Source of the DNA: Candidatus Latescibacterota bacterium
GTDB taxonomy: Bacteria; Latescibacterota; UBA2968; UBA8231
Reading direction: 5' to 3'
Assembly (NCBI GenBank): GCA_016187725.1
Contig: JACPJE010000017.1
Location: forward strand, 1 to 64,000
Length of the DNA: 64,000 nt
How positions within the stretch are numbered: the first letter of the stretch is position 1; every line of letters begins with the position of its first letter. The notes below the pieces were generated by a model. That model saw only the letters and a list, made by a program, of their open reading frames with translations, was not told the DNA's origin and searched no databases. Made by a program: the position numbers and the translations under genes. Shown here in pieces: positions 1 through 64,000 of this stretch.

Positions 1-34
1 CCTGGCTGCCCCCTCTCAGTGGCGGTTATTTGTC

Positions 35-62
35 TTGACAAACGTATCAATAATGGTACATT
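35..62 (+). promoter_or_regulatory. Probable sigma70 promoter of the toxin-antitoxin pair
   Basis: TTGACA (35-40), a 16-nt spacer and TACATT (57-62) lie just before the ATG at 69, so the transcript leader would be almost absent. The spacer is AT-rich, unlike the surrounding DNA. An autorepressor site would be expected here for an antitoxin with an HTH domain, but I could not define an operator. Confidence 0.5.
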
Positions 63-68
63 GAACAT

Positions 69-419
69 ATGAAACGTCGACAACCGTTGCCAGTCAGATT
101 CTATCGAACCGGTGCCGGCCGTGAGCCGGTAAGAGAATGGCTCCTGGGCCTCCGCCGAGAAGACAAGAAGGCCATCGGGGAGGATATCAAGACCGTTCAA
201 TTCGGTTGGCCCTTGGGCATGCCCTTGGTGGAGAAGTTAGAGCGAGATATCTGGGAGGTTCGTACTGATCTTGAGCAGCGCATCTCCCGGGTGCTATTTA
301 CCGTCCACGGAGGCCTGATTGTCCTGCTGCATGGATTCATCAAAAAGACACCAAAGACGCCCCCTCAGGATTTGGCTCTGGCGCGGCGACGATTACGAGA
401 ACTTCGGGAGGTTTTATGA
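69..419 (+). CDS. HigB/RelE-superfamily toxin (phage Gp49-like, DUF891)
   Basis: This 116-residue basic protein matches the Gp49-like/HigB family, usually about 100-120 residues. The sequence shows an N-terminal strand with F-Y-R, then PVREWLLGL, then the family-typical 'DIWEVRTDLEQRISRVLF' core, and a C-terminal 'LLHGFIKKTPKTPPQDLALA' helix. Family members are ribosome-dependent mRNA interferases neutralised by a cognate HTH antitoxin. The following gene starts inside its stop codon (ATGA overlap) and encodes such an antitoxin, in the toxin-first order typical of higBA. Base composition is lower in GC than the core genes, which suits acquired DNA. Activity is inferred. Confidence 0.85.
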   Translation: MKRRQPLPVRFYRTGAGREPVREWLLGLRREDKKAIGEDIKTVQFGWPLGMPLVEKLERDIWEVRTDLEQRISRVLFTVHGGLIVLLHGFIKKTPKTPPQDLALARRRLRELREVL

Positions 420-694
420 ATAAGCGTATGGGTAGTGATTTTGATGAGTTTTTGGAGTCAGAAGGGCTGTTATCCGAAGTAGAAGCGGTAGCGGTGAAGC
501 GGGTGATCGCCTATCAGTTAGCCCAGTTGATGAAGGAAAAGAAGCTAACTAAGACGGCGATGGCACAACGCATGAGGACTAGTCGGTCAGCACTGGACCG
601 ACTCTTAGATCCGTCCAATCCCGCGGTGACCTTACAGACGATGGATCGAGCCGCACGAATACTGGGTAAACGGCTGCGTATTGAGTTGAGTTGA
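416..694 (+). CDS. HigA-like XRE/HTH antitoxin
   Basis: This 92-residue protein has a helix-turn-helix at about residues 35-75 (LTKTAMAQRMRTSRSALDRLLD), followed by 'TLQTMDRAARILGKRLRIEL', the usual C-terminus of HigA-type antitoxins paired with Gp49-like toxins. It overlaps the toxin gene by 4 nt and so is likely translationally coupled. By family it should bind and inhibit the toxin and repress the shared promoter at 35-62. A perfect hairpin terminator lies 20 nt downstream, so the operon is just these two genes. Confidence 0.85.
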   Translation: MNKRMGSDFDEFLESEGLLSEVEAVAVKRVIAYQLAQLMKEKKLTKTAMAQRMRTSRSALDRLLDPSNPAVTLQTMDRAARILGKRLRIELS

Positions 695-713
695 GCTGGG
701 TACTCACGGAAGA

Positions 714-748
714 GCCGTGGTTGCCTTCCTGGCAACCACGGCATTTTT
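714..748 (+). terminator. Rho-independent terminator after the toxin-antitoxin operon
   Basis: A perfect 12-bp stem (GCCGTGGTTGCC and its complement) with a TTCCT loop is followed by ATTTTT. It closes the two-gene operon. Confidence 0.85.
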
Positions 749-1274
749 GCACTTCCGCTAACACCTATAAAAGGCCCGCGGTCAAGAAAAAAGAGTTCCG
801 CCCGGACGATTTTCTACCCGCGTTTTTTTTGAGGGCTAAGGGCTGGTGCGTCGTCGGCGCGGAGCATCGCATTGGTTTTCGCTGTTGGGCGCTGATCACT
901 CGCGGTCCGGTCTGACTCGTTTTGCAGTTTCCGGGCTAGAGGCATTAGTTCTCTGCACCAAACACCTATCGGGAATTTGGCGATTCCGTGGGGGCAACCA
1001 CCTTGGGAAGAGCACGAGTTCTTCCCTCCAGAAAATACGCGGTACCTCTCAGGTCCCAATCAATACGGGTCGGGCTATGCGGGGAGCGAGTAGTCCCCCG
1101 TTGCCAGTTAGTTCCGGGGTTCCCTGAGAGGGCAGACGGACCAGGAGCAGACGCCCCCTCCGAGCTATATGTATGATAGAATAGGGGTGCCGGCGGTTTC
1201 CCAATCACCGGGAAGGGCTGCGCGGATGGTCCGGAGGTGCGCTGCCAGTTACGCTGGGTTCACCGCCGCACCCA
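749..1274. other. Unassigned 525-bp stretch with several hairpins
   Basis: I see no convincing gene on either strand: the short open frames have no family resemblance. There are local inverted repeats, for example GGGAAGA...TCTTCCC at 1005-1026. The region lies directly 3' of the truncated IS110-type transposase (which reads leftward), so it may be that element's non-coding end. In some IS110-family elements a structured guide RNA is encoded beside the transposase gene. It does not look like RNase P, tmRNA or SRP RNA. Confidence 0.4.
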
Positions 1275-1622
1275 TCAGTTTACGAATTTGCGTTCATCAA
1301 CGGCTTGCCCATTTTTGAGCAGGTAGTAGATGGCAATGGCGAATTTGTGGGCGAGGATGCTTTTGGCTTTCCCGGGCCCGTGGTTACTTTGGAGGCGTTG
1401 ATAGGCTTTGCGGATCGGCTCGCACTGTCGTTGGGCATGGAGGAGGATCTCGCCGAAGGCCCATTTGAGCTGGGGGTTGCCGAGGTTGTTGTTTCCGTGG
1501 CCCTGGGCTACGGGTTTACCGGCGGCGGAGCGTTCGACCTTGACCAGTCGGGCATAGGAAGCCAGACACTGGGGTGAGGGAAACCGGCGGATGGGGTGGA
1601 TCTCATAGAGGATAGTTAGTGG
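1275..1622 (-). pseudogene. IS110-family transposase, C-terminal remnant
   Basis: Reading leftward, the frame contains 'HPIRRFPSPQCLASYAR', 'GNPQLKWAFGEI' and 'AHKFAIAIYYLLKNGQ', ending in TGA at 1275-1277. This is the C-terminal Transposase_20 domain with the conserved (F/Y)PS..LASYA and GN..LKWAF motifs. The N-terminal DEDD RuvC-like domain is missing: the frame is cut near 1622, just before the second transposase region. About 115 of the usual 330-400 residues remain, so it cannot be active. Insertion or recombination by the neighbouring element probably removed the rest. Confidence 0.8.
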
Positions 1623-1716
1623 GCACTAATTTATTCCAGCCTTCGTTGGGGATGCTTCTTTCTCCTTGAGCGCTGTTGGCGTATCTTGTTGAAAGACTTT
1701 CACCTAGGAGCAAGCG

Positions 1717-2748
1717 ATGGGCCTGGTGCGACAGTTACAGCATTGGTTGGGCGGGGAGGGTCGGCCTCTGAGCGTCCCCGACTTTGTCCCCGACGATCAT
1801 TGCCTGCGGCGGTGGGCCTGCCTGCCGGCAGGCAGGCCGATACCTTCCCCTGGGCGCTGTTGGTGGCGGCGGTCGATCGGCAGATCGCTGGCCGGCGCCA
1901 GGAGTCAGAAGAGGGTCGGCCGCCGATCTCGACCCGGGTATTGCTAGCCTTGGAGTTGTTGAAGGCCGAGTGGTCTTGCTCCGATGAGCAGCTCTGCAGC
2001 CGTCTACGCACCGACTTTGCGGTGATGTATGCCTGTGGTATTGAGCAGGTCCAAGTCAACCGCGATCAAGGGCATTTTGTTCTCACGGAAACCCTGGCGC
2101 AATTTCGCGCTCGTCTGGAAGCCCCCCTGCTGCAGGAGTTGCTCCAGATCCAGGCCACCGCGGCGATGGAAGCTGGCCTGGTCAGCCCGGCGCATCTGGT
2201 GGTGGATACCTTTGCCAGCGAGCAAGGCAGCCAACGGGTCACCGATGCGACCACCCTCTACAAAGCAAAAAAAAGTCTTAGCGGTGGTGGGCCAGATCGC
2301 TGGTCATCTGGACCAAGCCCCCTTGAAACGGGATGCCGACAGGGTCCACCCCCAGTTGCAGCAAGTCATGCGGACCTTTGGTCGGCAGTGCCGAGGCCAG
2401 CAGCAGGTATTCGTCAGCTGGGTGCGACAGACCGAGCGCCAGTTACTGGAGGTCGGCCAGAGGGGAGGTTCGTTGGCGTTAGAGGCCAGCGACTATCTAC
2501 TAGTAGAGGAGGACACCCGGTTGGCGGAGGGCCAGTACCAACGGCTCCAACGCCAACTCCGCCAAGCCACCCAGGCCTATGAGCCGATCGAGCAGCCGTC
2601 CCGCCGGCTGATTCAGGGCAAGAAGCTGCTCCACCCCAAGATCGTCAATCCCTATGATCGCACCATTGCCCCCATCCTCAAGGGTAAGAGCAACTGCCCG
2701 CGTTTGTTCCGCTTGAAGCCCCCTAACTCGTTGCAAAGCAGCAGTTGA
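1717..2748 (+). pseudogene. Transposase with two frameshifts (IS1182/ISNCY-like)
   Basis: Joining three frames gives one transposase-like protein: start MGLVRQLQHW..., middle 'GRPPISTRVLLALELLKAEW' through 'VVDTFASEQGSQRVTDATTLYKAKK', and end 'KIVNPYDRTIAPILKGKSNC'. The first break coincides with a 24-bp perfect palindrome at 1815-1838. The second lies in an A8 run near 2269-2276, where reading shifts from ...KAKKS to ...KKVLAVVGQ. The C-terminus after 'KGKSNCP' also looks altered. The family name is approximate. The first break makes it a pseudogene; the A-run could instead be a programmed slip of the kind seen in some IS elements. Confidence 0.7.
1815..1838. repeat. 24-bp perfect palindrome inserted in the transposase
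   Basis: GGCCTGCCTGCC is followed directly by its own reverse complement. It translates as CLPAGRQAG-like peptides in any frame, and the transposase reading frame changes across it. Palindromes of this core are known to me as dispersed elements in genomes of several uncultured phyla; that comparison is from memory and not searched. Confidence 0.7.
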
Positions 2749-2775
2749 GAAAATTAGCGGCGACTAGTTAGATCC

Positions 2776-3633
2776 ATGAAGGCCTCTGCCCCTCTGCGGG
2801 AGACGTTCCGGGCGCTGGCGACTCTCCCCCGCCCTCTCAACTGCCTGATCACCGCCCTCTCGACTGGAGTAGGAGCCTTTGCCGCCGGCTCCCACCCTCT
2901 CCGGGCCGAGGTCTGGTGGGCGGCCCTGGCCGCCGCCCTGATCGCCGGGGCCGGCAATGCCCTCAACGACGTGGCCGACCTGGAGATCGACCGCATCAAC
3001 CGCCCACAGCGCCCCCTGCCTGCCGGGCACCTGAGCCTGCGGGCCGCCCTGGTCCAGAGCCTGGTGCTGGCCCTGGCCGGAATCGGGATCGCCCTGTGGC
3101 AGAAGCCCGCTCTCGGCGCAGCGGCGCTCCTGGTGGTCGCGCTGCTGACCCTCTATGACCTGTGGCTCAAGCGCACTGCCCTGTGGGGCAATCTGCTGGT
3201 CAGCGCCCTGGCCGCCGCGGCCTTTCCCTTTGGCGCCCTGGCCGCCGGCCAGCTCGGAAGAGCCTGGATTCCGGCCGGCTTTGCCTTCCTCTACCATCTG
3301 GGCCGCGAAATAGTCAAGGACATCGAGGACGTGGAAGGGGACCGGGCCCAGGGTGCCCGCACCCTGCCCCTGCGGATCGGAGACCGGAATGCAGCGCGTC
3401 TGGCAGGGGGGATCTTGTCGCTGCTGGCCGCCTTCACCTGGTGGCCCTGGCTGGGGAACATCTACGGCTGGCAGTACCTGGTGCCGGTGCTGGGGGTGGA
3501 CGGCCTGGTGCTGTGGGCGGCCTGGCGCCTGCTGCGGGACCAGGGGGCCGCGCCCGGCGCGCGGCTGGGTTCCCGCCTCAAGTGGGGCATGTTGCTGGGG
3601 CTGCTGGCGGTGGTGGCCGGGGAAGCGGGCTGA
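2776..3633 (+). CDS. UbiA-family prenyltransferase (DGGGP synthase-like)
   Basis: This 285-residue, mostly hydrophobic protein has 7-9 likely membrane helices. The two prenyl-diphosphate/Mg2+ aspartate motifs are present: NALNDVADLEIDRINRP at about 61-77 and KDIEDVEGDR at about 181-190. UbiA enzymes transfer a polyprenyl chain to an acceptor inside the membrane. The wording of motif 1 ('AGNALNDVADLEIDRINRPQRPLPAG', split here at D) and the N-terminal 'RPLNCL' resemble geranylgeranylglyceryl-phosphate geranylgeranyltransferases more than menaquinone MenA/MqnP. Neighbours do not settle the substrate. It sits just downstream of transposon debris and 59 bp before the next gene. Family confidence is high, acceptor low. 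Confidence 0.85.
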   Translation: MKASAPLRETFRALATLPRPLNCLITALSTGVGAFAAGSHPLRAEVWWAALAAALIAGAGNALNDVADLEIDRINRPQRPLPAGHLSLRAALVQSLVLALAGIGIALWQKPALGAAALLVVALLTLYDLWLKRTALWGNLLVSALAAAAFPFGALAAGQLGRAWIPAGFAFLYHLGREIVKDIEDVEGDRAQGARTLPLRIGDRNAARLAGGILSLLAAFTWWPWLGNIYGWQYLVPVLGVDGLVLWAAWRLLRDQGAAPGARLGSRLKWGMLLGLLAVVAGEAG

Positions 3634-3692
3634 GCTTTGTTTTTTTGCGCAGGTATCGGATATTATAACTCTCAACCGAGGAGTGCGCCGCC

Positions 3693-4826
3693 ATGAAGAT
3701 CACCGCCGTCAAGACCTTCCCCATCTTCTGGGGTTCCCGCAACTACCTCTTCGTCAAGGTCGAGACCGACGAGGGCCTGTACGGCATGGGCGAGTTCGGG
3801 ATCACCTGGAAGGAACAGGCCGGGATCGGGGCCATCCAGCACATGACCCACCACCTGCTGGGCGAGGACCCCCTCAACATCGAATGGCTCTGGCAGAAGC
3901 TCTTCCGGGGCGACTTCTTCCCCGGCGGCCGTATTAACATGGCCGCCCAGAGCGCCATCGACCTGGCCCTGTGGGACATCAAGGGCAAGGCCCTGGGCCA
4001 GCCGGTGCACATGCTGCTGGGAGGCAGGATGCGCGACAAGGTGGTCTGCTACACCGGCATCGGCGGCAAGACCCCCCAGGACACCGCCCGCATGGCCCGG
4101 GAGCGGGTCGCTGCCGGCTGGCAGTACCTGCGCATGTCGGTCAACGACCGCGAGGGCATACTTGAACCGCGCACGGCCGTGCGCGACTCCATCGCCCACT
4201 TCGCCGCGGTGCGCCAGGCCGTCGGTCCAGAGGCCGAGATCTGCATCGACGTGCACACGCGCCTCGACCCGCCCGATACCATCCGCCTGGGCCGCGAGCT
4301 GGAGCAGTACGACCCCTTCTTCATCGAGGACCCCCTGCGCTGCGAGAACCCCCAGACTTACCGGCAGGTGCGCCAGCACGTCAGTTCTCCGCTGGCCATA
4401 GGCGAGCACTACGCCACCAAGTGGGAGTTCCGCCAGATGATCGAGGAGGAACTGCTCGACTACGCCCGCATCGACCTGTGCATCGTCGGCGGCCTGACCG
4501 AGGGCCGCAAGGTGGCCAACTGGTGCGAGACCCACTACATCAAGATCGTGCCCCACAACCCTCTGGGCCCGGTCTCGGCCGCGGCCTGCCTGCACCTGGA
4601 CCTGGCCTGCGACAACTTCGCGGTGCAGGAAGGGGGCCTGGTGGGCCGTACGGTGATGCAGGACCTCTTCCCGGTGCAGGTGCCCTACGAAGGGGGCTAT
4701 CTGCTGCCTCCCAACCAACCGGGATTGGGCGTGGAATTCGACGAAAAAGCCGCTGCCCACACCGAGTTCAAGTGGCTCACCGGCCCCCAGTTGCGGCGCG
4801 CCGATGGCTCCTTTACCAACTGGTGA
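3693..4826 (+). CDS. Mandelate racemase/muconate lactonizing family, D-galactonate dehydratase-like
   Basis: This 377-residue enolase-superfamily protein shows an N-terminal capping domain (1-125) and a barrel. Metal ligands are visible as D186 (ICIDVH), E212 (FIEDPL) and E238 (IGEHY). H188 and H288 (VPHNPLGP) sit where galactonate dehydratase has its acid/base histidines, and the spacing matches that family within about three residues. Members dehydrate sugar acids to 2-keto-3-deoxy acids in the cytoplasm. A GAGGAG-like ribosome site precedes the ATG. The next gene, hisS, follows 8 nt downstream, although the functions are unrelated. Exact sugar-acid substrate is not determinable by eye. Confidence 0.85.
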   Translation: MKITAVKTFPIFWGSRNYLFVKVETDEGLYGMGEFGITWKEQAGIGAIQHMTHHLLGEDPLNIEWLWQKLFRGDFFPGGRINMAAQSAIDLALWDIKGKALGQPVHMLLGGRMRDKVVCYTGIGGKTPQDTARMARERVAAGWQYLRMSVNDREGILEPRTAVRDSIAHFAAVRQAVGPEAEICIDVHTRLDPPDTIRLGRELEQYDPFFIEDPLRCENPQTYRQVRQHVSSPLAIGEHYATKWEFRQMIEEELLDYARIDLCIVGGLTEGRKVANWCETHYIKIVPHNPLGPVSAAACLHLDLACDNFAVQEGGLVGRTVMQDLFPVQVPYEGGYLLPPNQPGLGVEFDEKAAAHTEFKWLTGPQLRRADGSFTNW

Positions 4827-4834
4827 ACTGAACT

Positions 4835-6094
4835 ATGGACCTGGCCCCTCCGCGCGGCACGCGCGACTTCTTTCCCAAAGACCTGCGCCTGCGCAACTGG
4901 CTCTTCGGCCACTTCCGCGAGGTGTCCCGGCTCTTCGGCTTCGAGGAGTACGACGCGCCCGTGGTCGAGTCCGAGGAACTCTACACCCGCAAGGCCGGCG
5001 AGGAGATCGTCCAGCAGCTCTATACCTTTGAGGACAAGTCTGGCCGCAGGTTGGCCCTGCGCCCGGAGATGACCCCCTCCCTGGCGCGGGTGGTCCTCCA
5101 GCGGGGCAAGTCCCTCTCCCTACCCATCAAGTGGTTCAGCATCCCCCAGTGCTGGCGCTACGAGCGCATGACCCGGGGCCGGCGCCGCGAGCACTACCAG
5201 TGGAACCTGGACATCTTCGGGGTAGCCGGCGTCAACGCCGAGGCCGAGTTGCTCAGCGCCCTCACCACCTTCTTCACCCGCGTGGGCCTGGGTTCGGCCG
5301 ACGTGGCCATCAAGGTGTCCAGCCGCAAGCTGTTGCAGGCGGCGCTGGAGAGCCTCTCCGTTCCTGCAGACAGATTCGCCGAGGTCTGCGTGCTGGTGGA
5401 CAAACTGGAGAAGGTACCCCCCCCAGGTATCGAAGTCGAGGCGAAAACTTTGGAATTTTCCCCCGATATGATGAACCGCATCCGCGAATTCACCTCTTCG
5501 AATTCTCTGGAAGAAACTGCCCGCCTGGTGGGTGAGGACCACGAGGGGGTGCGCGAGCTGCGCCAGCTCTTCACCCTGGCCGGCGAGTACGGCTTTGGCG
5601 AGTGGCTCCAGTTCGACGCCAGCCTGGTGCGCGGCCTGGCCTATTACACCGGGACCGTCTTCGAGGCTTTCGACCGAGGCGCCTCCCTGCGGGCCATTTG
5701 CGGAGGCGGACGGTACGACCGCCTGCTCTCCACCTTTGGCGGCGAGGATATCCCGGCTTGCGGCCTGGGCTTTGGCGACCCGGTGATCATCGAGCTGCTC
5801 AAGGACAAGGGCCTGTTGCCCGAACTGCCCGAGCAGTTGGACGACGTGGTCTTTGCCTTCGACCCCTCCCTGCGCCCCCCCGCCATGCAGGTAGCCAACC
5901 GGCTGCGCCAGCAAGGCCGCTCCGTGGACCTGATCCTGGAGGACCGCAAGCTCAAGTGGGCCTTCAAACACGCCGACGGCCGGGGTGCCTCCCGCCTGGT
6001 GCTCCTGGCCCCCGACGAGTGGGCCGCCGGCAAGGTGCGGGTCAAGGACCTGAAAACCGGCGAGGAACGGGATCTGTCCTTAGAGGATCTATGA
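4835..6094 (+). CDS. hisS: Histidyl-tRNA synthetase
   Basis: This 419-residue class II aminoacyl-tRNA synthetase charges tRNA-His. Visible are PPRGTRDFFP at the N-terminus, RPEMT at about 76-80, motif 2 (RYERMTRGRRREHYQWNLDI) at about 108-127, and the HisRS signature GLAYYTGTVFE at about 265-275. The C-terminal anticodon-binding domain includes 'LKWAFKHADGRGA' and 'VRVKDLKTGEE'. The length is normal for bacterial HisS. Its stop overlaps the ATG of the following isomerase by 4 nt, so the two are cotranscribed. Confidence 0.97.
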   Translation: MDLAPPRGTRDFFPKDLRLRNWLFGHFREVSRLFGFEEYDAPVVESEELYTRKAGEEIVQQLYTFEDKSGRRLALRPEMTPSLARVVLQRGKSLSLPIKWFSIPQCWRYERMTRGRRREHYQWNLDIFGVAGVNAEAELLSALTTFFTRVGLGSADVAIKVSSRKLLQAALESLSVPADRFAEVCVLVDKLEKVPPPGIEVEAKTLEFSPDMMNRIREFTSSNSLEETARLVGEDHEGVRELRQLFTLAGEYGFGEWLQFDASLVRGLAYYTGTVFEAFDRGASLRAICGGGRYDRLLSTFGGEDIPACGLGFGDPVIIELLKDKGLLPELPEQLDDVVFAFDPSLRPPAMQVANRLRQQGRSVDLILEDRKLKWAFKHADGRGASRLVLLAPDEWAAGKVRVKDLKTGEERDLSLEDL

Positions 6095-7077
6095 AAATAG
6101 GCCTGTGCGCCTGGAGTTTCACCGGTTCCCATCGGGAAGCCGGCCTCGCCCCCGATCCCCACACCACCGAGGGCCTGGCGCAGCTAGCCCTCAGGTGGGG
6201 CCTGCACAGCATCGAGTGTTCCCCGCAATTCTTCGCCGGCCAGTCCCCCTCCCAGTTGAAGGACTTCGCCGCCTCCCTCGCCGGCCGCGGCCTGGACCTG
6301 GTCATCGACACCGGCGGCCACGACTACGCCCGCGACCTCTCCCCCCTGCGCCAGGCCATCGAGACAGCGCACCTGCTCAGCGTCCGCGTGGTCCGCACCA
6401 CCATCAGCAACCTGCTCGAAGGCGACCGCCGCAAGTACGGGTACGAGGGCTGGAGGCAATACCTGGAAAATCAGGTGGCCCCGCTCAAGAAGATCATGCC
6501 CCTGGCTGCGGACCACGGCATCGCCATCGGCATCGAGAACCACCAGGACCTGTGCTCGTGGGAACTGTGCTGGCTGTGCGAAGAGGTGGACAGTACCCGC
6601 CTGGGCGTGACCATGGATTGCGGCAATGCGCTTTCTGTGGGCGAGATGCCCCTGGCCTTTGCCGGGCGCATCATGCCCTTCCTCAAGCACGTCCACCTCA
6701 AGGACTACACCGTCCACCCCACCCCCTCCGGATACCGGCTCAAGCGCTGCGCCCTGGGAACCGGGGTGGTGGACTGGCCCGCGCTCATCGCTGCCTTCGG
6801 CGCGGGCGCACCCCAGGTCCAAGGGTGCATCGAACTGGGTGCCTCAGCGGCCCGCCACATCCGCATCCTCGAAGAAGACTACTGGGCCACCTACCCACCC
6901 AGGCCCCTGGCCGAGGCCGTCAACGCCATCCGCGCCCTGCACCAGGCAGCCCGCCCCCCTGAGGAGGACTGGCGCACCCCCCACGAGCGGGGCGAAAGCG
7001 CCCAGGCCAGGGCGGCGTACGAACTGGCGCAACTGGACGCTTCTGTGGCCTATCTGCGCCAGAAGGGACTGCACTGA
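6091..7077 (+). CDS. TIM-barrel sugar-phosphate isomerase/epimerase family (AP endonuclease 2-like)
   Basis: This 328-residue protein starts at an ATG overlapping the hisS stop. The barrel pattern is clear: KIGLCAWSF strand 1, 'IGIENHQD' with a likely metal-ligand Glu, 'GVTMDCGNAL' (Asp ligand), and 'KHVHLKDY' (His/Asp ligands). These match the xylose-isomerase-like barrel superfamily (PF01261), which includes sugar epimerases/isomerases and endonuclease IV. The absence of DNA-binding loops and the sugar-acid gene nearby favour a carbohydrate role. The C-terminal 60 residues (PPEEDWRTPHERGESAQAR) are a charged helical extension. The next gene overlaps by one base. Confidence 0.8.
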   Translation: MKIGLCAWSFTGSHREAGLAPDPHTTEGLAQLALRWGLHSIECSPQFFAGQSPSQLKDFAASLAGRGLDLVIDTGGHDYARDLSPLRQAIETAHLLSVRVVRTTISNLLEGDRRKYGYEGWRQYLENQVAPLKKIMPLAADHGIAIGIENHQDLCSWELCWLCEEVDSTRLGVTMDCGNALSVGEMPLAFAGRIMPFLKHVHLKDYTVHPTPSGYRLKRCALGTGVVDWPALIAAFGAGAPQVQGCIELGASAARHIRILEEDYWATYPPRPLAEAVNAIRALHQAARPPEEDWRTPHERGESAQARAAYELAQLDASVAYLRQKGLH

Positions 7078-7445
7078 TGGAAAGGGTTTTCCTGATCCTG
7101 GGGGGGATTTCGGGGTTTCTGGCGGTGGCGGCCGGCGCCTTTGGCGGCCACGCCCTCAAAGAGCGCCTCGCACCGGAGATGCTGGCCATCTTCGAGGTGG
7201 GGGCCCGTTACCACCTCTATCACGCCCTGGCCCTCTTGGCCACGGCCTGGGCCTGCACCCGCTGGCCAGGCCCCTGGACCAGCGCCGCGGGCTGGTGCTT
7301 CGCCGGCGGCACTCTGCTCTTCTGCGGCAGCCTGTACCTGCTCAGCCTCACCGGCACCCGCTGGCTGGGCGCTGTCACCCCCCTGGGCGGCCTGGCCTTC
7401 ATGGCCGGCTGGCTCTGCCTGGCCGCCGCTGCCTGGCGGGGGTGA
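7077..7445 (+). CDS. DUF423 small membrane protein
   Basis: This 122-residue protein has four predicted membrane helices. The family signature is visible: 'GAFGGHALKERL' near residue 20 and 'YHLYHALALL' near 45. DUF423 (YgdD-like) proteins are widespread inner-membrane proteins with no established function. Its ATG shares one base with the stop of the preceding isomerase, so it is the last gene of the hisS run. It faces panE, 10 bp away on the other strand, with no obvious terminator between them. Confidence 0.85.
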   Translation: MERVFLILGGISGFLAVAAGAFGGHALKERLAPEMLAIFEVGARYHLYHALALLATAWACTRWPGPWTSAAGWCFAGGTLLFCGSLYLLSLTGTRWLGAVTPLGGLAFMAGWLCLAAAAWRG

Positions 7446-7455
7446 GCCCGCAGAC

Positions 7456-8397
7456 TCAGTGGGGGTTGTGCTGGCGCTCGCCTATAGGCCGGTACTGCAG
7501 GCCCTTGATCAGGCTGGTCAGCGACTCGTTGTACGGACAGGGCAGCCCCAGCTTTTTGCTCTCTCTCGCCACGTAGCCGTTGAGCGCGTCGATCTCGGTC
7601 TGCCGGCCGCGCGCCAGGTGCTGGAGCATGGACACCCGGTGAAATTTCTTGGCGCTGTATTCCTTGATCTCCTGCAGCGGCTCCGGGTTGGGCAGCCGGA
7701 TGCCTTTGGCCCTGGCCAGGGCCACCACCTCGGCGATGATCCGGGTCTGGAATTCGTCCAGTTCGGGCACCTCGCGTATATGCCCCGGCCGCAGATCGGT
7801 GATGGCGCATAGCGCGTTGATGCCGCAGTTGAGCACCAGCTTGCCCCAGATGGTCGCGGTGATGTCCGCTTCCAGCACCGGGTTCATGCCGGCCTTCTCC
7901 ATCAACGCGGCCAGCGCCTCCAGGCGCGGGGTGCGCGACCGATCCAGTTCGCCCAGGTAGGTGGGGCCGCTGTTGGTGTGCGACACCTGGCCGGGGCCGC
8001 GCAGATCGGCGCTGTGGAAACTCAGCCCGGCCATGGCCCGCGCCACGCCCAGGGCTTCCTGCAAGACCTCGACGTTGCCCATGCCGTTCTGCAGGGTCAG
8101 GGCATACCCTTCTGCTTTCAGGGCGATACGAGCCGCTTCAGCCGCAGCGCCCGTGGCGTAGGTGCCCACCAGGATCAAGGCCAGGTCCGCCTGGCCGGCG
8201 ATGGTCGCCGGGTCAGTGGTGGCCCCCACTGGAACCGTGAATTCGCCGTGCAGACCGTCCATCTGCAACCCGTGGCGCTGGAGCTGACGGACCTGCTCCT
8301 CCCAGGGGTCGACCAGGGTGACCTGCGCGCCGGCCCTGGCGAGGTTGGCCCCGTACAGACAGCCCATATTGCCCGCGCCGATCACCGCGATCTGCAT
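7456..8397 (-). CDS. panE: 2-dehydropantoate 2-reductase (ketopantoate reductase) family
   Basis: This 313-residue protein has an N-terminal Rossmann fold with GAGNMG at residues 7-12. It also has the ApbA/PanE central elements 'LQNGMGNVEVL' and the catalytic-lysine helix 'TIWGKLVLNCGINAL' (Lys near 186). A C-terminal 'PCPYNESLTSLIKGLQYRP' ends the helical domain. Family members reduce ketopantoate with NADPH in pantothenate synthesis, but many paralogues act on other 2-keto acids. No other pantothenate gene is nearby, so substrate assignment is moderate. Its start overlaps by 16 nt the end of the helicase remnant upstream. Confidence 0.8.
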   Translation of the reverse strand: MQIAVIGAGNMGCLYGANLARAGAQVTLVDPWEEQVRQLQRHGLQMDGLHGEFTVPVGATTDPATIAGQADLALILVGTYATGAAAEAARIALKAEGYALTLQNGMGNVEVLQEALGVARAMAGLSFHSADLRGPGQVSHTNSGPTYLGELDRSRTPRLEALAALMEKAGMNPVLEADITATIWGKLVLNCGINALCAITDLRPGHIREVPELDEFQTRIIAEVVALARAKGIRLPNPEPLQEIKEYSAKKFHRVSMLQHLARGRQTEIDALNGYVARESKKLGLPCPYNESLTSLIKGLQYRPIGERQHNPH

Positions 8398-8720
8398 ATC
8401 CTACCCTCCTTTTCTTCGACGACCGTATCGTCTTCCTCGCGGATCCGCCGCAGGGTGTTGAAATTCCGGGGATGGACGACCTCTCCCAGTACACTGGCGT
8501 CCAGGAACCCCGCCTGGTCGATATCGGCGATCTTCCGGCTGAGGCTCTCAACTAGCCCCAGCAGTCGCTCAAGTCCTTCATCAGGATACATGTTGTAAAT
8601 CCACAGCGTATCGAACTCAGTGCCAATCCGGTCGATACGGCCAGCCCGCTGGACCATGCGCGTGGGATTCCAGTGGAGGTCGTAGTTGATGAGCAAACCG
8701 CAGTCCCGAATAACACCCTG
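8382..8720 (-). pseudogene. SNF2-type helicase, C-terminal remnant
   Basis: Leftward translation gives 'RDCGLLINYDLHWNPTR', 'MVQRAGRIDRIG' (helicase motif VI) and then 'DEGLERLLGLVESLSRKIA', 'FLDASVLGEVVHPRNFNTLRRIR'. This is the end of the RecA-like domain 2 of a large SNF2/PLD-type helicase of the sort found in phage-defence loci. Only about 110 residues remain. An in-frame stop lies at 8721-8723, where the upstream DNA switches to methyltransferase sequence in another frame. The ATG at 8696 lies inside the conserved helicase core, so it is not a true start. Confidence 0.75.
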
Positions 8721-9693
8721 TCAACAGCCGCCCTGGATGGGTGCGCACCGCGATCCGCGTCTTTGATGGCTGCACGCGGGTGACAAAAATGGTGGTGGCG
8801 AGTTTGGCCTCCGGGAAGACCCGGTTGTGGGGGTCATCCTTCTGCGGGAAGGCCTCGATGGCCGCCAGCCCTGTCTTTTCTAGGAGCATCCTGCGCACCC
8901 CAGCGGCCTGCTCGTCTCCCAGAAGCGGCATGGGGACGATGAAGGAGAAGGCGCCTTCCTTTCCCAAAACACTCGCGCCCCGGCACACGAAGAGTTTGTA
9001 GAGGTTCTTCTTGCCCCGGATCGCCGGCTCGTAGACTGGCGCTGATTCAAAGAACGCCAGTTCCTGCGACACGTCGTACCCCAGTTCCTCGCTGGCCAGC
9101 ACGTCGTAGGGCGGGTTTCCGATCACCGCGTCGAACCCCGCTCCCTCCAGCCGCTCGACGACCCGCTCGGTACCTGGCCGTGGCCGGTAGAAGACCTTCG
9201 GGAACTCCAGTTCCCAGTGGAAGAACCGTTTCTGGCGGGCAGTTTGCAGCGCGGTTTCAGCGATGCGGCGGTCGTCGCGGTGGAGCTTGCCCAGGGCCTT
9301 GTCCAGCCCTTTTTCATCTGCGGCGTTGAGAAGGGGTTCTGCCTCCTGCCGCTTCAAAAAATTCAGTGCCGGAGACGCTGTCTTCGCCTTCTGCTGGCTG
9401 CCACTTCCGAACCACTGACTGGTGTACACGTCGAGGATGCGCTTGAAGGGCGCCAGGGCATCGGCAGCCCGGTGGTACTCCCGCATTGATTCGTCCAACT
9501 GGCCGCTGGTGATGTCGGCCAAATCGCCTACCTGGCGCATCAGGTCCGTGGCCAGGGTCAGCCCTACGAACTTGCTGCCAAAGAGCGAAGTGGGCTGTAT
9601 CTCTTCAGCTATCTCAATCGTTCTCCACTCCTTTGCCGACGCCGCCACCTTCGCTTTTCTCTTGACTACCGCTGGTTCCAGGGCTTCTCTCAC
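8721..9693 (-). pseudogene. Eco57I-type adenine-specific DNA methyltransferase, internal fragment
   Basis: About 320 recognisable residues remain, including 'FKRILDVYTSQWFG', 'RFFHWELEFPKVF' and the N6-adenine methyltransferase motif IV GFDAVIGNPPYDVL. They continue through 'SFIVPMPLLGDEQAAGVRRMLLE' to 'RIAVRTHPGR', where the sequence runs out of frame into the helicase remnant. Intact enzymes of this kind exceed 900 residues. The S-adenosylmethionine motif I region is missing, and the GTG at 9693 follows an in-frame TAG closely. With the helicase piece this is the scar of a restriction or defence locus (DISARM-like gene content is possible) that lost its middle and its upstream part. Confidence 0.75.
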
Positions 9694-9838
9694 TTCCCCG
9701 ACCGATACCCCGACCGATGGCTTGAATATCCCTGGCGTTGAGTTCGATATCTAAAGTCTGGCGCATATCGCAATAATGTAAAGAAAAGCCACCCACAGGA
9801 TGGATGGCTCTATAGCTTTGCAAGACGCAGGTGCTCTT

Positions 9839-10837
9839 CTACTTCCCCAGTCCCGCCAGCTGCCCGGTGACCGGCAGGGCCACCACCGGGTTCTCCAGCA
9901 CCCCGATCCCGCCCGAGAAGTTCATCCGCACCACATCCCCCGCCAGTAGACCCCCAGCCAGGTCCTTCTCACCGAAGACGATGGGCGTGCCCCAATAGAA
10001 CACCAGCAGGTGTCTGGGCGGCAGGGGCAAACGGCTGAAGAGGGCCCGCTCCATGTGGAAGAGCCGGTCGGGCATGTTGAGTTGGCCCTGGCCGGTCTTG
10101 CCCTCCTTGAAGCCGGCCCGTCTGCCGTCGCGCAGAATCTCGCAGGAGACGGTCACCGCGGTGTCGTCGTACTCGTCGGCGCTCACCAGCACCGGCCCCA
10201 AACTGGCGCAGCCGCCCGCCCAGTTCTTGGCCTGGGGCAGGTTGAGGGGGTTGGCCGCCTCGATGCCATTGTCCGTGGCGTCGTTGCCCCCGGTATAGCC
10301 CAGGCGCTCCAGCCGGCCCTTCTTGTTCAGGCCGTACACCGAGACCAGTTCAGTCTCAGGGACCAGGCGCTGGGTGTCATCCGGCCGGGTCAGAGCCTGG
10401 CCGTGGCCCACCACGGTGTCGGGGTCTCCCTTGGAGAACAACTCGGGCCGTCCCCCCCCGGCGCACTCGCGGTACTTCTGTTCGTACACGTTGACCGCCC
10501 CACCAGTGGCCTGTTTGGCCTCGATCTCGCGCAGCCGGGCGCTGTCCGCGTGGGTCACCCCGGCCAGCCAGATGCGCAGGGCGTGGGGCTGGCCGGGCGG
10601 GCCGCTCACCGGCTTGAGCAGATGGGGCTTGCCCGGGTCGCGGCTGGCCATCAGGGCCTCCAGGTCCAGCCGGCGCACCCCGGAGGCGCCCCGCTCCAGC
10701 CGGCGCACCGCCTCCTCCAGCCCTACCTCATCCCCACCGCAGTTGTAATAGATCTCGATCTGGGTCAGGTCGATCACCTCGCTGCCGGCAACTAGCCCGA
10801 CCCGCGGCTGTGGATCGGCGAATTGTACTAGTTTCAT
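9839..10837 (-). CDS. Fumarylacetoacetate hydrolase-family protein (AraD1-like)
   Basis: I start this at the ATG of MKLVQFADPQ (332 residues) because the upstream in-frame extension runs through the hairpin repeat. The N-terminal part is typical of AraD1-type FAH proteins ('LVQFADPQPRVGLVAG'). The catalytic domain shows 'ELFSKGDPDTVVGHG', 'ETELVSVYGLN', 'GNDATDNGIEAANPLNLPQ' and 'FYWGTPIVF'. Family members are Mg2+-dependent hydratases/hydrolases of acylpyruvates or 2-keto-3-deoxy sugar acids. Together with the galactonate-dehydratase-like enzyme, this suggests sugar-acid catabolism. It lies downstream of mqnD on the same strand, separated by two hairpins. Confidence 0.8.
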   Translation of the reverse strand: MKLVQFADPQPRVGLVAGSEVIDLTQIEIYYNCGGDEVGLEEAVRRLERGASGVRRLDLEALMASRDPGKPHLLKPVSGPPGQPHALRIWLAGVTHADSARLREIEAKQATGGAVNVYEQKYRECAGGGRPELFSKGDPDTVVGHGQALTRPDDTQRLVPETELVSVYGLNKKGRLERLGYTGGNDATDNGIEAANPLNLPQAKNWAGGCASLGPVLVSADEYDDTAVTVSCEILRDGRRAGFKEGKTGQGQLNMPDRLFHMERALFSRLPLPPRHLLVFYWGTPIVFGEKDLAGGLLAGDVVRMNFSGGIGVLENPVVALPVTGQLAGLGK

Positions 10838-10857
10838 GTTTCTCTCCAGGGGTAAGG

Positions 10858-10932
10858 GTAAGGGCGATTCACGAATCGCCCTTACAGGTAACGGATCGCC
10901 CCGCAGGCAGGGGCGCAGGGCCATGCGCCCCT
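10858..10932. repeat. Pair of intergenic hairpins (dispersed-repeat type)
   Basis: Hairpin one is GTAAGGGCGATTC / GAATCGCCCTTAC (10858-10885) with a 2-nt loop. Hairpin two is AGGGGCGCA / TGCGCCCCT (about 10910-10932). Their sequence ('agggcgattcacgaatcgccc') is of the kind repeated in many bacterial genomes as MITE/REP-like elements. The second hairpin touches the 3' end of mqnD. It may act as a partial terminator or an mRNA stabiliser between mqnD and the FAH gene. Confidence 0.65.
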
Positions 10933-11776
10933 ACGAGGTCGCGAACAAGGGCAAATCCGACTCAGGCACCACCCCGGCCCAGGCTGCCCGCGCCAGCAGT
11001 TCGCCGATGGCCACCTCGCCCGCAGGCCCGTAGTCGAGGGTGTATTCGTTCACGTACAGGTCGATATGGGCCTGCATCACCTCCGGGTCCAGCTCCTGGG
11101 CGTGCTGTGCCACGTAATCGCGGACCTTTTCGGGATGGGCGCGCGCGTATTCGACACTGGCCCGCAGGCTGCGGTCCACCGCGCCGATCAATTCGGGCCC
11201 CAGCGACCGCCGCGCGACGATTCCCCCCAGGGGGATGGGATGCCCCGTCTCCTCCTCCCACCAAGCCCCCAGGTCCATCACCTGGCGCAAGCCGTAGCGC
11301 GGGTAGGTGAAACGGCTCTCGTGGATGATCAGGCCGGCGTCCACCTCGCCCTGGCAGGTGGCCTCCATGATCCGGTGGAAGGGCATCAACACCAGTTCGC
11401 GGGGACCGACCCCGATGCGCGGGTCGAAGAGCCTGAGCAGCAGCACCGCGGTAGTCAGCCGCCCGGGCGCGGCGATCTTCAGGGTGTGCAGGTCGGCCGG
11501 TTCCACTGTTTCGCGCGCCACCACCAGCGGGCCACAGCCCCGGCCCAGGGCCCCCCCCGCGTGTAACAGGCAGTACTGTGGCCGCAGATGCCCCAGGGCA
11601 TGGAAGGAAACCTTGGCCACGTCCAACTGCCCTTCGAGGACCAGATGGTTGAGGGTCTCGATGTCCTCCAGCCGCTCGGCAAAGGCCGGGGCTCCGGGGA
11701 TCAGCCCCTGAGCCAGGGCGCCGAAGACAAAGGTGTCGTTGGGGCAGGGCGAATAACCCAGGGTGAGCTTGGTCAA
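10931..11776 (-). CDS. mqnD: 1,4-dihydroxy-6-naphthoate synthase (futalosine menaquinone pathway)
   Basis: This 281-residue periplasmic-binding-protein-fold enzyme opens with LTLGYSPCPNDTFVFGAL, the hallmark of MqnD. It continues with 'DVAKVSFHALGHL', 'GCGPLVVARE', 'VDAGLIIHESRFTY' and 'GHPIPLGGIVARR'. MqnD converts cyclic dehypoxanthine futalosine to 1,4-dihydroxy-6-naphthoate. The neighbouring mqnB overlaps its start by 4 nt, which supports the assignment and shows the cell makes menaquinone by the futalosine route, not by MenB/MenE. Other mqn genes are not in the window. Confidence 0.93.
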   Translation of the reverse strand: MTKLTLGYSPCPNDTFVFGALAQGLIPGAPAFAERLEDIETLNHLVLEGQLDVAKVSFHALGHLRPQYCLLHAGGALGRGCGPLVVARETVEPADLHTLKIAAPGRLTTAVLLLRLFDPRIGVGPRELVLMPFHRIMEATCQGEVDAGLIIHESRFTYPRYGLRQVMDLGAWWEEETGHPIPLGGIVARRSLGPELIGAVDRSLRASVEYARAHPEKVRDYVAQHAQELDPEVMQAHIDLYVNEYTLDYGPAGEVAIGELLARAAWAGVVPESDLPLFATS

Positions 11777-12513
11777 AGTGGCAGCTCCTCGATCAGCCTC
11801 AGGGCTGCCTGCTGGGCGCGGCGGCAGGCCAGGGGCAGATCCCAGGCTTCCCGGCGGCGGTCTTCCACCAGGTTACTGATGCCGCGCACCTCGATAAAGG
11901 GGATCTGATAGAGTCGGCACAGATGGGCCGCCGCCGCGCCCTCCATGTTTTCGCACAGGCCGGCGAAACGGGCTGCCCTTTCCTCCCCCAGGCTGGCCAG
12001 GCCGCTGCACTCCTGCACGGTGACGAAGGGGCCGCTGCGCAGGGCGGGCCGGCCGCCCTCCCAGTCGCCGTCGTGCAGGATTCGCTCGGCGCGGGCCACC
12101 TGCTCGGGATCGAGGGGGAAACGGTTGAAAAAGGGCTCTTCATGCTGCAGGACGGGGAGGCCGATCAGCTCTGCAGACTGCCAGCCCTCGCGGGTGCGCA
12201 CGCCCAGGTCTCCGTAGTTCTCCTCGCTGGCCAGGGCCACGTCCCCGATGCCCAGGCCAGCGGTCGGGTACGCGCCCCCCACCCCGGCCTGCAGCACCAG
12301 GGCCGGCTGGAGGGTCTGCAGGGCGCAGGTGAGGGCATGGGCGGTGTTCACCGCGCCGATGCCGCCTTCCACCATCAGGATTTCCCTGCCGGCCAGCCGC
12401 CCCCGCTGCCAGCGGCGCCCCGCCACCTGCTGCTCCACCTTTTCGTCGAAACGCGCTGCCAGAAAGTCCTGCTCGGAGACGGTGGCGCTCAGCAGCAGGA
12501 CCTCAACCCTCAC
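11773..12513 (-). CDS. mqnB: Futalosine hydrolase
   Basis: This 246-residue nucleoside phosphorylase/MTAN-fold protein has 'MVEGGIGAVNTAHAL' and 'VLQAGVGGAYPTAGLGIGDVALASEE'. It also has 'CENMEGAAAAHLCRLYQIPFIEVRGISNLVEDR', the last segment (cut here at natural breaks) carrying the ME and RGISN signatures of futalosine hydrolase. It removes hypoxanthine from futalosine. It overlaps mqnD (4 nt) downstream and the HD-GYP gene (4 nt) upstream, so all three are probably translated from one message. Confidence 0.92.
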   Translation of the reverse strand: MRVEVLLLSATVSEQDFLAARFDEKVEQQVAGRRWQRGRLAGREILMVEGGIGAVNTAHALTCALQTLQPALVLQAGVGGAYPTAGLGIGDVALASEENYGDLGVRTREGWQSAELIGLPVLQHEEPFFNRFPLDPEQVARAERILHDGDWEGGRPALRSGPFVTVQECSGLASLGEERAARFAGLCENMEGAAAAHLCRLYQIPFIEVRGISNLVEDRRREAWDLPLACRRAQQAALRLIEELPL

Positions 12514-13829
12514 CGCCGCCTTCTCTCGGTGGCCTCGCCCCGCTCCTTGACCTCCTTCATCAACTCCTCGACGTCCACTTCGAAGTTTTCAGGGTCCAGC
12601 ACCTTGACGATCTCCCTGCCCTCGGCCTCGGAGCGTTTGGTCAGGCTGGCGACCAGGGGGACGGCGCGGGGCTTCTGGTTGGGCATGGTCAGCAGGGCCA
12701 CCTTGGGTTTGTGGGAGTCCAGCGAGTTGGGCTCGACCACGATGGCCTGCTCCTTGGTGTTCATCTCCACCAGGCTGCCCACCGGGTAGAGCCCCAGCAC
12801 CTTGATGAAGCCCTCCACCACCTCGTCGTCGAACTCGGTGCCGCGGTTCTTGATGATGCGCAGCAGGGCCTGGTACATGGGCATGCCCGGCTTGTACACC
12901 CGCTTGGCGGTGAGCGCGTCGTACACGTCGGCCACCGCGGTCATGCGGGCATAGGGGTGGATCTGGTCACTCTTGAGGCCGAGGGGATAGCCGCTGCCGT
13001 TCATCATCTCGTGGTGCTGGGTGGCGATGGCGATGGCCTCCTCGGGGAAACCGCCCTCCTCGCGCATGATGTCGCCGCTGTAGGTGGCGTGTTTGCGCAT
13101 CTCCTGCAGTTCGTGCGGCTCGAAGCGGCCCGGCTTGTTGAGGATCTCCAGGGGCACCCTGGTCTTGCCCACGTCGTGCAGCAGGGCGGCAGTGGTGATC
13201 ATGTTGAGGATGCTGCGGTTCAACCCCTGGCCGTGGGCCATAGCCACCACCAGGGTGCATACGTTCATGCAGTGCACGGCAGTGTAGGGGTCGTGCTGCT
13301 TGATGCGGGTGAGGCTGACCATGGCGTCCATGTTGCGCAGGATGCTCTCGGTGATCACCTCGCTGGCCCCCGCCAGCGCCGCCGCGTCTACCCCCCTGCC
13401 CGAAGCCACGTCCTCCAGCGCCGTCTTGAGGGTCTCAGTGGTCTGCTCGCGCGCCTCCGTGGCCCTTTCGATCTCCTCGTCGAAATGGACCATGCGGCCG
13501 GGCGGCGGCGGGGGCCGGGTGGGGTCAGTGAGGGGTTTGACCGTCTCGGGCAGGTCCTTGCCCTTGTCGGTGTCGATGGTGACACTGGTGTACCCCAGTT
13601 CGCGGAACCGGTCGATATAGACCGGGGACGAGAGCATCAGCCCACCGTCGCGTTCGATGCGCTCGTGCATGCTCCCGGTCAACCGGGCCCGCTTGCTGCT
13701 CTGGCCGGCCTGGATGGCGTTGCGCGGCACCAAGAAGCGCTGTTCTTCGTCTTCCCGCATTTCGCGGACCACCTCCGCCTCGAGGAACATCCCCACGTCC
13801 AGGTGCTTTATTTCGATCAGTTTTTTCAT
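12510..13829 (-). CDS. HD-GYP domain cyclic-di-GMP phosphodiesterase with DUF3391-like N-terminus
   Basis: This 439-residue protein has an N-terminal DUF3391-like region (1-120, 'LDVGMFLEAEVV') and a Pro-rich linker. The HD-GYP domain (about 150-340) contains LLHDVGKTRVP (HD near 217) and HHEMMNGSGYP (near 270-280), so the catalytic HD pair and the GYP triplet are intact. A charged C-terminal tail follows. Such proteins hydrolyse c-di-GMP. The N-terminal domain is usually regulatory, and no membrane segment is seen. It is the promoter-proximal gene of the minus-strand unit with mqnB and mqnD, an unusual partnership. Confidence 0.9.
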   Translation of the reverse strand: MKKLIEIKHLDVGMFLEAEVVREMREDEEQRFLVPRNAIQAGQSSKRARLTGSMHERIERDGGLMLSSPVYIDRFRELGYTSVTIDTDKGKDLPETVKPLTDPTRPPPPPGRMVHFDEEIERATEAREQTTETLKTALEDVASGRGVDAAALAGASEVITESILRNMDAMVSLTRIKQHDPYTAVHCMNVCTLVVAMAHGQGLNRSILNMITTAALLHDVGKTRVPLEILNKPGRFEPHELQEMRKHATYSGDIMREEGGFPEEAIAIATQHHEMMNGSGYPLGLKSDQIHPYARMTAVADVYDALTAKRVYKPGMPMYQALLRIIKNRGTEFDDEVVEGFIKVLGLYPVGSLVEMNTKEQAIVVEPNSLDSHKPKVALLTMPNQKPRAVPLVASLTKRSEAEGREIVKVLDPENFEVDVEELMKEVKERGEATERRRR

Positions 13830-14085
13830 CAGTCTCTTCAGAAGGTGCGAGATGCGGCTAGCTGCCAGGCTTGGGACAAGATAATTTATACAATACTGTC
13901 CCCAAAAAAAATCCCCGCGTGCAGCGCCTGTCAGGTAATGGCGGTTTCTTGGTATTTTGTCAGGATATGCTACACAATCCCCGCCCCCGGGTCAATCAGC
14001 CGCTTGTGTGGTGCCCGGCGCCCTTTTATCTTTCCCTGCATCCGGCTCCAAGACCCAACGAAATCTCCTCACCAGGAGGACCACC

Positions 14086-15183
14086 ATGCCCCGTCTCTTC
14101 GGCAGGAACTACACCCCCCAGCAGGTGCGCGAGTTGGTGGGCGACATGAGCCAGGTGGCCGGCGCCCGCCGCGCCGAACTGGTGGAGGGCAGCGAGCGCG
14201 GCGCCGATCTGATCGAGGTGTTCAACGCCTCAGGACTGTGCTTTTCGGTGCTGCCCGGCCGCGCTCTCGACATCGCCTCGGCCCACTACAAGGGCATGTC
14301 CCTGTGTTTCCGGGGCAACACCGGCGACGTGGGTCCGGCTTTCTACGAGCCCCAGGGATACGGCTGGATGCGCGGCTTCTACGGCGGCCTGGTGCTCAGT
14401 TGCGGCATGGTCTTCACCGGCCACCCCGAGACCGATCCCGAGGAGGAGAACCAGGAATTGGGCCTGCACGGCCGGCTCTCCTTCATCCCGGCCAAGAACG
14501 TGGTGGCCGAGGCCGGCTGGGAGGGCGATGACTACGCGATCCGCATCCGCGGCAAGATGCGCGAGGCCGTGGTCTTCGGCACCTTTCTGGAGTTGACCCG
14601 CCAGATCAGGATGAACCTGGGCGAGCGGCGCTTCACCATCCACGACCGCATCGAAAATCTGGGGGTGGACCCCTCGCCCCTGATGTTCGTGTACCACTGC
14701 AACCCCGGCTTTCCCCTGCTCGACCGGGGCGCCCGGGTACTCGTCCACAGCGCCCGCACCACCGAATGGCTCAAGGACGAAGAGGTGGGACCGGAGGCCT
14801 ACACCCTGGTCGGGCCCCCGCAGAAAAAGGCCCACGACAATGTCTTTGTGCACCGCCCCCTGGCCGACCGGGAGGGGAACGTACATGTAGGCGTGCTCAA
14901 CGATCGGCTGGGGCTGGGCCTGTACTGGAAATTCCCGCGCCAGGAGATCCCCCTCCTCAACCACTGGCAGCACTTCCACCGGGGCACCTATGTCATGGGC
15001 ATCGAGCCGGGCAATGTCAGCATGCTGGGCCGCGCCTGGAACCGCAAACACGGGTACCTGCAGCACATCCAACCCGGCGAGGTGCGCCACTTCCACCTGG
15101 AGATCGGGGTGCTGGATGGGGTGCGCGAGCTGCGCGCCTTCGAGAAGATGGTGGCGGAGGGGGTGGTCCGAGGAAAGAAGTAA
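14086..15183 (+). CDS. DUF4432 aldose 1-epimerase-like protein
   Basis: This 365-residue protein starts at the ATG preceded by AGGAGGA (14073-14079). It shows the DUF4432 galactose-mutarotase-like fold: 'GRALDIASAHYKGMSL', 'MRGFYGGLVLSCGM', 'LGLHGRLSFIPAKNV', 'FTIHDRIENLG', 'MFVYHCNPGFPLL' and 'HFHRGTYVMGIEPGN'. The conserved His, Glu and Asn residues suit a carbohydrate mutarotase/epimerase acting in the cytoplasm. The substrate is unknown. It is monocistronic, with a 256-bp upstream gap shared with the divergent HD-GYP gene. Confidence 0.85.
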   Translation: MPRLFGRNYTPQQVRELVGDMSQVAGARRAELVEGSERGADLIEVFNASGLCFSVLPGRALDIASAHYKGMSLCFRGNTGDVGPAFYEPQGYGWMRGFYGGLVLSCGMVFTGHPETDPEEENQELGLHGRLSFIPAKNVVAEAGWEGDDYAIRIRGKMREAVVFGTFLELTRQIRMNLGERRFTIHDRIENLGVDPSPLMFVYHCNPGFPLLDRGARVLVHSARTTEWLKDEEVGPEAYTLVGPPQKKAHDNVFVHRPLADREGNVHVGVLNDRLGLGLYWKFPRQEIPLLNHWQHFHRGTYVMGIEPGNVSMLGRAWNRKHGYLQHIQPGEVRHFHLEIGVLDGVRELRAFEKMVAEGVVRGKK

Positions 15184-15202
15184 CGGCGGAGGGGGTGGCC
15201 TC

Positions 15203-15436
15203 CTAGACCAGTAGCCGGCGCAATCCCTCTTGCTCAAAATGGCGATCCGTCGTCAAGGCTTCGCTGAGGTTGCGCTGGCGCATGAGCACAAAGCTGACCG
15301 CATCGCACAAAGAGTAGCTCTTGTCCTGACGTTCCATGAGCAAGCTGAGCGCTTCTCGGTGCAGTTGCTCGTCAACCCCCACCGTCTCGATATCGGGATT
15401 TTCCAGCAGGAGGCCGTTGCGCTCTGTACAAACATC
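15203..15436 (-). pseudogene. VapC-like PIN-domain toxin, C-terminal fragment
   Basis: The leftward frame reads 'LLLENPDIETVGVDEQLHRE', 'MERQDKSYSLCDAVSFVLM', 'ALTTDRHFEQEGLRRLLV'. This is the C-terminal half of a PIN ribonuclease, including the conserved S-x-x-D and T-x-D-x-H-F motifs. The N-terminal VDTS strand with the first catalytic Asp is missing or frameshifted near 15436-15445. Upstream on the same strand (about 15445-15681) an open frame beginning MLLEQLFELARVGAH may be the former partner or unrelated. I regard the toxin as dead. Confidence 0.7.
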
Positions 15437-15996
15437 AGCATCAACCAGCCCGTCGTCCCTTCCCACAAGTGCGCCAGCGCCGACGGCGAGGTCTCCCCCT
15501 TCAGCAGCGCCGCTGCCACCTCTTCGACCCGCTGGCTGGGGGAGGCCACCCCCAGTTCCGGCCCTTCCCCTGGCGCCAACACCGCGGCCCCCGTCTCGGG
15601 AAGCGGCCTTAGCGACGGGGCTTTCTTGGCCTGCACGTGGGCCCCCACACGCGCCAACTCGAACAGCTGTTCGAGCAACACCGGCTCTGGATAAGAAACC
15701 TGCCCTTCCCGAACCGCCAGCGACGACCTTTTTTAGCGGCCCTTTGTCAATTTTGGCCTGCCCCCTTCCCAACCCCCTTTTGACCGATTTTTGCCCCTGG
15801 GAGGATCTACAAGTCTTTGTTCCTACTCAACCGGCCGTGCAACGGCCTCCAGGGAAAGAAGTGGGCCGGCCGGTGGATAGGCACCGGTTGGCACCCGTCG
15901 GCGCTCCGGCCCTCTTCAGTGCTTCTTGCCTCTAATCTACTCGATGCCCGAAACGAAATCGATGGAGACTTTTGCGAGACCCAGGCCATTTCACAC
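15437..15996. other. Intergenic remnant region
   Basis: Apart from the open frame mentioned for the PIN remnant (about 15445-15681, minus), I see no gene. The stretch from 15700 to 15990 has no recognisable coding, RNA or repeat signal. Confidence 0.4.
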
Positions 15997-16042
15997 AAAA
16001 AAAGCGGTTGCGAAGATCCTGATTAGACCCTCGCAACCGCTT
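15997..16042 (-). terminator. Terminator downstream of the CAU tRNA
   Basis: On the minus strand AAGCGGTTGCGA pairs with TCGCAACCGCTT and is followed by a run of seven Ts. It lies 20 nt beyond the 3' end of the tRNA. Confidence 0.85.
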
Positions 16043-16062
16043 GTCTTACAGATGCTTGAAAC

Positions 16063-16139
16063 TGGTGGGCCCAGTAGGATTTGAACCTACGACCAACGGA
16101 TTATGAGTCCGCCGCTCTGACCAACTGAGCTATGGGCCC
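16063..16139 (-). tRNA. tRNA with CAU anticodon (Met elongator or Ile2)
   Basis: A full 77-nt cloverleaf is present with encoded CCA: acceptor GGGCCCA/TGGGCCC, D arm GCTC...GAGC, anticodon loop CTCATAA, and T arm GTAGG-TTCAAAT-CCTAC. The anticodon CAU is not that of the initiator: the acceptor starts with a paired G1-C72, whereas bacterial initiators have a C1xA72 mismatch. Elongator Met versus lysidine-modified Ile2 cannot be separated with certainty by eye. Confidence 0.93.
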
Positions 16140-16173
16140 TCGCCAAAAATAAAAGGGACTTTTCTGCGGGCAG

Positions 16174-17967
16174 TCAAGGCGGAGTGGAGGGCAGCAGGGT
16201 CTGGCGCTCTTTGCGGAGGCGTTCGTGTTCGCGTTGCAAATCCTGTTGTCGGGTCTCGTCCCTGGCAGCCACGGCTTTATGGAGTTCCTGCTGAAGCTGC
16301 TCGATCTGCCTGGTCAGAGCCTCGCGCTGTAGGTACTGCACGTGGCCTTCCCACTCCTGCTCAACCTGGGCCTCATCGATGTCTACCATGGCGCAGGTCG
16401 AGATGAGCTGGACCAGTTCGGGGTCGGCGGCGCGGCCCATCAGCCCGGACAGGTCCAACTCCTTTGCCTGGTGGTATTCGTCAAAAAGCAGGCGGGCCAG
16501 ATGCTGGGCGCGCGGGTCGGCGAAGACCTCAGGGCGCACCACCTGTGCGGTGGGCCCGATAAAACGGGGATACTGCAACAGCAATCCCAGGATAGTCCGC
16601 TCCGGGCTGGGGAGGTTTTTGGCAGCCTGGCTGGCTGGGGCATTTTCCTGGGGTGCCTGGGCGGTTCTGAGCGTCTGCCGGCGCAGGGTCTGCTGCAACT
16701 GCTGGCGGAAGGCCTTTTCGCCGATGCCCAGGCGCTGGGAGGCTTCGCGCAGGAGCAGGTCGCGGCGCACCGCGTCCCGACAGCGGGCCAGCAGGGACTG
16801 GACGGCCTCGGCGGCCCGGGCCTTGCCGTCCAGGGTGCGCAGGTCGTGCTGGCGGGCGAGTTGTCCGAGGTGAAAGTCGAGGGCGGAACCGGCCGCCCCC
16901 ACCAGGGCCAGCAGCGCTTCCGGGCCTTCGGCCTGCACCAAGGTGTCGGGATCGTGCCCGCCCGGCAGGGAGACCGCGTAGGCTTCGAGGCCGGTGGCCA
17001 GCACCACTTCCAGGCCCCGCAGCGAGGCCGCCGAGCCGGCCTCGTCGCCGTCGAAGACCAGCACCACCCGCCGGGCAAAGCGCGAGAGCAGGCGGCAGTG
17101 CTCTTCGGTGAGGGCAGTGCCGGCGGAGGCCACCGCATGGGCGATGCCGTGCTGGGCCAGGCTCAAGAAATCCATGTACCCTTCCACCACCAGGACACAA
17201 TCCTGCTGGCGGATGGCCTCGCGGGCCTGGTGCAGGCCGTAGAGGGTGCTGCTCTTGTGGTAGATGGGGGTTTCGGGGGAGTTGAGGTACTTGGGTTGCT
17301 GGTCGGCTTTCAGGGTCCGGGCCCCAAAGGCGATGGTGCGCCCGGACAGGTTGGCGATGGGGAAGATCAGCCGTTCGCGAAAGCGGTCGTAGTATCCCTT
17401 GCCTTCCTTCCTGGCCGAGATCAGGCCGGCCCGCTCCAGGACCGCCGGGTCGAACTGGCGCCGGGTGGCCATCTTGAAAAAGGCATCCCATTCCACCGGG
17501 GCGCAGCCCAGGCCAAAACGGTCGATGGTCTGGTCGCTGATCCCCCGGGTTTGCAGGTAGGCGAGGGCTTCTTTGCCCTCGGACTGGCGCAGCAGGTGGT
17601 GGTAGTATTTCATGGCCAGGTCGCTGGCCCGGTAGAGTTGGTCGCTCAGCTCGTCGCCGGGCTGCTGGCCGGTGCTGGGCAGGGCGATGCCGCTGCGCTG
17701 GGCCAAATGGGCCACTGCCTCAGTGAAACTGACGCGGTCGATCTGCTGGATGAACTTGAAGACATCGCCGCCGGCGTCACAGCCAAAGCATTTGTAGAAC
17801 TGGAGTTCGGGATTGACGTTGAAGGAGGGGGTTTTCTCTCCGTGAAAAGGGCACAGGCCCACAAAATTGCGCCCGGCCTTCCTCAGTTGGACATGATCTG
17901 AGATGACCTCGACAATATCGCTCGCTTCGCGGATGCGCTGGATAGTTTCCTGGGGGATCTGCGGCAT
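16174..17967 (-). CDS. dnaG: DNA primase
   Basis: I start this at MPQIPQETIQRIREASDIVE (597 residues); an upstream in-frame ATG would add 20 residues without homology. The zinc ribbon is seen at about 38-62 (CPFHGEKTPSF ... KCFGC). The RNA-polymerase core has 'RFRERLIFPIANLSGR' and 'AFGARTL', and the TOPRIM acidic motifs are VVEGYMDFLSL and VFDGDEAG. A C-terminal helical helicase-binding region ends in a coiled coil rich in Q/E/R. It synthesises RNA primers for replication. It stands alone on its strand, just upstream of the tRNA. Confidence 0.95.
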   Translation of the reverse strand: MPQIPQETIQRIREASDIVEVISDHVQLRKAGRNFVGLCPFHGEKTPSFNVNPELQFYKCFGCDAGGDVFKFIQQIDRVSFTEAVAHLAQRSGIALPSTGQQPGDELSDQLYRASDLAMKYYHHLLRQSEGKEALAYLQTRGISDQTIDRFGLGCAPVEWDAFFKMATRRQFDPAVLERAGLISARKEGKGYYDRFRERLIFPIANLSGRTIAFGARTLKADQQPKYLNSPETPIYHKSSTLYGLHQAREAIRQQDCVLVVEGYMDFLSLAQHGIAHAVASAGTALTEEHCRLLSRFARRVVLVFDGDEAGSAASLRGLEVVLATGLEAYAVSLPGGHDPDTLVQAEGPEALLALVGAAGSALDFHLGQLARQHDLRTLDGKARAAEAVQSLLARCRDAVRRDLLLREASQRLGIGEKAFRQQLQQTLRRQTLRTAQAPQENAPASQAAKNLPSPERTILGLLLQYPRFIGPTAQVVRPEVFADPRAQHLARLLFDEYHQAKELDLSGLMGRAADPELVQLISTCAMVDIDEAQVEQEWEGHVQYLQREALTRQIEQLQQELHKAVAARDETRQQDLQREHERLRKERQTLLPSTPP

Positions 17968-18435
17968 GCCCAATGAGGGTGGAAAAGGGGTTTCGGGAAG
18001 TATATCCCAGGTTTTTGGGGCCGTCAAGAAGGCCCAGGGTGTTCTTAATCACAGCAAGGCGGGGTGGGTTTATTTAAATTTGATCGCCATAGGGGGTTGA
18101 AGAGCTGCAAATACTCCTTGCCTGGGGTCTAGTAAAAAGTATATATTCCACCCTGTTATCACCGCTCTACAGGCGAGAGTGGCGGTCGTCGCTTCATCCC
18201 CTTGCAGAGAGAGGAGGCCGGGTTCTCGAAAGGGCAATTGGAAGAAATTGCTTGATTTGTAAGAATTTGCTTGACTTGGACCTATAATGCCCTAAATTTA
18301 CCTCCAAACTGCAGCACTCTGCAGCGCGGCTCTGGGGAGGAAGACCGCACAGTGGAGTTTTGTAGTAACTTTTTCTAAGACTTAAACTTATCAGGGTATA
18401 AGAAATACCGTCAGACACAGAGGAGGATATCGGAT
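17968..18435. other. Intergenic region before the dockerin-like protein genes
   Basis: No gene is evident. It is AT-richer than its surroundings. TATAAT occurs at 18283-18288 about 150 nt before the start codon, but no good -35 is spaced from it. Two imperfect direct repeats (AATTGCTTGATTTG and AATTTGCTTGACTTG, about 20 nt apart at 18246-18278) sit just upstream of that box and could be a regulator site. A GAGGAGG ribosome site lies before the ATG at 18436. Confidence 0.4.
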
Positions 18436-20517
18436 ATGTCGAGAGGCAGATCGAGTTTTGGAGCGAGTTTGGCCGTTTTGGGGCTGGCTGCGCTCTTTGC
18501 CTGGGCAAGCTCGGCGTCTGGGGCGCTCGCGACCACGGAGAACACTACAGGTCCGGTAGGATCTGTAGATGACCGGGCGCCTGCCCCACCGGCCAATCTC
18601 AAGGCAGAAGCGAACCTAGTGGATTTCCAGGGCGAGCTGTCCTGGGATCTCTCTGCGGATGACTTTGTCCGCCAGTCTCCAGCCGGAGACGATTTCACCT
18701 CGGGCGGAACCTTTGTCAACATCAACGATGTGGCCTCCTACCAGATCTGGCGCAGCGCCCTGGGCGGCGATTATGAGCTGATCGACACGGTGGATGGCGG
18801 CCAGGCCACTTATATAGACACCGGAGTCGAAAGCGGCGTTCCCTATACCTATGCGGTTTCTTCCGTGGATGCCGCCGGGAACAGCAGCGCCCCTGTCGAA
18901 TCCGAGGTGGTCAGTTTCGGACCTCCGGGCGAAGCCAAGACTAAGCTGCCGGAGAATGCGGCGCCCATCGCTCAGGCAGTGACCATGCGCTTCAGTAGCA
19001 CGGTCAACGTCAACGACCAGGCTGCTGTCCAGACCTTCACCACCAATCTAAAAAGCTTACTGGCCGACCTGCTCGGTATTCCCCAGTCCCGTATCATCAT
19101 TAAGGGGGTGCGAGCCGGAAGTGTTATCGTCGACTTCGAGATCACCGACGATCCGGACAGTCCGGCCTCGGAAGCAGTGGCCCAGCTCAACGAAGTGGTC
19201 GCGACCGATCCCCAGGTCTTCGCCGATGCGGGTCTTGGTGATCTGCTCGATTACGAGGCTTCCCAGACCACGGCTATTGCCTTCGGCGAGGTGGAGGCCG
19301 ACGGTGATGCCTCCACGACCCTCTCCTTCACCAACAGCTCCACCGAAGAAGACGCCATCCTGATCGTCTCCGCCTCGGTTGAGGGCGTGGGTTTCTTCGC
19401 CTTCCCTGAGAAGCTGAGCCTCGCCAACGGCGAGAGCGGCGATATCGACGTCTCCTTTGCCGCCGCGGACGTGGGCAATGTGAATGGCACCTACACCGGC
19501 ACCCTGACCATCATCACCAACGATCCCAACAATCGGCTGATGGTGATCAGCCTGTCGGCCGCGGTGGTGGGCGGTCTGAGCGGCGCGGTCGCCGATGTCA
19601 GCACCCAGTCCATCAGCTTCCCCCGGACCGTGGTGAACGGCTTTTCCAGCCGTGAGGTGACCATCTCCAACAAGGGCGGCCTGCCCCTGGAGGTGACGAT
19701 CAGCATCAGCGGCGACGACGCCTTCTCCCTTTCGGACGAGGGGTCGATCAGCCTGGACGGCGGCGAATCTCAGGTCATCGAGGTGGTCTTCGCCCCGGCT
19801 GAGGCAATCGCTTACACGGGGTCGGTCTCTATTGCTACCGACGATCCGGCCCATCCCCAGTTTGAGGTCGCCCTTTCAGGCACCGGCGTGCCGGAAGGCG
19901 GTCCGCCGGTACTTCGGGATCCCGAAGGCAACGAGATCCTCGGCGACTTCGACGGCGATACGTCGGTCAATTTCGACGACTTCTTCCTCTTTGCCGACAA
20001 TTTCGGCTTGAATTCGGCCTCGCCCAACTGGGATCCCGCCTTCGATCTGAACGGCGACGAGGCGGTCAATTTCGACGACTTCTTCATCTTCGCCGACAAC
20101 TTCGGCAAGTCGGGCACCTACGAGGAAACGGCCAGCGCTCCGACGGAGATCTTCTTCACCGCCGAGCTCGATTCGGCGCAGGAAGGCGGAGGTTTCACTG
20201 AGGCCGGCACCGGTATCGGCGACTTCTCCTATACCGATGCCGGAGGGTTGACCTACGAGATCATCGTCGAAGGTCTTACCGGCACCATCACGGTGGCGCA
20301 TATCCACCAGGCACCCGCCGGGGTCAGCGGCTCCCCGGTGCTCCCCCTCTCCTTCACCGAGGAGTCTGTCGGCGTGTGGGTGGCTTCGGGCACCTGGGAC
20401 AGCAGCAGCGGCCTCACCCCGGCGCTGGTAGACGAACTGAAGGCCGGCAATCTCTACGTCAACGTGCACACGGCCGCCCATGCGTCGGGCGAGATTCGCG
20501 GCCAGATCATAGAATAA
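18436..20517 (+). CDS. Secreted multidomain protein: FN3, choice-of-anchor D repeats, dockerin-like pair, CHRD domain
   Basis: This 693-residue protein has a signal peptide (about 1-32, cut near ASG-ALA). A fibronectin-III-like domain follows (about 45-160), then a 'TVNVNDQAAVQTF' region. Two Ig-like HYDIN/choice-of-anchor D domains come next (about 270-490: 'GDASTTLSFTNSS', 'FSSREVTISNKGGLPLEV'). Two dockerin-type Ca2+ loops follow at about 508-560 (DFDGDTSVNFDDFFLFADNF, DLNGDEAVNFDDFFIFADNF). A C-terminal CHRD domain (about 570-693, 'AHIHQAPAG', 'VNVHTAAHASGEIRGQI') ends the chain. It is probably exported and surface-associated. The role is unknown, and the domains suggest Ca2+-dependent adhesion or assembly. 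A close relative follows directly. Confidence 0.8.
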   Translation: MSRGRSSFGASLAVLGLAALFAWASSASGALATTENTTGPVGSVDDRAPAPPANLKAEANLVDFQGELSWDLSADDFVRQSPAGDDFTSGGTFVNINDVASYQIWRSALGGDYELIDTVDGGQATYIDTGVESGVPYTYAVSSVDAAGNSSAPVESEVVSFGPPGEAKTKLPENAAPIAQAVTMRFSSTVNVNDQAAVQTFTTNLKSLLADLLGIPQSRIIIKGVRAGSVIVDFEITDDPDSPASEAVAQLNEVVATDPQVFADAGLGDLLDYEASQTTAIAFGEVEADGDASTTLSFTNSSTEEDAILIVSASVEGVGFFAFPEKLSLANGESGDIDVSFAAADVGNVNGTYTGTLTIITNDPNNRLMVISLSAAVVGGLSGAVADVSTQSISFPRTVVNGFSSREVTISNKGGLPLEVTISISGDDAFSLSDEGSISLDGGESQVIEVVFAPAEAIAYTGSVSIATDDPAHPQFEVALSGTGVPEGGPPVLRDPEGNEILGDFDGDTSVNFDDFFLFADNFGLNSASPNWDPAFDLNGDEAVNFDDFFIFADNFGKSGTYEETASAPTEIFFTAELDSAQEGGGFTEAGTGIGDFSYTDAGGLTYEIIVEGLTGTITVAHIHQAPAGVSGSPVLPLSFTEESVGVWVASGTWDSSSGLTPALVDELKAGNLYVNVHTAAHASGEIRGQIIE

Positions 20518-20541
20518 GTAGTCAGGCAACCGGCCAAGCGC

Positions 20542-20581
20542 AGAGGCGCAGTCCCCTGCGGGACTGCGCCTCTCGTGTTTT
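20542..20581 (+). terminator. Strong hairpin terminator after the first dockerin-like gene
   Basis: A 14-bp perfect stem (AGAGGCGCAGTCCC with its complement), a CTGC loop and a short downstream TGTTTT. It separates the two related secreted-protein genes, so each probably has its own promoter. Confidence 0.75.
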
Positions 20582-20684
20582 GGGTGGGGAAAAAACAAGG
20601 GTTGACCACGGCTCTGCCGCGGTGTAAGTTTTAGGATATCTTTGACAGCATATCCATTTGCCTTCTATGCAGGAGGTAGACGCG

Positions 20685-21425
20685 ATGAACAGGAGCAAAC
20701 TGGCGCTTTCCACCGGGCTGGTGTTGATGGGAGCCTGGGCGGTCCAGGCGGAGCTGGTCACCACGGCCGAACCCGTGCGGTCTATAGACAATATTCCCCC
20801 GGCCCCAGTTGGGGAGCTGACCGCCATAGATACCCCCGATGACACAGGGGGGAGCATCACCCTCGCCTGGGAACTGTCGGCCGACGACCGCAAGGTGCTC
20901 AGCGCCTTCGGCGACGTGGTGGTGACCCAGAGTGGGATGCGGGGTTATCGTGTGTACCGCCTCAACGTCGATACGGATGAAGAAGAACTGCTCGCGGTGC
21001 TGGCTCCGGGATCTCACTCCTACGTGGATGAAACGGCACAGGCCGATATCACCTATATCTATTCTGTCCGGTCCTTCGACGCTGACAATGAGACCGACTA
21101 TCTCGTGGATCTGGGAAGCGCTGAGGACTTGGCCCGTATTGCCTCGGCCCTCGACAACACCTTTGTTCCCCCGGTCGGGCCGGTAAAACCGGTGGGGGAG
21201 GACGGGTTGCCGGTAGTCGGCTGGTTCAGCAAGCAGGGAGACCGGGTGGGCTTCGACGATTTCTTCCTCTTTGCCGATCACTTTGGCTTGGGGGCCGGCG
21301 ATACCACTTTTGACCCCCTTTACGACCTGGTGCCCAACGGGAAGATCGACTTCGACGATTTCTTCCTCTTTGCCGACAATTTTGGGAAGACCATCGCCAA
21401 TGCCGACGAAGTGCGGGGCGGTTGA
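20685..21425 (+). CDS. Secreted FN3-like protein with two degenerate dockerin-like repeats
   Basis: Start chosen at the ATG 8 nt after AGGAGG (246 residues). A signal peptide (MNRSKLALSTGLVLMGAWAV) precedes a fibronectin-III-like domain (about 35-140; 'ITLAWELSADDRKVL', 'GYRVYRLNVD'). It matches the first protein's N-terminal 'SWDLSADD' and 'YQIWRS' segments. Two copies of FDDFFLFAD(H/N)FG close the protein. The Ca2+ loops before them (SKQGDRVGF, DLVPNGKIDF) have lost part of the D-x-D-G-D pattern, so binding may be weak. It looks like a shortened paralogue of the upstream gene. Confidence 0.78.
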   Translation: MNRSKLALSTGLVLMGAWAVQAELVTTAEPVRSIDNIPPAPVGELTAIDTPDDTGGSITLAWELSADDRKVLSAFGDVVVTQSGMRGYRVYRLNVDTDEEELLAVLAPGSHSYVDETAQADITYIYSVRSFDADNETDYLVDLGSAEDLARIASALDNTFVPPVGPVKPVGEDGLPVVGWFSKQGDRVGFDDFFLFADHFGLGAGDTTFDPLYDLVPNGKIDFDDFFLFADNFGKTIANADEVRGG

Positions 21426-21481
21426 GGTCTCCTCGAATGCCGGCCTTCCGGTGGTTGCCCGGGAGGCAGTCACCGGAGGGC

Positions 21482-21781
21482 TTGACAAAGATTCGGTTTC
21501 ACCATAGCTTTATATCACTGCGCTTTTTTGCTCACCCGACTCTTCCTTTCCCGCATTCTCCTTTATAGGTTATCCAACTCCTGCGCTGATCTTCGTCTCA
21601 ACTTCTAAATCTCTGGATTGCAGCGTGCCGCTTGGCGGTTGCGGGATCGGGTCACAAAAGCCCGCTGCCTTTTCGAGGCCCTGCCTGTTGTATAGATCAT
21701 TTCCTTCTGTTGTCATTGCTGGCCGTCCGGGAGCCCCGAGTCCGGAGTGTGTCCAGTACATCCTCTCGTGAAAGGTGTGCG
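21482..21781 (+). promoter_or_regulatory. Likely rho promoter and long 5' leader
   Basis: TTGACA at 21482-21487 with a 17-nt spacer to TAGCTT (21505-21510) would start transcription about 265 nt before the rho ATG. No gene is visible in the leader. In other bacteria rho is autogenously attenuated in a long leader; that this one is too is inference. An inverted repeat CCTTCCGGTG/CACCGGAGGG (about 21443-21479) just upstream probably ends the preceding gene. Confidence 0.45.
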
Positions 21782-23050
21782 ATGCCGCCCGAACGCAACA
21801 AGATGAATATCGTCGAACTGCAGCGCATGAACATCCTGGACCTCCAGGAACTGGCGCGCAATCTGGAGGTGCCAGAGTACACGGCCATGCGCAAGCAGGA
21901 GTTGATCTTCGCCATCCTGAAGAGTCAGACCGAGCGCAGCGGCCTGATCTTTGCCCAGGGGGTGCTCGAGGTGCTGGAGGAGGGCTTCGGCTTTCTCCGT
22001 TCTCCCAGCTACAACTACCTGCCCGGTCCGGACGACATCTACGTCTCCCACTCCCAGATCAAACGCTTCAGCCTGCGGACGGGCGATACCATCTCGGGGC
22101 AGATCCGCCCCCCCAAGAACGACGAGAAATACTTTGCCCTGTTGCGGGTGGAGGCCATCAACTTCGAAGATCCGGAGGTCACCAAGAACAAGACCATCTT
22201 CGAGAACCTCACCGCCCTCCACCCCCGCACCCGCCTGACCCTGGAACACGATCCCACCGACATGACCACCCGCATCCTCGACCTGCTCTGCCCCATCGGC
22301 AAGGGGCAGCGCGGCCTCATCGTCGCCCCGCCCTTTACCGGCAAGACCGTGCTCCTGCAGAAGCTCTCCAAGGCCATCACCAAGAACCACCCCGAGGTGG
22401 TGCTGATCGTGCTGCTGACCGACGAGCGTCCGGAGGAGGTCACCGACATGCTGCGCGCGGTGGAGGGCGAGGTGATCAGCTCGACCTTTGACGAGCCGGC
22501 CACCCGCCACGTGCAGGTGGCGGAGATGGTCATCGAGAAGGCCAGGCGCCTGGTGGAGCACAAACGCGACGTGGTCATCCTCTTGGACAGCATCACCCGC
22601 CTGGCGCGCGCCTACAACACCGTGACCCCGCACAGCGGCCGCATCCTCACCGGCGGGGTGGACTCCACGGCCCTGCAGTGGCCGCGCCGCTTCTTTGCGG
22701 CGGCGCGCAACATCGAGGAGGGCGGCAGCCTCACCATCATCGCCACCGCCCTGGTGGAGACCGGCAGCCGCATGGACGAGGTGATCTTTGAGGAGTTCAA
22801 GGGCACCGGCAACATGCAGGTGGTCCTCGACCGCCGGCTCTTCTCCCGCCGCACCTTCCCGGCCATCGACGTGACCACCACCAGCACCCGCAAGGAGGAG
22901 CTGCTGCTGTCTGAATTCGAGCTGAGCCGTTCCTGGATCCTGCGGCGCATCCTCAACCAGATGGGGGTCACCGAGGGCATGGAGTTCCTGCTGGAGCGGA
23001 TGCAGGGGACCAAGTCCAACGCGGAATTCCTCAAGTCGATGAATGAGTAA
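21782..23050 (+). CDS. rho: Transcription termination factor Rho
   Basis: This 422-residue hexameric RNA helicase has an N-terminal helix bundle ('[15 protein letters not shown]'). The cold-shock-like RNA-binding domain includes '[20 protein letters not shown]'. Walker A is [10 protein letters not shown] near 180, and Walker B/Q-loop elements are '[16 protein letters not shown]'. The arginine region is '[20 protein letters not shown]'. Start chosen at [13 protein letters not shown]; the longer upstream frame has no homology. No large insertion is seen, unlike many high-GC Rho proteins. It heads the rho-rpmE-DUF1385-prfA-prmC order common in bacteria. Confidence 0.96.
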
Positions 23051-23154
23051 GAGCCTATCCGAAAACCCCATCAGGTTCCCGGGTCGGCTCTGGGTCTTGC
23101 TTTTTTCCGCCGCCGGCCTATCTTAAAACGCGGCCTTTTTCAGGAGGTGTTCCG

Positions 23155-23379
23155 TTGAAAGCCGGTATCCATCCAGAATACCCAGAAGTCACCATCGTCT
23201 GCTCCTGCGGCAACAAGGTCAAGACCCGCTCCACTGTCGCCTCATTGCACGTGGGCCTTTGTTCCAAGTGCCACCCCTTCTACACCGGGAAGCGGCAGCT
23301 GATCGCGGAGAAGGGCGGCCGTATCGAGCAGTTCAAACGCCGGTACGGGCAACAGCAGGAGGAAGCGGCGCAGGCTTAG
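23155..23379 (+). CDS. rpmE: 50S ribosomal protein L31 (zinc-binding type)
   Basis: This 74-residue protein starts at TTG, placed 6 nt after CAGGAGGTG. The family pattern is clear: MKAGIHPEYPEVTIVCSCGN at the start, then C-x2-C 'LCSKCHPFYTGKRQLI'. The Cys pairs indicate the zinc-containing form. The C-terminal 'RYGQQQEEAAQA' tail is slightly extended. A hairpin terminator follows, partly insulating it from the DUF1385 gene. Confidence 0.95.
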   Translation: MKAGIHPEYPEVTIVCSCGNKVKTRSTVASLHVGLCSKCHPFYTGKRQLIAEKGGRIEQFKRRYGQQQEEAAQA

Positions 23380-23398
23380 TGCGCTCCAGAAGGTTTGC

Positions 23399-23430
23399 AG
23401 GTGATAGGGCTGCGGTCTTATCACCTTTTT
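23399..23430 (+). terminator. Rho-independent terminator after rpmE
   Basis: AGGTGATA/TATCACCT stem with a 12-nt loop followed by TTTT. It ends most rpmE transcripts before the DUF1385 gene. Confidence 0.75.
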
Positions 23431-23510
23431 CATGTACGGACCGCAAGGATGAGCGAAGGCGTGGACAAGGTGCCCACCGGGGGCAAATGCCGCAATTCAG
23501 GCAGTTAGCA

Positions 23511-24512
23511 ATGGCGACCAAGGAAAACGCGTTGACTGATTTGGACTGTCGCGAGGCCAGGTTGCAGCTGACCCAGGATCTGCCGGTGGGCGGGCAGGCG
23601 GTCATCGAAGGGGTGATGATGCGGGCCGCCGGCAAGATCGTCACCGCGGTGCGCACGCCCGACCGGGGGATCGTGGTCAGGGAGGAGACCCACGTCCCCT
23701 GGAGCCAGCGCTGGCGCCCCTTGCGCCTGCCGGTGCTGCGCGGGGCGGTCTCCTTCTTCGAGATGCTGATCGTGGGCATGCGCACCCTCAATTTTTCGGC
23801 CGAGATGGCCGGCGGCGAAGCCGGGGAGGGGATCCCGGCCTCCGGAAATGGGGGCTGGAAGGAGCGACTGGCCATGGTCTTCACCCTGGCGGTCTCGCTG
23901 GGGGCCGGGTTGGGCCTCTTTTTCTTGCTGCCCCTCTTCGTCGCCCACCGCGCGGGCATGAACCCCGATGCCCTGGCCTTCAACGGGGTGGCCGGCGGGG
24001 TGCGCCTGTCCCTGCTCCTGCTCTATCTGTGGGGCATCAGCCAATGGCAGGAGATCCGGCGGGTCTTCGAGTACCACGGCGCCGAGCACAAGAGCATCTT
24101 CGCCCTGGAGGCCGGCGCCGAACTGACGGTGGAGAACGCCCGCCGCTGCAGCCGGCTGCACCCCCGCTGCGGCACCAGCTTTCTGCTGATCGTCGCCCTG
24201 CTGGCGGTGGGGATCTTCGCCCTGGTGGACGGGGCCTTTCCCCTGGTTTTTGGCCATCCGCAGAGCCTGCCTGAGCGTTTTGCCACCCATCTGTCGGTCC
24301 TGCCCCTGATTTCGGGGGTGGGCTTTGAACTGCTCAAATTTTCCGGGCGGAGGCGGCATCATCCGCTGGTGCGCCTGCTGAGCACCCCAGGGCTGTGGCT
24401 GCAGCGCATCACCACCCGCGAGCCCAGCGACGACCAGCTGGAGGTGGCCCTGGTCGCCCTGCGCCACGCCCTGGGCCAGCCCTCGCCCCAAGCCTATTCC
24501 CTGGTTTCTTGA
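23511..24512 (+). CDS. DUF1385 membrane protein (YqhQ-like)
   Basis: This 333-residue protein is marked by 'PVGGQAVIEGVMMRAAGK' near residue 30, 'RGAVSFFEMLIVGMRTL', and 'EYHGAEHKSIFALEAG' with conserved His/Glu. It also has 'RCSRLHPRCGTSFLLIV' and a C-terminal 'GLWLQRITTREPSDDQLEVA'. Four to five hydrophobic segments are present. Function is unknown, although the gene is widely conserved next to rpmE and prfA, as here. An alternative ATG at 23487 would add eight residues; neither start has a strong ribosome site. prfA begins 4 nt after its stop. Confidence 0.88.
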   Translation: MATKENALTDLDCREARLQLTQDLPVGGQAVIEGVMMRAAGKIVTAVRTPDRGIVVREETHVPWSQRWRPLRLPVLRGAVSFFEMLIVGMRTLNFSAEMAGGEAGEGIPASGNGGWKERLAMVFTLAVSLGAGLGLFFLLPLFVAHRAGMNPDALAFNGVAGGVRLSLLLLYLWGISQWQEIRRVFEYHGAEHKSIFALEAGAELTVENARRCSRLHPRCGTSFLLIVALLAVGIFALVDGAFPLVFGHPQSLPERFATHLSVLPLISGVGFELLKFSGRRRHHPLVRLLSTPGLWLQRITTREPSDDQLEVALVALRHALGQPSPQAYSLVS

Positions 24513-24515
24513 GCG

Positions 24516-25592
24516 ATGCTGGACAAGCTGAGCATCTACGAGAAGCGCTACCGGGAACTCAACGAGCGGCTGGCCGATCCGCAGACGGTCCAGAACTCCT
24601 CCCTGTACCAGAAGCTGGCCAAGGAGGCAGGTGATCTGCGCGAGGTGGTGGAACTGGGGGCGCGCTACCGCAAGCTGTTGGGCCAGCTGGGCGAAGCCCG
24701 GGAACTCCTGGGCGAGGAGGATGCCGAACTGCTGGCCCTGGCGCGCGGCGAGGTGGAGACCCTGGGCGTTGAGGTGGAGCGCCTGGAGCGCCAGATCCGG
24801 GTGCAGCTGGTGCCCAGGGACCCCAGCGACAGCCGCAACGCCATCATCGAGATCCGGGCCGGCACCGGGGGGGACGAGGCCGGGCTCTTTGCCGCGGATC
24901 TCTATCGCATGTACACCCGCCTGGCCGAACGGCGCAACTGGAAGATCGAGCCCCTCTCCTCCAGCACCAATCCGGCGGGTGGTTTCAAGGAAGTGATCTT
25001 CCTGGTCTCGGGCAAGGACGCCTTCGGCAAACTCAAGTTCGAGAGCGGGGTGCACCGGGTGCAGCGGGTACCCAAGACCGAGGCCAATGGCCGCATCCAC
25101 ACCTCGGCCGCTTCGGTGGCGGTGCTGCCCGAAGCCGAGGAGGTGGAGGTGGCCATCGCCCCCGAAGACCTGCAGATCGACGTGTACCGATCGGGGGGAC
25201 CGGGCGGGCAGAGCGTCAACACCACCGATTCGGCGGTGCGCGTCACCCACGTCCCCACCGGGATCGCGGTCTCCTGCCAGGACGAGAAATCCCAGCTCAA
25301 GAACAAGAACAAGGCCCTCAAGGTGCTGCGGGCCCGCCTGCTGGACCGCTTTCAGTCCGAGCAGAACAAGAAGATCTCCGAAGCCCGCCGGCAGCAGATC
25401 GGCAGCGGCGACCGCAGCGCCAAGATCCGCACCTACAACTTCCCCCAGGGGCGGCTCACCGACCACCGCATCGGCCTGACCCTCTACCGCCTCGAAGAGG
25501 TGTTAGACGGCGACCTGGACGAGGTGGTCCAGCAGCTCACCCTGGCCGCCCAGGAGCATGCCCTGGCCGTGGTGGGGGAGGAGCCTGGGTGA
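24516..25592 (+). CDS. prfA: Peptide chain release factor 1
   Basis: This 358-residue class I release factor shows the catalytic GGQ within '[19 protein letters not shown]' (about 226-244), '[20 protein letters not shown]', and the typical C-terminal '[20 protein letters not shown]'. It terminates translation at UAA/UAG. The GGQ glutamine is the target of the methyltransferase encoded by the next gene, which overlaps its stop codon by 4 nt. Confidence 0.96.
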
Positions 25593-26473
25593 GCAGCGCG
25601 GCGCCCCGCCCCTGGCAACTGCTCGCCCTGCTCGACGAGACCAGCCGCTTTTTCGCCGCCAAAAAAATCGATAATCCCCGCCTGCAGGCCGAGTTGCTGC
25701 TGGCCGACGTGCTGGCCCTCAAACGGCTGGACCTGTACCTGCGTTTCGACCAGCTGCTCAGTGCCGCGCAGGTGGACGCGTACCGGGAGCACGTCAGGCA
25801 GCGCCTGCGGGGCGTGCCCTTGCAGTATATCACCGGCAAGGCTGGCTTCAGGAATCTGACCTTGGCCGTGGACCAGGCGGCGCTCATCCCCAGGCCCGAA
25901 ACCGAAATTCTGGTGGAGGCGGCCCTCGAACACCTGAGAGGTTGCGAGGCCCCCCAGGTGCTGGACCTGGGCTGCGGTTCGGGGGCCATCGCCCTGGCCC
26001 TGGCCCAGGAATGTCCCGCAGCGCGGGTGAAGGCCACCGATATCTCGCCGCCCGCCCTGGCCCTGGCCCGCCGCAACGCCCGCCAGCAGGGGCTGGAAGA
26101 GCGGGTGGCCTTCTGCTGTGGCGACCTGCTGGCCCCGCTGCAGCCGGCGGGGCAGTTCCACTTGATCGCCTGCAATCCCCCCTATGTGTGCCGCGGCGAC
26201 CTGGATGGCCTGGAGCCCCAGGTGCGCGACTACGAGCCGCGCCTGGCCCTGGACGGGGGGGAGGATGGCCTGGACTTCCACCGGCGCCTGGTGGAGCAGG
26301 CGGCCCCTTTCCTGGCCCCGCGGGGGATGCGGGGGCGGGGGGTGGGGGTGGGGCAGGCCGATGAGGTGGCCGGCCTGCTGCAGCAGCGCGGTGCCTTTGC
26401 CCCGGCCCGGATCCGCCCAGATCTGGCCGGCATTCCAAGGGTGGTGAGTGCCCTCCGCAGCGGAGGTCGGTAG
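25589..26473 (+). CDS. prmC: Release-factor glutamine methyltransferase
   Basis: This 294-residue protein starts at GTG inside the prfA stop. It has the N-terminal helical domain ('[21 protein letters not shown]'-type), SAM motif I '[16 protein letters not shown]' near 128, and motif [12 protein letters not shown] near 195 preceded by IAC. It N5-methylates the GGQ glutamine of RF1/RF2. The stretch after 'FLAPRG' ([10 protein letters not shown]) lacks the hydrophobic beta strand expected at that position. The C-terminal '[13 protein letters not shown]' is normal, so a small compensated indel or sequencing error is possible. Confidence 0.92.
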
Positions 26474-27844
26474 ATGGCCAAGAAAGCCCGTTCGCACTAC
26501 GCCTGTCAGTCCTGCGGCCACCAGGCGCCCCGCTGGTTCGGGCGCTGCCCGGCCTGCGGAGAATGGAACACCTGCGTCGAGGAATTGCCTCCCCCCGAGG
26601 ACAGCCGGCGGCCCGAGCGCCGCTCGCCAGCGGCGGCCATGCAGCCCATCACCGAGATTTCCCTCCAGGAGGCCGAGCGCCTGCAGACCGGCCTGGGGGA
26701 ACTGGACCGAGTGCTGGGCGGGGGCATCATGCCCGGCTCGGTGGTGTTAGTGGGTGGCGATCCGGGCATCGGCAAGTCTACCTTGTTGCTGCAGATGGCT
26801 GGCCAACTGGCCGGCCGCAACCAGCGCACCGTGTATCTGTCGGCCGAGGAGTCAGGGGCCCAGATCCGCCTGCGGGCCGGCCGCATCGGCTCCCTCTCCC
26901 CTGAGCTGTGGGTGTTCTCCGAGACCAACCTGGTTTCCATTCTCGAAGCGCTGGAGCGGGCCGAGGCCCTGACGGTGGTCGTCGACTCGATACAGACCAT
27001 CTACTACCCCCAAATGGAAAGCGCCCCCGGCAGCGTGGCCCAGGTGCGCGAGTGCGCCGCCCGCCTGGTCTATTTTGCCAAGGAACGGGGCGTCCCGGTC
27101 TTCCTGGTGGGCCACGTGACCAAGGAAGGCACAGTGGCCGGTCCCCGCACCCTGGAGCACCTGGTCGACACGGTCCTCTATCTCGAAGGGGAGCGCCACC
27201 ACCATTTCCGCATCCTGCGGGCGGCCAAGAACCGCTTTGGCTCGACCAATGAGATCGGGGTCTTCGAGATGCGGGAGCGCGGGCTGGTGGAGGTGGGCAA
27301 TCCCTCGCAGCTGCTGTTGGCCGAGCGGGCCCCCGGGGTCTCGGGTTCGGCGGTGGTGTGCACCATCGAGGGGACGCGGCCCCTGCTGGTGGAGATCCAG
27401 GCCCTGGTGAGCACCAGCAGCTTCGGGTACCCGCAGCGGGTGGCCACCGGCATCGATCCCAGGCGCCTGGCCCTGCTGGTGGCGGTGCTGGAGAAGCGGG
27501 GCGGGTACCAGATCGCCTCCCAGGACATCTTCGTCAACGCGGTGGGCGGCATCCGCGTCGAGGAGCCTTCGGTGGATCTGGGGGTGGGGCTAGCTCTGAT
27601 TTCCAGCTTTCTCAACCGGCCCATCGAGTCGGGCACGGTGGCCATCGGCGAGATCGGCCTGGGCGGGGAGGTGCGGCCGGTGGATCAGATCGAGCGGCGG
27701 GTGGCCGAGGCCCGCAACCTGGGCTTTACTAGGTGTCTGGTGGCGCGCAGCAATCTCAAGGGCTGGCGCCGGCCCGAGGGCATGGAGGTGGTGGGTATCG
27801 GTGGGCTGGAGGCAGCCCAGGAAGTGGCGCTGCTGGAGAAGTAG
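26474..27844 (+). CDS. radA: DNA repair protein RadA
   Basis: This 456-residue RecA-related branch-migration helicase has an N-terminal C4 zinc motif (C11, C14, C25, C28). Walker A is GGDPGIGKSTLLLQ near 95, followed by 'VYLSAEESGAQIRLRA'. The RadA-specific KNRFGSTNEIGVFEM motif is near 255, and a C-terminal Lon-like domain includes 'VSTSSFGYPQRVATGIDPRR' and 'AIGEIGLGGEVRPV'. It begins right after the prmC stop. recA lies 480 bp downstream under its own promoter, so two recombination genes sit together. Confidence 0.96.
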   Translation: MAKKARSHYACQSCGHQAPRWFGRCPACGEWNTCVEELPPPEDSRRPERRSPAAAMQPITEISLQEAERLQTGLGELDRVLGGGIMPGSVVLVGGDPGIGKSTLLLQMAGQLAGRNQRTVYLSAEESGAQIRLRAGRIGSLSPELWVFSETNLVSILEALERAEALTVVVDSIQTIYYPQMESAPGSVAQVRECAARLVYFAKERGVPVFLVGHVTKEGTVAGPRTLEHLVDTVLYLEGERHHHFRILRAAKNRFGSTNEIGVFEMRERGLVEVGNPSQLLLAERAPGVSGSAVVCTIEGTRPLLVEIQALVSTSSFGYPQRVATGIDPRRLALLVAVLEKRGGYQIASQDIFVNAVGGIRVEEPSVDLGVGLALISSFLNRPIESGTVAIGEIGLGGEVRPVDQIERRVAEARNLGFTRCLVARSNLKGWRRPEGMEVVGIGGLEAAQEVALLEK

Positions 27845-27856
27845 GGGGCGTCGGGG

Positions 27857-27883
27857 GCAACGCCCCATACGTTGGGGCGTTGC
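27857..27883. repeat. 27-bp palindrome, copy 1
   Basis: GCAACGCCCC, a short ATACG-containing centre and GGGGCGTTGC form a near-perfect hairpin 13 nt after the radA stop. An identical copy lies at 27960-27986. The first copy may stop radA transcription, but there is no T-run. Confidence 0.75.
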
Positions 27884-27888
27884 ATGCC

Positions 27889-28073
27889 ATTCCGACCTTT
27901 CCCAAGGCGCGGACTTTCCACCCTGCTCGCTTAACTCACCGCCCTACCACCCTACCCCCGCAACGCCCCATACGTTGGGGCGTTGCGGGCTCCGCTCTCC
28001 CCTCCACCCCTCCCGCGTCCTTTCCTCCCCAGCTACCCCCCGGGAAAGGTCTACAGGGTCATCTCCCCTCCGC
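27889..28073. repeat. Diverged, interrupted copy of the ~146-bp MITE-like element
   Basis: The left part (attccgacctttcccaagg) and right part (cgggaaaggtctacagggtc, then atctcccctccgc) match the ends of the clearer copies at 39981, 41397 and 49149. The middle is diverged and carries the second 27-bp palindrome (27960-27986). The left terminal repeat is missing. It fills most of the radA-recA gap. Confidence 0.6.
27960..27986. repeat. 27-bp palindrome, copy 2
   Basis: Identical in sequence to the palindrome at 27857-27883, starting 103 bp after it, and located inside the diverged MITE-like copy. It looks like an insertion into that element. Confidence 0.7.
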
Positions 28074-28220
28074 CTGGATTTCGTTTCTTCTGTTTCACAG
28101 CAGTGGTCCTTTTTTTACACATCCCCGCTTATCTCTCTTTCTTAAATCACAGATAAATAGACATTTATATTCTGGCACAGACTTTGTATGGGCTTTTGTG
28201 TCAGGCCGCCAAAAAACCGC

Positions 28221-28249
28221 TTGACAGCTGCACATAAAAATACTATCTT
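28221..28249 (+). promoter_or_regulatory. Probable recA promoter
   Basis: A perfect TTGACA (28221-28226), 17-nt spacer and TATCTT (28244-28249) lie about 80 nt before the recA ATG. I could not recognise a LexA box of a known type around it, so damage control is not shown. Confidence 0.5.
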
Positions 28250-28327
28250 TTTGTGCAGGAGATCGCTGCTCATGCTCCCTACTGGCCAGGTCCGGCCCCA
28301 CGGGAGAACAAGATCCAGGAGGATGTC

Positions 28328-29428
28328 ATGGTATCTTCTGCGAAGCTCAATGGCAATGCCCCGGCCAACTGCACCGACAAGCACAAGGCCGTGGAACTGG
28401 CCATCAGCCAGGTGGAGAAGCAGTTCGGCAAGGGGTCGATCATGAGGCTGGGCGAGTCCCAGGTGAGCGAGGTCGCGGTAATCCCCACCGGTTCCCTGTC
28501 CCTGGATGTCGCGCTGGGCGTCGGGGGCAGCCCCCGGGGCCGGATCGTCGAACTCTTCGGCCCCGAGGCCGCGGGCAAGACCATGTGTGCCCTCCAGATG
28601 ATCGCCCAAGCCCAGAAGCGGGGTGGCATCGCGGCCTTCATCGACGCCGAGCACGCCCTCGATGTGAGCTTTGCCCGCAAGCTGGGAGTGGACATCGACA
28701 ACCTGCTGATCGCCCAGCCCAATTCTGGCGAGGAGGCCCTGGAGATCACCGACACCCTGGTGCGCAGCGGCGCCATCGACCTGATCGTGGTGGATTCGGT
28801 GGCCGCCCTGGTCCCCAGAGCCGAACTCGAAGGGGAGATGGGGGATTCGCACATGGGCCTGCAGGCCCGCCTCATGTCCCAGGCCCTGCGCAAGATCACC
28901 GGCTCGGTCCAGAAGTCGCGCACCACCGTGGTTTTCATCAATCAGCTGCGCATGAAGATCGGGGTGATGTTCGGCAATCCCGAGACCACCACCGGGGGCC
29001 GGGCGCTGTGCTTCTACGCCTCGGTGCGCCTCGACATCCGCAGCATCGGGCTGATCAAGGACGGCGAGGAGGTCATCGGCCGGCGCACCCGGATCAAGGT
29101 GGTCAAGAACAAGGTGGCTCCCCCCTTCAGGGAGGCCGAATTCGACATCATGTTCCGCGGCGACGAGATCGGCGTGTCCAGGGAGGGCGATCTGCTGGAC
29201 CTGGGTATCCAGCACGAACTCATCGAGAAGAGCGGCACCTGGTTCTCCTATGCTGAGGAGCGCCTGGGCCAGGGCCGCGAGAACGCCCGCCTCTTCCTCA
29301 AGGAACACCCCGAGCTGGCTGACCAGATCGAAGGCGAACTGCGCCAATTACTCAAGATCAATGGGGGTACGGCTGCCGCGCCCAATGGGGCTGCCGAAGT
29401 CGAGGAGCCCGAGACCGAACTGGTCTGA
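28328..29428 (+). CDS. recA: Recombinase RecA
   Basis: Start chosen at the ATG following AGGAGG (28317-28322); 366 residues. RecA hallmarks are '[12 protein letters not shown]', Walker [10 protein letters not shown] (about 78-86), '[16 protein letters not shown]', '[20 protein letters not shown]', and the L2 loop '[22 protein letters not shown]'. The acidic C-terminus is present. Walker A differs from the usual GPESSGKTT by SS to AA and by a Met after the catalytic GKT. It catalyses strand exchange and SOS co-protease activity. It is monocistronic, closed by a terminator. Confidence 0.97.
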
Positions 29429-29451
29429 CCTCCTCCCCTTTCCCCTCCCCC

Positions 29452-29496
29452 AGCGCAGGGCTGTACACCTCCCAGGTACAGCCCCGCGCTTTTTTT
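29452..29496 (+). terminator. Rho-independent terminator after recA
   Basis: AGCGC-A-GGGCTGTAC pairs with GTACAGCCC-C-GCGCT (one internal mismatch), followed by seven Ts. Confidence 0.9.
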
Positions 29497-29574
29497 ATCA
29501 TCCCCCGAGCCCTTTTGCCCTTCCATCCTTAGATTACAGGGAAGCGCCGCGCCCGATTTGTGGTGGGTTAGGGG

Positions 29575-29700
29575 ATGGACTACGACCAGCGCTACTGGGC
29601 GCTCAATTACATCGCCGCCCTGGGGGCCGATCTAGTAAGGGCCCGGCGCTCTTCCCTTGAAGGCAAACAGCGGCGTCGTTATAATAAAGCCTGCGTTTGA
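29575..29700 (+). CDS. Possible 41-residue small protein or coding remnant
   Basis: ATG opens a frame reading MDYDQRYWALNYIAALGADL and ending RRRYNKACV. Its first 20 codons have the G/C-ending codon use of the real genes here. There is no clear ribosome site beyond TAGGGG, and its 3' half overlaps a promoter. No family is recognised. It could be a decayed gene start. Confidence 0.25.
   Translation: MDYDQRYWALNYIAALGADLVRARRSSLEGKQRRRYNKACV
29657..29685 (+). promoter_or_regulatory. Sigma70-like promoter of the epimerase gene
   Basis: TTGAAG (29657-29662), a 17-nt spacer and a perfect TATAAT (29680-29685) lie 32 nt before the ATG. A ribosome site AAAGAGGA follows at about 29703. Confidence 0.65.
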
Positions 29701-29717
29701 CGAAAGAGGATCTGAGG

Positions 29718-30536
29718 ATGGCGCCGAGAAAGGTGTTGATCACCGGGGTGTACGGCCTGATCGCCAGTTCTGCGTACCAGCGTTTCCAGGCCCAGCCGGC
29801 CAAGTACGAGGTGCACGGCCTGGCCCGGCGGCGGCGGCTCTCCGAGCGGGCGCCCCGCACCCGCCAGTTGCAGATCCCCAAGGATCAGTTCCACTTGGTG
29901 GATCTCAGCGATCTGGAGGCCGTGGAACGGGCCATGGCGGGCGTGGAGGTGGTGGTGCAGATGGCGGCCGATCCCCGGCCCGACGCCAGTTGGGAAAGCC
30001 TGTTGTCCAGCAATATTGTCGGGGTGCGCAACGTGTTCGAGGCAGCGGTGCGCACCGGGGTGAAGCGGGTGGTGTACGCCAGTTCGATCATGGTCTCCTG
30101 GGGGTATCAGCTGGACGAGCCCTACAAGTCCCTGGCCGAGGGCCGCTTTGCCGAGGCTGCCCAGGCCGACATCCACACCGTGACCCACGAGTGGCCGGTG
30201 CGCCCCACTGGGCTCTACCCGGCCACCAAGATCTGGGGCGAGGCCCTGGCTCGCTATTACGCCGACGTGCACGACCTGTCCGCCCTCTGCCTGCGCATCG
30301 GCTGGGTCAATGCCGAGGACCATCCGCACAAGCCTGAGTCCGGGGCGGTCTGGTGCAGCCAGCGCGACGTGGTGCAGCTGATCGAAAGGGCGGTGAACGC
30401 ACCCGAGGAACTGCGCTTCGACATCTTCTACGGGGTGTCCAACAACCAGTGGCGCTGGGTGGACATCGACCACGCCCGCGAGGTGCTGGGCTATATTCCC
30501 CAGGACAGCGCCGAAGAGAAACTCAAGAAAAGATGA
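29718..30536 (+). CDS. NAD-dependent epimerase/dehydratase (extended SDR)
   Basis: This 272-residue protein starts at MAPRKVLITGVYGLIAS. The Rossmann motif ITGVYGLIAS is G-x2-G-x2 variant near residue 9, then 'VVQMAADPRPDASWE', the catalytic Ser region 'VVYASSIMVSWGYQ', and YPATKIWGE with the YxxxK-type pair (Y167-PAT-K171 approximately). It resembles short sugar-nucleotide epimerases and uronate dehydrogenases. A uronate or sugar substrate would fit the sugar-acid genes elsewhere in the window, but this is inference. It has its own promoter and is followed by a 9-bp hairpin. Confidence 0.82.
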   Translation: MAPRKVLITGVYGLIASSAYQRFQAQPAKYEVHGLARRRRLSERAPRTRQLQIPKDQFHLVDLSDLEAVERAMAGVEVVVQMAADPRPDASWESLLSSNIVGVRNVFEAAVRTGVKRVVYASSIMVSWGYQLDEPYKSLAEGRFAEAAQADIHTVTHEWPVRPTGLYPATKIWGEALARYYADVHDLSALCLRIGWVNAEDHPHKPESGAVWCSQRDVVQLIERAVNAPEELRFDIFYGVSNNQWRWVDIDHAREVLGYIPQDSAEEKLKKR

Positions 30537-30562
30537 GTGTGGCCCCGTGCCGCAGACAGGAA

Positions 30563-30595
30563 GAAATCCCCGCCGGGCAGCCTGGTGGGGATTTC
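30563..30595 (+). terminator. Hairpin between the epimerase gene and recD2
   Basis: GAAATCCCC/GGGGATTTC stem with a 15-nt loop lies 20 nt before the recD2 start and lacks a T-run. It may be a weak terminator or a translation-modulating leader hairpin. Confidence 0.4.
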
Positions 30596-30615
30596 GCATA
30601 TAGAGGGAATTATCC

Positions 30616-32760
30616 GTGCCCGAGGTACTAGAAGGCACCATCGAGCGGATCACCTTCCAGGCCGAGGACTCGGGCTACACGGTGGCCCGGTTGCAGGTGG
30701 GGGAGGAGGAGGAGCTGGCCACTGTGGTGGGGGTGATGGCCGGGGTCCAGGTGGGGGAGGGGGTGCGCCTGGAGGGGGAGTGGTCCTCCCATCCCCAGTA
30801 CGGCCGGCAGTTCAAGTTCTCCCGCTATTCGACTCTGTACCCCGCCACAGTGGAGGGCATCAGGCGTTACCTGGGTTCGGGGCTGATCAAGGGCATAGGC
30901 CCGGTGACGGCCCAGCGCATCGTCGATCATTTCGGGATGGAGACCCTGGAGATCATCGAGCGGGAGCCGGAGCGGCTTCTGGAAGTGCCGGGCACGGGCC
31001 CCAAGCGGGTGGAGATCATCAAACGGGGCTGGCAGGCCCAGCGGCAGATCAAGGACGTGATGGTCTTTTTGCAGTCCCACGGAGTGGGCACGGCCTATGC
31101 GGTGAAGATCTACAAGACCTACGGGGACCAGGCCATCTCCCTGGTGCGGGCCAACCCCTACTGCCTTGAGCGCGACATCTGGGGCATCGGTTTCCTCAGC
31201 GCCGACCGCATCGCCCGCAACCTGGGGGTACAGCCCGAGGCGCCCGAACGGCTCAAAGCGGGTTTGCGCTACGTGCTCAACCAGGCCAGCGACGAGGGCC
31301 AGGTCTTCCTCCCCAGGGAGGAGCTGCTGCCGGCGGCCCAGCAGGAGCTGGAGATCGGCCAGGAACTCCTGGCCCAGGCGCTCGAGGGGCTGGGGGCCGA
31401 GCAGGGGGTGGTGCTGGATGGGGAGCGGGTGTACCTGCCTCCTCTGTACCAGGCGGAAGTGGGCATCGCCGCCTCGCTGCAGCGTCTGCTGCAGGGGTCC
31501 CTGCGCCAGAGCCAGGGGCAGACCGAGGCGGCCATCGCCGCGCTGGAGGTCAAACTGGGCATCCAGTACGAGGCCCAGCAGCGCGAGGGCCTGCGGGTGG
31601 CGGCGCAGAGCAAGGTGATGGTGCTCACCGGGGGCCCGGGCACCGGCAAGACCACCATCACCCGGGGCATCATCGCCCTTCTGGAGCAGCAGGGACAGCA
31701 GGTGCTGCTCTGCTCGCCCACCGGGCGGGCGGCCAAGAAACTGGCCGAAGCCACTGGCCGGCCGGCCCGCACCATCCATCGGCTGCTCGGTTTCAAGCCT
31801 CCCAAGGGCTTCGAGCACCACCAGGACAATCCGCTCAGGGCCCAGGCCCTGATCGCCGATGAGGTGTCGATGATCGACGTGCCGCTGATGCACAGCCTGC
31901 TCAGGGCGCTACCGGCGGCGGCCCGGCTGGTGCTGGTGGGGGACGTGGACCAGCTGCCCTCGGTGGGGCCGGGCAAGGTGCTGCGCGAACTCATCGCCAG
32001 CGGGGCGCTGCCGGTGGTGCGGCTCACCCACATCTTCCGCCAGGCCCAGCAGAGCCAGATCGTCACCAACGCCCACCTGATCAACCACGGGGAGTTTCCC
32101 CAGCTCAACAACCGCGAGGCCCGCGACTTCTTCTTCGTCGAGGAGGAGGAACCCGAGCGGGTGGCGGCACTGATCCAGGAGCTGTGCGCTGAACGCCTGC
32201 CCCGCCGCTACAACCTGGACCCCATCGAGGACATCCAGGTGCTGGCGCCCATGTACCGGGGAGAGACCGGGGCCAGCAACCTGAACCAGGTTTTGCAACA
32301 GCGCCTCAATGCCAAAGGCCAGGGCTGGAAGCGGGGGGGCACTGAGTACCGGGTGGGGGACAAGGTGATGCAGGTGCGCAACAACTACGACAAGGGGGTG
32401 TTCAACGGCGATGTGGGCCGCATCCGCGCCATCGATGCGGAGAACCAGGCCGTGCGGGTGCAGTTCGAGGAGGAGGTGGAGTACGAGTTTTCCGAGCTGG
32501 ACGAATTGGTGCTGGCCTACGCGGTCTCGGTGCACAAGTCCCAGGGATCGGAGTACCGGGCAGTGGTCATGCCCCTGACCACCCAGCACTACCTGATGCT
32601 GCAGCGCAACCTGCTCTACACGGCTATCACCCGGGCGCGGGAACTGGTGGTGCTGGTGGGGACCAAGAGAGCGCTGGGGATCGCGGTGCGCAACGCCCGC
32701 ACCACTGAGCGGCACACGGCCCTGGCCCAAAGGCTGCGGGACATGCTGAAGGGGAATTGA
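30616..32760 (+). CDS. recD2: RecD2-type ATP-dependent DNA helicase
   Basis: This 714-residue superfamily 1B 5'-3' helicase starts at GTG. It has the RecD2 N-terminal OB/helix-hairpin-helix region ('GSGLIKGIGPVTAQRIVDHF', 'EVPGTGPKRVEII'). Walker A is LTGGPGTGKTTITRG near 337, motif II 'ALIADEVSMIDVPLM', motif III 'LVLVGDVDQLPSVGPG', and the C-terminal 'AYAVSVHKSQGSEYRAVV' motif with 'RNLLYTAITRARELVVLVG'. It acts in DNA repair outside RecBCD. The MFS gene overlaps its stop by one base. Confidence 0.95.
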   Translation: MPEVLEGTIERITFQAEDSGYTVARLQVGEEEELATVVGVMAGVQVGEGVRLEGEWSSHPQYGRQFKFSRYSTLYPATVEGIRRYLGSGLIKGIGPVTAQRIVDHFGMETLEIIEREPERLLEVPGTGPKRVEIIKRGWQAQRQIKDVMVFLQSHGVGTAYAVKIYKTYGDQAISLVRANPYCLERDIWGIGFLSADRIARNLGVQPEAPERLKAGLRYVLNQASDEGQVFLPREELLPAAQQELEIGQELLAQALEGLGAEQGVVLDGERVYLPPLYQAEVGIAASLQRLLQGSLRQSQGQTEAAIAALEVKLGIQYEAQQREGLRVAAQSKVMVLTGGPGTGKTTITRGIIALLEQQGQQVLLCSPTGRAAKKLAEATGRPARTIHRLLGFKPPKGFEHHQDNPLRAQALIADEVSMIDVPLMHSLLRALPAAARLVLVGDVDQLPSVGPGKVLRELIASGALPVVRLTHIFRQAQQSQIVTNAHLINHGEFPQLNNREARDFFFVEEEEPERVAALIQELCAERLPRRYNLDPIEDIQVLAPMYRGETGASNLNQVLQQRLNAKGQGWKRGGTEYRVGDKVMQVRNNYDKGVFNGDVGRIRAIDAENQAVRVQFEEEVEYEFSELDELVLAYAVSVHKSQGSEYRAVVMPLTTQHYLMLQRNLLYTAITRARELVVLVGTKRALGIAVRNARTTERHTALAQRLRDMLKGN

Positions 32761-34001
32761 TGGGCCAGCCGGCGCTGATGGCGCGCCTCTCGGCGATGTT
32801 CGCTTTTTCGTCGATGATCCTGGGGGCCCAGGGCATGCTGCTGAGCGGTCACATGGGAGAGCTGGGCTTCAGCGGCCAGCAGATCAGCTACGTAGCGGCC
32901 AGCTGGGCCCTGGCCGCGCTCGGTGCGCCCCTGGCGGCCGGCTGGTTGGCCGACCGGTTCTGGCCCAGCCAGAGACTTGCCGGCTGGTGCTACCTGTTCT
33001 GCGTGCCGCTGCTGGCCTGGGGCTGGATGCAGCACGAGTTCGCCCCCCTTTGGGTGGCCATGGCGCTCTTCTGCCTGATCTTTCTGCCCACCCGCTCCCT
33101 GGCCAATGTCATCGCCTTTCACCACCTGGGGGATTTCCGGCGCTTTGGCCAGGTGCGGGTGTGGGGCACCATCGGCTGGATCGGGGTCAGCTGGGGGTTG
33201 AGCCTGTACCTGGAGCTGCGCGGGGGAGGGGAGGGGCATCTGGGCGACGGGCTGTTGCTGGCCGCGGTGTTGAGCGCCATCGCCGGGGCCTACGCCTTCA
33301 CCCTGCCGCACACCCCGCCGGGCAGCGGCAGTTCCTCGGGGACGAGCCTGAGTTCGGCCTTCTCGCTCTTGAGGCAGCCGGGATTCGCCGTGCTGGTGAT
33401 CACAGCCTTCGCCTCGGCCCTGGCCGGTCCTTTTCTCTTCAACTTCGGCTTTCTCTTCCTGATCGATCCCGACCGGCTGGGGCTGAGCCCGGGCACCGCC
33501 AATATGCTCCTGAGCCTGGCCCAGGTTTCCGAGGTGTTCACCATGCTGATGCTGACCTGGGCGCTGCGGCGGCTGGGGCTGCGCTGGACCATCTTCGTCG
33601 GGCTGCTGGCCCAGGCCCTGCGGCTGGGCTGTTTTGCGGCGGCCCATTCCCTGTGGGTGATGGTGATCGCCCAGTGTCTGCAGGGGGTGTCCTTCACCTT
33701 CTTCGCCATCGGTAGCACCGTGGCGGTGGACCGGCTGAGTCCGCCCCAGATGCGCGCCAGCGCCCAGGGGCTGCTGGTGGTGATCAACAGCGGTATGGGG
33801 GCCCTGGTGGGGCACTTCACGGCCGGGCGCTGCTACGACTATCTCGCCCTGCCGGGGGGCGGACACGACTGGGGGACCTTCTTCCTGCTGCCGGGGGTAT
33901 TCGCGCTGGGCACGGCGTGTTTCTTCGGCTGGGCGTTCCGGGGCGGGGAGGAAGGCGCCCAGGAATTGCCGGCTCTTGAGTCGAAAAAACTACGCGGCTG
34001 A
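32760..34001 (+). CDS. MFS transporter (nucleoside:H+ symporter/LacY-like family)
   Basis: This 413-residue protein has about 12 membrane helices. Its opening 'ARLSAMFAFSSMILGAQGML', 'GFSGQQISYVAASWALAALG', 'FGQVRVWGTIGWIGVSWGLSL' and 'AQCLQGVSFTFFAIGSTVAVD' fit the NupG/XapB-type and MFS_1-like families, in which 'R.WGTIGWI' is typical. It probably imports a nucleoside or sugar across the inner membrane. It is translationally coupled to recD2, which says nothing of substrate. Confidence 0.75.
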   Translation: MGQPALMARLSAMFAFSSMILGAQGMLLSGHMGELGFSGQQISYVAASWALAALGAPLAAGWLADRFWPSQRLAGWCYLFCVPLLAWGWMQHEFAPLWVAMALFCLIFLPTRSLANVIAFHHLGDFRRFGQVRVWGTIGWIGVSWGLSLYLELRGGGEGHLGDGLLLAAVLSAIAGAYAFTLPHTPPGSGSSSGTSLSSAFSLLRQPGFAVLVITAFASALAGPFLFNFGFLFLIDPDRLGLSPGTANMLLSLAQVSEVFTMLMLTWALRRLGLRWTIFVGLLAQALRLGCFAAAHSLWVMVIAQCLQGVSFTFFAIGSTVAVDRLSPPQMRASAQGLLVVINSGMGALVGHFTAGRCYDYLALPGGGHDWGTFFLLPGVFALGTACFFGWAFRGGEEGAQELPALESKKLRG

Positions 34002-34133
34002 CTCCTGCACCGCCCACCAGGGAGTCCCCTGAAACCGCACACCCAGAGAGGATTACCTGGCATACCTCTTGCTGAATTTCTTGGAGTCTCCGCCGATCCG
34101 GGTTATATTCACCACAGTCAGAGGAAATCAGCC

Positions 34134-34583
34134 ATGACTCAGAACCCCTCCTCCCAATCCACCCCTCTGCCTGAACAGTTCCCCTGGGGAATCTCTTACC
34201 TGCGGGAGGATATCCAGGACCTGCGCCAGGACTTGCGCGATAACATCCAGGGGGTGCGCCAGGAGATGCAGGAGATGAACCAGAGCCTGCGCCAAGAGAT
34301 GCAGGAGATGAACCAGAACCTGCGTCAGGAGATCCAGGGGGTGCGCCAGGAAATGCGCGAAAGCGTCCAGGGTTTGCGCCAGGAGATGCATGGCGGAACC
34401 CAGCAGGTCCGCAACGAGGTCCAGGGCCTGGGCCAGGAGCTGCGCCAGGAGATCCGCGCCCTCCATACCCGTATCGACGATCGGTACGAACTCCTGCTCA
34501 AACGGATCGACGGGCGCTTCATGTGGACCATCGCCGCCATGGTCGCCCTTTCTGGCCTCACCGTGGCGGTGCTCAAACCCTGA
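34134..34583 (+). CDS. Coiled-coil protein with C-terminal membrane anchor (paralogue A)
   Basis: This 149-residue protein has a Pro-rich start, then the conserved block WGISYLREDIQDLRQ. A long helix follows, built of 7/14-residue repeats (LRQEMQEMNQ twice, QGVRQEM, QGLRQEM). It ends with IDDRYELLLKRIDGRFMWTI leading into one hydrophobic segment. I recognise no named family. It is shared with the gene at 37213 at both ends but with a different repeat core. The 5' leaders also match: TTATATTC lies exactly 31 nt before each ATG. Probably a membrane-tethered coiled coil. Confidence 0.75.
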   Translation: MTQNPSSQSTPLPEQFPWGISYLREDIQDLRQDLRDNIQGVRQEMQEMNQSLRQEMQEMNQNLRQEIQGVRQEMRESVQGLRQEMHGGTQQVRNEVQGLGQELRQEIRALHTRIDDRYELLLKRIDGRFMWTIAAMVALSGLTVAVLKP

Positions 34584-34592
34584 GACACCTGC

Positions 34593-37033
34593 TCAGCGCA
34601 ACAACAACAGCTTGCGCGTCTGCACCTGTGCTCCAGCCCGCAGCCGATACAGATAAATCCCGCTGGCCAATTCCTTCCCGCGCCCGTCCCGCCCGTCCCA
34701 GCGCAGGGTGTAGCTGCCTGCTTCCCGCGCCCCCTCCACCAGTTTGACTACCTGCTGGCCGGCGATGTTGTAGACGGCCAGTTCGACCTGGCCATCTTCG
34801 GGCAGGGAGTCGTCCCGGCCAGGGTGCCCCTCAGGACCAGCTTCATCAGCGGCTGTCTCATCCCCAACTCGGCCAGTGGCACCTGGATCTCCTGCCATCC
34901 CCTGCGGCCCAGGTCCAGACGCGGGGTGAGGTCAAAGGGAACACCGGAGCCGATGGTTATCTTGAACACTGCCTCGGCTGCCTGCGGTGTCTCGCCCAGG
35001 TGGATGGCGAGCCCCAACGCGGTAAATCCTTCGAGCCCCCCCAGGGCCGGCCCCTGCAGGGTGAGACGCCAGCCTTTCTGGGCGGCGGCGGCGGTACCCT
35101 GCAGTGCCACTGCCTTCTTCCCGGTGTGGACCTGCGCGCCCTGTTCGAGGTCGAGTCTGGCCACCATGTCGTCCGCTTCCGCTGTCCAGCCCGGAGCCAG
35201 CCCCTCGGCCAGCAGGGGCTGGTCCGCCGCCGGCAGCACCAGGATGGCCCGCGACAACCGGGTCCAGTACGGTCCCAGGGAGGTCTGCTGGTCGATCAGC
35301 ACGGACACGGTCTTGGGTCCATACGCGTCGGGGAGTTTCAGGGTGGTCTCTAGTTGCCAGGTGCCATCGTCTGCAGCATGCAAGGGCGCAGCTGCGGGTC
35401 CGCCCAGTGCGCTCAGGTCAGCGATTACCTGGGTGATCCGGGCGCTTTCCTCGAAGAGGGCCGGCCGCAGGGCCAGGGCGCCGCTGAAGCTCCTGCCGGC
35501 CACCAGCGAGTCGGGGAAGGTCTTGACCAAAACCGAGGGCTCGACGCGGTAGTAGCGATTGCTGCCTTCGAGGACGCGGATCTTCTGGTCCGCCGGGATG
35601 TCAGTCAGCACATCCACCTGTCCCGAGGGCCAGCGGATCTCCAGCCGGTCTACTTTGGTCCCTTGCCCCAGGCCGAAGTGGGCCACCATCTCGTCCTGGT
35701 TGAAGCCCCGGCCTCCGAGGATCTCCCGCATCTGCCGCAGCTCTCCAGAGGTGGCAAAGAGCCGCGCCCCGATGCCGTTGCGGTTGCTCTTGACCCCCAC
35801 CAACTCCACCCGCAGCGAGTGGTTGGTGTTGCCCTGGTTGTGGAAGAAAGCTTTATACCCCTGGCCGTCCAGGTGCCCGTCCAGGTCGTAGTCCCAAAAG
35901 GCCACCGGGATATAATTGTCCTCGGCGTTCTCGCCCATTGTCTGAGCAGTCCCGTCGGTAAAGAGACCATGGCCATCGTTGATGAAGACCCGGGCCGGCT
36001 GGCCCAAGGTCAGATCCAGGTCCCCGTCGTTGTCGATGTCGCCAAAGCCTGTGTCCTGGGCATCGCCTACAATGTAGACCCCCGCCCCCTCGGTGATGTC
36101 GAGGAACTGCCCCTGGCCCACGTTCAGCAGCAGCAGGGAGCGATCCGCCTGTACCAAGCCGCCGGCCGCCTGGAAGAGGTCCAGATCCCCGTCGTTGTCG
36201 ATATCCCCCACGGCCACGTCAAAGGCCTGGCCAGGGTCGGCGATCTCCTTGGTGGTGGCATTGCGGAAGTGGCCCTGGCCGTCGTTGAGAAAGAGCCAGT
36301 TGGGGCCGCGGAACACAGCGATGTACAGGTCCTGCCAGCCGTCGTCGTTGAAATCCGCCCCGGCCATGCCCCCGTTGGTGCCCCCGCCGCAGCCGCCTTC
36401 GGCCTCGGCATTGCCCAGGTCCAGATCCAGGCCTGCCTGGGCGGTCATGTCCTCAAAGGTGCCATCCCCGCGGCTGCGGTAGAGCAGGTTGCGAACCAGC
36501 TGCTCCGGGGTACCGCAGGCCGGATTACCCATGTACAGGTCCAGGTATCCATCCCGGTCGTAGTCGAACCACACCACATTGTCGGTGTTGTTGATGTCGG
36601 TCAGGCCGGCGGCCAGGGTCACGTCGGTGAAGGCGCCCCGGTCATTGCGCAGGAGCACATTGCGGTCGCGCTGGCCGTAGTCCCACATGCCCACGGGCAC
36701 AAAGAGATCGAGATCCCCGTCGTTGTCGTAGTCGGCAAAGGTCTGGCCGTACCCCAGTTTTTTGTCTGGCGGCAGGGCTTCCTGAATGCTGCGGGTCTGC
36801 TCGGCCAGGGAAAAGGCGCCGTCCCCTTCGTTGTGCATCAGGGCGACCTGTGTCCCTCTGCACTGCAGGCGGAACACGTCCGGCCAACCGTCGTTGTCGT
36901 AGTCCCCCAGCGCCGAACCGCCGCATTCCGGGCTTTCCCAGGGCGTGGTTGAGAAGGTGGGCTGCGCCGCCCCCGGGCCGGCCAGGAGCAGGCACAGGCA
37001 GCACACGCTGAATTGCATCCTTCTCCAGGTCAT
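34593..37033 (-). pseudogene. Secreted FG-GAP/ASPIC (CRTAC1-like) protein with C-terminal sorting module, frameshifted
   Basis: Start is the ATG after AGGAGGGATGAT, followed by a signal peptide (MTWRRMQFSVCCLCLLLAGP). Seven FG-GAP/VCBS Ca2+-loop repeats follow (GDYDNDGWPDVF, ADYDNDGDLDLF, FDYDRDGYLDLY, ADFNDDGWQDLY, GDIDNDGDLDLF and others). An ASPIC/UnbV domain (about 425-500, 'NRNGIGARLF', 'LEIRWPSGQVD') and a carbohydrate-binding-like region come next. At about 34815-34830 the frame shifts. The next frame encodes 'ELAVYNIAGQQVVKLVEGAR', 'SGIYLYRLRAGAQVQTRKLL', a FlgD-like/T9SS-type sorting module. A one-base indel separates them. It is either a real mutation that removes the export tag or a sequence error. 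Confidence 0.75.
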
Positions 37034-37212
37034 ATCATCCCTCCTGTGGAGATGGGTTGAAAAGATTACACGCTGATTCGCTCTCAACACATCCATACCC
37101 TCCTCACCACAGTTTTCTCTCAGACCATCGCCATGGCACAGCCCTTGCTACCTCTCCGCTTGGCACCCCCTTCTCGTCCCCTTATATTCCCTGTAGCCAG
37201 AGGACCTCTGCC

Positions 37213-37722
37213 ATGACCGAAGCCTCTACTCCTCAGCCCACGCGCCCTCAGCCGCCCGAAGAGCTGCACTGGGGCATCTCCTACCTGCGCGAGGACATCC
37301 AGGACCTGCGCCAGGAGATGCGCGACAACACCCAGGAGGTGCGCGGCGAGATCCAGGAAGTGCGCCAAGAGTTCCAGGGTCTTCGCCAGGAGTTCCAGGG
37401 TCTTCGCCAGGAGGTGCGCGGCGAGATCCAGGAAGTGCGCCAGGAGATGCGCGAGGAAATACGCACCCTCCACGGGCGCATGGATGCTCTGAACACTTCC
37501 CTGAACGCGCGTATCGACGAAACCGCCAAGTTCCTGGGCGGGCGCATCGACGAGACGGCCAGGGCCTTGAACACGCGCATGGACGAGACCGCCCGGTTCC
37601 TGGGCGGGCGCATCGACGACCGGTACGAACTGCTGCTCAAGCGCATCGATTCGCGCTTTGGCTGGACCATCACCACCGTGATCGCCATGGCAGGAGTCAT
37701 CGTCGCGGCGATCAAGTTCTGA
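37213..37722 (+). CDS. Coiled-coil protein with C-terminal membrane anchor (paralogue B)
   Basis: This 169-residue paralogue of the protein at 34134 has the same WGISYLREDIQDLRQ block and the same C-terminal IDDRYELLLKRIDSRFGWTI plus hydrophobic anchor. Its core differs: QGLRQEF repeats, then 11-residue units (RIDETAKFLGG, RIDETARALNT, RMDETARFLGG, RIDDRYELLLK). The start is the ATG 31 nt after TTATATTC, as in paralogue A. Repeat-number change between paralogues suggests recombination inside the helix. Function unknown; a structural or scaffold role is a guess. Confidence 0.75.
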   Translation: MTEASTPQPTRPQPPEELHWGISYLREDIQDLRQEMRDNTQEVRGEIQEVRQEFQGLRQEFQGLRQEVRGEIQEVRQEMREEIRTLHGRMDALNTSLNARIDETAKFLGGRIDETARALNTRMDETARFLGGRIDDRYELLLKRIDSRFGWTITTVIAMAGVIVAAIKF

Positions 37723-38061
37723 ACTCCCCCCCATAACAGCAATTTGCAGGTCTCCCTCTGCTCCCCGGCCCGGCCAGGAGCAGGTGGTGGATATTTCTCG
37801 GCCCCCGGGACGGGTCTTTCCCGGGGGCCAACCCTATTAGGAGATGAAGCTGCTGGGATTTAGCGCAAGGAGTGTGCCAGGAAGGAAAGACGAGGTGCGG
37901 GGGAGAAGTTAACTGGTTGGAGAATATTGAAATAAGCGAATAAATCGCTTTTTTCACCACTGCTGCGGGCAGCCCGCAGTCCTGTTTTCAGGACGAAATC
38001 CCGGTAGAAATCCTGTTTTCCGGACGGCCAGTCCTGTTTTCCGGACAAGATACACTGGTCC
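37723..38061. other. Intergenic region with hairpins and short repeats
   Basis: It contains a 10-bp GC hairpin (37801-37828, GCCCCCGGGA and complement) and an AAGCGA/TCGCTT hairpin followed by TTTT (37934-37954) that could end the plus-strand transcript. It also contains the repeat cluster at 37963-38046. No gene is seen. Confidence 0.5.
37963..38046. repeat. Three spaced GTCCTGTTTTCCGGAC-type palindromic repeats
   Basis: A CTGCGGG/CCCGCAG hairpin (37963-37979) is followed by three copies of a 16-bp inverted repeat, GTCCTGTTTTC(A/C)GGAC, at 37979-37994, 38010-38025 (first base A) and 38031-38046. Spacing is irregular (15 and 5 nt). They lie 3' of metG on its strand. Too short and irregular for CRISPR; they may be a degenerate small mobile repeat or an mRNA-end structure. 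Confidence 0.6.
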
Positions 38062-40125
<2,064 letters not shown>

Positions 40126-40140
40126 TGCGGGTCACGTCTC

Positions 40141-41319
40141 TCAGCATATCTCGACAATCTCCTCCTGCGCGGGGGTGGTCACCTGCGGGCCTTTTTCCGG
40201 GTCCACGTATACATTGATCTCCAGCCGCACCCCGAATTGGGGCAGGTAGATGCCCGGCTCCACCGAGAAACCGGTGCCCGGCAGGAGCAGGCGGGTGTCG
40301 TGGCTCTCCAGGTCGTCGAGGTTGGCGCCCAGGCCGTGAACGGCGCGGCCCGGGCCCAGGCTGTGGCCGGTGCGGTGCAGAAACTGGTCGCCGTATCCGG
40401 CGCGGTTGAGGTAGTCGCGCGCCACCCGGTCGGCTTCCCAGCCCTGCACCGGGGCACCCCGGGTCCAGCAGCGCTGCAGGTGCTCCATTACTAGATCGCG
40501 CGCCCGCTTCACCATGTCAAATATCCGCTGCTGCTCGGCAGTGGGGCGAGGCCCGGCGCAAGCCACCCAGGTGAGGTCACCGAACACGTGCTGGTTCCCT
40601 GGATGCCTGGCCCACAGGTCCAGGAGCACCCAGTCGCCCCGGGCTATAGAAGAGGAGCCGGCGGGTTGGGGCTCGTAGTGGGGATTGCCGCTGTGGGCGT
40701 TGAAGGCGACGATGGGGCCGTGGTCGGTTTCGAGGCCACGGCGGGCGAAATCGGCGAGCATGAACTGTTGCAGGTCGTACTCGGTGCAGGCGCGGCCCTG
40801 CTGCAGGCACTGGCCCAGGTGGGCGAAGGCGGTATCCTTGACCTCGGCCACCTGCCGGCAGGCATCCAGATGCGAGGCCAGGGCTGCGGAACTCCAGGTG
40901 GCCAGGGAGGCCTGGAACAAATCGGCGGAGGAGACCACCTCCACCCCGCAACTGCGCACCAGGTCCAGGGTGCCTCCGTCCACCCAGGAGGTGATGGGCA
41001 GGGCACCGCTGGGCGAATATTCCATGGCCACCCGTTGGCAGCCGGCCAGGGCCTGCTGCAGCCAGGTGTGGAGTTGCTGCCAGCTCGTGTAGGACTCCAG
41101 CGCCACCCCGGCCCCCTCAAAAGAGCCCTGCTCGATGGCGTGGGCCAACAGGCGGGGAGGATCCTGGGCGGGGAGGAGGAGAAAGGCGCGGCGGGTGGTA
41201 GGCCGCTGGAAGCCCAGCAGTTGCCACATCACTGGGTTGCTGTTGCGGAAATCGCAGACCAGCCAGGCGTCGAGCTGGTGGTCGCGCAAAAAGGTCTGGG
41301 TGGTGCTCAGGTCCAACAC
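40141..41319 (-). CDS. M24-family metallopeptidase (Xaa-Pro aminopeptidase-like)
   Basis: This 392-residue protein starts at GTG with a GAGG site upstream. An N-terminal creatinase-like domain (1-150) precedes the pita-bread catalytic domain. All five metal ligands can be placed: Asp in 'WVLLDLWARHPGN', Asp in 'VFGDLTW', His in 'HRTGHSLGPG', Glu in 'GFSVEPGIYLP' and Glu in 'VRLEINVYV'. The family removes N-terminal residues preceding proline in the cytoplasm. The gene is flanked on both sides by direct-orientation copies of the MITE-like element. Confidence 0.88.
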   Translation of the reverse strand: MLDLSTTQTFLRDHQLDAWLVCDFRNSNPVMWQLLGFQRPTTRRAFLLLPAQDPPRLLAHAIEQGSFEGAGVALESYTSWQQLHTWLQQALAGCQRVAMEYSPSGALPITSWVDGGTLDLVRSCGVEVVSSADLFQASLATWSSAALASHLDACRQVAEVKDTAFAHLGQCLQQGRACTEYDLQQFMLADFARRGLETDHGPIVAFNAHSGNPHYEPQPAGSSSIARGDWVLLDLWARHPGNQHVFGDLTWVACAGPRPTAEQQRIFDMVKRARDLVMEHLQRCWTRGAPVQGWEADRVARDYLNRAGYGDQFLHRTGHSLGPGRAVHGLGANLDDLESHDTRLLLPGTGFSVEPGIYLPQFGVRLEINVYVDPEKGPQVTTPAQEEIVEIC

Positions 41320-41396
41320 GGGGGTATCCTCTGCAGGGGGTAAATAGAAGAGGTACGATAAACCATCGGCTCCACCGGGACAATAGTAGAGAGGGC

Positions 41397-41542
41397 GCGG
41401 CGGTGAGCGACCCGTTCCGGCCTTTCCCCAGGCGCGTCCTGCCCCCTCGCTCGCTTCGCTCCGCTACCCCGCAGCCCCACCTCGCGGACTTCCCTTCCCG
41501 GCCACTCCCCGGGAAAGGCCTACAGGGTCATCTCCCCGCCGC
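41397..41542. repeat. MITE-like element, copy 3
   Basis: Left end GCGGCGGTGAGCGACCC; right end reads GCGGCGGGGAGATGACCC on the opposite strand. Same orientation, length (146 bp) and body as copies 2 and 4. It occupies half of the 324-bp divergent gap between the peptidase gene and the PEP-synthase-like gene. The rest of that gap shows no gene. Confidence 0.82.
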
Positions 41543-41643
41543 TTAAAATGGTTGGTGCGGGGGAAAAATGGAGTTATATTCCTCGGCCAATATTGTTCGC
41601 GATGCCAAACGGATGTAATCGGATAACAACAGCAGTTGAGCCT

Positions 41644-42549
41644 ATGCAGGAACCAGAATCGACAGGCGCGGAGATTCTCTGGCTCGGGCAATCCGCCTGC
41701 GGCGAGGTGGATCTGGTGGGCGGCAAGGTGGCCAACCTCAGCCGGCTGGCCGCCGAGTACCGGGTGCCGCCCGGCTTTTGCCTGACCACCAGGGCCTACA
41801 CCCGCTGGGCCGCCGGCCTGAAAGAGACCGACCCCCTGCCCGCCGACTGCGGCGCTCAGCTCCAGGCGGCGTACGAGGAGCTGGCCAGGCGCTGTGGCGC
41901 CGATGGGCCCAGTGTGGCAGTGCGTTCCTCGGCGGTGGACGAGGACGGCCGCGCCGCCTCCTTTGCCGGCCAGTACGAGACCTATCTCAACCTGGTCGGG
42001 AATGAGCAGGTGGCGGGAGCGGTGCGGGACTGCTGGGCCTCAATGCGTTCGGAGCGGGTGCTCGAATACCGCCGGCGCTACGGCCTGTCCGTGGACCACA
42101 GCCAGCTGGCCGTACTGGTGCAGCAACTGGTAACCGCCGATGTCTCGGCAGTGATGTTCAGCGCGGACCCGGTGAGCGGCGACCGCGAGGTGGTGGTGGT
42201 CAATGCCAGTTGGGGCCTGGGCGAGAGCATCGTCGGCGGCACGGTCAGCCCGGACGCGTACCAGGTGCGCAAGGCGGACCTGCAGGTGGTGGAGCGCCGC
42301 ATCGCCGAGAAGGAGCGCATGACCGTGCCAGTGCCCGGGGGGACAAAGGAGGTGGAGGTGCCCCGGTTCCTGCGCTGCCAGCCCACCCTGGACGAGGCCC
42401 AGCTGGCCCAGCTGGCGCGCCTGGGGCTGGCCCTGGAGGAGAAATGGAACTGGCCGGTGGACGTGGAGTGCGCTTTCAAGGGCGGAGAACTGTACCTGCT
42501 CCAGTGCCGGCCCATCACGACCCTTATACAGCCTGAACAAACCCTTTGA
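41644..42549 (+). CDS. PEP-synthase/rifampin-phosphotransferase N-terminal ATP-binding subunit
   Basis: This 301-residue protein consists only of the PPDK_N-type ATP-grasp module: 'GQSACGEVDLVGGKVANLSR', 'VPPGFCLTTRAY', 'VAVRSSAVDEDGRAASFAGQ', 'VMFSADPVSGDREVVVVNA', 'GLGESIVGGTVSPDAYQV' and the terminal 'YLLQCRPITTL'. In PEP synthase or rifampin phosphotransferase this module is fused to a swivelling phosphohistidine domain. Here that part is a separate gene 13 nt downstream. An in-frame ATG at 41602 is an alternative start. It should bind ATP and phosphorylate the partner's histidine. Confidence 0.82.
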   Translation: MQEPESTGAEILWLGQSACGEVDLVGGKVANLSRLAAEYRVPPGFCLTTRAYTRWAAGLKETDPLPADCGAQLQAAYEELARRCGADGPSVAVRSSAVDEDGRAASFAGQYETYLNLVGNEQVAGAVRDCWASMRSERVLEYRRRYGLSVDHSQLAVLVQQLVTADVSAVMFSADPVSGDREVVVVNASWGLGESIVGGTVSPDAYQVRKADLQVVERRIAEKERMTVPVPGGTKEVEVPRFLRCQPTLDEAQLAQLARLGLALEEKWNWPVDVECAFKGGELYLLQCRPITTLIQPEQTL

Positions 42550-42562
42550 TAGGAGGAAGCCC

Positions 42563-44227
42563 ATGACCGCAGCCCAGCCCCAGCCAGTACTCGTCCCCAT
42601 CCCTGCCGACTTTCCGGTGCAGTGGGAGCACCCCGGCGACGAACGCCTGCCCTGGGTCCAGGACCGCATGCACTCTCCCGACCCGCTCACGCCGCTGGAA
42701 CGCTCGTTCTTCGATATCGCGTACGGTGGTTTCAATCTAGCCGCAGAGGCCTATGCGATGCCGGTCCGGGCCAATATCCGGTACTTCAACACCTATCTCT
42801 ACATGGCCATCGCCCCGGCAGTCCCCCCCGAACAGATGGAGGCCCAGGGCAAGCTCAGCGAGGAGAAGATGGGGGCGGCGGTGGCCCGGCTCGGCGAGCT
42901 GTGGCAGGGGGAATGGCTGCCCGAGATCCAGTCGCACCTGGCGTGGTGGGATGCCTTCGACCTGCGCGGTGCGGCTGCGCCCGCGCTGCTGGACCATCTG
43001 GACGAGACGCTCGAGCGGTCGCACCGGCTGTGGGAGATCCATTTCCGCATCGTGTTTCCCACCTACGTGGCGATCAGTCTCTTCGACGACCTCCACCGCG
43101 ACCTCTTCGGGGCCGAGGGGGCCTTCGACGCCTATAAGCTGCTCCAGGGGATCGACAACAAGACCATCGAGAGTGGCCGGGCGTTGTGGGATCTGAGCCG
43201 GAAGGCCCTCGCGCTGCCCGAAGTGCGCCAGATTCTGGAGACGCGCGCCGAGGTCCTGCCGGCGCTGGGAGGCACAGCGGCTGGCCGGGCCTTTCTCGAC
43301 GAGCTGCGCGCCTACCTGGAGGTCTACGGGGCCCGGGGTGACAAGTGGGGCCTGAGTTATCCGAGCTGGATCGAGGACCCCGCCCCTGTGATCAAGAATC
43401 TGAAAGATTATATCACTCGTTCCGATCGGGACCCGAGGGCAGAGCAGGCGCAGATGGCTGCCCAGCGGGAACAGTCGATATCCCAGGCCCGCCAGCGCCT
43501 GAAAGGCTATCCCCAGCAGGTGGTCGAGCAGTACGAGTTCCTCCTCAAGGCCGCCCATCAGGGGGTCGTGCTGACTGAGGACCACGGCTTCTGGATCGAC
43601 TTCAATTCCATGTACAGAGCGCGCAGGGTTTTCATGGAGGTAGGTCGGCGCCTCGCCGGGACGGGCGCCATCGAAAGCCCCGACCATGTATTCTGCCTCA
43701 CCGTCGACGAAGTGCGGCAACTAATCGCCTCTGGCGGCGACCAGCGCGCCCGGGTCGCCCAACGCCGGGCCGAGCTGGAGCGCTTCCGGACCATCGATCC
43801 CCCCCCGGCCCTGGGTATGGATTACGGCCCTCCTCCGGACAATCCGGTGAGCCGGTTTTTGGGGAAGTTCTTCGGCGGGCCGCCCCCGGCTGCCGAAGAG
43901 CCGGGCACCCTCAAGGGCCACGCCGGCTCGGCGGGCAAGGTGCGGGGCCGGGCCCGGGTGATCCGCTCCCTCGACGAAGCCGGCCGGCTGAAACTGGGGG
44001 ATATCCTGGTGGCCGAGACCACCGCCCCTCCGTGGACCCCACTCTTCGCCACGGCCGGAGGCATTGTCACCGACACCGGCGGCATCCTCAGCCACTGCGC
44101 GGTAGTGGCCCGCGAGTACCGCATCCCGGCGGTGGTGGGCACCGGTGCCGCCACCAAGGTGATCCGCGAAGGGCAGCTGCTCGAAGTGGACGGCGACGCC
44201 GGGACAGTCCGCATTGTCGAGGAGTGA
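42563..44227 (+). CDS. PEP-utilising mobile-domain subunit, rifampin-phosphotransferase-like C-terminal part
   Basis: This 554-residue protein starts at ATG after AGGAGG. A large helical region (1-420: 'FFDIAYGGFNLAAEAYAMPV', 'LEVYGARGDKWGLSYPSWIE', 'LREDH'-like 'LTEDHGFWIDF') resembles the substrate-binding domain of rifampin phosphotransferase. It is followed by the swivel domain 'LVAETTAPPWTPLFATAGGI' and the phosphorylatable His in GGILSHCAVVAREYRIPAVVG near 509. With the preceding gene it makes a complete but split dikinase-type enzyme. The acceptor is unknown: rifamycin-like drug, pyruvate, or another hydroxyl compound. The exporter gene overlaps its end. Confidence 0.8.
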   Translation: MTAAQPQPVLVPIPADFPVQWEHPGDERLPWVQDRMHSPDPLTPLERSFFDIAYGGFNLAAEAYAMPVRANIRYFNTYLYMAIAPAVPPEQMEAQGKLSEEKMGAAVARLGELWQGEWLPEIQSHLAWWDAFDLRGAAAPALLDHLDETLERSHRLWEIHFRIVFPTYVAISLFDDLHRDLFGAEGAFDAYKLLQGIDNKTIESGRALWDLSRKALALPEVRQILETRAEVLPALGGTAAGRAFLDELRAYLEVYGARGDKWGLSYPSWIEDPAPVIKNLKDYITRSDRDPRAEQAQMAAQREQSISQARQRLKGYPQQVVEQYEFLLKAAHQGVVLTEDHGFWIDFNSMYRARRVFMEVGRRLAGTGAIESPDHVFCLTVDEVRQLIASGGDQRARVAQRRAELERFRTIDPPPALGMDYGPPPDNPVSRFLGKFFGGPPPAAEEPGTLKGHAGSAGKVRGRARVIRSLDEAGRLKLGDILVAETTAPPWTPLFATAGGIVTDTGGILSHCAVVAREYRIPAVVGTGAATKVIREGQLLEVDGDAGTVRIVEE

Positions 44228-45587
44228 GGAGGCGCAGGCGCCCCCGCTGAAAGAGGGAGCGGTGCTGGTCACCGTGGCCCTGGCTACCATGCTGGCCCCG
44301 CTCAACTCGACCATGATCGCCGTGGCCCTGCCCAGGCTGATGGAGGAGTTTGGGGCCGACCTGGCCACCAGCGGCTGGCTGGTGACCTCCTATCTGATCG
44401 CCATGGCCTGCCTGCAGCCGGTGGCCGGCAAGCTGGGCGACCGGCTCGGGCGGCGGCTGCCGATCCTGGGCGGCCTGGTGTACTTCGCCCTCGCCTCGCT
44501 GGCAGCGGCCTTTGCCACCAGCCTGTCATGGCTGCTCTTTTTCCGGGTGCAGCAGGCCATTGCCGGGGCCATCGCCCTGCCCAATGGGGCGGCCTTGGTG
44601 CGCGAGGTGGTGCCCGCTGCCCGGCGGGCCGCCCGTTTTGGCCTGGTCGGGGCGGCAGTGGGGCTGGCGGCAGCGGCCGGCCCGCCCCTGGGCGGGTTGT
44701 TGGTGGAGGTCGCTGGCTGGCGGGCCATCTTCTACGTGAATCTGATACTCGTGGTGCCGGCGCTGCTCATCGGCTGGCGGGCCCTGCCGGCCCGTCCGGC
44801 AGGGCCCTCGGCCTCCGGCTTCGACCTGGGAGGTGCGGCGCTGCTCTTGGCGGTGCTGGCCGGCACGGCCGGGTTGCTGACCCAGGGCCACCACCTCGGC
44901 ACTCTGCTCCTGCAGAGCCTGGGAGGGGCAGGCCTGGTGGTCCTGGCCCTTTTCTTTTTTTGGCACGAGCTGCGCCACCCGGACCCGGTGCTCCAGCCCC
45001 GCCTCTTCCAGCACCGCACCTTTGCGGCGGCCAATGCCGCCATCGCCCTGAGTAACCTGGCCATGTATTCGACCCTGCTGGCCGTGCCCATCCTGCTGGC
45101 CGGGCAAGAGGGCTGGAGCAGCGCCCGCATTGGCCTGGTGCTGACCTCGATGTCGGCCACCATGGTGATCTGTTCGCCCCTGGGAGGGCGGCTCTCCGAC
45201 CGCTGGGGCCGGCGCTGGCCCACAGTGGCGGGCCTGGCCCTGCTCACCGTGGGCCTGCTGTTGCTGGGCCTGGCCGGCAGGGGACCGGTGCTGCCGGTGC
45301 TGGTCGGGGGGCTGGGAGTGGCCGGGATCGGCCTTGGGCTGTCTTCGGCGGGGATGCAGTCGGCGGCGGTGGAGGCGGTGCCCAAGAACGAAGCGGGGGT
45401 GGCGTCTGGCCTCTTCTCCACCAGCCGGTACCTGGGCAGCATTGTCGGCTCCAGCGTCTTGCCCCTCCTCTACCACCCGGAGGCCGGGGTGGAGGGCTTT
45501 GCGCCGGTCTTGCTGATGGTGGTTGGAGCGGCGTTCTTCTCGGTGGTGGCCAGCATGGGTCTGCACCACTGGCCCCCGGCGGAGTAG
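44214..45587 (+). CDS. MFS multidrug exporter (DHA2/EmrB-QacA type)
   Basis: This is a 457-residue protein if the TTG inside the preceding gene is the start; GTG at 44262, preceded by GGGAG, is a good alternative. DHA2 signs are 'ATMLAPLNSTMIAVALPRLM' (motif D1 region), 'QPVAGKLGDRLGRRLPILGG' (motif A) and 'RVQQAIAGAIALPNGAALVR'. About 12-14 hydrophobic helices follow. It likely expels hydrophobic compounds with H+ exchange. Overlap with the phosphotransferase-like gene suggests one inactivation-and-efflux operon. Confidence 0.85.
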   Translation: MSRSEEAQAPPLKEGAVLVTVALATMLAPLNSTMIAVALPRLMEEFGADLATSGWLVTSYLIAMACLQPVAGKLGDRLGRRLPILGGLVYFALASLAAAFATSLSWLLFFRVQQAIAGAIALPNGAALVREVVPAARRAARFGLVGAAVGLAAAAGPPLGGLLVEVAGWRAIFYVNLILVVPALLIGWRALPARPAGPSASGFDLGGAALLLAVLAGTAGLLTQGHHLGTLLLQSLGGAGLVVLALFFFWHELRHPDPVLQPRLFQHRTFAAANAAIALSNLAMYSTLLAVPILLAGQEGWSSARIGLVLTSMSATMVICSPLGGRLSDRWGRRWPTVAGLALLTVGLLLLGLAGRGPVLPVLVGGLGVAGIGLGLSSAGMQSAAVEAVPKNEAGVASGLFSTSRYLGSIVGSSVLPLLYHPEAGVEGFAPVLLMVVGAAFFSVVASMGLHHWPPAE

Positions 45588-45591
45588 GGTT

Positions 45592-48274
45592 TTATCCGGC
45601 GAGGTGCTCCCTGAGGCAGCGGCCGGTCCACGAGTGTTCCACCGCGGCGATCTCCTGGGGGGTGCCCACGGCCACGATTTCGCCGCCGGCCTCGCCGCCC
45701 TCGGGGCCCAGGTCGATCACGTAGTCGGCGGCCCCGATCAGTTCGAGGTGGTGCTCCACCACCAGAGCGGTGTTGCCCTGGTCCACCAGGCGCTGGAGCA
45801 GTTCGAGCAGGAAGCGCACGTCCTCCAGGTGCAGGCCGGTGGTGGGCTCGTCCAGGATATAGAGGGTGTGGCGGCGGGAGAGCCGGCTCAATTCGGCGGC
45901 CAGCTTCACCCGCTGGGCCTCCCCCCCGGAGAGGCTGGGGGCCGGCTGGCCCAGGGGCAGATAGCCCAGCCCCACCTGGCTGAGCAGGTCCAGGCGCCGG
46001 GCCAGGGCGGGGATGGCGCCGAAATGCGCGAGGGCCTCCTCCGCGCTCAGCTCCAGGACCTCGGCGATGCTCAGGTTACGGTAGCGGATCTCCAGCACCT
46101 CGCCCCTATAGCGCCCTCCGCCACAGGAGAGGCAGCGCCGGGCCAGTTCGTCCCAGTCCCCCTCCCCGGATTGGGACAGGCCGCTGCCCCTGCATTCGGG
46201 GCAGGCCCCTTCGGGGGCATTGAAACTGAAGTGGGAGGCGGTGTAACCCCGCATCCTGGATTCGGGGATTTCGGCGTAGAGCTGGCGCAACTCGCCCATC
46301 AGCCCGGTATAGGTGGTCGGATTGGAGCGGGGGGTGCGGCCCAGGGGGCGTTGGTCCACGGCCACTGCGCGCTCCACCAGCTCCAGGCCCTGGCAGTCTT
46401 CACAGGGCAGGGGGCGCCGGGCAGGGGCCCCCAGGTGCTGGGCCAGCAGGGGGTAGAGGGTATGGTGGACCAGGGTGCTCTTGCCCGAGCCGGAGACCCC
46501 GGTGACACAGACCAGGTTGCCCAGCGGGAAGGCGACCGAGAGATGTTTGAGATTGTGGCCGCAAGCCCCGGTGAGGCGCAGCCAGCCTTCGGGGCCGGGC
46601 GGGCGGCGCGGCCCGCGTTCCAGGCGGGTCCTGCCGCTCAGGTGGCGCCCGGTGGGGGAGTCGGCAGCCATCAACTGGGCGGGGGTGCCCTGGGCAAGGA
46701 GGCGCCCGCCCCGGGCGCCGGCGCCGGGCCCCAGGTCCACCAGGTGGTCGGCGCCGCGGATCAGCAGGGGATCGTGCTCCACCACCAGCAGGGTGTTGCC
46801 GGCATCGCGCAAGGCCCTGAGGAAGCTCAGCAGCCGGCCCGCGTCCCGGGGGTGCAGGCCACAGCTGGGCTCGTCCAGCACGTAGAGCACCTGGGTCAGG
46901 CCCGCGCCCAGGGCCGCGCCCAGGCGCAGGCGCTGGAATTCCCCGCTGGAGAGGGTGTCGGCCCGCCGGTCCAGGGCCAGGTAGCCCAGGCCCAGTTCCT
47001 CCAGGGTGGCCAGCCGGCGCTGGACCTGCGCGGCCAGGATCTGGCCCACCGGGGCCTGCGGGGCCGCAAAGCTCAGGCCGGCGACGATCTGGGCTGCCTG
47101 GGTGACTGGACAGGCCGTCAGCGAGGCGATGGTGTGGCCGCCCAATTCCACGGCCAGGGCTTCGGGGACCAGCCGGTGGCCCTGGCAGGCCGGGCAGGGC
47201 GCCTCTCCCAGGCGCGCGGCGAACCAATCGGCGGCCGGTGCCTGGTTTCTCAGGCCTTCGAGCCAGTGCCTGAGGCCTTTGGCCCGTCTGCCCTCCCCCT
47301 CCCACAGCCAGGCCAGATCCTGGGGCGCCCACGAAGCCAGGGGTGCCTCGGGGTCGAGGTGGTGGCGGTTGCAGAAGACCAGGAGCCGGGTGCGCAGCTC
47401 GCCGCCCCACAGGGGGCCGAGGGCCTCGGCGAGGGAGACCTGATCCGGTCCCAGGACCTGGTTCTGGTCGAGCTGAGGCTGGCGGCCCAGGCCGCGGCAG
47501 GCCGGGCAGGCGCCCTGGGAGCTGTTGAAGGAGAAGAGGGCCGTGGTCAGGGGGCGGAAGGGGGTGGCGCAGGCCGAGCAACTGGGCCGCACGGAGAAGC
47601 GGCGTTCGCCGCCTTCCCAGGCCAGGACGAGCTGGCCTTCCCCCACCTCCAGGGCCGCCTCCAGCGATCCCTGGAGCCGCCGCAGGGTTTCGGGTTTGAC
47701 CACCAGGCGGTCCACGGCGATCTGGGCCCAGCTCCCCGGAGTCAGGGCCGCCGGGTCCACCTCCTCCAGGGCACGGACCTGCCCGGCCAGGCGCAATCGC
47801 CGGTACCCGGTGCGGTCGATGGCCTCCAGAAAATCGGCGGGCTCGCCCTCGGCGGGCACGCGGCGCAGCGCCAGCACGGTCAGCGCGGTGCCGGCGGGCA
47901 GGCCGGCGCCGGTCTCGTAGACTTCCTCGAAGCGCTCGGAGCGCACCGGCGCGCCGCAGCGCAGGCAGTGGGCCTGGCCCAGGCGGGTGAAGAGCAGGCG
48001 CAGGTAGTCGTAGATCCCCGCCAGCACCGCCACGGTGGAGCGGGGGTTCTGGGGAGCGCGGTCCTGGGCGATGGCCAGGGCCGGGGCCAGGCCCTCCAGC
48101 AGGTGGAAGCGGGGGGCGCGCAGGCGGCGCGTAGATGGTGTCGAAGACCAGGGAGGTCTTGCCCGAACCAGAGACCCCGGTGATGGCGATCAGCCTTTGA
48201 TGGGGCAGGTCCAGGTCGAGGTCTTTCAAGTTATGCTCGGCAGCGCCGCGCAGCGAGATGATCCGGCCCTTCAT
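45592..48274 (-). pseudogene. uvrA: UvrA excinuclease subunit, frameshifted after the first Walker A
   Basis: Start [20 protein letters not shown]; Walker A1 [19 protein letters not shown] near 29-47. Immediately after (about 48130) the frame changes and the rest continues intact: '[20 protein letters not shown]', zinc motif [11 protein letters not shown]...[10 protein letters not shown], signature [13 protein letters not shown], Walker A2 [39 protein letters not shown] and 'LYILDEPTTGLHLEDV'. The segment expected between DTIYA and the following RR (EGQ/EGR) is short, so a small deletion caused the shift. Total about 894 residues. It is either a genuine knock-out or a sequence error; no second uvrA is in view. 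Confidence 0.85.
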
Positions 48275-48350
48275 CGGCAGGGGGCTCTTGACAGCAAGGG
48301 GTTGAACTGAGTAGGTATTGATAATACCCAAACCAAATCAGGGCGAGATG

Positions 48351-49148
48351 ATGGCATTGAGAGTACTGTTCTTCGCGCTTTCCCTGGCGCCCCTGGCGCT
48401 GGGGGCTCAGGAGGAGCCGGAAGTGATCAAGGGCACGGCGGACGCGGGCCGGCGCCTGTACTACTCGGCGGCGATGAGCACCAACGGCCTGTCCTGCGCC
48501 CACTGCCACGCCGATTTCGACGAGGTGGCCGAGGACGACGGCCTGATCCGGGCCGGTCACAGTCTCTACGGGGCGGCCAGCCGCCCCAACTGGTGGGGGC
48601 GGGAGCCGGACCAGCCCAATGCCTATCCCAATATCGCGGCGGCGGCGGCCGTCTGCGTGGAGCACTTTATGCGCAATCCCCAGCGGCTCACCGCCCAGCA
48701 GATGGTGGATCTGCGCGCTTATCTGCGCTTCATCAACCGCAAGCAGCAGCGCGAGTCCCTGGCGCTCGTCTCGGGGGCCGATCTGACCGGCGAGTACCTG
48801 GGCTTTGAGGAGGGGGACCGGCTCAAGGGGCGCGACTTGTTCTACGCCGCCTGCCACTCCTGCCATCCCAATGCCAAGTCCGGCATCGGTCCGGCCCTGC
48901 CGCGCGACCGGGAGCCGGCCTTCTATGCGAAGAAGGTGCGCGAGGGCGACGGCCTGGGCGCCCAGCTCACCGGGTTGGACCCCAATGCCTACGACCCGAA
49001 TGCCGGTCTCTTCATGCCCTTCTTCGCGGTGGACCGGTTGAGCAACCAGCAGCTGAGCGATATCATCGCCTATATCAGGAGCCTCCCGCCTCCCGAGCCG
49101 CCGGCCAAGAGCAAGACCAAGGGCAAGGGCGCGGCCCCTAAGCGCTAG
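48351..49148 (+). CDS. Secreted diheme c-type cytochrome
   Basis: This 265-residue protein starts at the second of two adjacent ATGs. A short signal peptide (MALRVLFFALSLAPLALGAQ) is present. Heme motifs are CAHCH near 49 and CHSCH near 168. Met-containing segments 'CVEHFMRNPQRLTAQQMVDL' and 'LFMPFFAVDRLSNQQLSDII' may supply axial ligands. Each half ends with the usual 'DIIAYIRSL'/'DLRAYLRFI' helix of class I cytochromes. A Lys-rich tail closes it. It probably carries electrons in the periplasm. It is divergent from uvrA, with 76 bp between. Confidence 0.88.
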   Translation: MALRVLFFALSLAPLALGAQEEPEVIKGTADAGRRLYYSAAMSTNGLSCAHCHADFDEVAEDDGLIRAGHSLYGAASRPNWWGREPDQPNAYPNIAAAAAVCVEHFMRNPQRLTAQQMVDLRAYLRFINRKQQRESLALVSGADLTGEYLGFEEGDRLKGRDLFYAACHSCHPNAKSGIGPALPRDREPAFYAKKVREGDGLGAQLTGLDPNAYDPNAGLFMPFFAVDRLSNQQLSDIIAYIRSLPPPEPPAKSKTKGKGAAPKR

Positions 49149-49295
49149 GCGTCGGTGAGCGACCCACTCCGGCCTTTCCCCAGGCGCGTCCTGCCCCCTC
49201 GCTCGCTCTGGCTCCGCTACCCCGCAGCTCTACCACGCGGACTTCCCTGCCCATCCACTCCCCGGGAAAGCCCTACGGGGTCATCTCCCCGCCGC
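49149..49295. repeat. MITE-like element, copy 4
   Basis: Left end GCGTCGGTGAGCGACCC, right end reading GCGGCGGGGAGATGACCC on the other strand, 147 bp, same orientation as copies 2 and 3. It fills the gap between the cytochrome gene and the convergent phosphotransferase gene and overlaps the last 15 bases of the latter, supplying its C-terminal residues. Confidence 0.82.
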
Positions 49296-50522
49296 AGGTA
49301 ATCGTAATTCTTCGACTTCCACCCACAGCCAGCGGCCCGCGTGGAAGAAGAGGGTGCAGACCATCCAGACCGCCATCGACACCAGGGCCAGGTGCGCCTG
49401 GCCCAGGAGCACACCCACACTCAGCTGCAAGAGGCTCACATTGCGCCGGGAGGCGATCAGGTGGAAGGCCGCGTCCAGGGGCCGGTAGTCGAAGATCTCC
49501 CGCCGGTGGCGTTTTTTGAAGGTGCTGCTGACGACCTTGTCCAGCACAAAGGCGCCCACCAGCACCCAGGTGGCCAGGGCCATGGGCGTGTCCCGCAGCA
49601 ATTCTCCCCCGCTGCAGTGCCAGCCCAGGGCCAGGTACCACAATCCCAGGCCCGGCATGGCGCTCAGGTGCTCCAGCGCGCCCATCGCCTCGCTCAGGTG
49701 CAGGGTCAGGCGCGCCAGCTTGCCGTCCACCGAATCGAGGATCACCCCCAGCCAGGCAAAAAGCACGCCGGCCCCCAGCTCTCCTAGAGCAAAACAGGGG
49801 ACCACCGCCCAGATGGCCAGGATGGACAGGGCGGTGAAGAGGTTAGGGGGCAGGGTAGTGCGGCTGAGTTGCCGGGTGATCCAGCGCACCAGGTGGTAGT
49901 ACCCGTAGCGGGCCACGGCGTCGATGACCCCCTTGAAGGTGCGGTGGTAGAGCAGCTGGTCCAGGGAGTGTAGTTGCCCCTTTTCGCGGACGCGCAGCAG
50001 GTAGGGGGGCATGGTGAGGCGCAGGGAAGGGACATAGGGGTCAAGCTCGGTGGGCCGGCGGCGCGGCAGGCCGGCGGCGGCCAGGGCGGCGCCCAGATCG
50101 ACCCCGGTCTCCCAGTACCCGGCCAGGGCGCGGGCCTGGGCGAGGCCCAGGTAGGCCACCACCTCGTCGCCTTCGGCCAGTGCCGTGCCCGGTCCGCCCT
50201 TGAGCAGGTGGCCCAGCAGCCGGTCGTCGAAGACCAGATCCCCCTGCAGGAGCAGCACCGGCTCGTCCGCCTGGGTCAGGGCGGCGCAGAGCGGGGCCTC
50301 ATCCTCGGCGGGAAGCACTTCCAGCTGCAGGGGGAAGACGCGCTCCAGGTCGGTGCGCAGGCGCAGGACCCCTTGCTGGGTGGCGGGGGAGACCCAGATG
50401 CGCGCCCGGGAAAAACCGCGCAGGGCGGCCTGGCGCAACTGGCGTTCGACCAGGTTCATGCCCCACAAGCGCCAGCCGGCGGCCGGCTGGCGGGCATCGA
50501 TCCAGACCAGACCCGGGTCCAT
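49281..50522 (-). CDS. NTase-like/CDP-alcohol phosphotransferase fusion with degenerate active site (module 1)
   Basis: This 413-residue protein has a soluble N-terminal half (1-175) resembling a nucleotidyltransferase fold but lacking the GxGTRL motif. A membrane half follows with about six helices and the CDP-alcohol signature start LDSVDGKLARLTLHLSEAMG. The canonical pattern DG-x2-AR-x8-G-x3-D-x3-D is kept only in its first half: the last two aspartates are replaced (E and A by position). Its paralogue at 53762 keeps all. It follows a real nucleotidyltransferase by 8 nt. The fold resembles IPCT/DIPPS-type inositol enzymes. It could be inactive, regulatory or altered in chemistry. Confidence 0.72.
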   Translation of the reverse strand: MDPGLVWIDARQPAAGWRLWGMNLVERQLRQAALRGFSRARIWVSPATQQGVLRLRTDLERVFPLQLEVLPAEDEAPLCAALTQADEPVLLLQGDLVFDDRLLGHLLKGGPGTALAEGDEVVAYLGLAQARALAGYWETGVDLGAALAAAGLPRRRPTELDPYVPSLRLTMPPYLLRVREKGQLHSLDQLLYHRTFKGVIDAVARYGYYHLVRWITRQLSRTTLPPNLFTALSILAIWAVVPCFALGELGAGVLFAWLGVILDSVDGKLARLTLHLSEAMGALEHLSAMPGLGLWYLALGWHCSGGELLRDTPMALATWVLVGAFVLDKVVSSTFKKRHRREIFDYRPLDAAFHLIASRRNVSLLQLSVGVLLGQAHLALVSMAVWMVCTLFFHAGRWLWVEVEELRLPAAGR

Positions 50523-50530
50523 GGCGCCTC

Positions 50531-51241
50531 TCAGGGGCCCTGCAGGCGGGGGAGCACTTCGCGGGAGACGCGCTGGTAGTCTTCCAGCGAATCGATCTCG
50601 CCCCAGGGCAGGTCGCCCACCTCGACGGCGTAGAGTTCGCGCCGGGCGATGAGGGGCCCGTAGGCCGAGGTGGGGAAGACCTCGCGGTGTTGCTCGCCCA
50701 CGAGGCGTTCCACCTCTCGGCCCACCGCCCGGGCGCCCTGGCGGTCGAACTTGACCAACTGGGCGCTCTGGGCCTGGCTGTGCTGGGGGGCCAGCTGCTT
50801 GCTGATGGCCAGCACCCGCTGCTGGCCGTCGCAGGCCACGTTCATCTCGCCGGCCAGGCGCGCCACCTGCGCGTCCACGGCCACGGCGTTGGGGCGGGCC
50901 AGCAGGCGCTGCAGGACCAGGGGGTGAAAGAGGATATCGCAGTTGAAGAGCAAGATGTCGGTGTCCAGTTCGGCGGCGGCCAGGTACAGGGAGTAGATGC
51001 TGTTGGTGCTCAGGTAGTCGGGATTTTCGATGTAGCGGGCGTGGGGCCCGCAGTGGGCGCGGATCTGATCTGCCTCGTAGCCCACCACCAGCACCACGTC
51101 CTCAACCCCGGCCTGGCGCAGGGCTTGCAGCTGGTAGTCGATCAGGCGGCGCTGGCCCACCTTCACCAGGCACTTGGGGCAGCCGTCGGTCAGCGGGCTG
51201 AGGCGGGTGCCGGCCCCGGCCGCCAGGATGATCGCCTTCAT
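50531..51241 (-). CDS. Sugar/polyol-phosphate nucleotidyltransferase (module 1)
   Basis: This 236-residue GT-A-fold enzyme has the activation loop MKAIILAAGAGTRLSPLTDG with PKCL after it. It also has 'GVEDVVLVVGYEADQIRAHC', the Asp motif 'ILLFNCDILFHP' and a C-terminal 'GDLPWGEIDSLEDYQRV'. This matches short cytidylyltransferases that activate choline-, inositol- or glycerol-phosphate (LicC/IPCT-like). Its immediate partner is the CDP-alcohol phosphotransferase-like fusion, so CDP-activated polyol is the likely product. The alcohol is not known. Confidence 0.82.
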   Translation of the reverse strand: MKAIILAAGAGTRLSPLTDGCPKCLVKVGQRRLIDYQLQALRQAGVEDVVLVVGYEADQIRAHCGPHARYIENPDYLSTNSIYSLYLAAAELDTDILLFNCDILFHPLVLQRLLARPNAVAVDAQVARLAGEMNVACDGQQRVLAISKQLAPQHSQAQSAQLVKFDRQGARAVGREVERLVGEQHREVFPTSAYGPLIARRELYAVEVGDLPWGEIDSLEDYQRVSREVLPRLQGP

Positions 51242-51245
51242 GGGG

Positions 51246-52829
51246 TCACTGCTTCCTGCGGAAAAGGCGTTTGAAGGGGGCCTTGGCCCGCTGCAGCATC
51301 AGCCGGTCCTCGGCGCTGAGGCCCAGGGAGCGCAATGCCGCCAGATAAACGCCCAGAAAGGCGGCCAGCGGCAGCGCCAGGGACCAGGCCAGGCCCTCGG
51401 GAGCGGCCTGGCGGCAGAGCCAGCCGGCCAGGGTGCCCCCCAGCGCGGCCAGCAGCGGTTTGAGCTGGGCTCGGTGGAAGGGCAGGATATCGTGGATCAG
51501 GTAGAGCTGGGCCAGGCGCAGGGCGCCCGACGCCAGTGCGGAAAGGGTGGCGCCCCAGGCCGCGCCCATCAGGCTGTAGTCCCGGATCAGCCAGAGGTTG
51601 AGCAGGAAGTTGGCCCCCAGCCAGAAGCCGTTGTTGAACATATTGAGATAGGGTCTGCCGGCCATGGTCAGCACCGGGTCCACCATGGCGAAGAGGCCCT
51701 GGGCCATCATGGCGATGCACAGCACCGCCATGACCACCAGACCGACGTGGAAGTCGGCTCCCTGGGCCTGACCCATGAGTTGCATCAACGCGTCGCCGGC
51801 CAGCAGGATGGCCGCGCAGATGGGCAGGTTGATGGTCAGGATCCAGCCGGAGATCACCGAGAAGCGGTGCCCCAGGGCGCGGTGCTGTTCGCGGGCCGAC
51901 AGTTCGCTGGCGATGGAACTGAAGATGGGGTCCAGGGATTGGGGGGCCTTGAGCATGGCGCCGGCGATGCTTTTCGCCAGCGCGTAGATGCCGACCTGGG
52001 CCACCACCCGGCTGGGATCGCCGGCCAACAGGATCCCCAGCATCAACACGTCGAGATTGCTCAGAATCCCGTAGATGGAGTCGGTGGTCATCACCGGCAG
52101 GGAGAAGCGGCCCATGGTCTTCCAAGGCAATGCCTGGCGCATCCGGCCCAGACAGGCGCGCAGGGAGTAGAAATGGCCGAAGTACCGGGCCGCCAGGCAG
52201 CAGCTGCCGACGGCCATGGTCATATTGGCCCAGGCCAGGCCCTCCAAGCCCCAGCCGGCCAGGCCGGTCACCAGACTGGAGAGCAGCAGGATCAGCGGGC
52301 CGGCGACGGACATCACGTACACGTCGTAGCGCATGATGCGCAGGGCCCGGGTGGCGGCCACGAAGATCCAGGCCCAGGTCATGAAAGGGGTGGAGAGGGC
52401 CATGATGCGCACGGCTCTGGCGATGGGCTGGCCGTAGAAAGCGGCGATCCAGTCGGCCGCCAGCCAGGTGCCCAGCAGCACCGCGCCGCTGGCCAGGGTC
52501 CCCAGTCCCAGGGCCGCGGCCAGGACGCGCTCCACTTCCGCCTGGTCCCCGGCGGTGCGGGCGGCCACCGCAAAACGCACCACCCCCACCTGCAGGCCAA
52601 AACGGCCCAGGCGCTGGATGAGGGAGGCGATGCTCCACGCAGTGCTGAAAAGACCCAGCACCTGCAGGCCGCATAGCAAGGGCACCGCCCATAGAAAAGC
52701 CCCGCGCGAGAGTCTTCCCAGCTTGCCGACGAAGTTGACCAGGGCGCCGCTGGCCAGATCCCTGATATCCCTTTCGGTCTCGGCGGTGCGGGCGGGCGGT
52801 GCGGGCGGCGCGCTGAGCGTCTGGGTCAC
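51246..52829 (-). CDS. Wzx-type lipid/oligosaccharide flippase (MOP superfamily)
   Basis: This 527-residue polytopic protein has about 12-14 hydrophobic helices. 'ASGALVNFVGKLGRLSRGAF' opens the first helix, as in polysaccharide-biosynthesis flippases, and 'RFSLPVMTTDSIYGILSNLD' and 'YALAKSIAGAMLKAPQSLDP' are typical internal repeats. MOP flippases move lipid-linked saccharides across the inner membrane. It is the first gene of the minus arm of the envelope locus, 5 nt before the nucleotidyltransferase gene, so its cargo probably bears the phospho-alcohol made there. Confidence 0.82.
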   Translation of the reverse strand: MTQTLSAPPAPPARTAETERDIRDLASGALVNFVGKLGRLSRGAFLWAVPLLCGLQVLGLFSTAWSIASLIQRLGRFGLQVGVVRFAVAARTAGDQAEVERVLAAALGLGTLASGAVLLGTWLAADWIAAFYGQPIARAVRIMALSTPFMTWAWIFVAATRALRIMRYDVYVMSVAGPLILLLSSLVTGLAGWGLEGLAWANMTMAVGSCCLAARYFGHFYSLRACLGRMRQALPWKTMGRFSLPVMTTDSIYGILSNLDVLMLGILLAGDPSRVVAQVGIYALAKSIAGAMLKAPQSLDPIFSSIASELSAREQHRALGHRFSVISGWILTINLPICAAILLAGDALMQLMGQAQGADFHVGLVVMAVLCIAMMAQGLFAMVDPVLTMAGRPYLNMFNNGFWLGANFLLNLWLIRDYSLMGAAWGATLSALASGALRLAQLYLIHDILPFHRAQLKPLLAALGGTLAGWLCRQAAPEGLAWSLALPLAAFLGVYLAALRSLGLSAEDRLMLQRAKAPFKRLFRRKQ

Positions 52830-52991
52830 GTCGAGGGTCTTTGCCGAGAGGGGGTGGGGTGAGAAGGCTGGAGAAAATATAAATCACCCGCGGCGATTTA
52901 TCGAGCCTGGCCCGTTCTCATTGACGGGATCTAGGTTTGTGCATAGATTGTCACAATTGGTCTACACGCTGATTTTTTGCGCCCAAGTGCG
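52830..52991. promoter_or_regulatory. Divergent promoter region of the envelope locus
   Basis: This 162-bp AT-rich gap separates the two arms. It holds an AAATCAC...GCGATTT-like inverted repeat (about 52880-52899) and AT-rich stretches that could serve promoters in both directions. I could not assign clear -35/-10 pairs. Shared control of both arms is an inference from layout. Confidence 0.4.
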
Positions 52992-53765
52992 ATGAAAGCT
53001 ATAGTCCTGGCGGCTGGTCAGGGCCGCAGATTGTGGCCGTTCACCGCGAATTGCCCCAAGTGCCTGCTGCCCATCGGCGCAGGTTCCATCCTGGAACAGC
53101 AACTGACCAATCTGGAGGGCGCTGGCATCCGGGAGGTGGTCCTGGTGTGCGGGTTCGGGATCGAGCGAATCCGCGCGGTCCTCGGCGCCTTCCGCGGGCA
53201 ATTGTCGGTGAAACTCAGCTACAACCCCTTTTACGCCCTCGCTGACAACCTCGTCTCGCTGTGGACTGTGCGCGCCGAGATGGACCGCGATTTTCTGCTG
53301 CTCAACGGCGACAATGTCTTTCACCCCCAGATCCTCCAGCACCTGCTGGCAGCCCAAAAGTGCTGCTGCCTGATGATCCGGCGCAAGGCCTGCTACGACC
53401 AGGACGACATGAAGCTGCACGTGGAAGGCGGGCAGATCCGCGCCATCGGCAAGGCCCTGCCGGCCGCCCAGGCCGAATCGGTGGGCATCATGCGCTTTGC
53501 CGGCGAGGGGCGCCGATGCCTGATGGGGGTGCTGGAGGACCTGATCTCCAGGGCGGGCACCACCTCGAAGCTGCGCTACGTGGCCGGGGTGCAGCGGCTC
53601 ATCGACCTGGGGCACCCGGTGGCCGGCCTCGAAGTGGGCGAGTTGCCCTGGGCCGACGTGGACACGCCCGAGGACCTGCGCTTTGTGCGCCGCCATCTCC
53701 AGCTCTTCGCAGGTGGCGAGGCGGTGGCGCCGGGCCGGCTGCGGGAGGCGGGGGCGCGCGCATGA
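52992..53765 (+). CDS. Sugar/polyol-phosphate nucleotidyltransferase (module 2)
   Basis: This 257-residue GT-A enzyme starts at MKAIVLAAGQGRRLWPFTAN with NCPKCLLPIG. It shows 'IREVVLVCGFGIERIRAVLG', 'FLLLNGDNVFHPQILQHLL' and 'GELPWADVDTPEDLRFVR'. It resembles the module 1 enzyme in motif wording but is divergent (G-R-R-L instead of G-T-R-L), so it may activate a different phospho-alcohol. It overlaps the following phosphotransferase by 4 nt, repeating the arrangement on the opposite strand. Confidence 0.82.
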   Translation: MKAIVLAAGQGRRLWPFTANCPKCLLPIGAGSILEQQLTNLEGAGIREVVLVCGFGIERIRAVLGAFRGQLSVKLSYNPFYALADNLVSLWTVRAEMDRDFLLLNGDNVFHPQILQHLLAAQKCCCLMIRRKACYDQDDMKLHVEGGQIRAIGKALPAAQAESVGIMRFAGEGRRCLMGVLEDLISRAGTTSKLRYVAGVQRLIDLGHPVAGLEVGELPWADVDTPEDLRFVRRHLQLFAGGEAVAPGRLREAGARA

Positions 53766-55168
53766 TCCGCCAGGGCCTGCTGATCTTTCCCGACCTCCAG
53801 CGCGGCGCTGATCTGATGTCCAGGCGGGTGGCGGGGCTTTCCCTGCTGGACCGCATGGTGCGGACCATGGCGCGCGCCGGGGTCGAGCAACTGGCGGTGG
53901 TGGTCCCGCCCGGAGCGCCGCGCCAGGTGGGTCGGCTGCCCCGCAAGTTGTGCGTCGAGGTCCGGTTTCTCGAGTGGGGAACCCCTGCGCCCCTGCCTTT
54001 TCCCCCGCTGGGGGAGGGCCTGCTGGTGGTCATGGGCGGGTACGTGCACCATCACGCCTCGCTGAGCGAGTTGGTCGAGGAGGGGTTGGGAGAGGGTGAG
54101 CTGGTGGTCCAGGTGAGTGCCCCGGTCCAGCGCGGCTCCTTTATCCAGGTCCACCTCCGGGCGGGCGAGGTGGAGTTCGCCGCTGCCGAGGGAGGGGAGA
54201 GCGCCAGTTCGGGGGCCTTGCTGTGCGCCTTTGGGCTGGGTGCTCCCGAAGAACTCCTGAGGGGGCGGGAGGAGGTGTGGGCCTGGTTGAGCCGCAGCGC
54301 CCGGGGCCGCCGGGTGCAACTGCGCCGCACCTCGCGGTCTCTGTGGCGGCGGGTCGAGGACCGCCGCGGCGCCCGGGCCGCCAAGAACATGCTCTTCAGC
54401 CAGGTGACCAAGGCCACCAGCGGCTTCATCTCGCGCCATCTCAACGCGCGCATCTCCATCCCCACCAGCAAGCTGCTGATCGAGACGGGCATTTCCCCGC
54501 ATCTGGTGACCGTGTTGCTGGTGCTGCCCGCCGGGCTGGCCAGCGCCTACCTGGTGACGCGGCCCGAGCAGTACCTCTGGCTGGCCGGTGCGGGCGTGTT
54601 GTGGCAGCTGGCGGCCATCCTCGACCGCTGCGACGGGGAGATCGCCCGCGTCCAGCTGAGCGAGTCGAAGTTCGGCGCCTGGTTCGACACCCTCACCGAC
54701 AACCTCGCCTATCTGTGCGCCTACAGCGGTATGCTGGTCGGCCTGCGCCGGGTGCACCCGGAAGCGCCCTATTATCTCTACCTGGGGATTTCGGCCATCG
54801 CCGCCCTGCTGCTGACCCTGGGCATCATGTACAGCTACGCCCTCAAGACCGGCAGCGGCAGCCTGCAGAACTACCTGGTGGGCCTGGCCCGCCACGTGCC
54901 CGAGGACCAGAAGGGGGGCTTCTACCGCTTCACCGAGCGCTACGGCTTTCTGGCCAAGCGCGACACCTTTTCCTTCATCTTCTTCATCGCCGCCCTGGCC
55001 GATGCGCTGGAGTTCATGTACTGGTTCGCGGTGGTGGGCATCCACCTGGTGGCCATCGGGGTGCTGATCTCCCAGCAGAAGATGCTGCAGGGGTACCAGC
55101 GCGCCGAGGGCCAGGAGACGGTGCCGGTGGCGGTGCCGCGCACCTCCTCCCTGGAGCGCCGGCCGTGA
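53762..55168 (+). CDS. NTase-like/CDP-alcohol phosphotransferase fusion (module 2, intact motif)
   Basis: This 468-residue protein has an N-terminal soluble domain (1-190) without catalytic nucleotidyltransferase residues. A linker 'RRVEDRRGARAAKNMLFSQV' precedes a membrane domain with the full signature: D-RC-DG-EI-AR-VQLSESKF-G-AWF-D-TLT-D (about 298-320). All catalytic aspartates are present, so it should transfer a phospho-alcohol from a CDP donor to a hydroxyl acceptor at the inner membrane. A soluble loop 'GLARHVPEDQKGGFYRFTER' separates later helices. Fusion layout resembles IPCT/DIPPS of inositol phosphodiester synthesis. The next gene overlaps by 4 nt. Confidence 0.82.
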   Translation: MIRQGLLIFPDLQRGADLMSRRVAGLSLLDRMVRTMARAGVEQLAVVVPPGAPRQVGRLPRKLCVEVRFLEWGTPAPLPFPPLGEGLLVVMGGYVHHHASLSELVEEGLGEGELVVQVSAPVQRGSFIQVHLRAGEVEFAAAEGGESASSGALLCAFGLGAPEELLRGREEVWAWLSRSARGRRVQLRRTSRSLWRRVEDRRGARAAKNMLFSQVTKATSGFISRHLNARISIPTSKLLIETGISPHLVTVLLVLPAGLASAYLVTRPEQYLWLAGAGVLWQLAAILDRCDGEIARVQLSESKFGAWFDTLTDNLAYLCAYSGMLVGLRRVHPEAPYYLYLGISAIAALLLTLGIMYSYALKTGSGSLQNYLVGLARHVPEDQKGGFYRFTERYGFLAKRDTFSFIFFIAALADALEFMYWFAVVGIHLVAIGVLISQQKMLQGYQRAEGQETVPVAVPRTSSLERRP

Positions 55169-56193
55169 AGATCCTCAGGCTCCTGCTCCCCGGCCTGGGG
55201 CTTTTGCTGCTGGGCTACCTGATCGGCAAGATGGGCATGGGGGAAATCCTGCACCACCTGGCCATCGTCAAGTGGTCCTTCCCCCTGGTGCTGCTGGTCG
55301 CCTTCCTGTGGCACCTGAGCAATTCCCTGGCCTGGAGCTTCGCCTTCCCGCCTGGGGCTTTCAAGCCGCCTTTCTCAGCCCTGCTGAAAGCCAAGCTGGC
55401 CGGCGACGCGGTCAGCCAGCTCACCCCCCTGGCCAACCTGGGCGGCGAACCGCTCAAGGCGTACCTGCTCAAAGGCCAGGCCCCCACCTCGTTGAGCCTG
55501 GCGGCGGTGGTGGTCAACAAGACCACCCAGGTGCTCACCGGCCTGATCTTCTCGTCCCTGGGCTTCGTGATGGTGGTCTCCCACTGGGACCTGCCCCATG
55601 CCCTGCCCCGCTCGGTGGAACTGGGCCTGGGCCTGATCCTGGCGGCCAGCGGCCTGATGATCTGGGGACTCTACCGCCAGCAGAACCGCCTGTTCACCTC
55701 GCTGCTGATCCTGATCCGCCGGCTGGGCCTCAAGACCGACTGGGTCGAGAGCAAGATGGCCCAGGCCAGGCGCATCGACCACCACATCGGCCACTTCTAC
55801 CACCGCCACCAGGTGCGCCTGGCCGCGGTGGTGGGCTGCCACGCCCTGGGCTGGCTGCTGGGGACCTGCGAGACCTACGTGATCCTGCAGGCCCTGGGGG
55901 TGGACATCGATTTCGCAGTGGCCCTGCTGCTCACCTCCCTGTCGGTGAGCATCAACAGCCTCTTCTTCTTCATGCCCTCCAGCATCGGCGTGCTCGAAGG
56001 CAGCCAGGTCTTCCTCTTCCTGAGCCTGGGCCTCAATCCGGCCGCGGGGCTCTCGATGGGGATCGTCAAGCGGCTGCGCAAGGTCTTCTGGATTTCCGTC
56101 GGCTGGGTCTTCCTCTCCCAGATGAGCCGCAAGATCGCCCGCGCCGAGGAGCAGCAGCAGGCCTCTGCCCGGGCCGGGTCCCTGCCCCGATGA
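55165..56193 (+). CDS. UPF0104/lysylphosphatidylglycerol synthase-type membrane protein
   Basis: This 342-residue protein starts at GTG overlapping the previous stop. About eight helices are predicted. 'LTPLANLGGEPLKAYLLKGQ' and 'AVVVNKTTQVLTGLIFSSLG' are family signatures (PF03706, the flippase half of MprF and HpnL-like proteins), as is 'FFFMPSSIGVLEGSQVFLFL'. Such domains are thought to translocate lipids between leaflets. No aminoacyl-transferase domain is attached. Placed between a phosphotransferase and trans-envelope exporters, it is a candidate lipid flippase for the product. Confidence 0.82.
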   Translation: MKILRLLLPGLGLLLLGYLIGKMGMGEILHHLAIVKWSFPLVLLVAFLWHLSNSLAWSFAFPPGAFKPPFSALLKAKLAGDAVSQLTPLANLGGEPLKAYLLKGQAPTSLSLAAVVVNKTTQVLTGLIFSSLGFVMVVSHWDLPHALPRSVELGLGLILAASGLMIWGLYRQQNRLFTSLLILIRRLGLKTDWVESKMAQARRIDHHIGHFYHRHQVRLAAVVGCHALGWLLGTCETYVILQALGVDIDFAVALLLTSLSVSINSLFFFMPSSIGVLEGSQVFLFLSLGLNPAAGLSMGIVKRLRKVFWISVGWVFLSQMSRKIARAEEQQQASARAGSLPR

Positions 56194-57536
56194 AGCGGAA
56201 GGGCAACTGGGCGGCGCTGTGGCTGGGTGGCTGGGCCTGCGCGGCCAGTGCCTGGGCCGCCGAACCCCAACCCCCCTACGATCTGCAGGAACTGACCGAA
56301 CTGGCCCTGCGTCACACCCTCGCAGTCGGGGAGGGTTCTTGGAAGGTGGCCGGCGCGCAGGCCAGGTTGCGTCAGGTGGAGGCGGCGCGATTTTTGCCTC
56401 GCCTGCGCCTGGAGAGCACCAGCGGGCTGGTGCCCGCCGCCGAGGGCGACATCTTCAATCCGCCCCAGGACACGGCCGGCCTGCGGGAACTGGGCCCCTT
56501 CACCCAGGCCGAACTGGAATTCATCCAGCCCCTGTACGTGGCCGGCGCCGCGCAGCTGTGGCGGGCGGCCCAGCAGGGGGTGGCGGCCGAAGAGGCCGCC
56601 CTGCAGGGCCAGCGCCTGGAGCTGGAGCTGGAGGTGGCCGAACTCTACTACGGCCTCCTGCTGGCCCGCCAGCTGGGGGACCTGGCCGTGGAGCTGAGGA
56701 AAAAGATCGAGGATAAGCGCTCCGAGATCGAGGACAACCCCGCCATCCCCTTGTCTGGGCACTACAAGTTCCAGCTGGCCCTGGTGGAGCTGGACAAGCA
56801 ACAACAATTGATCGCCCAGAAGAAAGAGCTGGCCCTGGCGGCCCTGGCCTGGAAAACCGGACTGAAGGAGGGGGAAAGCGCGAAACTGGAAAGCCAGGGA
56901 CTGGCGCCCGAAACGGCGGTGCTACCGCCCTTGGACAGCCTGTGCACCCTGGCCTTTACCCAGCGTCCGGACTGGCGCCGGCTCCAGGCCGGACTGCAGG
57001 CCAAGGATGCCCTGGCCCAGGCGGCGCGGGGGGGGTACTATCCGCAGGTGGTGCTCAGCGGAGCCCTGCGCTACGCGGTGGCGCCCCGCCGCACCGACCA
57101 GCACAATCCCTTTGTCAAGGACGAATTCAACTACCTCAACGGCGGGGTGGTGCTGCGGCTGCGCCAGGCCCTGGAGTGGGACCTGATCGGCGCCGAGGTG
57201 GACAAGGCGCGGGCCGAATACCAGGAACTCAAGGCCAAGGAGCGGGTCAACGCCCAGGGCCTGCGGGTGGACGTGCAGCGCGCCTATGGCGAGTACCAGC
57301 AAGCCGCCGCCGAACTGGGGGCGGCCACCGAGGTCCGCCGGCTCAGCCGCCAGTGGGCCAGGGAGGCGCAGGAGGCGTTCGAACTGGACCCCGAGGAGGC
57401 CAAGGAACTCATCGCCGGCTTCGAGGCCTGGGCCCAGAGCGAACAGGCCTACTACGAAGCGGTGTACCGTCACAACGTGGCCCTGGTTGAACTCGAAAAA
57501 ACCACCGGTGGCCTTTCCCTGCGGGGGCAGCCGTGA
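56190..57536 (+). CDS. TolC-family outer-membrane efflux protein
   Basis: This 448-residue protein has a signal peptide (MKRKGNWAALWLGGWACAAS, ending near AWA). It shows the two-fold TolC architecture: 'DLQELTELALRHTLAV' and its counterpart 'LDSLCTLAFTQRPDWRRLQA', followed by 'ARGGYYPQVVLSGALRY' and long coiled-coil helices. It would form a trimeric channel through the outer membrane. It overlaps both neighbours by 4 nt, tying it to the lipid locus and making it the likely exit duct or partner for the MMPL transporter. Confidence 0.85.
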   Translation: MKRKGNWAALWLGGWACAASAWAAEPQPPYDLQELTELALRHTLAVGEGSWKVAGAQARLRQVEAARFLPRLRLESTSGLVPAAEGDIFNPPQDTAGLRELGPFTQAELEFIQPLYVAGAAQLWRAAQQGVAAEEAALQGQRLELELEVAELYYGLLLARQLGDLAVELRKKIEDKRSEIEDNPAIPLSGHYKFQLALVELDKQQQLIAQKKELALAALAWKTGLKEGESAKLESQGLAPETAVLPPLDSLCTLAFTQRPDWRRLQAGLQAKDALAQAARGGYYPQVVLSGALRYAVAPRRTDQHNPFVKDEFNYLNGGVVLRLRQALEWDLIGAEVDKARAEYQELKAKERVNAQGLRVDVQRAYGEYQQAAAELGAATEVRRLSRQWAREAQEAFELDPEEAKELIAGFEAWAQSEQAYYEAVYRHNVALVELEKTTGGLSLRGQP

Positions 57537-58318
57537 AGGGCTGGATGATCAGCTGGTTCGGTGGTCTGCTGCTGGCGGCCGCCGGGGTCCTGGCCCAGGA
57601 GGGGGGAGAGGGGTATCTCCTCCTGGAGGATTTCTCCGGCACCCCCGTGGGCCAGCTGCCCAGGGACTGGACCTGGCGCGACCGGGATGCCGAGAAGCCC
57701 AAGCCCTATGTGGTGGAGGGTGCCGAGGACCGGCGCTATCTGGCGGCCCGCGACACCGGCTCTTCGGTGATCCTGGGCAGGCAGGTCCAGTGGAATCCGC
57801 TGACCTATCCCATCCTGAGCTGGTGCTGGCGGGCCAACGCCCTGCCCCCGGGCGGGGACGAACGCTACGACCGCACCAACGACAGCGCCGCCGGCCTGTA
57901 CGTGATCTTCTCGACCAACTGGCTGGGAGTGCCCAGGCAGATCAAATACGTGTGGAGCACGACCCTGGAGGAGGGGACTTCGGGCCGGCGCAACCGGGTC
58001 GCCCGGCCCTTCTTTGTGGTGGTGGAGAGCGGTGCACGAAACCTGGGCAAATGGATCTTCGAGCAGGTGGACCTAGTCGCCGACCACCAGCGTTTCTACG
58101 GCAAAAGCCCCCCTGAGCGCACCATGGGCCTGGGGATCCTCACAGACGCCAATTCCACCCACTCCTATGCCGAGGCCTTTTACGCCGGCCTGCGGGTGTG
58201 GACCAGGGAGGCCCAGGAGCGCGGGCTGATCGAGAACTATTGCAGCTGTTACGAAGAGGCCAGCGCGGGGCAACCGGCATCAGCCCCCACCCAACACCTC
58301 CCCCTGCCGGGGAAGTAG
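57533..58318 (+). CDS. DUF3047 exported protein
   Basis: This 261-residue protein starts at GTG inside the previous stop. A signal peptide (about 1-22, ...GVLAQ) is followed by the DUF3047 beta-rich domain: 'LLEDFSGTPVGQLPRDW', 'LSWCWRANALPPGGDER', 'NDSAAGLYVIF', 'IKYVWSTTLEEGT' and 'GLGILTDANSTHSYAEAFY'. The fold resembles carbohydrate-binding/lectin sandwiches. The function of the family is not established. Its place beside MlaC and MMPL genes suggests periplasmic handling of the exported molecule. Confidence 0.83.
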   Translation: MKGWMISWFGGLLLAAAGVLAQEGGEGYLLLEDFSGTPVGQLPRDWTWRDRDAEKPKPYVVEGAEDRRYLAARDTGSSVILGRQVQWNPLTYPILSWCWRANALPPGGDERYDRTNDSAAGLYVIFSTNWLGVPRQIKYVWSTTLEEGTSGRRNRVARPFFVVVESGARNLGKWIFEQVDLVADHQRFYGKSPPERTMGLGILTDANSTHSYAEAFYAGLRVWTREAQERGLIENYCSCYEEASAGQPASAPTQHLPLPGK

Positions 58319-58332
58319 AGAGGAGGATATAG

Positions 58333-58935
58333 ATGAAAGGCCTGCAGTTCTTCAGCGCCCTGTGCCTGACCCTGGGTGCGGCGGGGGCGGTCGAGTTACC
58401 CGATCCCATCGCTTTTCTCCAGGGCCGCGACGCCCAGGCCCAGGCCATCGTCAAACAGGCTCCAGATGGCGCCCTGCCCCCCGTCCTGCGCCGGCAGCTG
58501 GACCACCACATCAACGAGGTCTTCGATTTCGGCGAGCTGAGCCGGCTGGCCCTGGGTGCCGAATGGGACAAGCGCAGCGCCCCGGAACGGCAGCGCTTCG
58601 TCGAGGTCTTCGGCTCCATCATCCGCGAAAAGAACTATACCAGCTTCCTGCGCTACTACCGCGAGGGCAGGATCAGCTACCAGGAAAAGAAGGTGGAGGG
58701 GGAGCGGGCCACGGTGCAAGCGGTGGTGCCCCTCAAGCAGGAAAAGGTGGCCATCGGCTACCTGCTGCGCGCCAGCCAGGGGCAGTGGCGGGTGTACGAC
58801 CTGGTCATCGACGGGGCCAGCACCGCCGACGGGTACCAGCGCCAGTACGCGCGCTACCTCCAGAAGCACACCTATGAGCAGCTCATCCAGCAGCTCGGCA
58901 AACAGCTAGACAGTTTGCGCCAGGCGAAGAACTGA
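58333..58935 (+). CDS. MlaC/Ttg2D-family periplasmic phospholipid-binding protein
   Basis: This 200-residue protein starts at ATG after GAGGAGG. It has a signal peptide (MKGLQFFSALCLTLGAAGA). The MlaC pattern is 'LRRQLDHHINEVFDFGELSR', 'SAPERQRFVEVFGSIIREKN' and 'WRVYDLVIDGASTADGYQRQ'. MlaC proteins shuttle phospholipids between membranes. No Mla ABC genes are nearby. The partner here is an MMPL transporter instead, as in hopanoid HpnM/HpnN pairs. Confidence 0.88.
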   Translation: MKGLQFFSALCLTLGAAGAVELPDPIAFLQGRDAQAQAIVKQAPDGALPPVLRRQLDHHINEVFDFGELSRLALGAEWDKRSAPERQRFVEVFGSIIREKNYTSFLRYYREGRISYQEKKVEGERATVQAVVPLKQEKVAIGYLLRASQGQWRVYDLVIDGASTADGYQRQYARYLQKHTYEQLIQQLGKQLDSLRQAKN

Positions 58936-58942
58936 GCGCTGA

Positions 58943-61315
58943 ATGCGCCTCGACTACGGGCGGCTGGTCCATTATGTCTATCACCACCACCTGCGCATCA
59001 TCCTGCTGGCGCTGCTGCTCTCGGTGGGGGCGGGTTATTTCGCCCTGCAGCTGCGCATCCAGACCGACTTCGCCGATCTGCTGCCCGAGGACTACGTCAG
59101 CGTCCGCGAACTGAATCGCATCAAGGAACGAGTGGGGGGCATCAGTCCCCTGATCATCGTCGTCACCTCCGAGGATCTGGTCCCGGCCGCCCGCTTTGTG
59201 GACGTGCTGGCCGATTCCCTCGAACAGAATCCCTTCGTCACCGCGGTGGTCAGCCGCCACCACGACCACGACTTCTACAGCCACAACCGCCTGCTCTACA
59301 TGGAACACGCGGATCTGGAGGAGGTGCACCGGCGCCTGGCCGACTATATCGAGGAGCAGAAAGTCAGGCAGTCGCCCCTCTACGTGCCGCTCGACGATGG
59401 GGAACTGACGCTGGACTTCTCCGACCTGGAGTCCAAGTACCAGCGGCGCAACGACCAGACCGGCCTGGCGCGCGACTACCTGCTCACCGTCGAGCAGAAC
59501 GGCATCACCCTCAGCGTCTATCCGGCCGGCGGGGTCACCGACATCAAGTTCACCCGCCGGCTGATGGCCAGCATCGACCAGACCATCGCCGCCCTCCAGC
59601 CGCAGACTTATCATCCCAGCATCAGGTGCGTATACCAGGGCACGGTCAGGAACAACGCCGCCAACTACGACGCGGTGATGCAGGACATGAAACTCACCTC
59701 GCTCCTCAGCCTGCTGGGGGTGCTGGCGCTGATCTCGCTCTATTTTCGCCAGGTCCTGTCTTCGGTGTTGGTCGCCATCCCGCTGGTGATGAGCCTGGCC
59801 TGGACCTTCGGGCTGACCTATCTGGTGATCGGCAACCTCAACCAGATCACCGTCGGACTCTTCGCCATCCTCTTCGGCCTGGGCATCGACTACGGCATCC
59901 ACGTCTTCGCCCGCTACCGCGAGGCCAGGAGGCGGGGGCTGGAGGTGGAGGCGGCCCTGGACGAGACCCTGCAGCAGACCGGCACCTCGCTGACCACCAG
60001 CGGGCTGACCACCGCGGTGGCTTTCTTCTCGATGATGACCGCCGACTTCAGGGGGTTCTTCGAGTTCGGCTTCATCGTCGGCACCGGGATCATCTTCTCG
60101 CTGGCGGCGATGATCGCCGTCTGCCCGGCCTTCATCGTGCTGGCCGAGCGCTGGCACCTGGTCCGCCTGTGGCAGCAGCAGACGCCGCCCCACCTGCTGC
60201 GCCGGGGGCGGTACCCGCTGCCCAAGGTCACCCTGGGGCTGTGCGCCCTGCTGACCGCCTACGCGTTCTATCGCCTCGGCGACGTCGAGTTCGAGTACGA
60301 TTTCCAGAAGCTGCAGCCGCCCTCCCCCAGTGCCGGCTTCACCCTGCCCGAGGAGGTGAGGGAGGTCCGCTCGCCGGCCATCGTGCTCACCGAGAGCGCC
60401 GCCGAGGCGGGGGAGGTGGTGGCGGTGCTCGAAGCGCGCAAGGCCGCCGGAGGCGATTCCTCCGCCATCGGCCTGGTCAGGAGCGTCTATTCGGCCCTGC
60501 CCGCCGAACAGGAGGCCAAGCTGGAGACCATCGGCCGCATCCGCCAGCTGCTGGACGACGAGGAGGGCTTCTTCTCCGCCGACCAGCAGGCCCGGGTGGA
60601 CTCGCTGCGGCCCTATCTCCAGGTCAGAGAACTGCGGCTGGAGGACCTGCCGCCGGAAAAGACCAAGATCTTCCGCAGCAAGGAGGGGCAGCTCCTCAAT
60701 TTCGTGATGATCACCTCCTCGCTGCCCCTGCGCGACGGCCGCAACGCCATCCGCTTTGCCGAGGAGGTCAAGGAGATTCCCACTCCTTCAGGCAAGGTCT
60801 TTTACGCCTCCAGCTCCCACATCATCTTCGCCGAGATGCTGGAACTGATGGTCAGCGACGGCACCAAGGCCATCGGCCTCACCCTGCTGATCGTCTCCGC
60901 CGTGCTCTACGCCGATCTGCGCCGGGTCCGGGACACCCTGCTGGCCCTGACCCCACTGCTGACCGGGCTGGTCTGGGCCACCGGCATCATGTACCTCTTC
61001 GACATCCGCCTCAACTTCTACAACATCATCGCCTTCCCCACGGTGATCGGCATGGGCATCGACAACAGCGTGCACATCTTCCACCGCTACCGCGAGGAGG
61101 GGCCGGGTTCCATGCGCCTGGTGCTGCGCACCACGGGGGTGGCGCTGGTGGCCACCTCGATGACCAACATGGTGGGTTTTGCCGGCTGCCTTTCAGCCCA
61201 CCATCCCGCCCTCACCGCCATCAGCACCCTGGCGCTGATCGGCATGAGCTGCTGCTTTGTCACCTCCGTCTCCCTGCTGCCCGCCCTGCTGCAGTTGGGG
61301 GAGCGGCGCGCCTGA
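58943..61315 (+). CDS. MMPL/RND-superfamily lipid exporter (HpnN-like)
   Basis: This 790-residue protein has twelve predicted helices in two SSD-like repeats and two large periplasmic domains. N-terminal 'FADLLPEDYVSVRELNRI' is typical of HpnN/MMPL. Conserved helix-4 motifs are 'ILFGLGIDYGIHVFARYRE' and 'VIGMGIDNSVHIFHRYRE', whose G-x-x-x-D-Y/N aspartates relay protons. HpnN-like proteins carry hopanoids or other lipids to the outer membrane. No hopanoid-synthesis genes are visible here, so the cargo is more likely the phospho-alcohol lipid of this locus. Last gene of the arm. Confidence 0.88.
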   Translation: MRLDYGRLVHYVYHHHLRIILLALLLSVGAGYFALQLRIQTDFADLLPEDYVSVRELNRIKERVGGISPLIIVVTSEDLVPAARFVDVLADSLEQNPFVTAVVSRHHDHDFYSHNRLLYMEHADLEEVHRRLADYIEEQKVRQSPLYVPLDDGELTLDFSDLESKYQRRNDQTGLARDYLLTVEQNGITLSVYPAGGVTDIKFTRRLMASIDQTIAALQPQTYHPSIRCVYQGTVRNNAANYDAVMQDMKLTSLLSLLGVLALISLYFRQVLSSVLVAIPLVMSLAWTFGLTYLVIGNLNQITVGLFAILFGLGIDYGIHVFARYREARRRGLEVEAALDETLQQTGTSLTTSGLTTAVAFFSMMTADFRGFFEFGFIVGTGIIFSLAAMIAVCPAFIVLAERWHLVRLWQQQTPPHLLRRGRYPLPKVTLGLCALLTAYAFYRLGDVEFEYDFQKLQPPSPSAGFTLPEEVREVRSPAIVLTESAAEAGEVVAVLEARKAAGGDSSAIGLVRSVYSALPAEQEAKLETIGRIRQLLDDEEGFFSADQQARVDSLRPYLQVRELRLEDLPPEKTKIFRSKEGQLLNFVMITSSLPLRDGRNAIRFAEEVKEIPTPSGKVFYASSSHIIFAEMLELMVSDGTKAIGLTLLIVSAVLYADLRRVRDTLLALTPLLTGLVWATGIMYLFDIRLNFYNIIAFPTVIGMGIDNSVHIFHRYREEGPGSMRLVLRTTGVALVATSMTNMVGFAGCLSAHHPALTAISTLALIGMSCCFVTSVSLLPALLQLGERRA

Positions 61316-61324
61316 TCCGCGGCC

Positions 61325-61358
61325 AAAAAAAAGACCGGCCCCGTGGCGGGGGCCGGTC
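61325..61358 (-). terminator. Terminator downstream of tRNA-Gly
   Basis: On the minus strand GACCGGCCCC pairs with GGGGCCGGTC across a short loop and runs into eight Ts. The stem may also stop the MMPL transcript from the other side, although no T-run follows in that direction. Confidence 0.85.
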
Positions 61359-61407
61359 CTGGCGTGGACTTCCTGGCGCGGTTTATATTATTGGGCGCCT
61401 AAGAAAA

Positions 61408-61483
61408 TGGAGCGGGAGACGGGGCTCGAACCCGCGACAACCACGTTGGCAACGTGGAGCTCTACCAACTGAGCTACTCCCGC
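61408..61483 (-). tRNA. tRNA-Gly (GCC anticodon)
   Basis: A 76-nt cloverleaf with encoded CCA: acceptor GCGGGAG/CTCCCGC, D arm GCTC-AGTTGGTA-GAGC, anticodon stem-loop CCACG-TTGCCAA-CGTGG, T arm GCGGG-TTCGAGC-CCCGT. GCC anticodon reads GGC/GGU glycine codons. Confidence 0.96.
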
Positions 61484-61507
61484 TTTTTACGAGGAGCAAA
61501 TATAAGG

Positions 61508-64000
61508 ATGGCCCCCATGCGCGTCAAGATCCTGGCCTGGTGCTGCGCCCTGCTCTCCGGCGCCGGCTGCCAGAGCGCCGATACCCCTCAGGCCCGGCAG
61601 GCCCGCTGGCACAACAACCAGGGCGTGGTCTACATGGACCAGCACAACTACAGCCGCGGCCGGGACGAGTTCAGCCGGGCCGTGGCCCTCGATCCGCGCT
61701 ATGCCAAGGGCTTCGCCAACCTGGGGATCTCCTATTACAGCCTGGGCAAGTACGACAGCGCCCTGGTGGCCCTGCACAGCGCCCTCAAACACGATGCCGA
61801 CCACCCGCATGCCCAGTACACCCTGGGCCTGATCTTTCTGGCCCAGGGCAAGGAGTACGACAGGGCCCTGCAGGCCTTCGCGCAGGTGCTCAAGGGCGAC
61901 AGCGACGATCCGCTGGTGCACTACTACCTGGGGCGGGCCAGGGAGAAGCTGGGACAGACTGAGGAAGCGGCCGCCGCCTTCCGCCAGGCCATCCGCCTGG
62001 ACCCCCACAACGTGTCGGCCTACTACGCCCTGGCCCAGCTCTTGCGCCAGCAGGGCAAGCAGGAGGAATTCCAGCAGGTGCTGGGCACCTTCAACCAGCT
62101 GCAGCAGGCCGGCAACGAGGGGGTCAGCTCCTCCTATCAGGGGCAGGGCAAGTACGCCGAGGTGGTCGCCGACGCGGAGGGCGTGGTCCCGGCCCAGGAC
62201 GATGCCAAGGTCCCGCTGGCCTTTGCCGCCGCCGAGGCGTTGCCGGCCGGAATGCCGGCCGGGCTGCATTTTGCGGCGATGGTGGATGCGGATCAGGACG
62301 GCGACCAGGATGTGCTGGCGGGAGGGGAAGGGGTGCAGCTGTACCGGAACGAGGGCGGCAAGTGGACCCCGGCCGAGGGGCCACGGGCGGCCGGCGCTTT
62401 CCAGGACGGGATCTTCGCCGATTTCGACAACGACCAGGACGCAGATCTGATATTAGCTGGCGCCCAGACCCTGTTGCTTTGGCGCGATCCGGGTGGCGCC
62501 TGGGGCACGCCGGTCAGCATCGCCGACCCTTCGACCAAGGCCATCCCCGCGGACGTGGACCACGACGGGGATCTAGATCTGATGTTGCTCTCCGATGGAG
62601 CCACCCAACTGTTGAGCAACGACGGGACCGGAAAATTCGCCGAGATCGGCGCCAGGGCCGGCCTGGGCTCCAGCGCGGGGGGCCGGCAGGCGGTGTTCGC
62701 CGACTTCGACAACGACCGCGATCTCGACTTTGTCATCGCCACCACTGGGGGTGGGCAGCTGTTCACCAACAACCGCGACGGCACCTTCTCCGACATCGCC
62801 GCCGAGGTGGGCCTGGCCGGTCTAGACGCGGCAGATATTTGGGTGGAGGACTTCGACCAGGACAGTTACATGGACCTGGCCGCTCTCAGCCCCGCCGGTC
62901 AGCTCACCCTGTACCTGAATCGACACGGCCGCGGCTTTGCCGCCCTGCCGCCGCTGGCGCTGCAGGGAGAGGGTCGCCTGCTGCGCGGGGCCGACTTCGA
63001 CAACGACGGGGACGCAGATCTGTTGGCCGCCGGCTCCTGGGGCCTGCAGCCACTGGTCTGGAGGCAGGGGCGTTTCCAGGCCGAGGGCGCTGCGCTGCAG
63101 GCCGAGGGAGATCCGGTGCTGGTGGCCGACTTCGACGGCGAGGGCCGGGCCGATATCTGGGCGGCCGGACACCTGTTGCGCAACCAGACCCAGGGGGGCA
63201 AATGGATCGAGGTCGCCCTGCAGGGGCTCAACAGCAACCGCAGCGGCCTGGGCACCAAGGTGGAGGTCAAGACCGCTCACCGCCTGCAGAAACGCGAATT
63301 GCGGGGCGGCAGCCGCGACTGCCCCATCCTCGGCTTCGGGCTGGCCCAGTCCGATTCGGTGGAATTCGTGCGCATCCTCTGGCCAGGCGGGGTGCGGCAG
63401 ACCGAACTGGCCACCGGGGCCGGCCAGCGGCTGACCCTCACCGAACTCAACCGCAAGGGCACCTCCTGCCCCATCCTCTACGCGTGGGACGGGAAGGAGT
63501 TCCGCTTTGTGACCGATATCCTGGGCGGGGCCATCATCGGCTACCTGCTGGCCCCCGGGCAGTACTATACCCCGGACACCGACGAGTACGTGCCCCTGGG
63601 CGAAATCGCCCCACGGGACGGCAAGTACGAGGTGCGCATCGCCAATCAACTGGAGGAAATCATCTACCTGGATGCGCTCCAGCTGCTGGTGGTGGACCAC
63701 CCCGAGGGCGTCGAGGTCTATCCTGATGAGCGCCTGCTCAGCGCCCCGCCTTACCCGGAGTTCCGTCTGTACCCGCTGGGCCACCTACAGGGGGTGCGAG
63801 GCGCCACCGACCAGCGTCAGGAGGAGGTGTCGGCGGCGCTGGCGGCGGTGGACGACGAGTGGTACACGGGGTTCGGCGACACCCCCATCCACGGGTACGC
63901 CCAGGAGTACACCCTCACCCTCGACCTGGGCGACCTGAGCGGCAACGCCCATCCGGTGCTGCTGGGCTACGGCTGGGTCGATTACGCCCATTCGTCTTCC
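61508..64000 (+). CDS. TPR + FG-GAP + ASPIC/UnbV lipoprotein (3' end beyond window)
   Basis: The frame opens at ATG (or ATG 61517) and stays open for 831 codons to the window edge. A lipoprotein-like signal (ILAWCCALLSGAGCQSAD, Cys near 21) is followed by three to four TPR units (about 35-200: 'GFANLGISYYSLGKYDSALV', 'YYLGRAREKLGQTEEAAAAF'). FG-GAP repeats follow (AMVDADQDGDQDVL, ADFDNDQDADLIL, ADVDHDGDLDLML, ADFDNDRDLDFVI, ADFDNDGDADLLA), then ASPIC/UnbV ('NSNRSGLGTKVEVK', 'VRILWPGGVRQ'). The C-terminal domain 'LYAWDGKEFRFVTDILGGAI' continues beyond the window. It is probably surface-facing; the role is unknown, and a TPR fused to a beta-propeller suggests a protein-interaction scaffold. Confidence 0.82.
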   Translation, partial: MAPMRVKILAWCCALLSGAGCQSADTPQARQARWHNNQGVVYMDQHNYSRGRDEFSRAVALDPRYAKGFANLGISYYSLGKYDSALVALHSALKHDADHPHAQYTLGLIFLAQGKEYDRALQAFAQVLKGDSDDPLVHYYLGRAREKLGQTEEAAAAFRQAIRLDPHNVSAYYALAQLLRQQGKQEEFQQVLGTFNQLQQAGNEGVSSSYQGQGKYAEVVADAEGVVPAQDDAKVPLAFAAAEALPAGMPAGLHFAAMVDADQDGDQDVLAGGEGVQLYRNEGGKWTPAEGPRAAGAFQDGIFADFDNDQDADLILAGAQTLLLWRDPGGAWGTPVSIADPSTKAIPADVDHDGDLDLMLLSDGATQLLSNDGTGKFAEIGARAGLGSSAGGRQAVFADFDNDRDLDFVIATTGGGQLFTNNRDGTFSDIAAEVGLAGLDAADIWVEDFDQDSYMDLAALSPAGQLTLYLNRHGRGFAALPPLALQGEGRLLRGADFDNDGDADLLAAGSWGLQPLVWRQGRFQAEGAALQAEGDPVLVADFDGEGRADIWAAGHLLRNQTQGGKWIEVALQGLNSNRSGLGTKVEVKTAHRLQKRELRGGSRDCPILGFGLAQSDSVEFVRILWPGGVRQTELATGAGQRLTLTELNRKGTSCPILYAWDGKEFRFVTDILGGAIIGYLLAPGQYYTPDTDEYVPLGEIAPRDGKYEVRIANQLEEIIYLDALQLLVVDHPEGVEVYPDERLLSAPPYPEFRLYPLGHLQGVRGATDQRQEEVSAALAAVDDEWYTGFGDTPIHGYAQEYTLTLDLGDLSGNAHPVLLGYGWVDYAHSSS

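Follow-up and report, generated by a model that had tools for sequence, protein, structure and literature searches.

A divergent ten-gene locus of a Latescibacterota genome as a candidate synthesis and export system for a head-group-bearing membrane lipid

The window, that is the whole 64,000-nucleotide stretch of Latescibacterota DNA that was analysed, carries a locus of ten genes in two divergent arms; the genes, their families, their order and the mostly 4-nt overlaps of the plus arm, all described in a sequence-only reading, were confirmed by coordinates and by Pfam/NCBIfam matches. The minus arm comprises cptA (49281..50522), ntA (50531..51241) and wzx (51246..52829), the last of which starts with GTG and codes for a Wzx/MATE-type flippase of lipid-linked glycans, as indicated by PF13440 and by wzx-cpt adjacency elsewhere. 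An intergenic region (52830..52991) with one promoter-like site per direction, both consensus matches only, separates it from the plus arm, which runs through ntB (52992..53765), cptB (53762..55168), hpnL for a UPF0104 / LPG_synthase_TM membrane protein (55165..56193; PF03706), tolC for an outer-membrane efflux protein with an N-terminal signal peptide (56190..57536; PF02321), a DUF3047 gene (57533..58318; PF11249), mlaC (58333..58935) and mmpl (58943..61315; PF03176). Four of the plus-arm junctions are 4-nt overlaps, and the last two are gaps of 14 and 7 nt. The same reading had placed each of two nucleotidyltransferases (NTases) beside a fusion of an NTase-like and a CDP-alcohol phosphotransferase domain. 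The arrangement is as described, but the NTase domain is degenerate in both fusions, and in CptA the CDP-alcohol motif is broken as well.

Sequence and profile matches identify NtA and NtB as stand-alone cytidylyltransferases, NtA being of the LicC/IPCT type and NtB the predicted source of the CDP-alcohol for CptB. In both proteins the catalytic R and K and the metal-binding D are invariant in all aligned members, a residue set that is found in inositol-phosphate/phosphoglycerate cytidylyltransferases (PMC12275187). Their profiles match LicC, 4jd0, PntC and IPCT, and comparison of the active sites failed to distinguish choline, inositol and phosphonate substrates. Another phospho-alcohol than inositol phosphate, such as phosphocholine, phosphoethanolamine, phosphoglycerate or an aminophosphonate, could quite plausibly provide the head group, although we do not favour it: both NTases have their best single PDB match in LicC, a phosphocholine enzyme, PntC follows closely, and no gene for inositol-1-phosphate synthase (MIPS) is linked to the locus. 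On the other hand, 4jd0 and 2xme, two inositol-phosphate cytidylyltransferases, align with NtB over its full length, both fusions are IPCT/DIPPS-like in character, and MIPS was found in 54/60 genomes. The earlier remark that the window holds no inositol-phosphate synthase is correct, the host gene being located on another contig. The presence of MIPS is also accounted for by an ordinary PIP synthase, and this, like the lack of linkage, counts against the make-and-export reading. As for the aminophosphonate, phosphoenolpyruvate mutase was found above cut-off in only one relative and not in the host, and a phosphonolipid product was rejected on this ground.

CptB combines a degenerate N-terminal NTase domain with a CDP-alcohol phosphotransferase domain (PF01066) in which all eight residues of the motif DxxDGxxAR(8)GxxxDxxxD are kept. 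The intact G-x-G-x-R, K and D of the NTase are absent from CptB of family f1, while the f3/f4 relatives carry an IPCT/DIPPS-like fusion whose NTase half is intact; the neighbouring NtB stands in for the degenerate domain. The suggested IPCT/DIPPS-like character of the fusions was borne out, with the CptB profile matching the IPCT-DIPPS structure 4mnd at an E-value of 1e-50 and CptA showing a fold match to 4mnd at 2.4e-12 and also to AF2299; a cardiolipin or PG synthase identity was rejected for both proteins. With the bifunctional IPCT/DIPPS model NF041135, CptB scored 90.5 bits and CptA 18.6 bits, both below the curated 580 bits. Like the bifunctional IPCT/DIPPS of A. fulgidus (4MND) and AF2299, the fusions join an NTase-like to a CDP-alcohol phosphotransferase fold, and relatives at the class level retain the NTase half; here, however, that half is degenerate with a separate protein in its place, the acceptor region has diverged, and lipid-transport genes are linked.

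The acceptor region of CptB resembles neither PIP synthase nor DIPP synthase, which counts against the making and export of a lipid; the arginine motif VRARAEG, by which PIP synthase accepts inositol phosphate, is replaced by an insertion containing GSGS. CptB has the size of a six-helix enzyme, i.e. of the soluble-acceptor type, which also counts against that reading; six-helix CDP-transferases take soluble acceptors, and enzymes with lipid acceptors usually have 3 or 4 extra helices (PMC4634129). This architecture, together with an osmolyte enzyme, IPCT-DIPPS, as nearest solved relative and with an inositol-phosphate synthase in the genome, would suit a CptB whose product is a soluble osmolyte, a phosphodiester of the kind of di-myo-inositol phosphate, the transport genes either exporting it or being unrelated. 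We regard this as improbable, since MlaC, MMPL/HpnN-type and UPF0104 proteins, which are lipid handlers, stay linked across families, and since the insertion with its conserved GSGS in the acceptor half sets the CptB clade apart from the archaeal-type DIPPS rows.

CptA is degenerate in both domains. The intact G-x-G-x-R, K and D of the NTase are missing, PF01066 is matched just above cut-off, and in the CDP-transferase motif G2 is changed to M, D3 to E and the catalytic base D4 to A, losses that are conserved across its family, sister genera included. From these motif columns and the fold match CptA is predicted to be a pseudo-enzyme. The view of the two arms as two equal enzyme modules had to be abandoned, as CptA lacks the catalytic residues and wzx-cptA lies at another locus in sister genera.

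Among the transport genes, hpnL codes for a predicted inner-membrane lipid flippase or scramblase, and lipid scrambling by UPF0104/MprF proteins has been described (PMC11980842). MlaC, a periplasmic lipid-binding protein of the MlaC/HpnM type, matches PF05494 with 106.3 bits against a cut-off of 26 and has a hydrophobic N-terminus consistent with secretion; the MMPL/RND lipid transporter is HpnN/BstA-like. DUF3047 is predicted to be secreted and to adopt a beta jelly-roll, carbohydrate-binding-module-like fold (model pLDDT 86; fold matches), and a literature search returned nothing on its function. It is fused to MlaC in family f4, in genome G009 and in KSB1, and is likely a partner of MlaC. 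To our knowledge, a pairing of TolC with MMPL that lacks a membrane-fusion adaptor has not been described as a tripartite pump, and this was counted against the make-and-export reading.

The matches of the HpnL, HpnM, HpnN and BstA models to locus proteins would be expected of a hopanoid or sterol transporter (HpnL/M/N or Bst) lying beside unrelated enzymes, but every score falls far below its curated cut-off (NCBIfam, in bits: HpnL 154.9 against 195.65, HpnM 63.6 against 160.1, HpnN 313.7 against 751.85). Squalene-hopene cyclase is absent from the host genome, which is 89% complete, and only 1 of 60 relatives has a substantial match, itself below cut-off. Hopanoid or sterol export was dismissed because of the absent cyclase and the low model scores, and this already contradicted explanation keeps hardly any probability. 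The UPF0104, MlaC-like and MMPL/RND kinds of transporter are shared with the HpnL/HpnM/HpnN and BstABC systems, whereas triterpenoid synthesis is lacking here and DUF3047 and TolC are extra. With the Mla pathway the locus shares a carrier of the MlaC family, but an MMPL pump takes the place of the MlaFEDB ABC complex; at a paralogous locus of the same genome, MlaE permease and ABC ATPase genes accompany an active cpt-NTase-wzx set, which was counted in favour of the make-and-export reading.

Among related genomes, all ten genes occur together in five others, of which four belong to the same genus and the fifth to a different one. Other families of the class also have the set, with the gene order changed, and because of this recurrence the grouping is not due to chance. 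Across families f1, f3 and f4 cptB is linked with the HpnL, TolC, MlaC and MMPL genes in a changed gene order, and in f3/f4, which belong to the same class, it lies beside MlaC and MMPL in 13/13 loci examined. Three KSB1 contigs tie the same type of CDP-alcohol phosphotransferase to DUF3047, TolC and MlaC, with MMPL missing. Nitrospira, Nitrospinota and Saprospiraceae likewise have a cpt gene adjoining UPF0104, with a glycerol-3-phosphate acyltransferase alongside in Nitrospira, and these arrangements were counted in favour of the make-and-export reading. An NTase-cpt pair in a Dadabacteria contig has neighbours that give no functional hint. Routine splitting of plus-arm genes from the NTase genes had been named as evidence against a single pathway: linkage held across f1, f3 and f4, but in genus g7 the plus arm is divided between two loci, which was counted against the make-and-export reading.

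The wzx-cptA part is separable from the rest. In sister genera cptA is found at another locus while ntA stays divergent from ntB, two genomes (G006 and G011) having a cptA-glycosyltransferase-sulfotransferase-GINT1_N-wzx locus, and the plus arms of f3/f4 have no wzx nearby. These arrangements could reflect two neighbouring but separate systems, with wzx-cptA belonging to a surface-glycan pathway and ntA/ntB-cptB-hpnL-tolC-DUF3047-mlaC-mmpl forming a lipid-export pathway of its own. We consider this unlikely, though it deserves weight, given that the five other genomes keep the ten genes together and that in two other Latescibacterota (L147 and L149) both modules lie on one strand as cptB-methyltransferase-wzx-cptA, followed in L149 by tolC-DUF3047-mlaC; wzx adjoining cpt recurs in L101, L109, L126 and L149. 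The idea of one pathway is thus supported in part: it is backed for the NTase/CDP-transferase pair, UPF0104, TolC, MlaC and MMPL, linked in at least three families of the class and partly in KSB1, and it gains from the two one-strand loci, but for wzx-cptA it is weakened by the location in sister genera.

In the literature we found no described system uniting a CDP-transferase with MMPL, MlaC and TolC. A putative alternative inositol-lipid cluster of Bacteroidetes comprises a phosphocholine-cytidylyltransferase-type NTP transferase, a CDP-alcohol phosphatidyltransferase, a nearby lysylphosphatidylglycerol-synthase-type (UPF0104) gene and linked MIPS and HAD hydrolase genes (PMC9246714). The stand-alone NTP transferase, CDP-transferase and UPF0104-type gene are common to both. 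The present locus differs in that MIPS is encoded away from it, that its ten genes include no HAD hydrolase and that its transferase carries a fused, dead NTase domain; it has TolC, DUF3047, MlaC, MMPL, Wzx and a pseudo-CDP-transferase in addition. The biosynthetic core thus resembles that predicted cluster, and the export machine and the pseudo-enzyme are new additions.

On balance we lean towards a locus for the synthesis and export of a membrane lipid with a head group, or of a lipid-linked phospho-glycan. NtB, and NtA, would form a CDP-alcohol from CTP and a polar alcohol phosphate, and CptB would pass the phospho-alcohol part of this compound on to an acceptor, presumed to be a lipid, on the cytoplasmic side of the inner membrane. 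The UPF0104 protein, perhaps with Wzx, would bring the product to the periplasmic leaflet, from which the MMPL transporter, MlaC and DUF3047 would extract it and ferry it outwards through the periplasm, the outer-membrane component being TolC. Recognition of the head group may fall to DUF3047, and CptA may be a non-catalytic relative that has been retained alongside Wzx, where it could serve as a subunit for binding or coupling. More tentatively, and with some doubt, we propose a dedicated, previously undescribed synthesis and export route to the outer membrane for a CDP-derived inositol-type lipid or a sulfated/glycosylated phospholipid, in which the MMPL pump, MlaC, a lectin-like DUF3047 and TolC would replace the usual lipid carriers and the conserved dead CptA would serve the flippase.

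A compact locus that seemingly unites head-group enzymes with a flippase, a carrier and a pump makes testable the open question of how specific non-LPS lipids arrive at the outer membrane. CptB represents a fused enzyme whose first half gave way to a stand-alone copy, and the uncharacterised DUF3047 family gains a likely role as a partner of MlaC.

The host is a metagenome-assembled genome of 5.56 Mb, 89% complete, with the window on its contig C9, and its closest named relatives are Candidatus Latescibacterota, part of them placed under Gemmatimonadota in GenBank. All ten genes claimed by the sequence-only reading were borne out by Pfam and NCBIfam: cptA (49281-50522), ntA (50531-51241) and wzx (51246-52829) on the minus strand, and ntB, cptB, hpnL, tolC, a DUF3047 gene, mlaC and mmpl (52992-61315) on the plus strand, ntA and ntB encoding stand-alone nucleotidyltransferases (NTases) and the cpt genes NTase-like/CDP-alcohol phosphotransferase fusions. 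The plus arm is, as had been described, mostly joined by 4-nt overlaps, four in number (ntB-cptB, cptB-hpnL, hpnL-tolC, tolC-DUF3047); its last two junctions are gaps of 14 and 7 nt, and the minus-arm genes lie 8 and 4 nt apart. The 162 nt between the divergent arms hold one promoter-like site per strand (consensus matches only), and a tRNA-Gly gene lies on the minus strand beyond mmpl. On the other side, a cytochrome c gene (48318-49148, plus strand) adjoins the locus in many family members, with no obvious shared pathway, and in the ORF list a UvrA-like gene (about 45592-48331, minus strand) is apparently split over two reading frames near 48100, a possible frameshift or sequencing error.

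The locus is real and well conserved. By tblastn of the window proteins against the loci of relatives, all ten genes were found in G001-G004, of the same genus, and in G009, of another; an assembly artefact is excluded because the four genomes of the genus have the same ten genes in the order of the window. G007 has nine of the genes at the locus, and G006, G011, G014 and G016 have eight, cptA and wzx being missing there. In families f3 and f4 of the same class (the host belongs to f1), cptB lies beside MlaC and MMPL in 13/13 loci, one MlaC (L102) being detected only in the gene-finder/HMM run; TolC is present in 11 of these loci and HpnL in 8, and the order differs from that of the window (hpnL-tolC-cptB-mlaC-mmpl). 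Routine separation of plus-arm genes from NTase genes in relatives, named beforehand as evidence against a two-module locus, was found in part only, genus g7 being split, with cptB-hpnL-DUF3047 in eight loci and tolC-DUF3047-mlaC-mmpl at a separate place (G010, G024). In family f2 (G025) cptB occurs with wzx, and hpnL-tolC-DUF3047-mlaC at another place. Outside the phylum, cpt-DUF3047-tolC-mlaC is present on three KSB1 contigs, and cpt adjoins UPF0104 in Nitrospinota, Saprospiraceae and Nitrospira, in the last also beside glycerol-3-phosphate acyltransferase. Radical-SAM genes, several with SPASM domains, recur between or beside cpt, DUF3047 and TolC (L163, L196 of KSB1, L147, L171, L116).

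NtA and NtB retain the catalytic R and K and the metal-binding D in every member aligned, and by alignment these would correspond to R16, K26 and D112, reported as critical for the inositol-phosphate cytidylyltransferase of T. maritima (PMC12275187). Their PDB matches (LicC, 4jd0, PntC, IPCT) make the use of CTP likely and do not single out a substrate. In CptB (53762-55168) the CDP-transferase motif is complete, with all eight residues, and the family profile matched the IPCT-DIPPS enzyme 4mnd (1e-50). The NTase half at its N-terminus has degenerated in f1 and is intact in f3/f4 proteins (GMGSRL...LPKPL); a dead fused NTase with an adjoining active one occurs also in Dadabacteria and on other contigs, and we infer that the stand-alone NTase has taken over the role of the fused one. 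In the degenerate f1 half, a conserved run of histidines (VHHH/AHHH) has arisen around residues 107-113, active relatives having DHLF there.

The CDP-transferase domain of CptA forms its own well supported clade (19 rows, 100/99), apart from that of CptB (21 rows, 100/99), in a tree flagged by the tool as not fully settled, and both domains of its AlphaFold model (pLDDT 85.5) match IPCT-DIPPS and AF2299. In 6/6 family members aligned, G2, D3 and D4 of the motif DxxDGxxAR(8)GxxxDxxxD are replaced by M, E and A; L109 and L223, two paralogues of the family, retain G, D and D. Since these residues are lost, and at the catalytic base D4 even D to N almost abolishes activity (PMC4634129), the prediction is that CptA, though conserved, is inactive or strongly altered.

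That the arms form one system is favoured by two other Latescibacterota (L147, L149) with cptB-methyltransferase-wzx-cptA on one strand, continued after cptA by tolC-DUF3047-mlaC in L149, and in L147 by a radical-SAM gene, a glycosyltransferase-like gene and a TolC fragment at the contig end. Sister genera argue against it, having cptA and wzx at a different locus while ntA remains divergent from ntB; G006 and G011 show cptA-GT4-sulfotransferase-GINT1_N-wzx. With moderate confidence, we regard the arms as two parts of one pathway, able to become unlinked. The sister-genus set of cptA, GT4 glycosyltransferase, sulfotransferase, GINT1_N protein and wzx is a conserved locus (L218, 8864-15304; L220, 3608-10100), GINT1_N being the N-domain of plant inositolphosphorylceramide glycosyltransferase.

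Inositol-1-phosphate synthase (MIPS) is encoded in the host (contig C92) and 54/60 relatives, a presence also explained by ordinary PIP synthase, whose genes adjoin MIPS in G025 and G051. Phosphoenolpyruvate mutase exceeded the cut-off in one relative only, adjoining a different CDP-transferase. L228 (7551-9635, G017) has this mutase fused to a cytidylyltransferase-like domain and L125 (G024) a partial mutase match, each beside a stand-alone CDP-alcohol phosphotransferase, an arrangement that is likely a phosphonolipid locus. Squalene-hopene cyclase was not found in the host genome, and 59/60 relatives gave none or marginal partial matches only. In CptB, the acceptor half carries an insertion with GSGS, and the arginine motif of PIP synthase is missing from it. 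The short C-terminus of CptB, the strongest argument against a lipid acceptor, fits six-helix enzymes, which are associated with soluble acceptors (PMC4634129).

Among the export proteins, HpnL (UPF0104) is a member of the MprF flippase-domain family; MprF from P. aeruginosa acts as a lipid scramblase, and in E. coli YbhN is encoded close to genes for cardiolipin synthesis (PMC11980842). MMPL resembles HpnN/BstA and MlaC resembles HpnM, all scores being far under curated cut-offs. The DUF3047 protein has a signal peptide, and its structure model (pLDDT 86) matched jelly-roll folds in Foldseek (among them an axonemal doublet-microtubule protein, glucuronyl C5-epimerase and the carbohydrate-binding modules CBM4, 11, 16 and 27) at query-normalised TM-scores around 0.4, which suggests, and does not prove, a carbohydrate-binding-like fold. 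An MlaC domain is fused to DUF3047 in f4, G009 (a weak match) and KSB1, and by the gene-fusion argument the two may act together.

The biosynthetic core and UPF0104 gene are of the same kind as in the predicted Bacteroidetes inositol-lipid cluster, which comprises an NTP transferase, a CDP-transferase, a HAD hydrolase and MIPS, with a gene of the lysylphosphatidylglycerol-synthase type close by (PMC9246714). That description includes neither the TolC, DUF3047, MlaC and MMPL export set nor Wzx, the pseudo-transferase CptA or a fusion with a dead NTase half, and no paper describing this gene combination was found among open-licence full texts. It is plausible that the locus would both make and export a CDP-activated head-group lipid. 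On contig C142 of the same genome (L109, 236-5869), an active-motif cpt, an NTase and wzx adjoin an MlaE permease and an ABC ATPase; a like enzyme set is therefore tied in the host cell to another lipid transporter, which makes this paralogous locus the second to couple CDP-alcohol chemistry with the transport of lipids.
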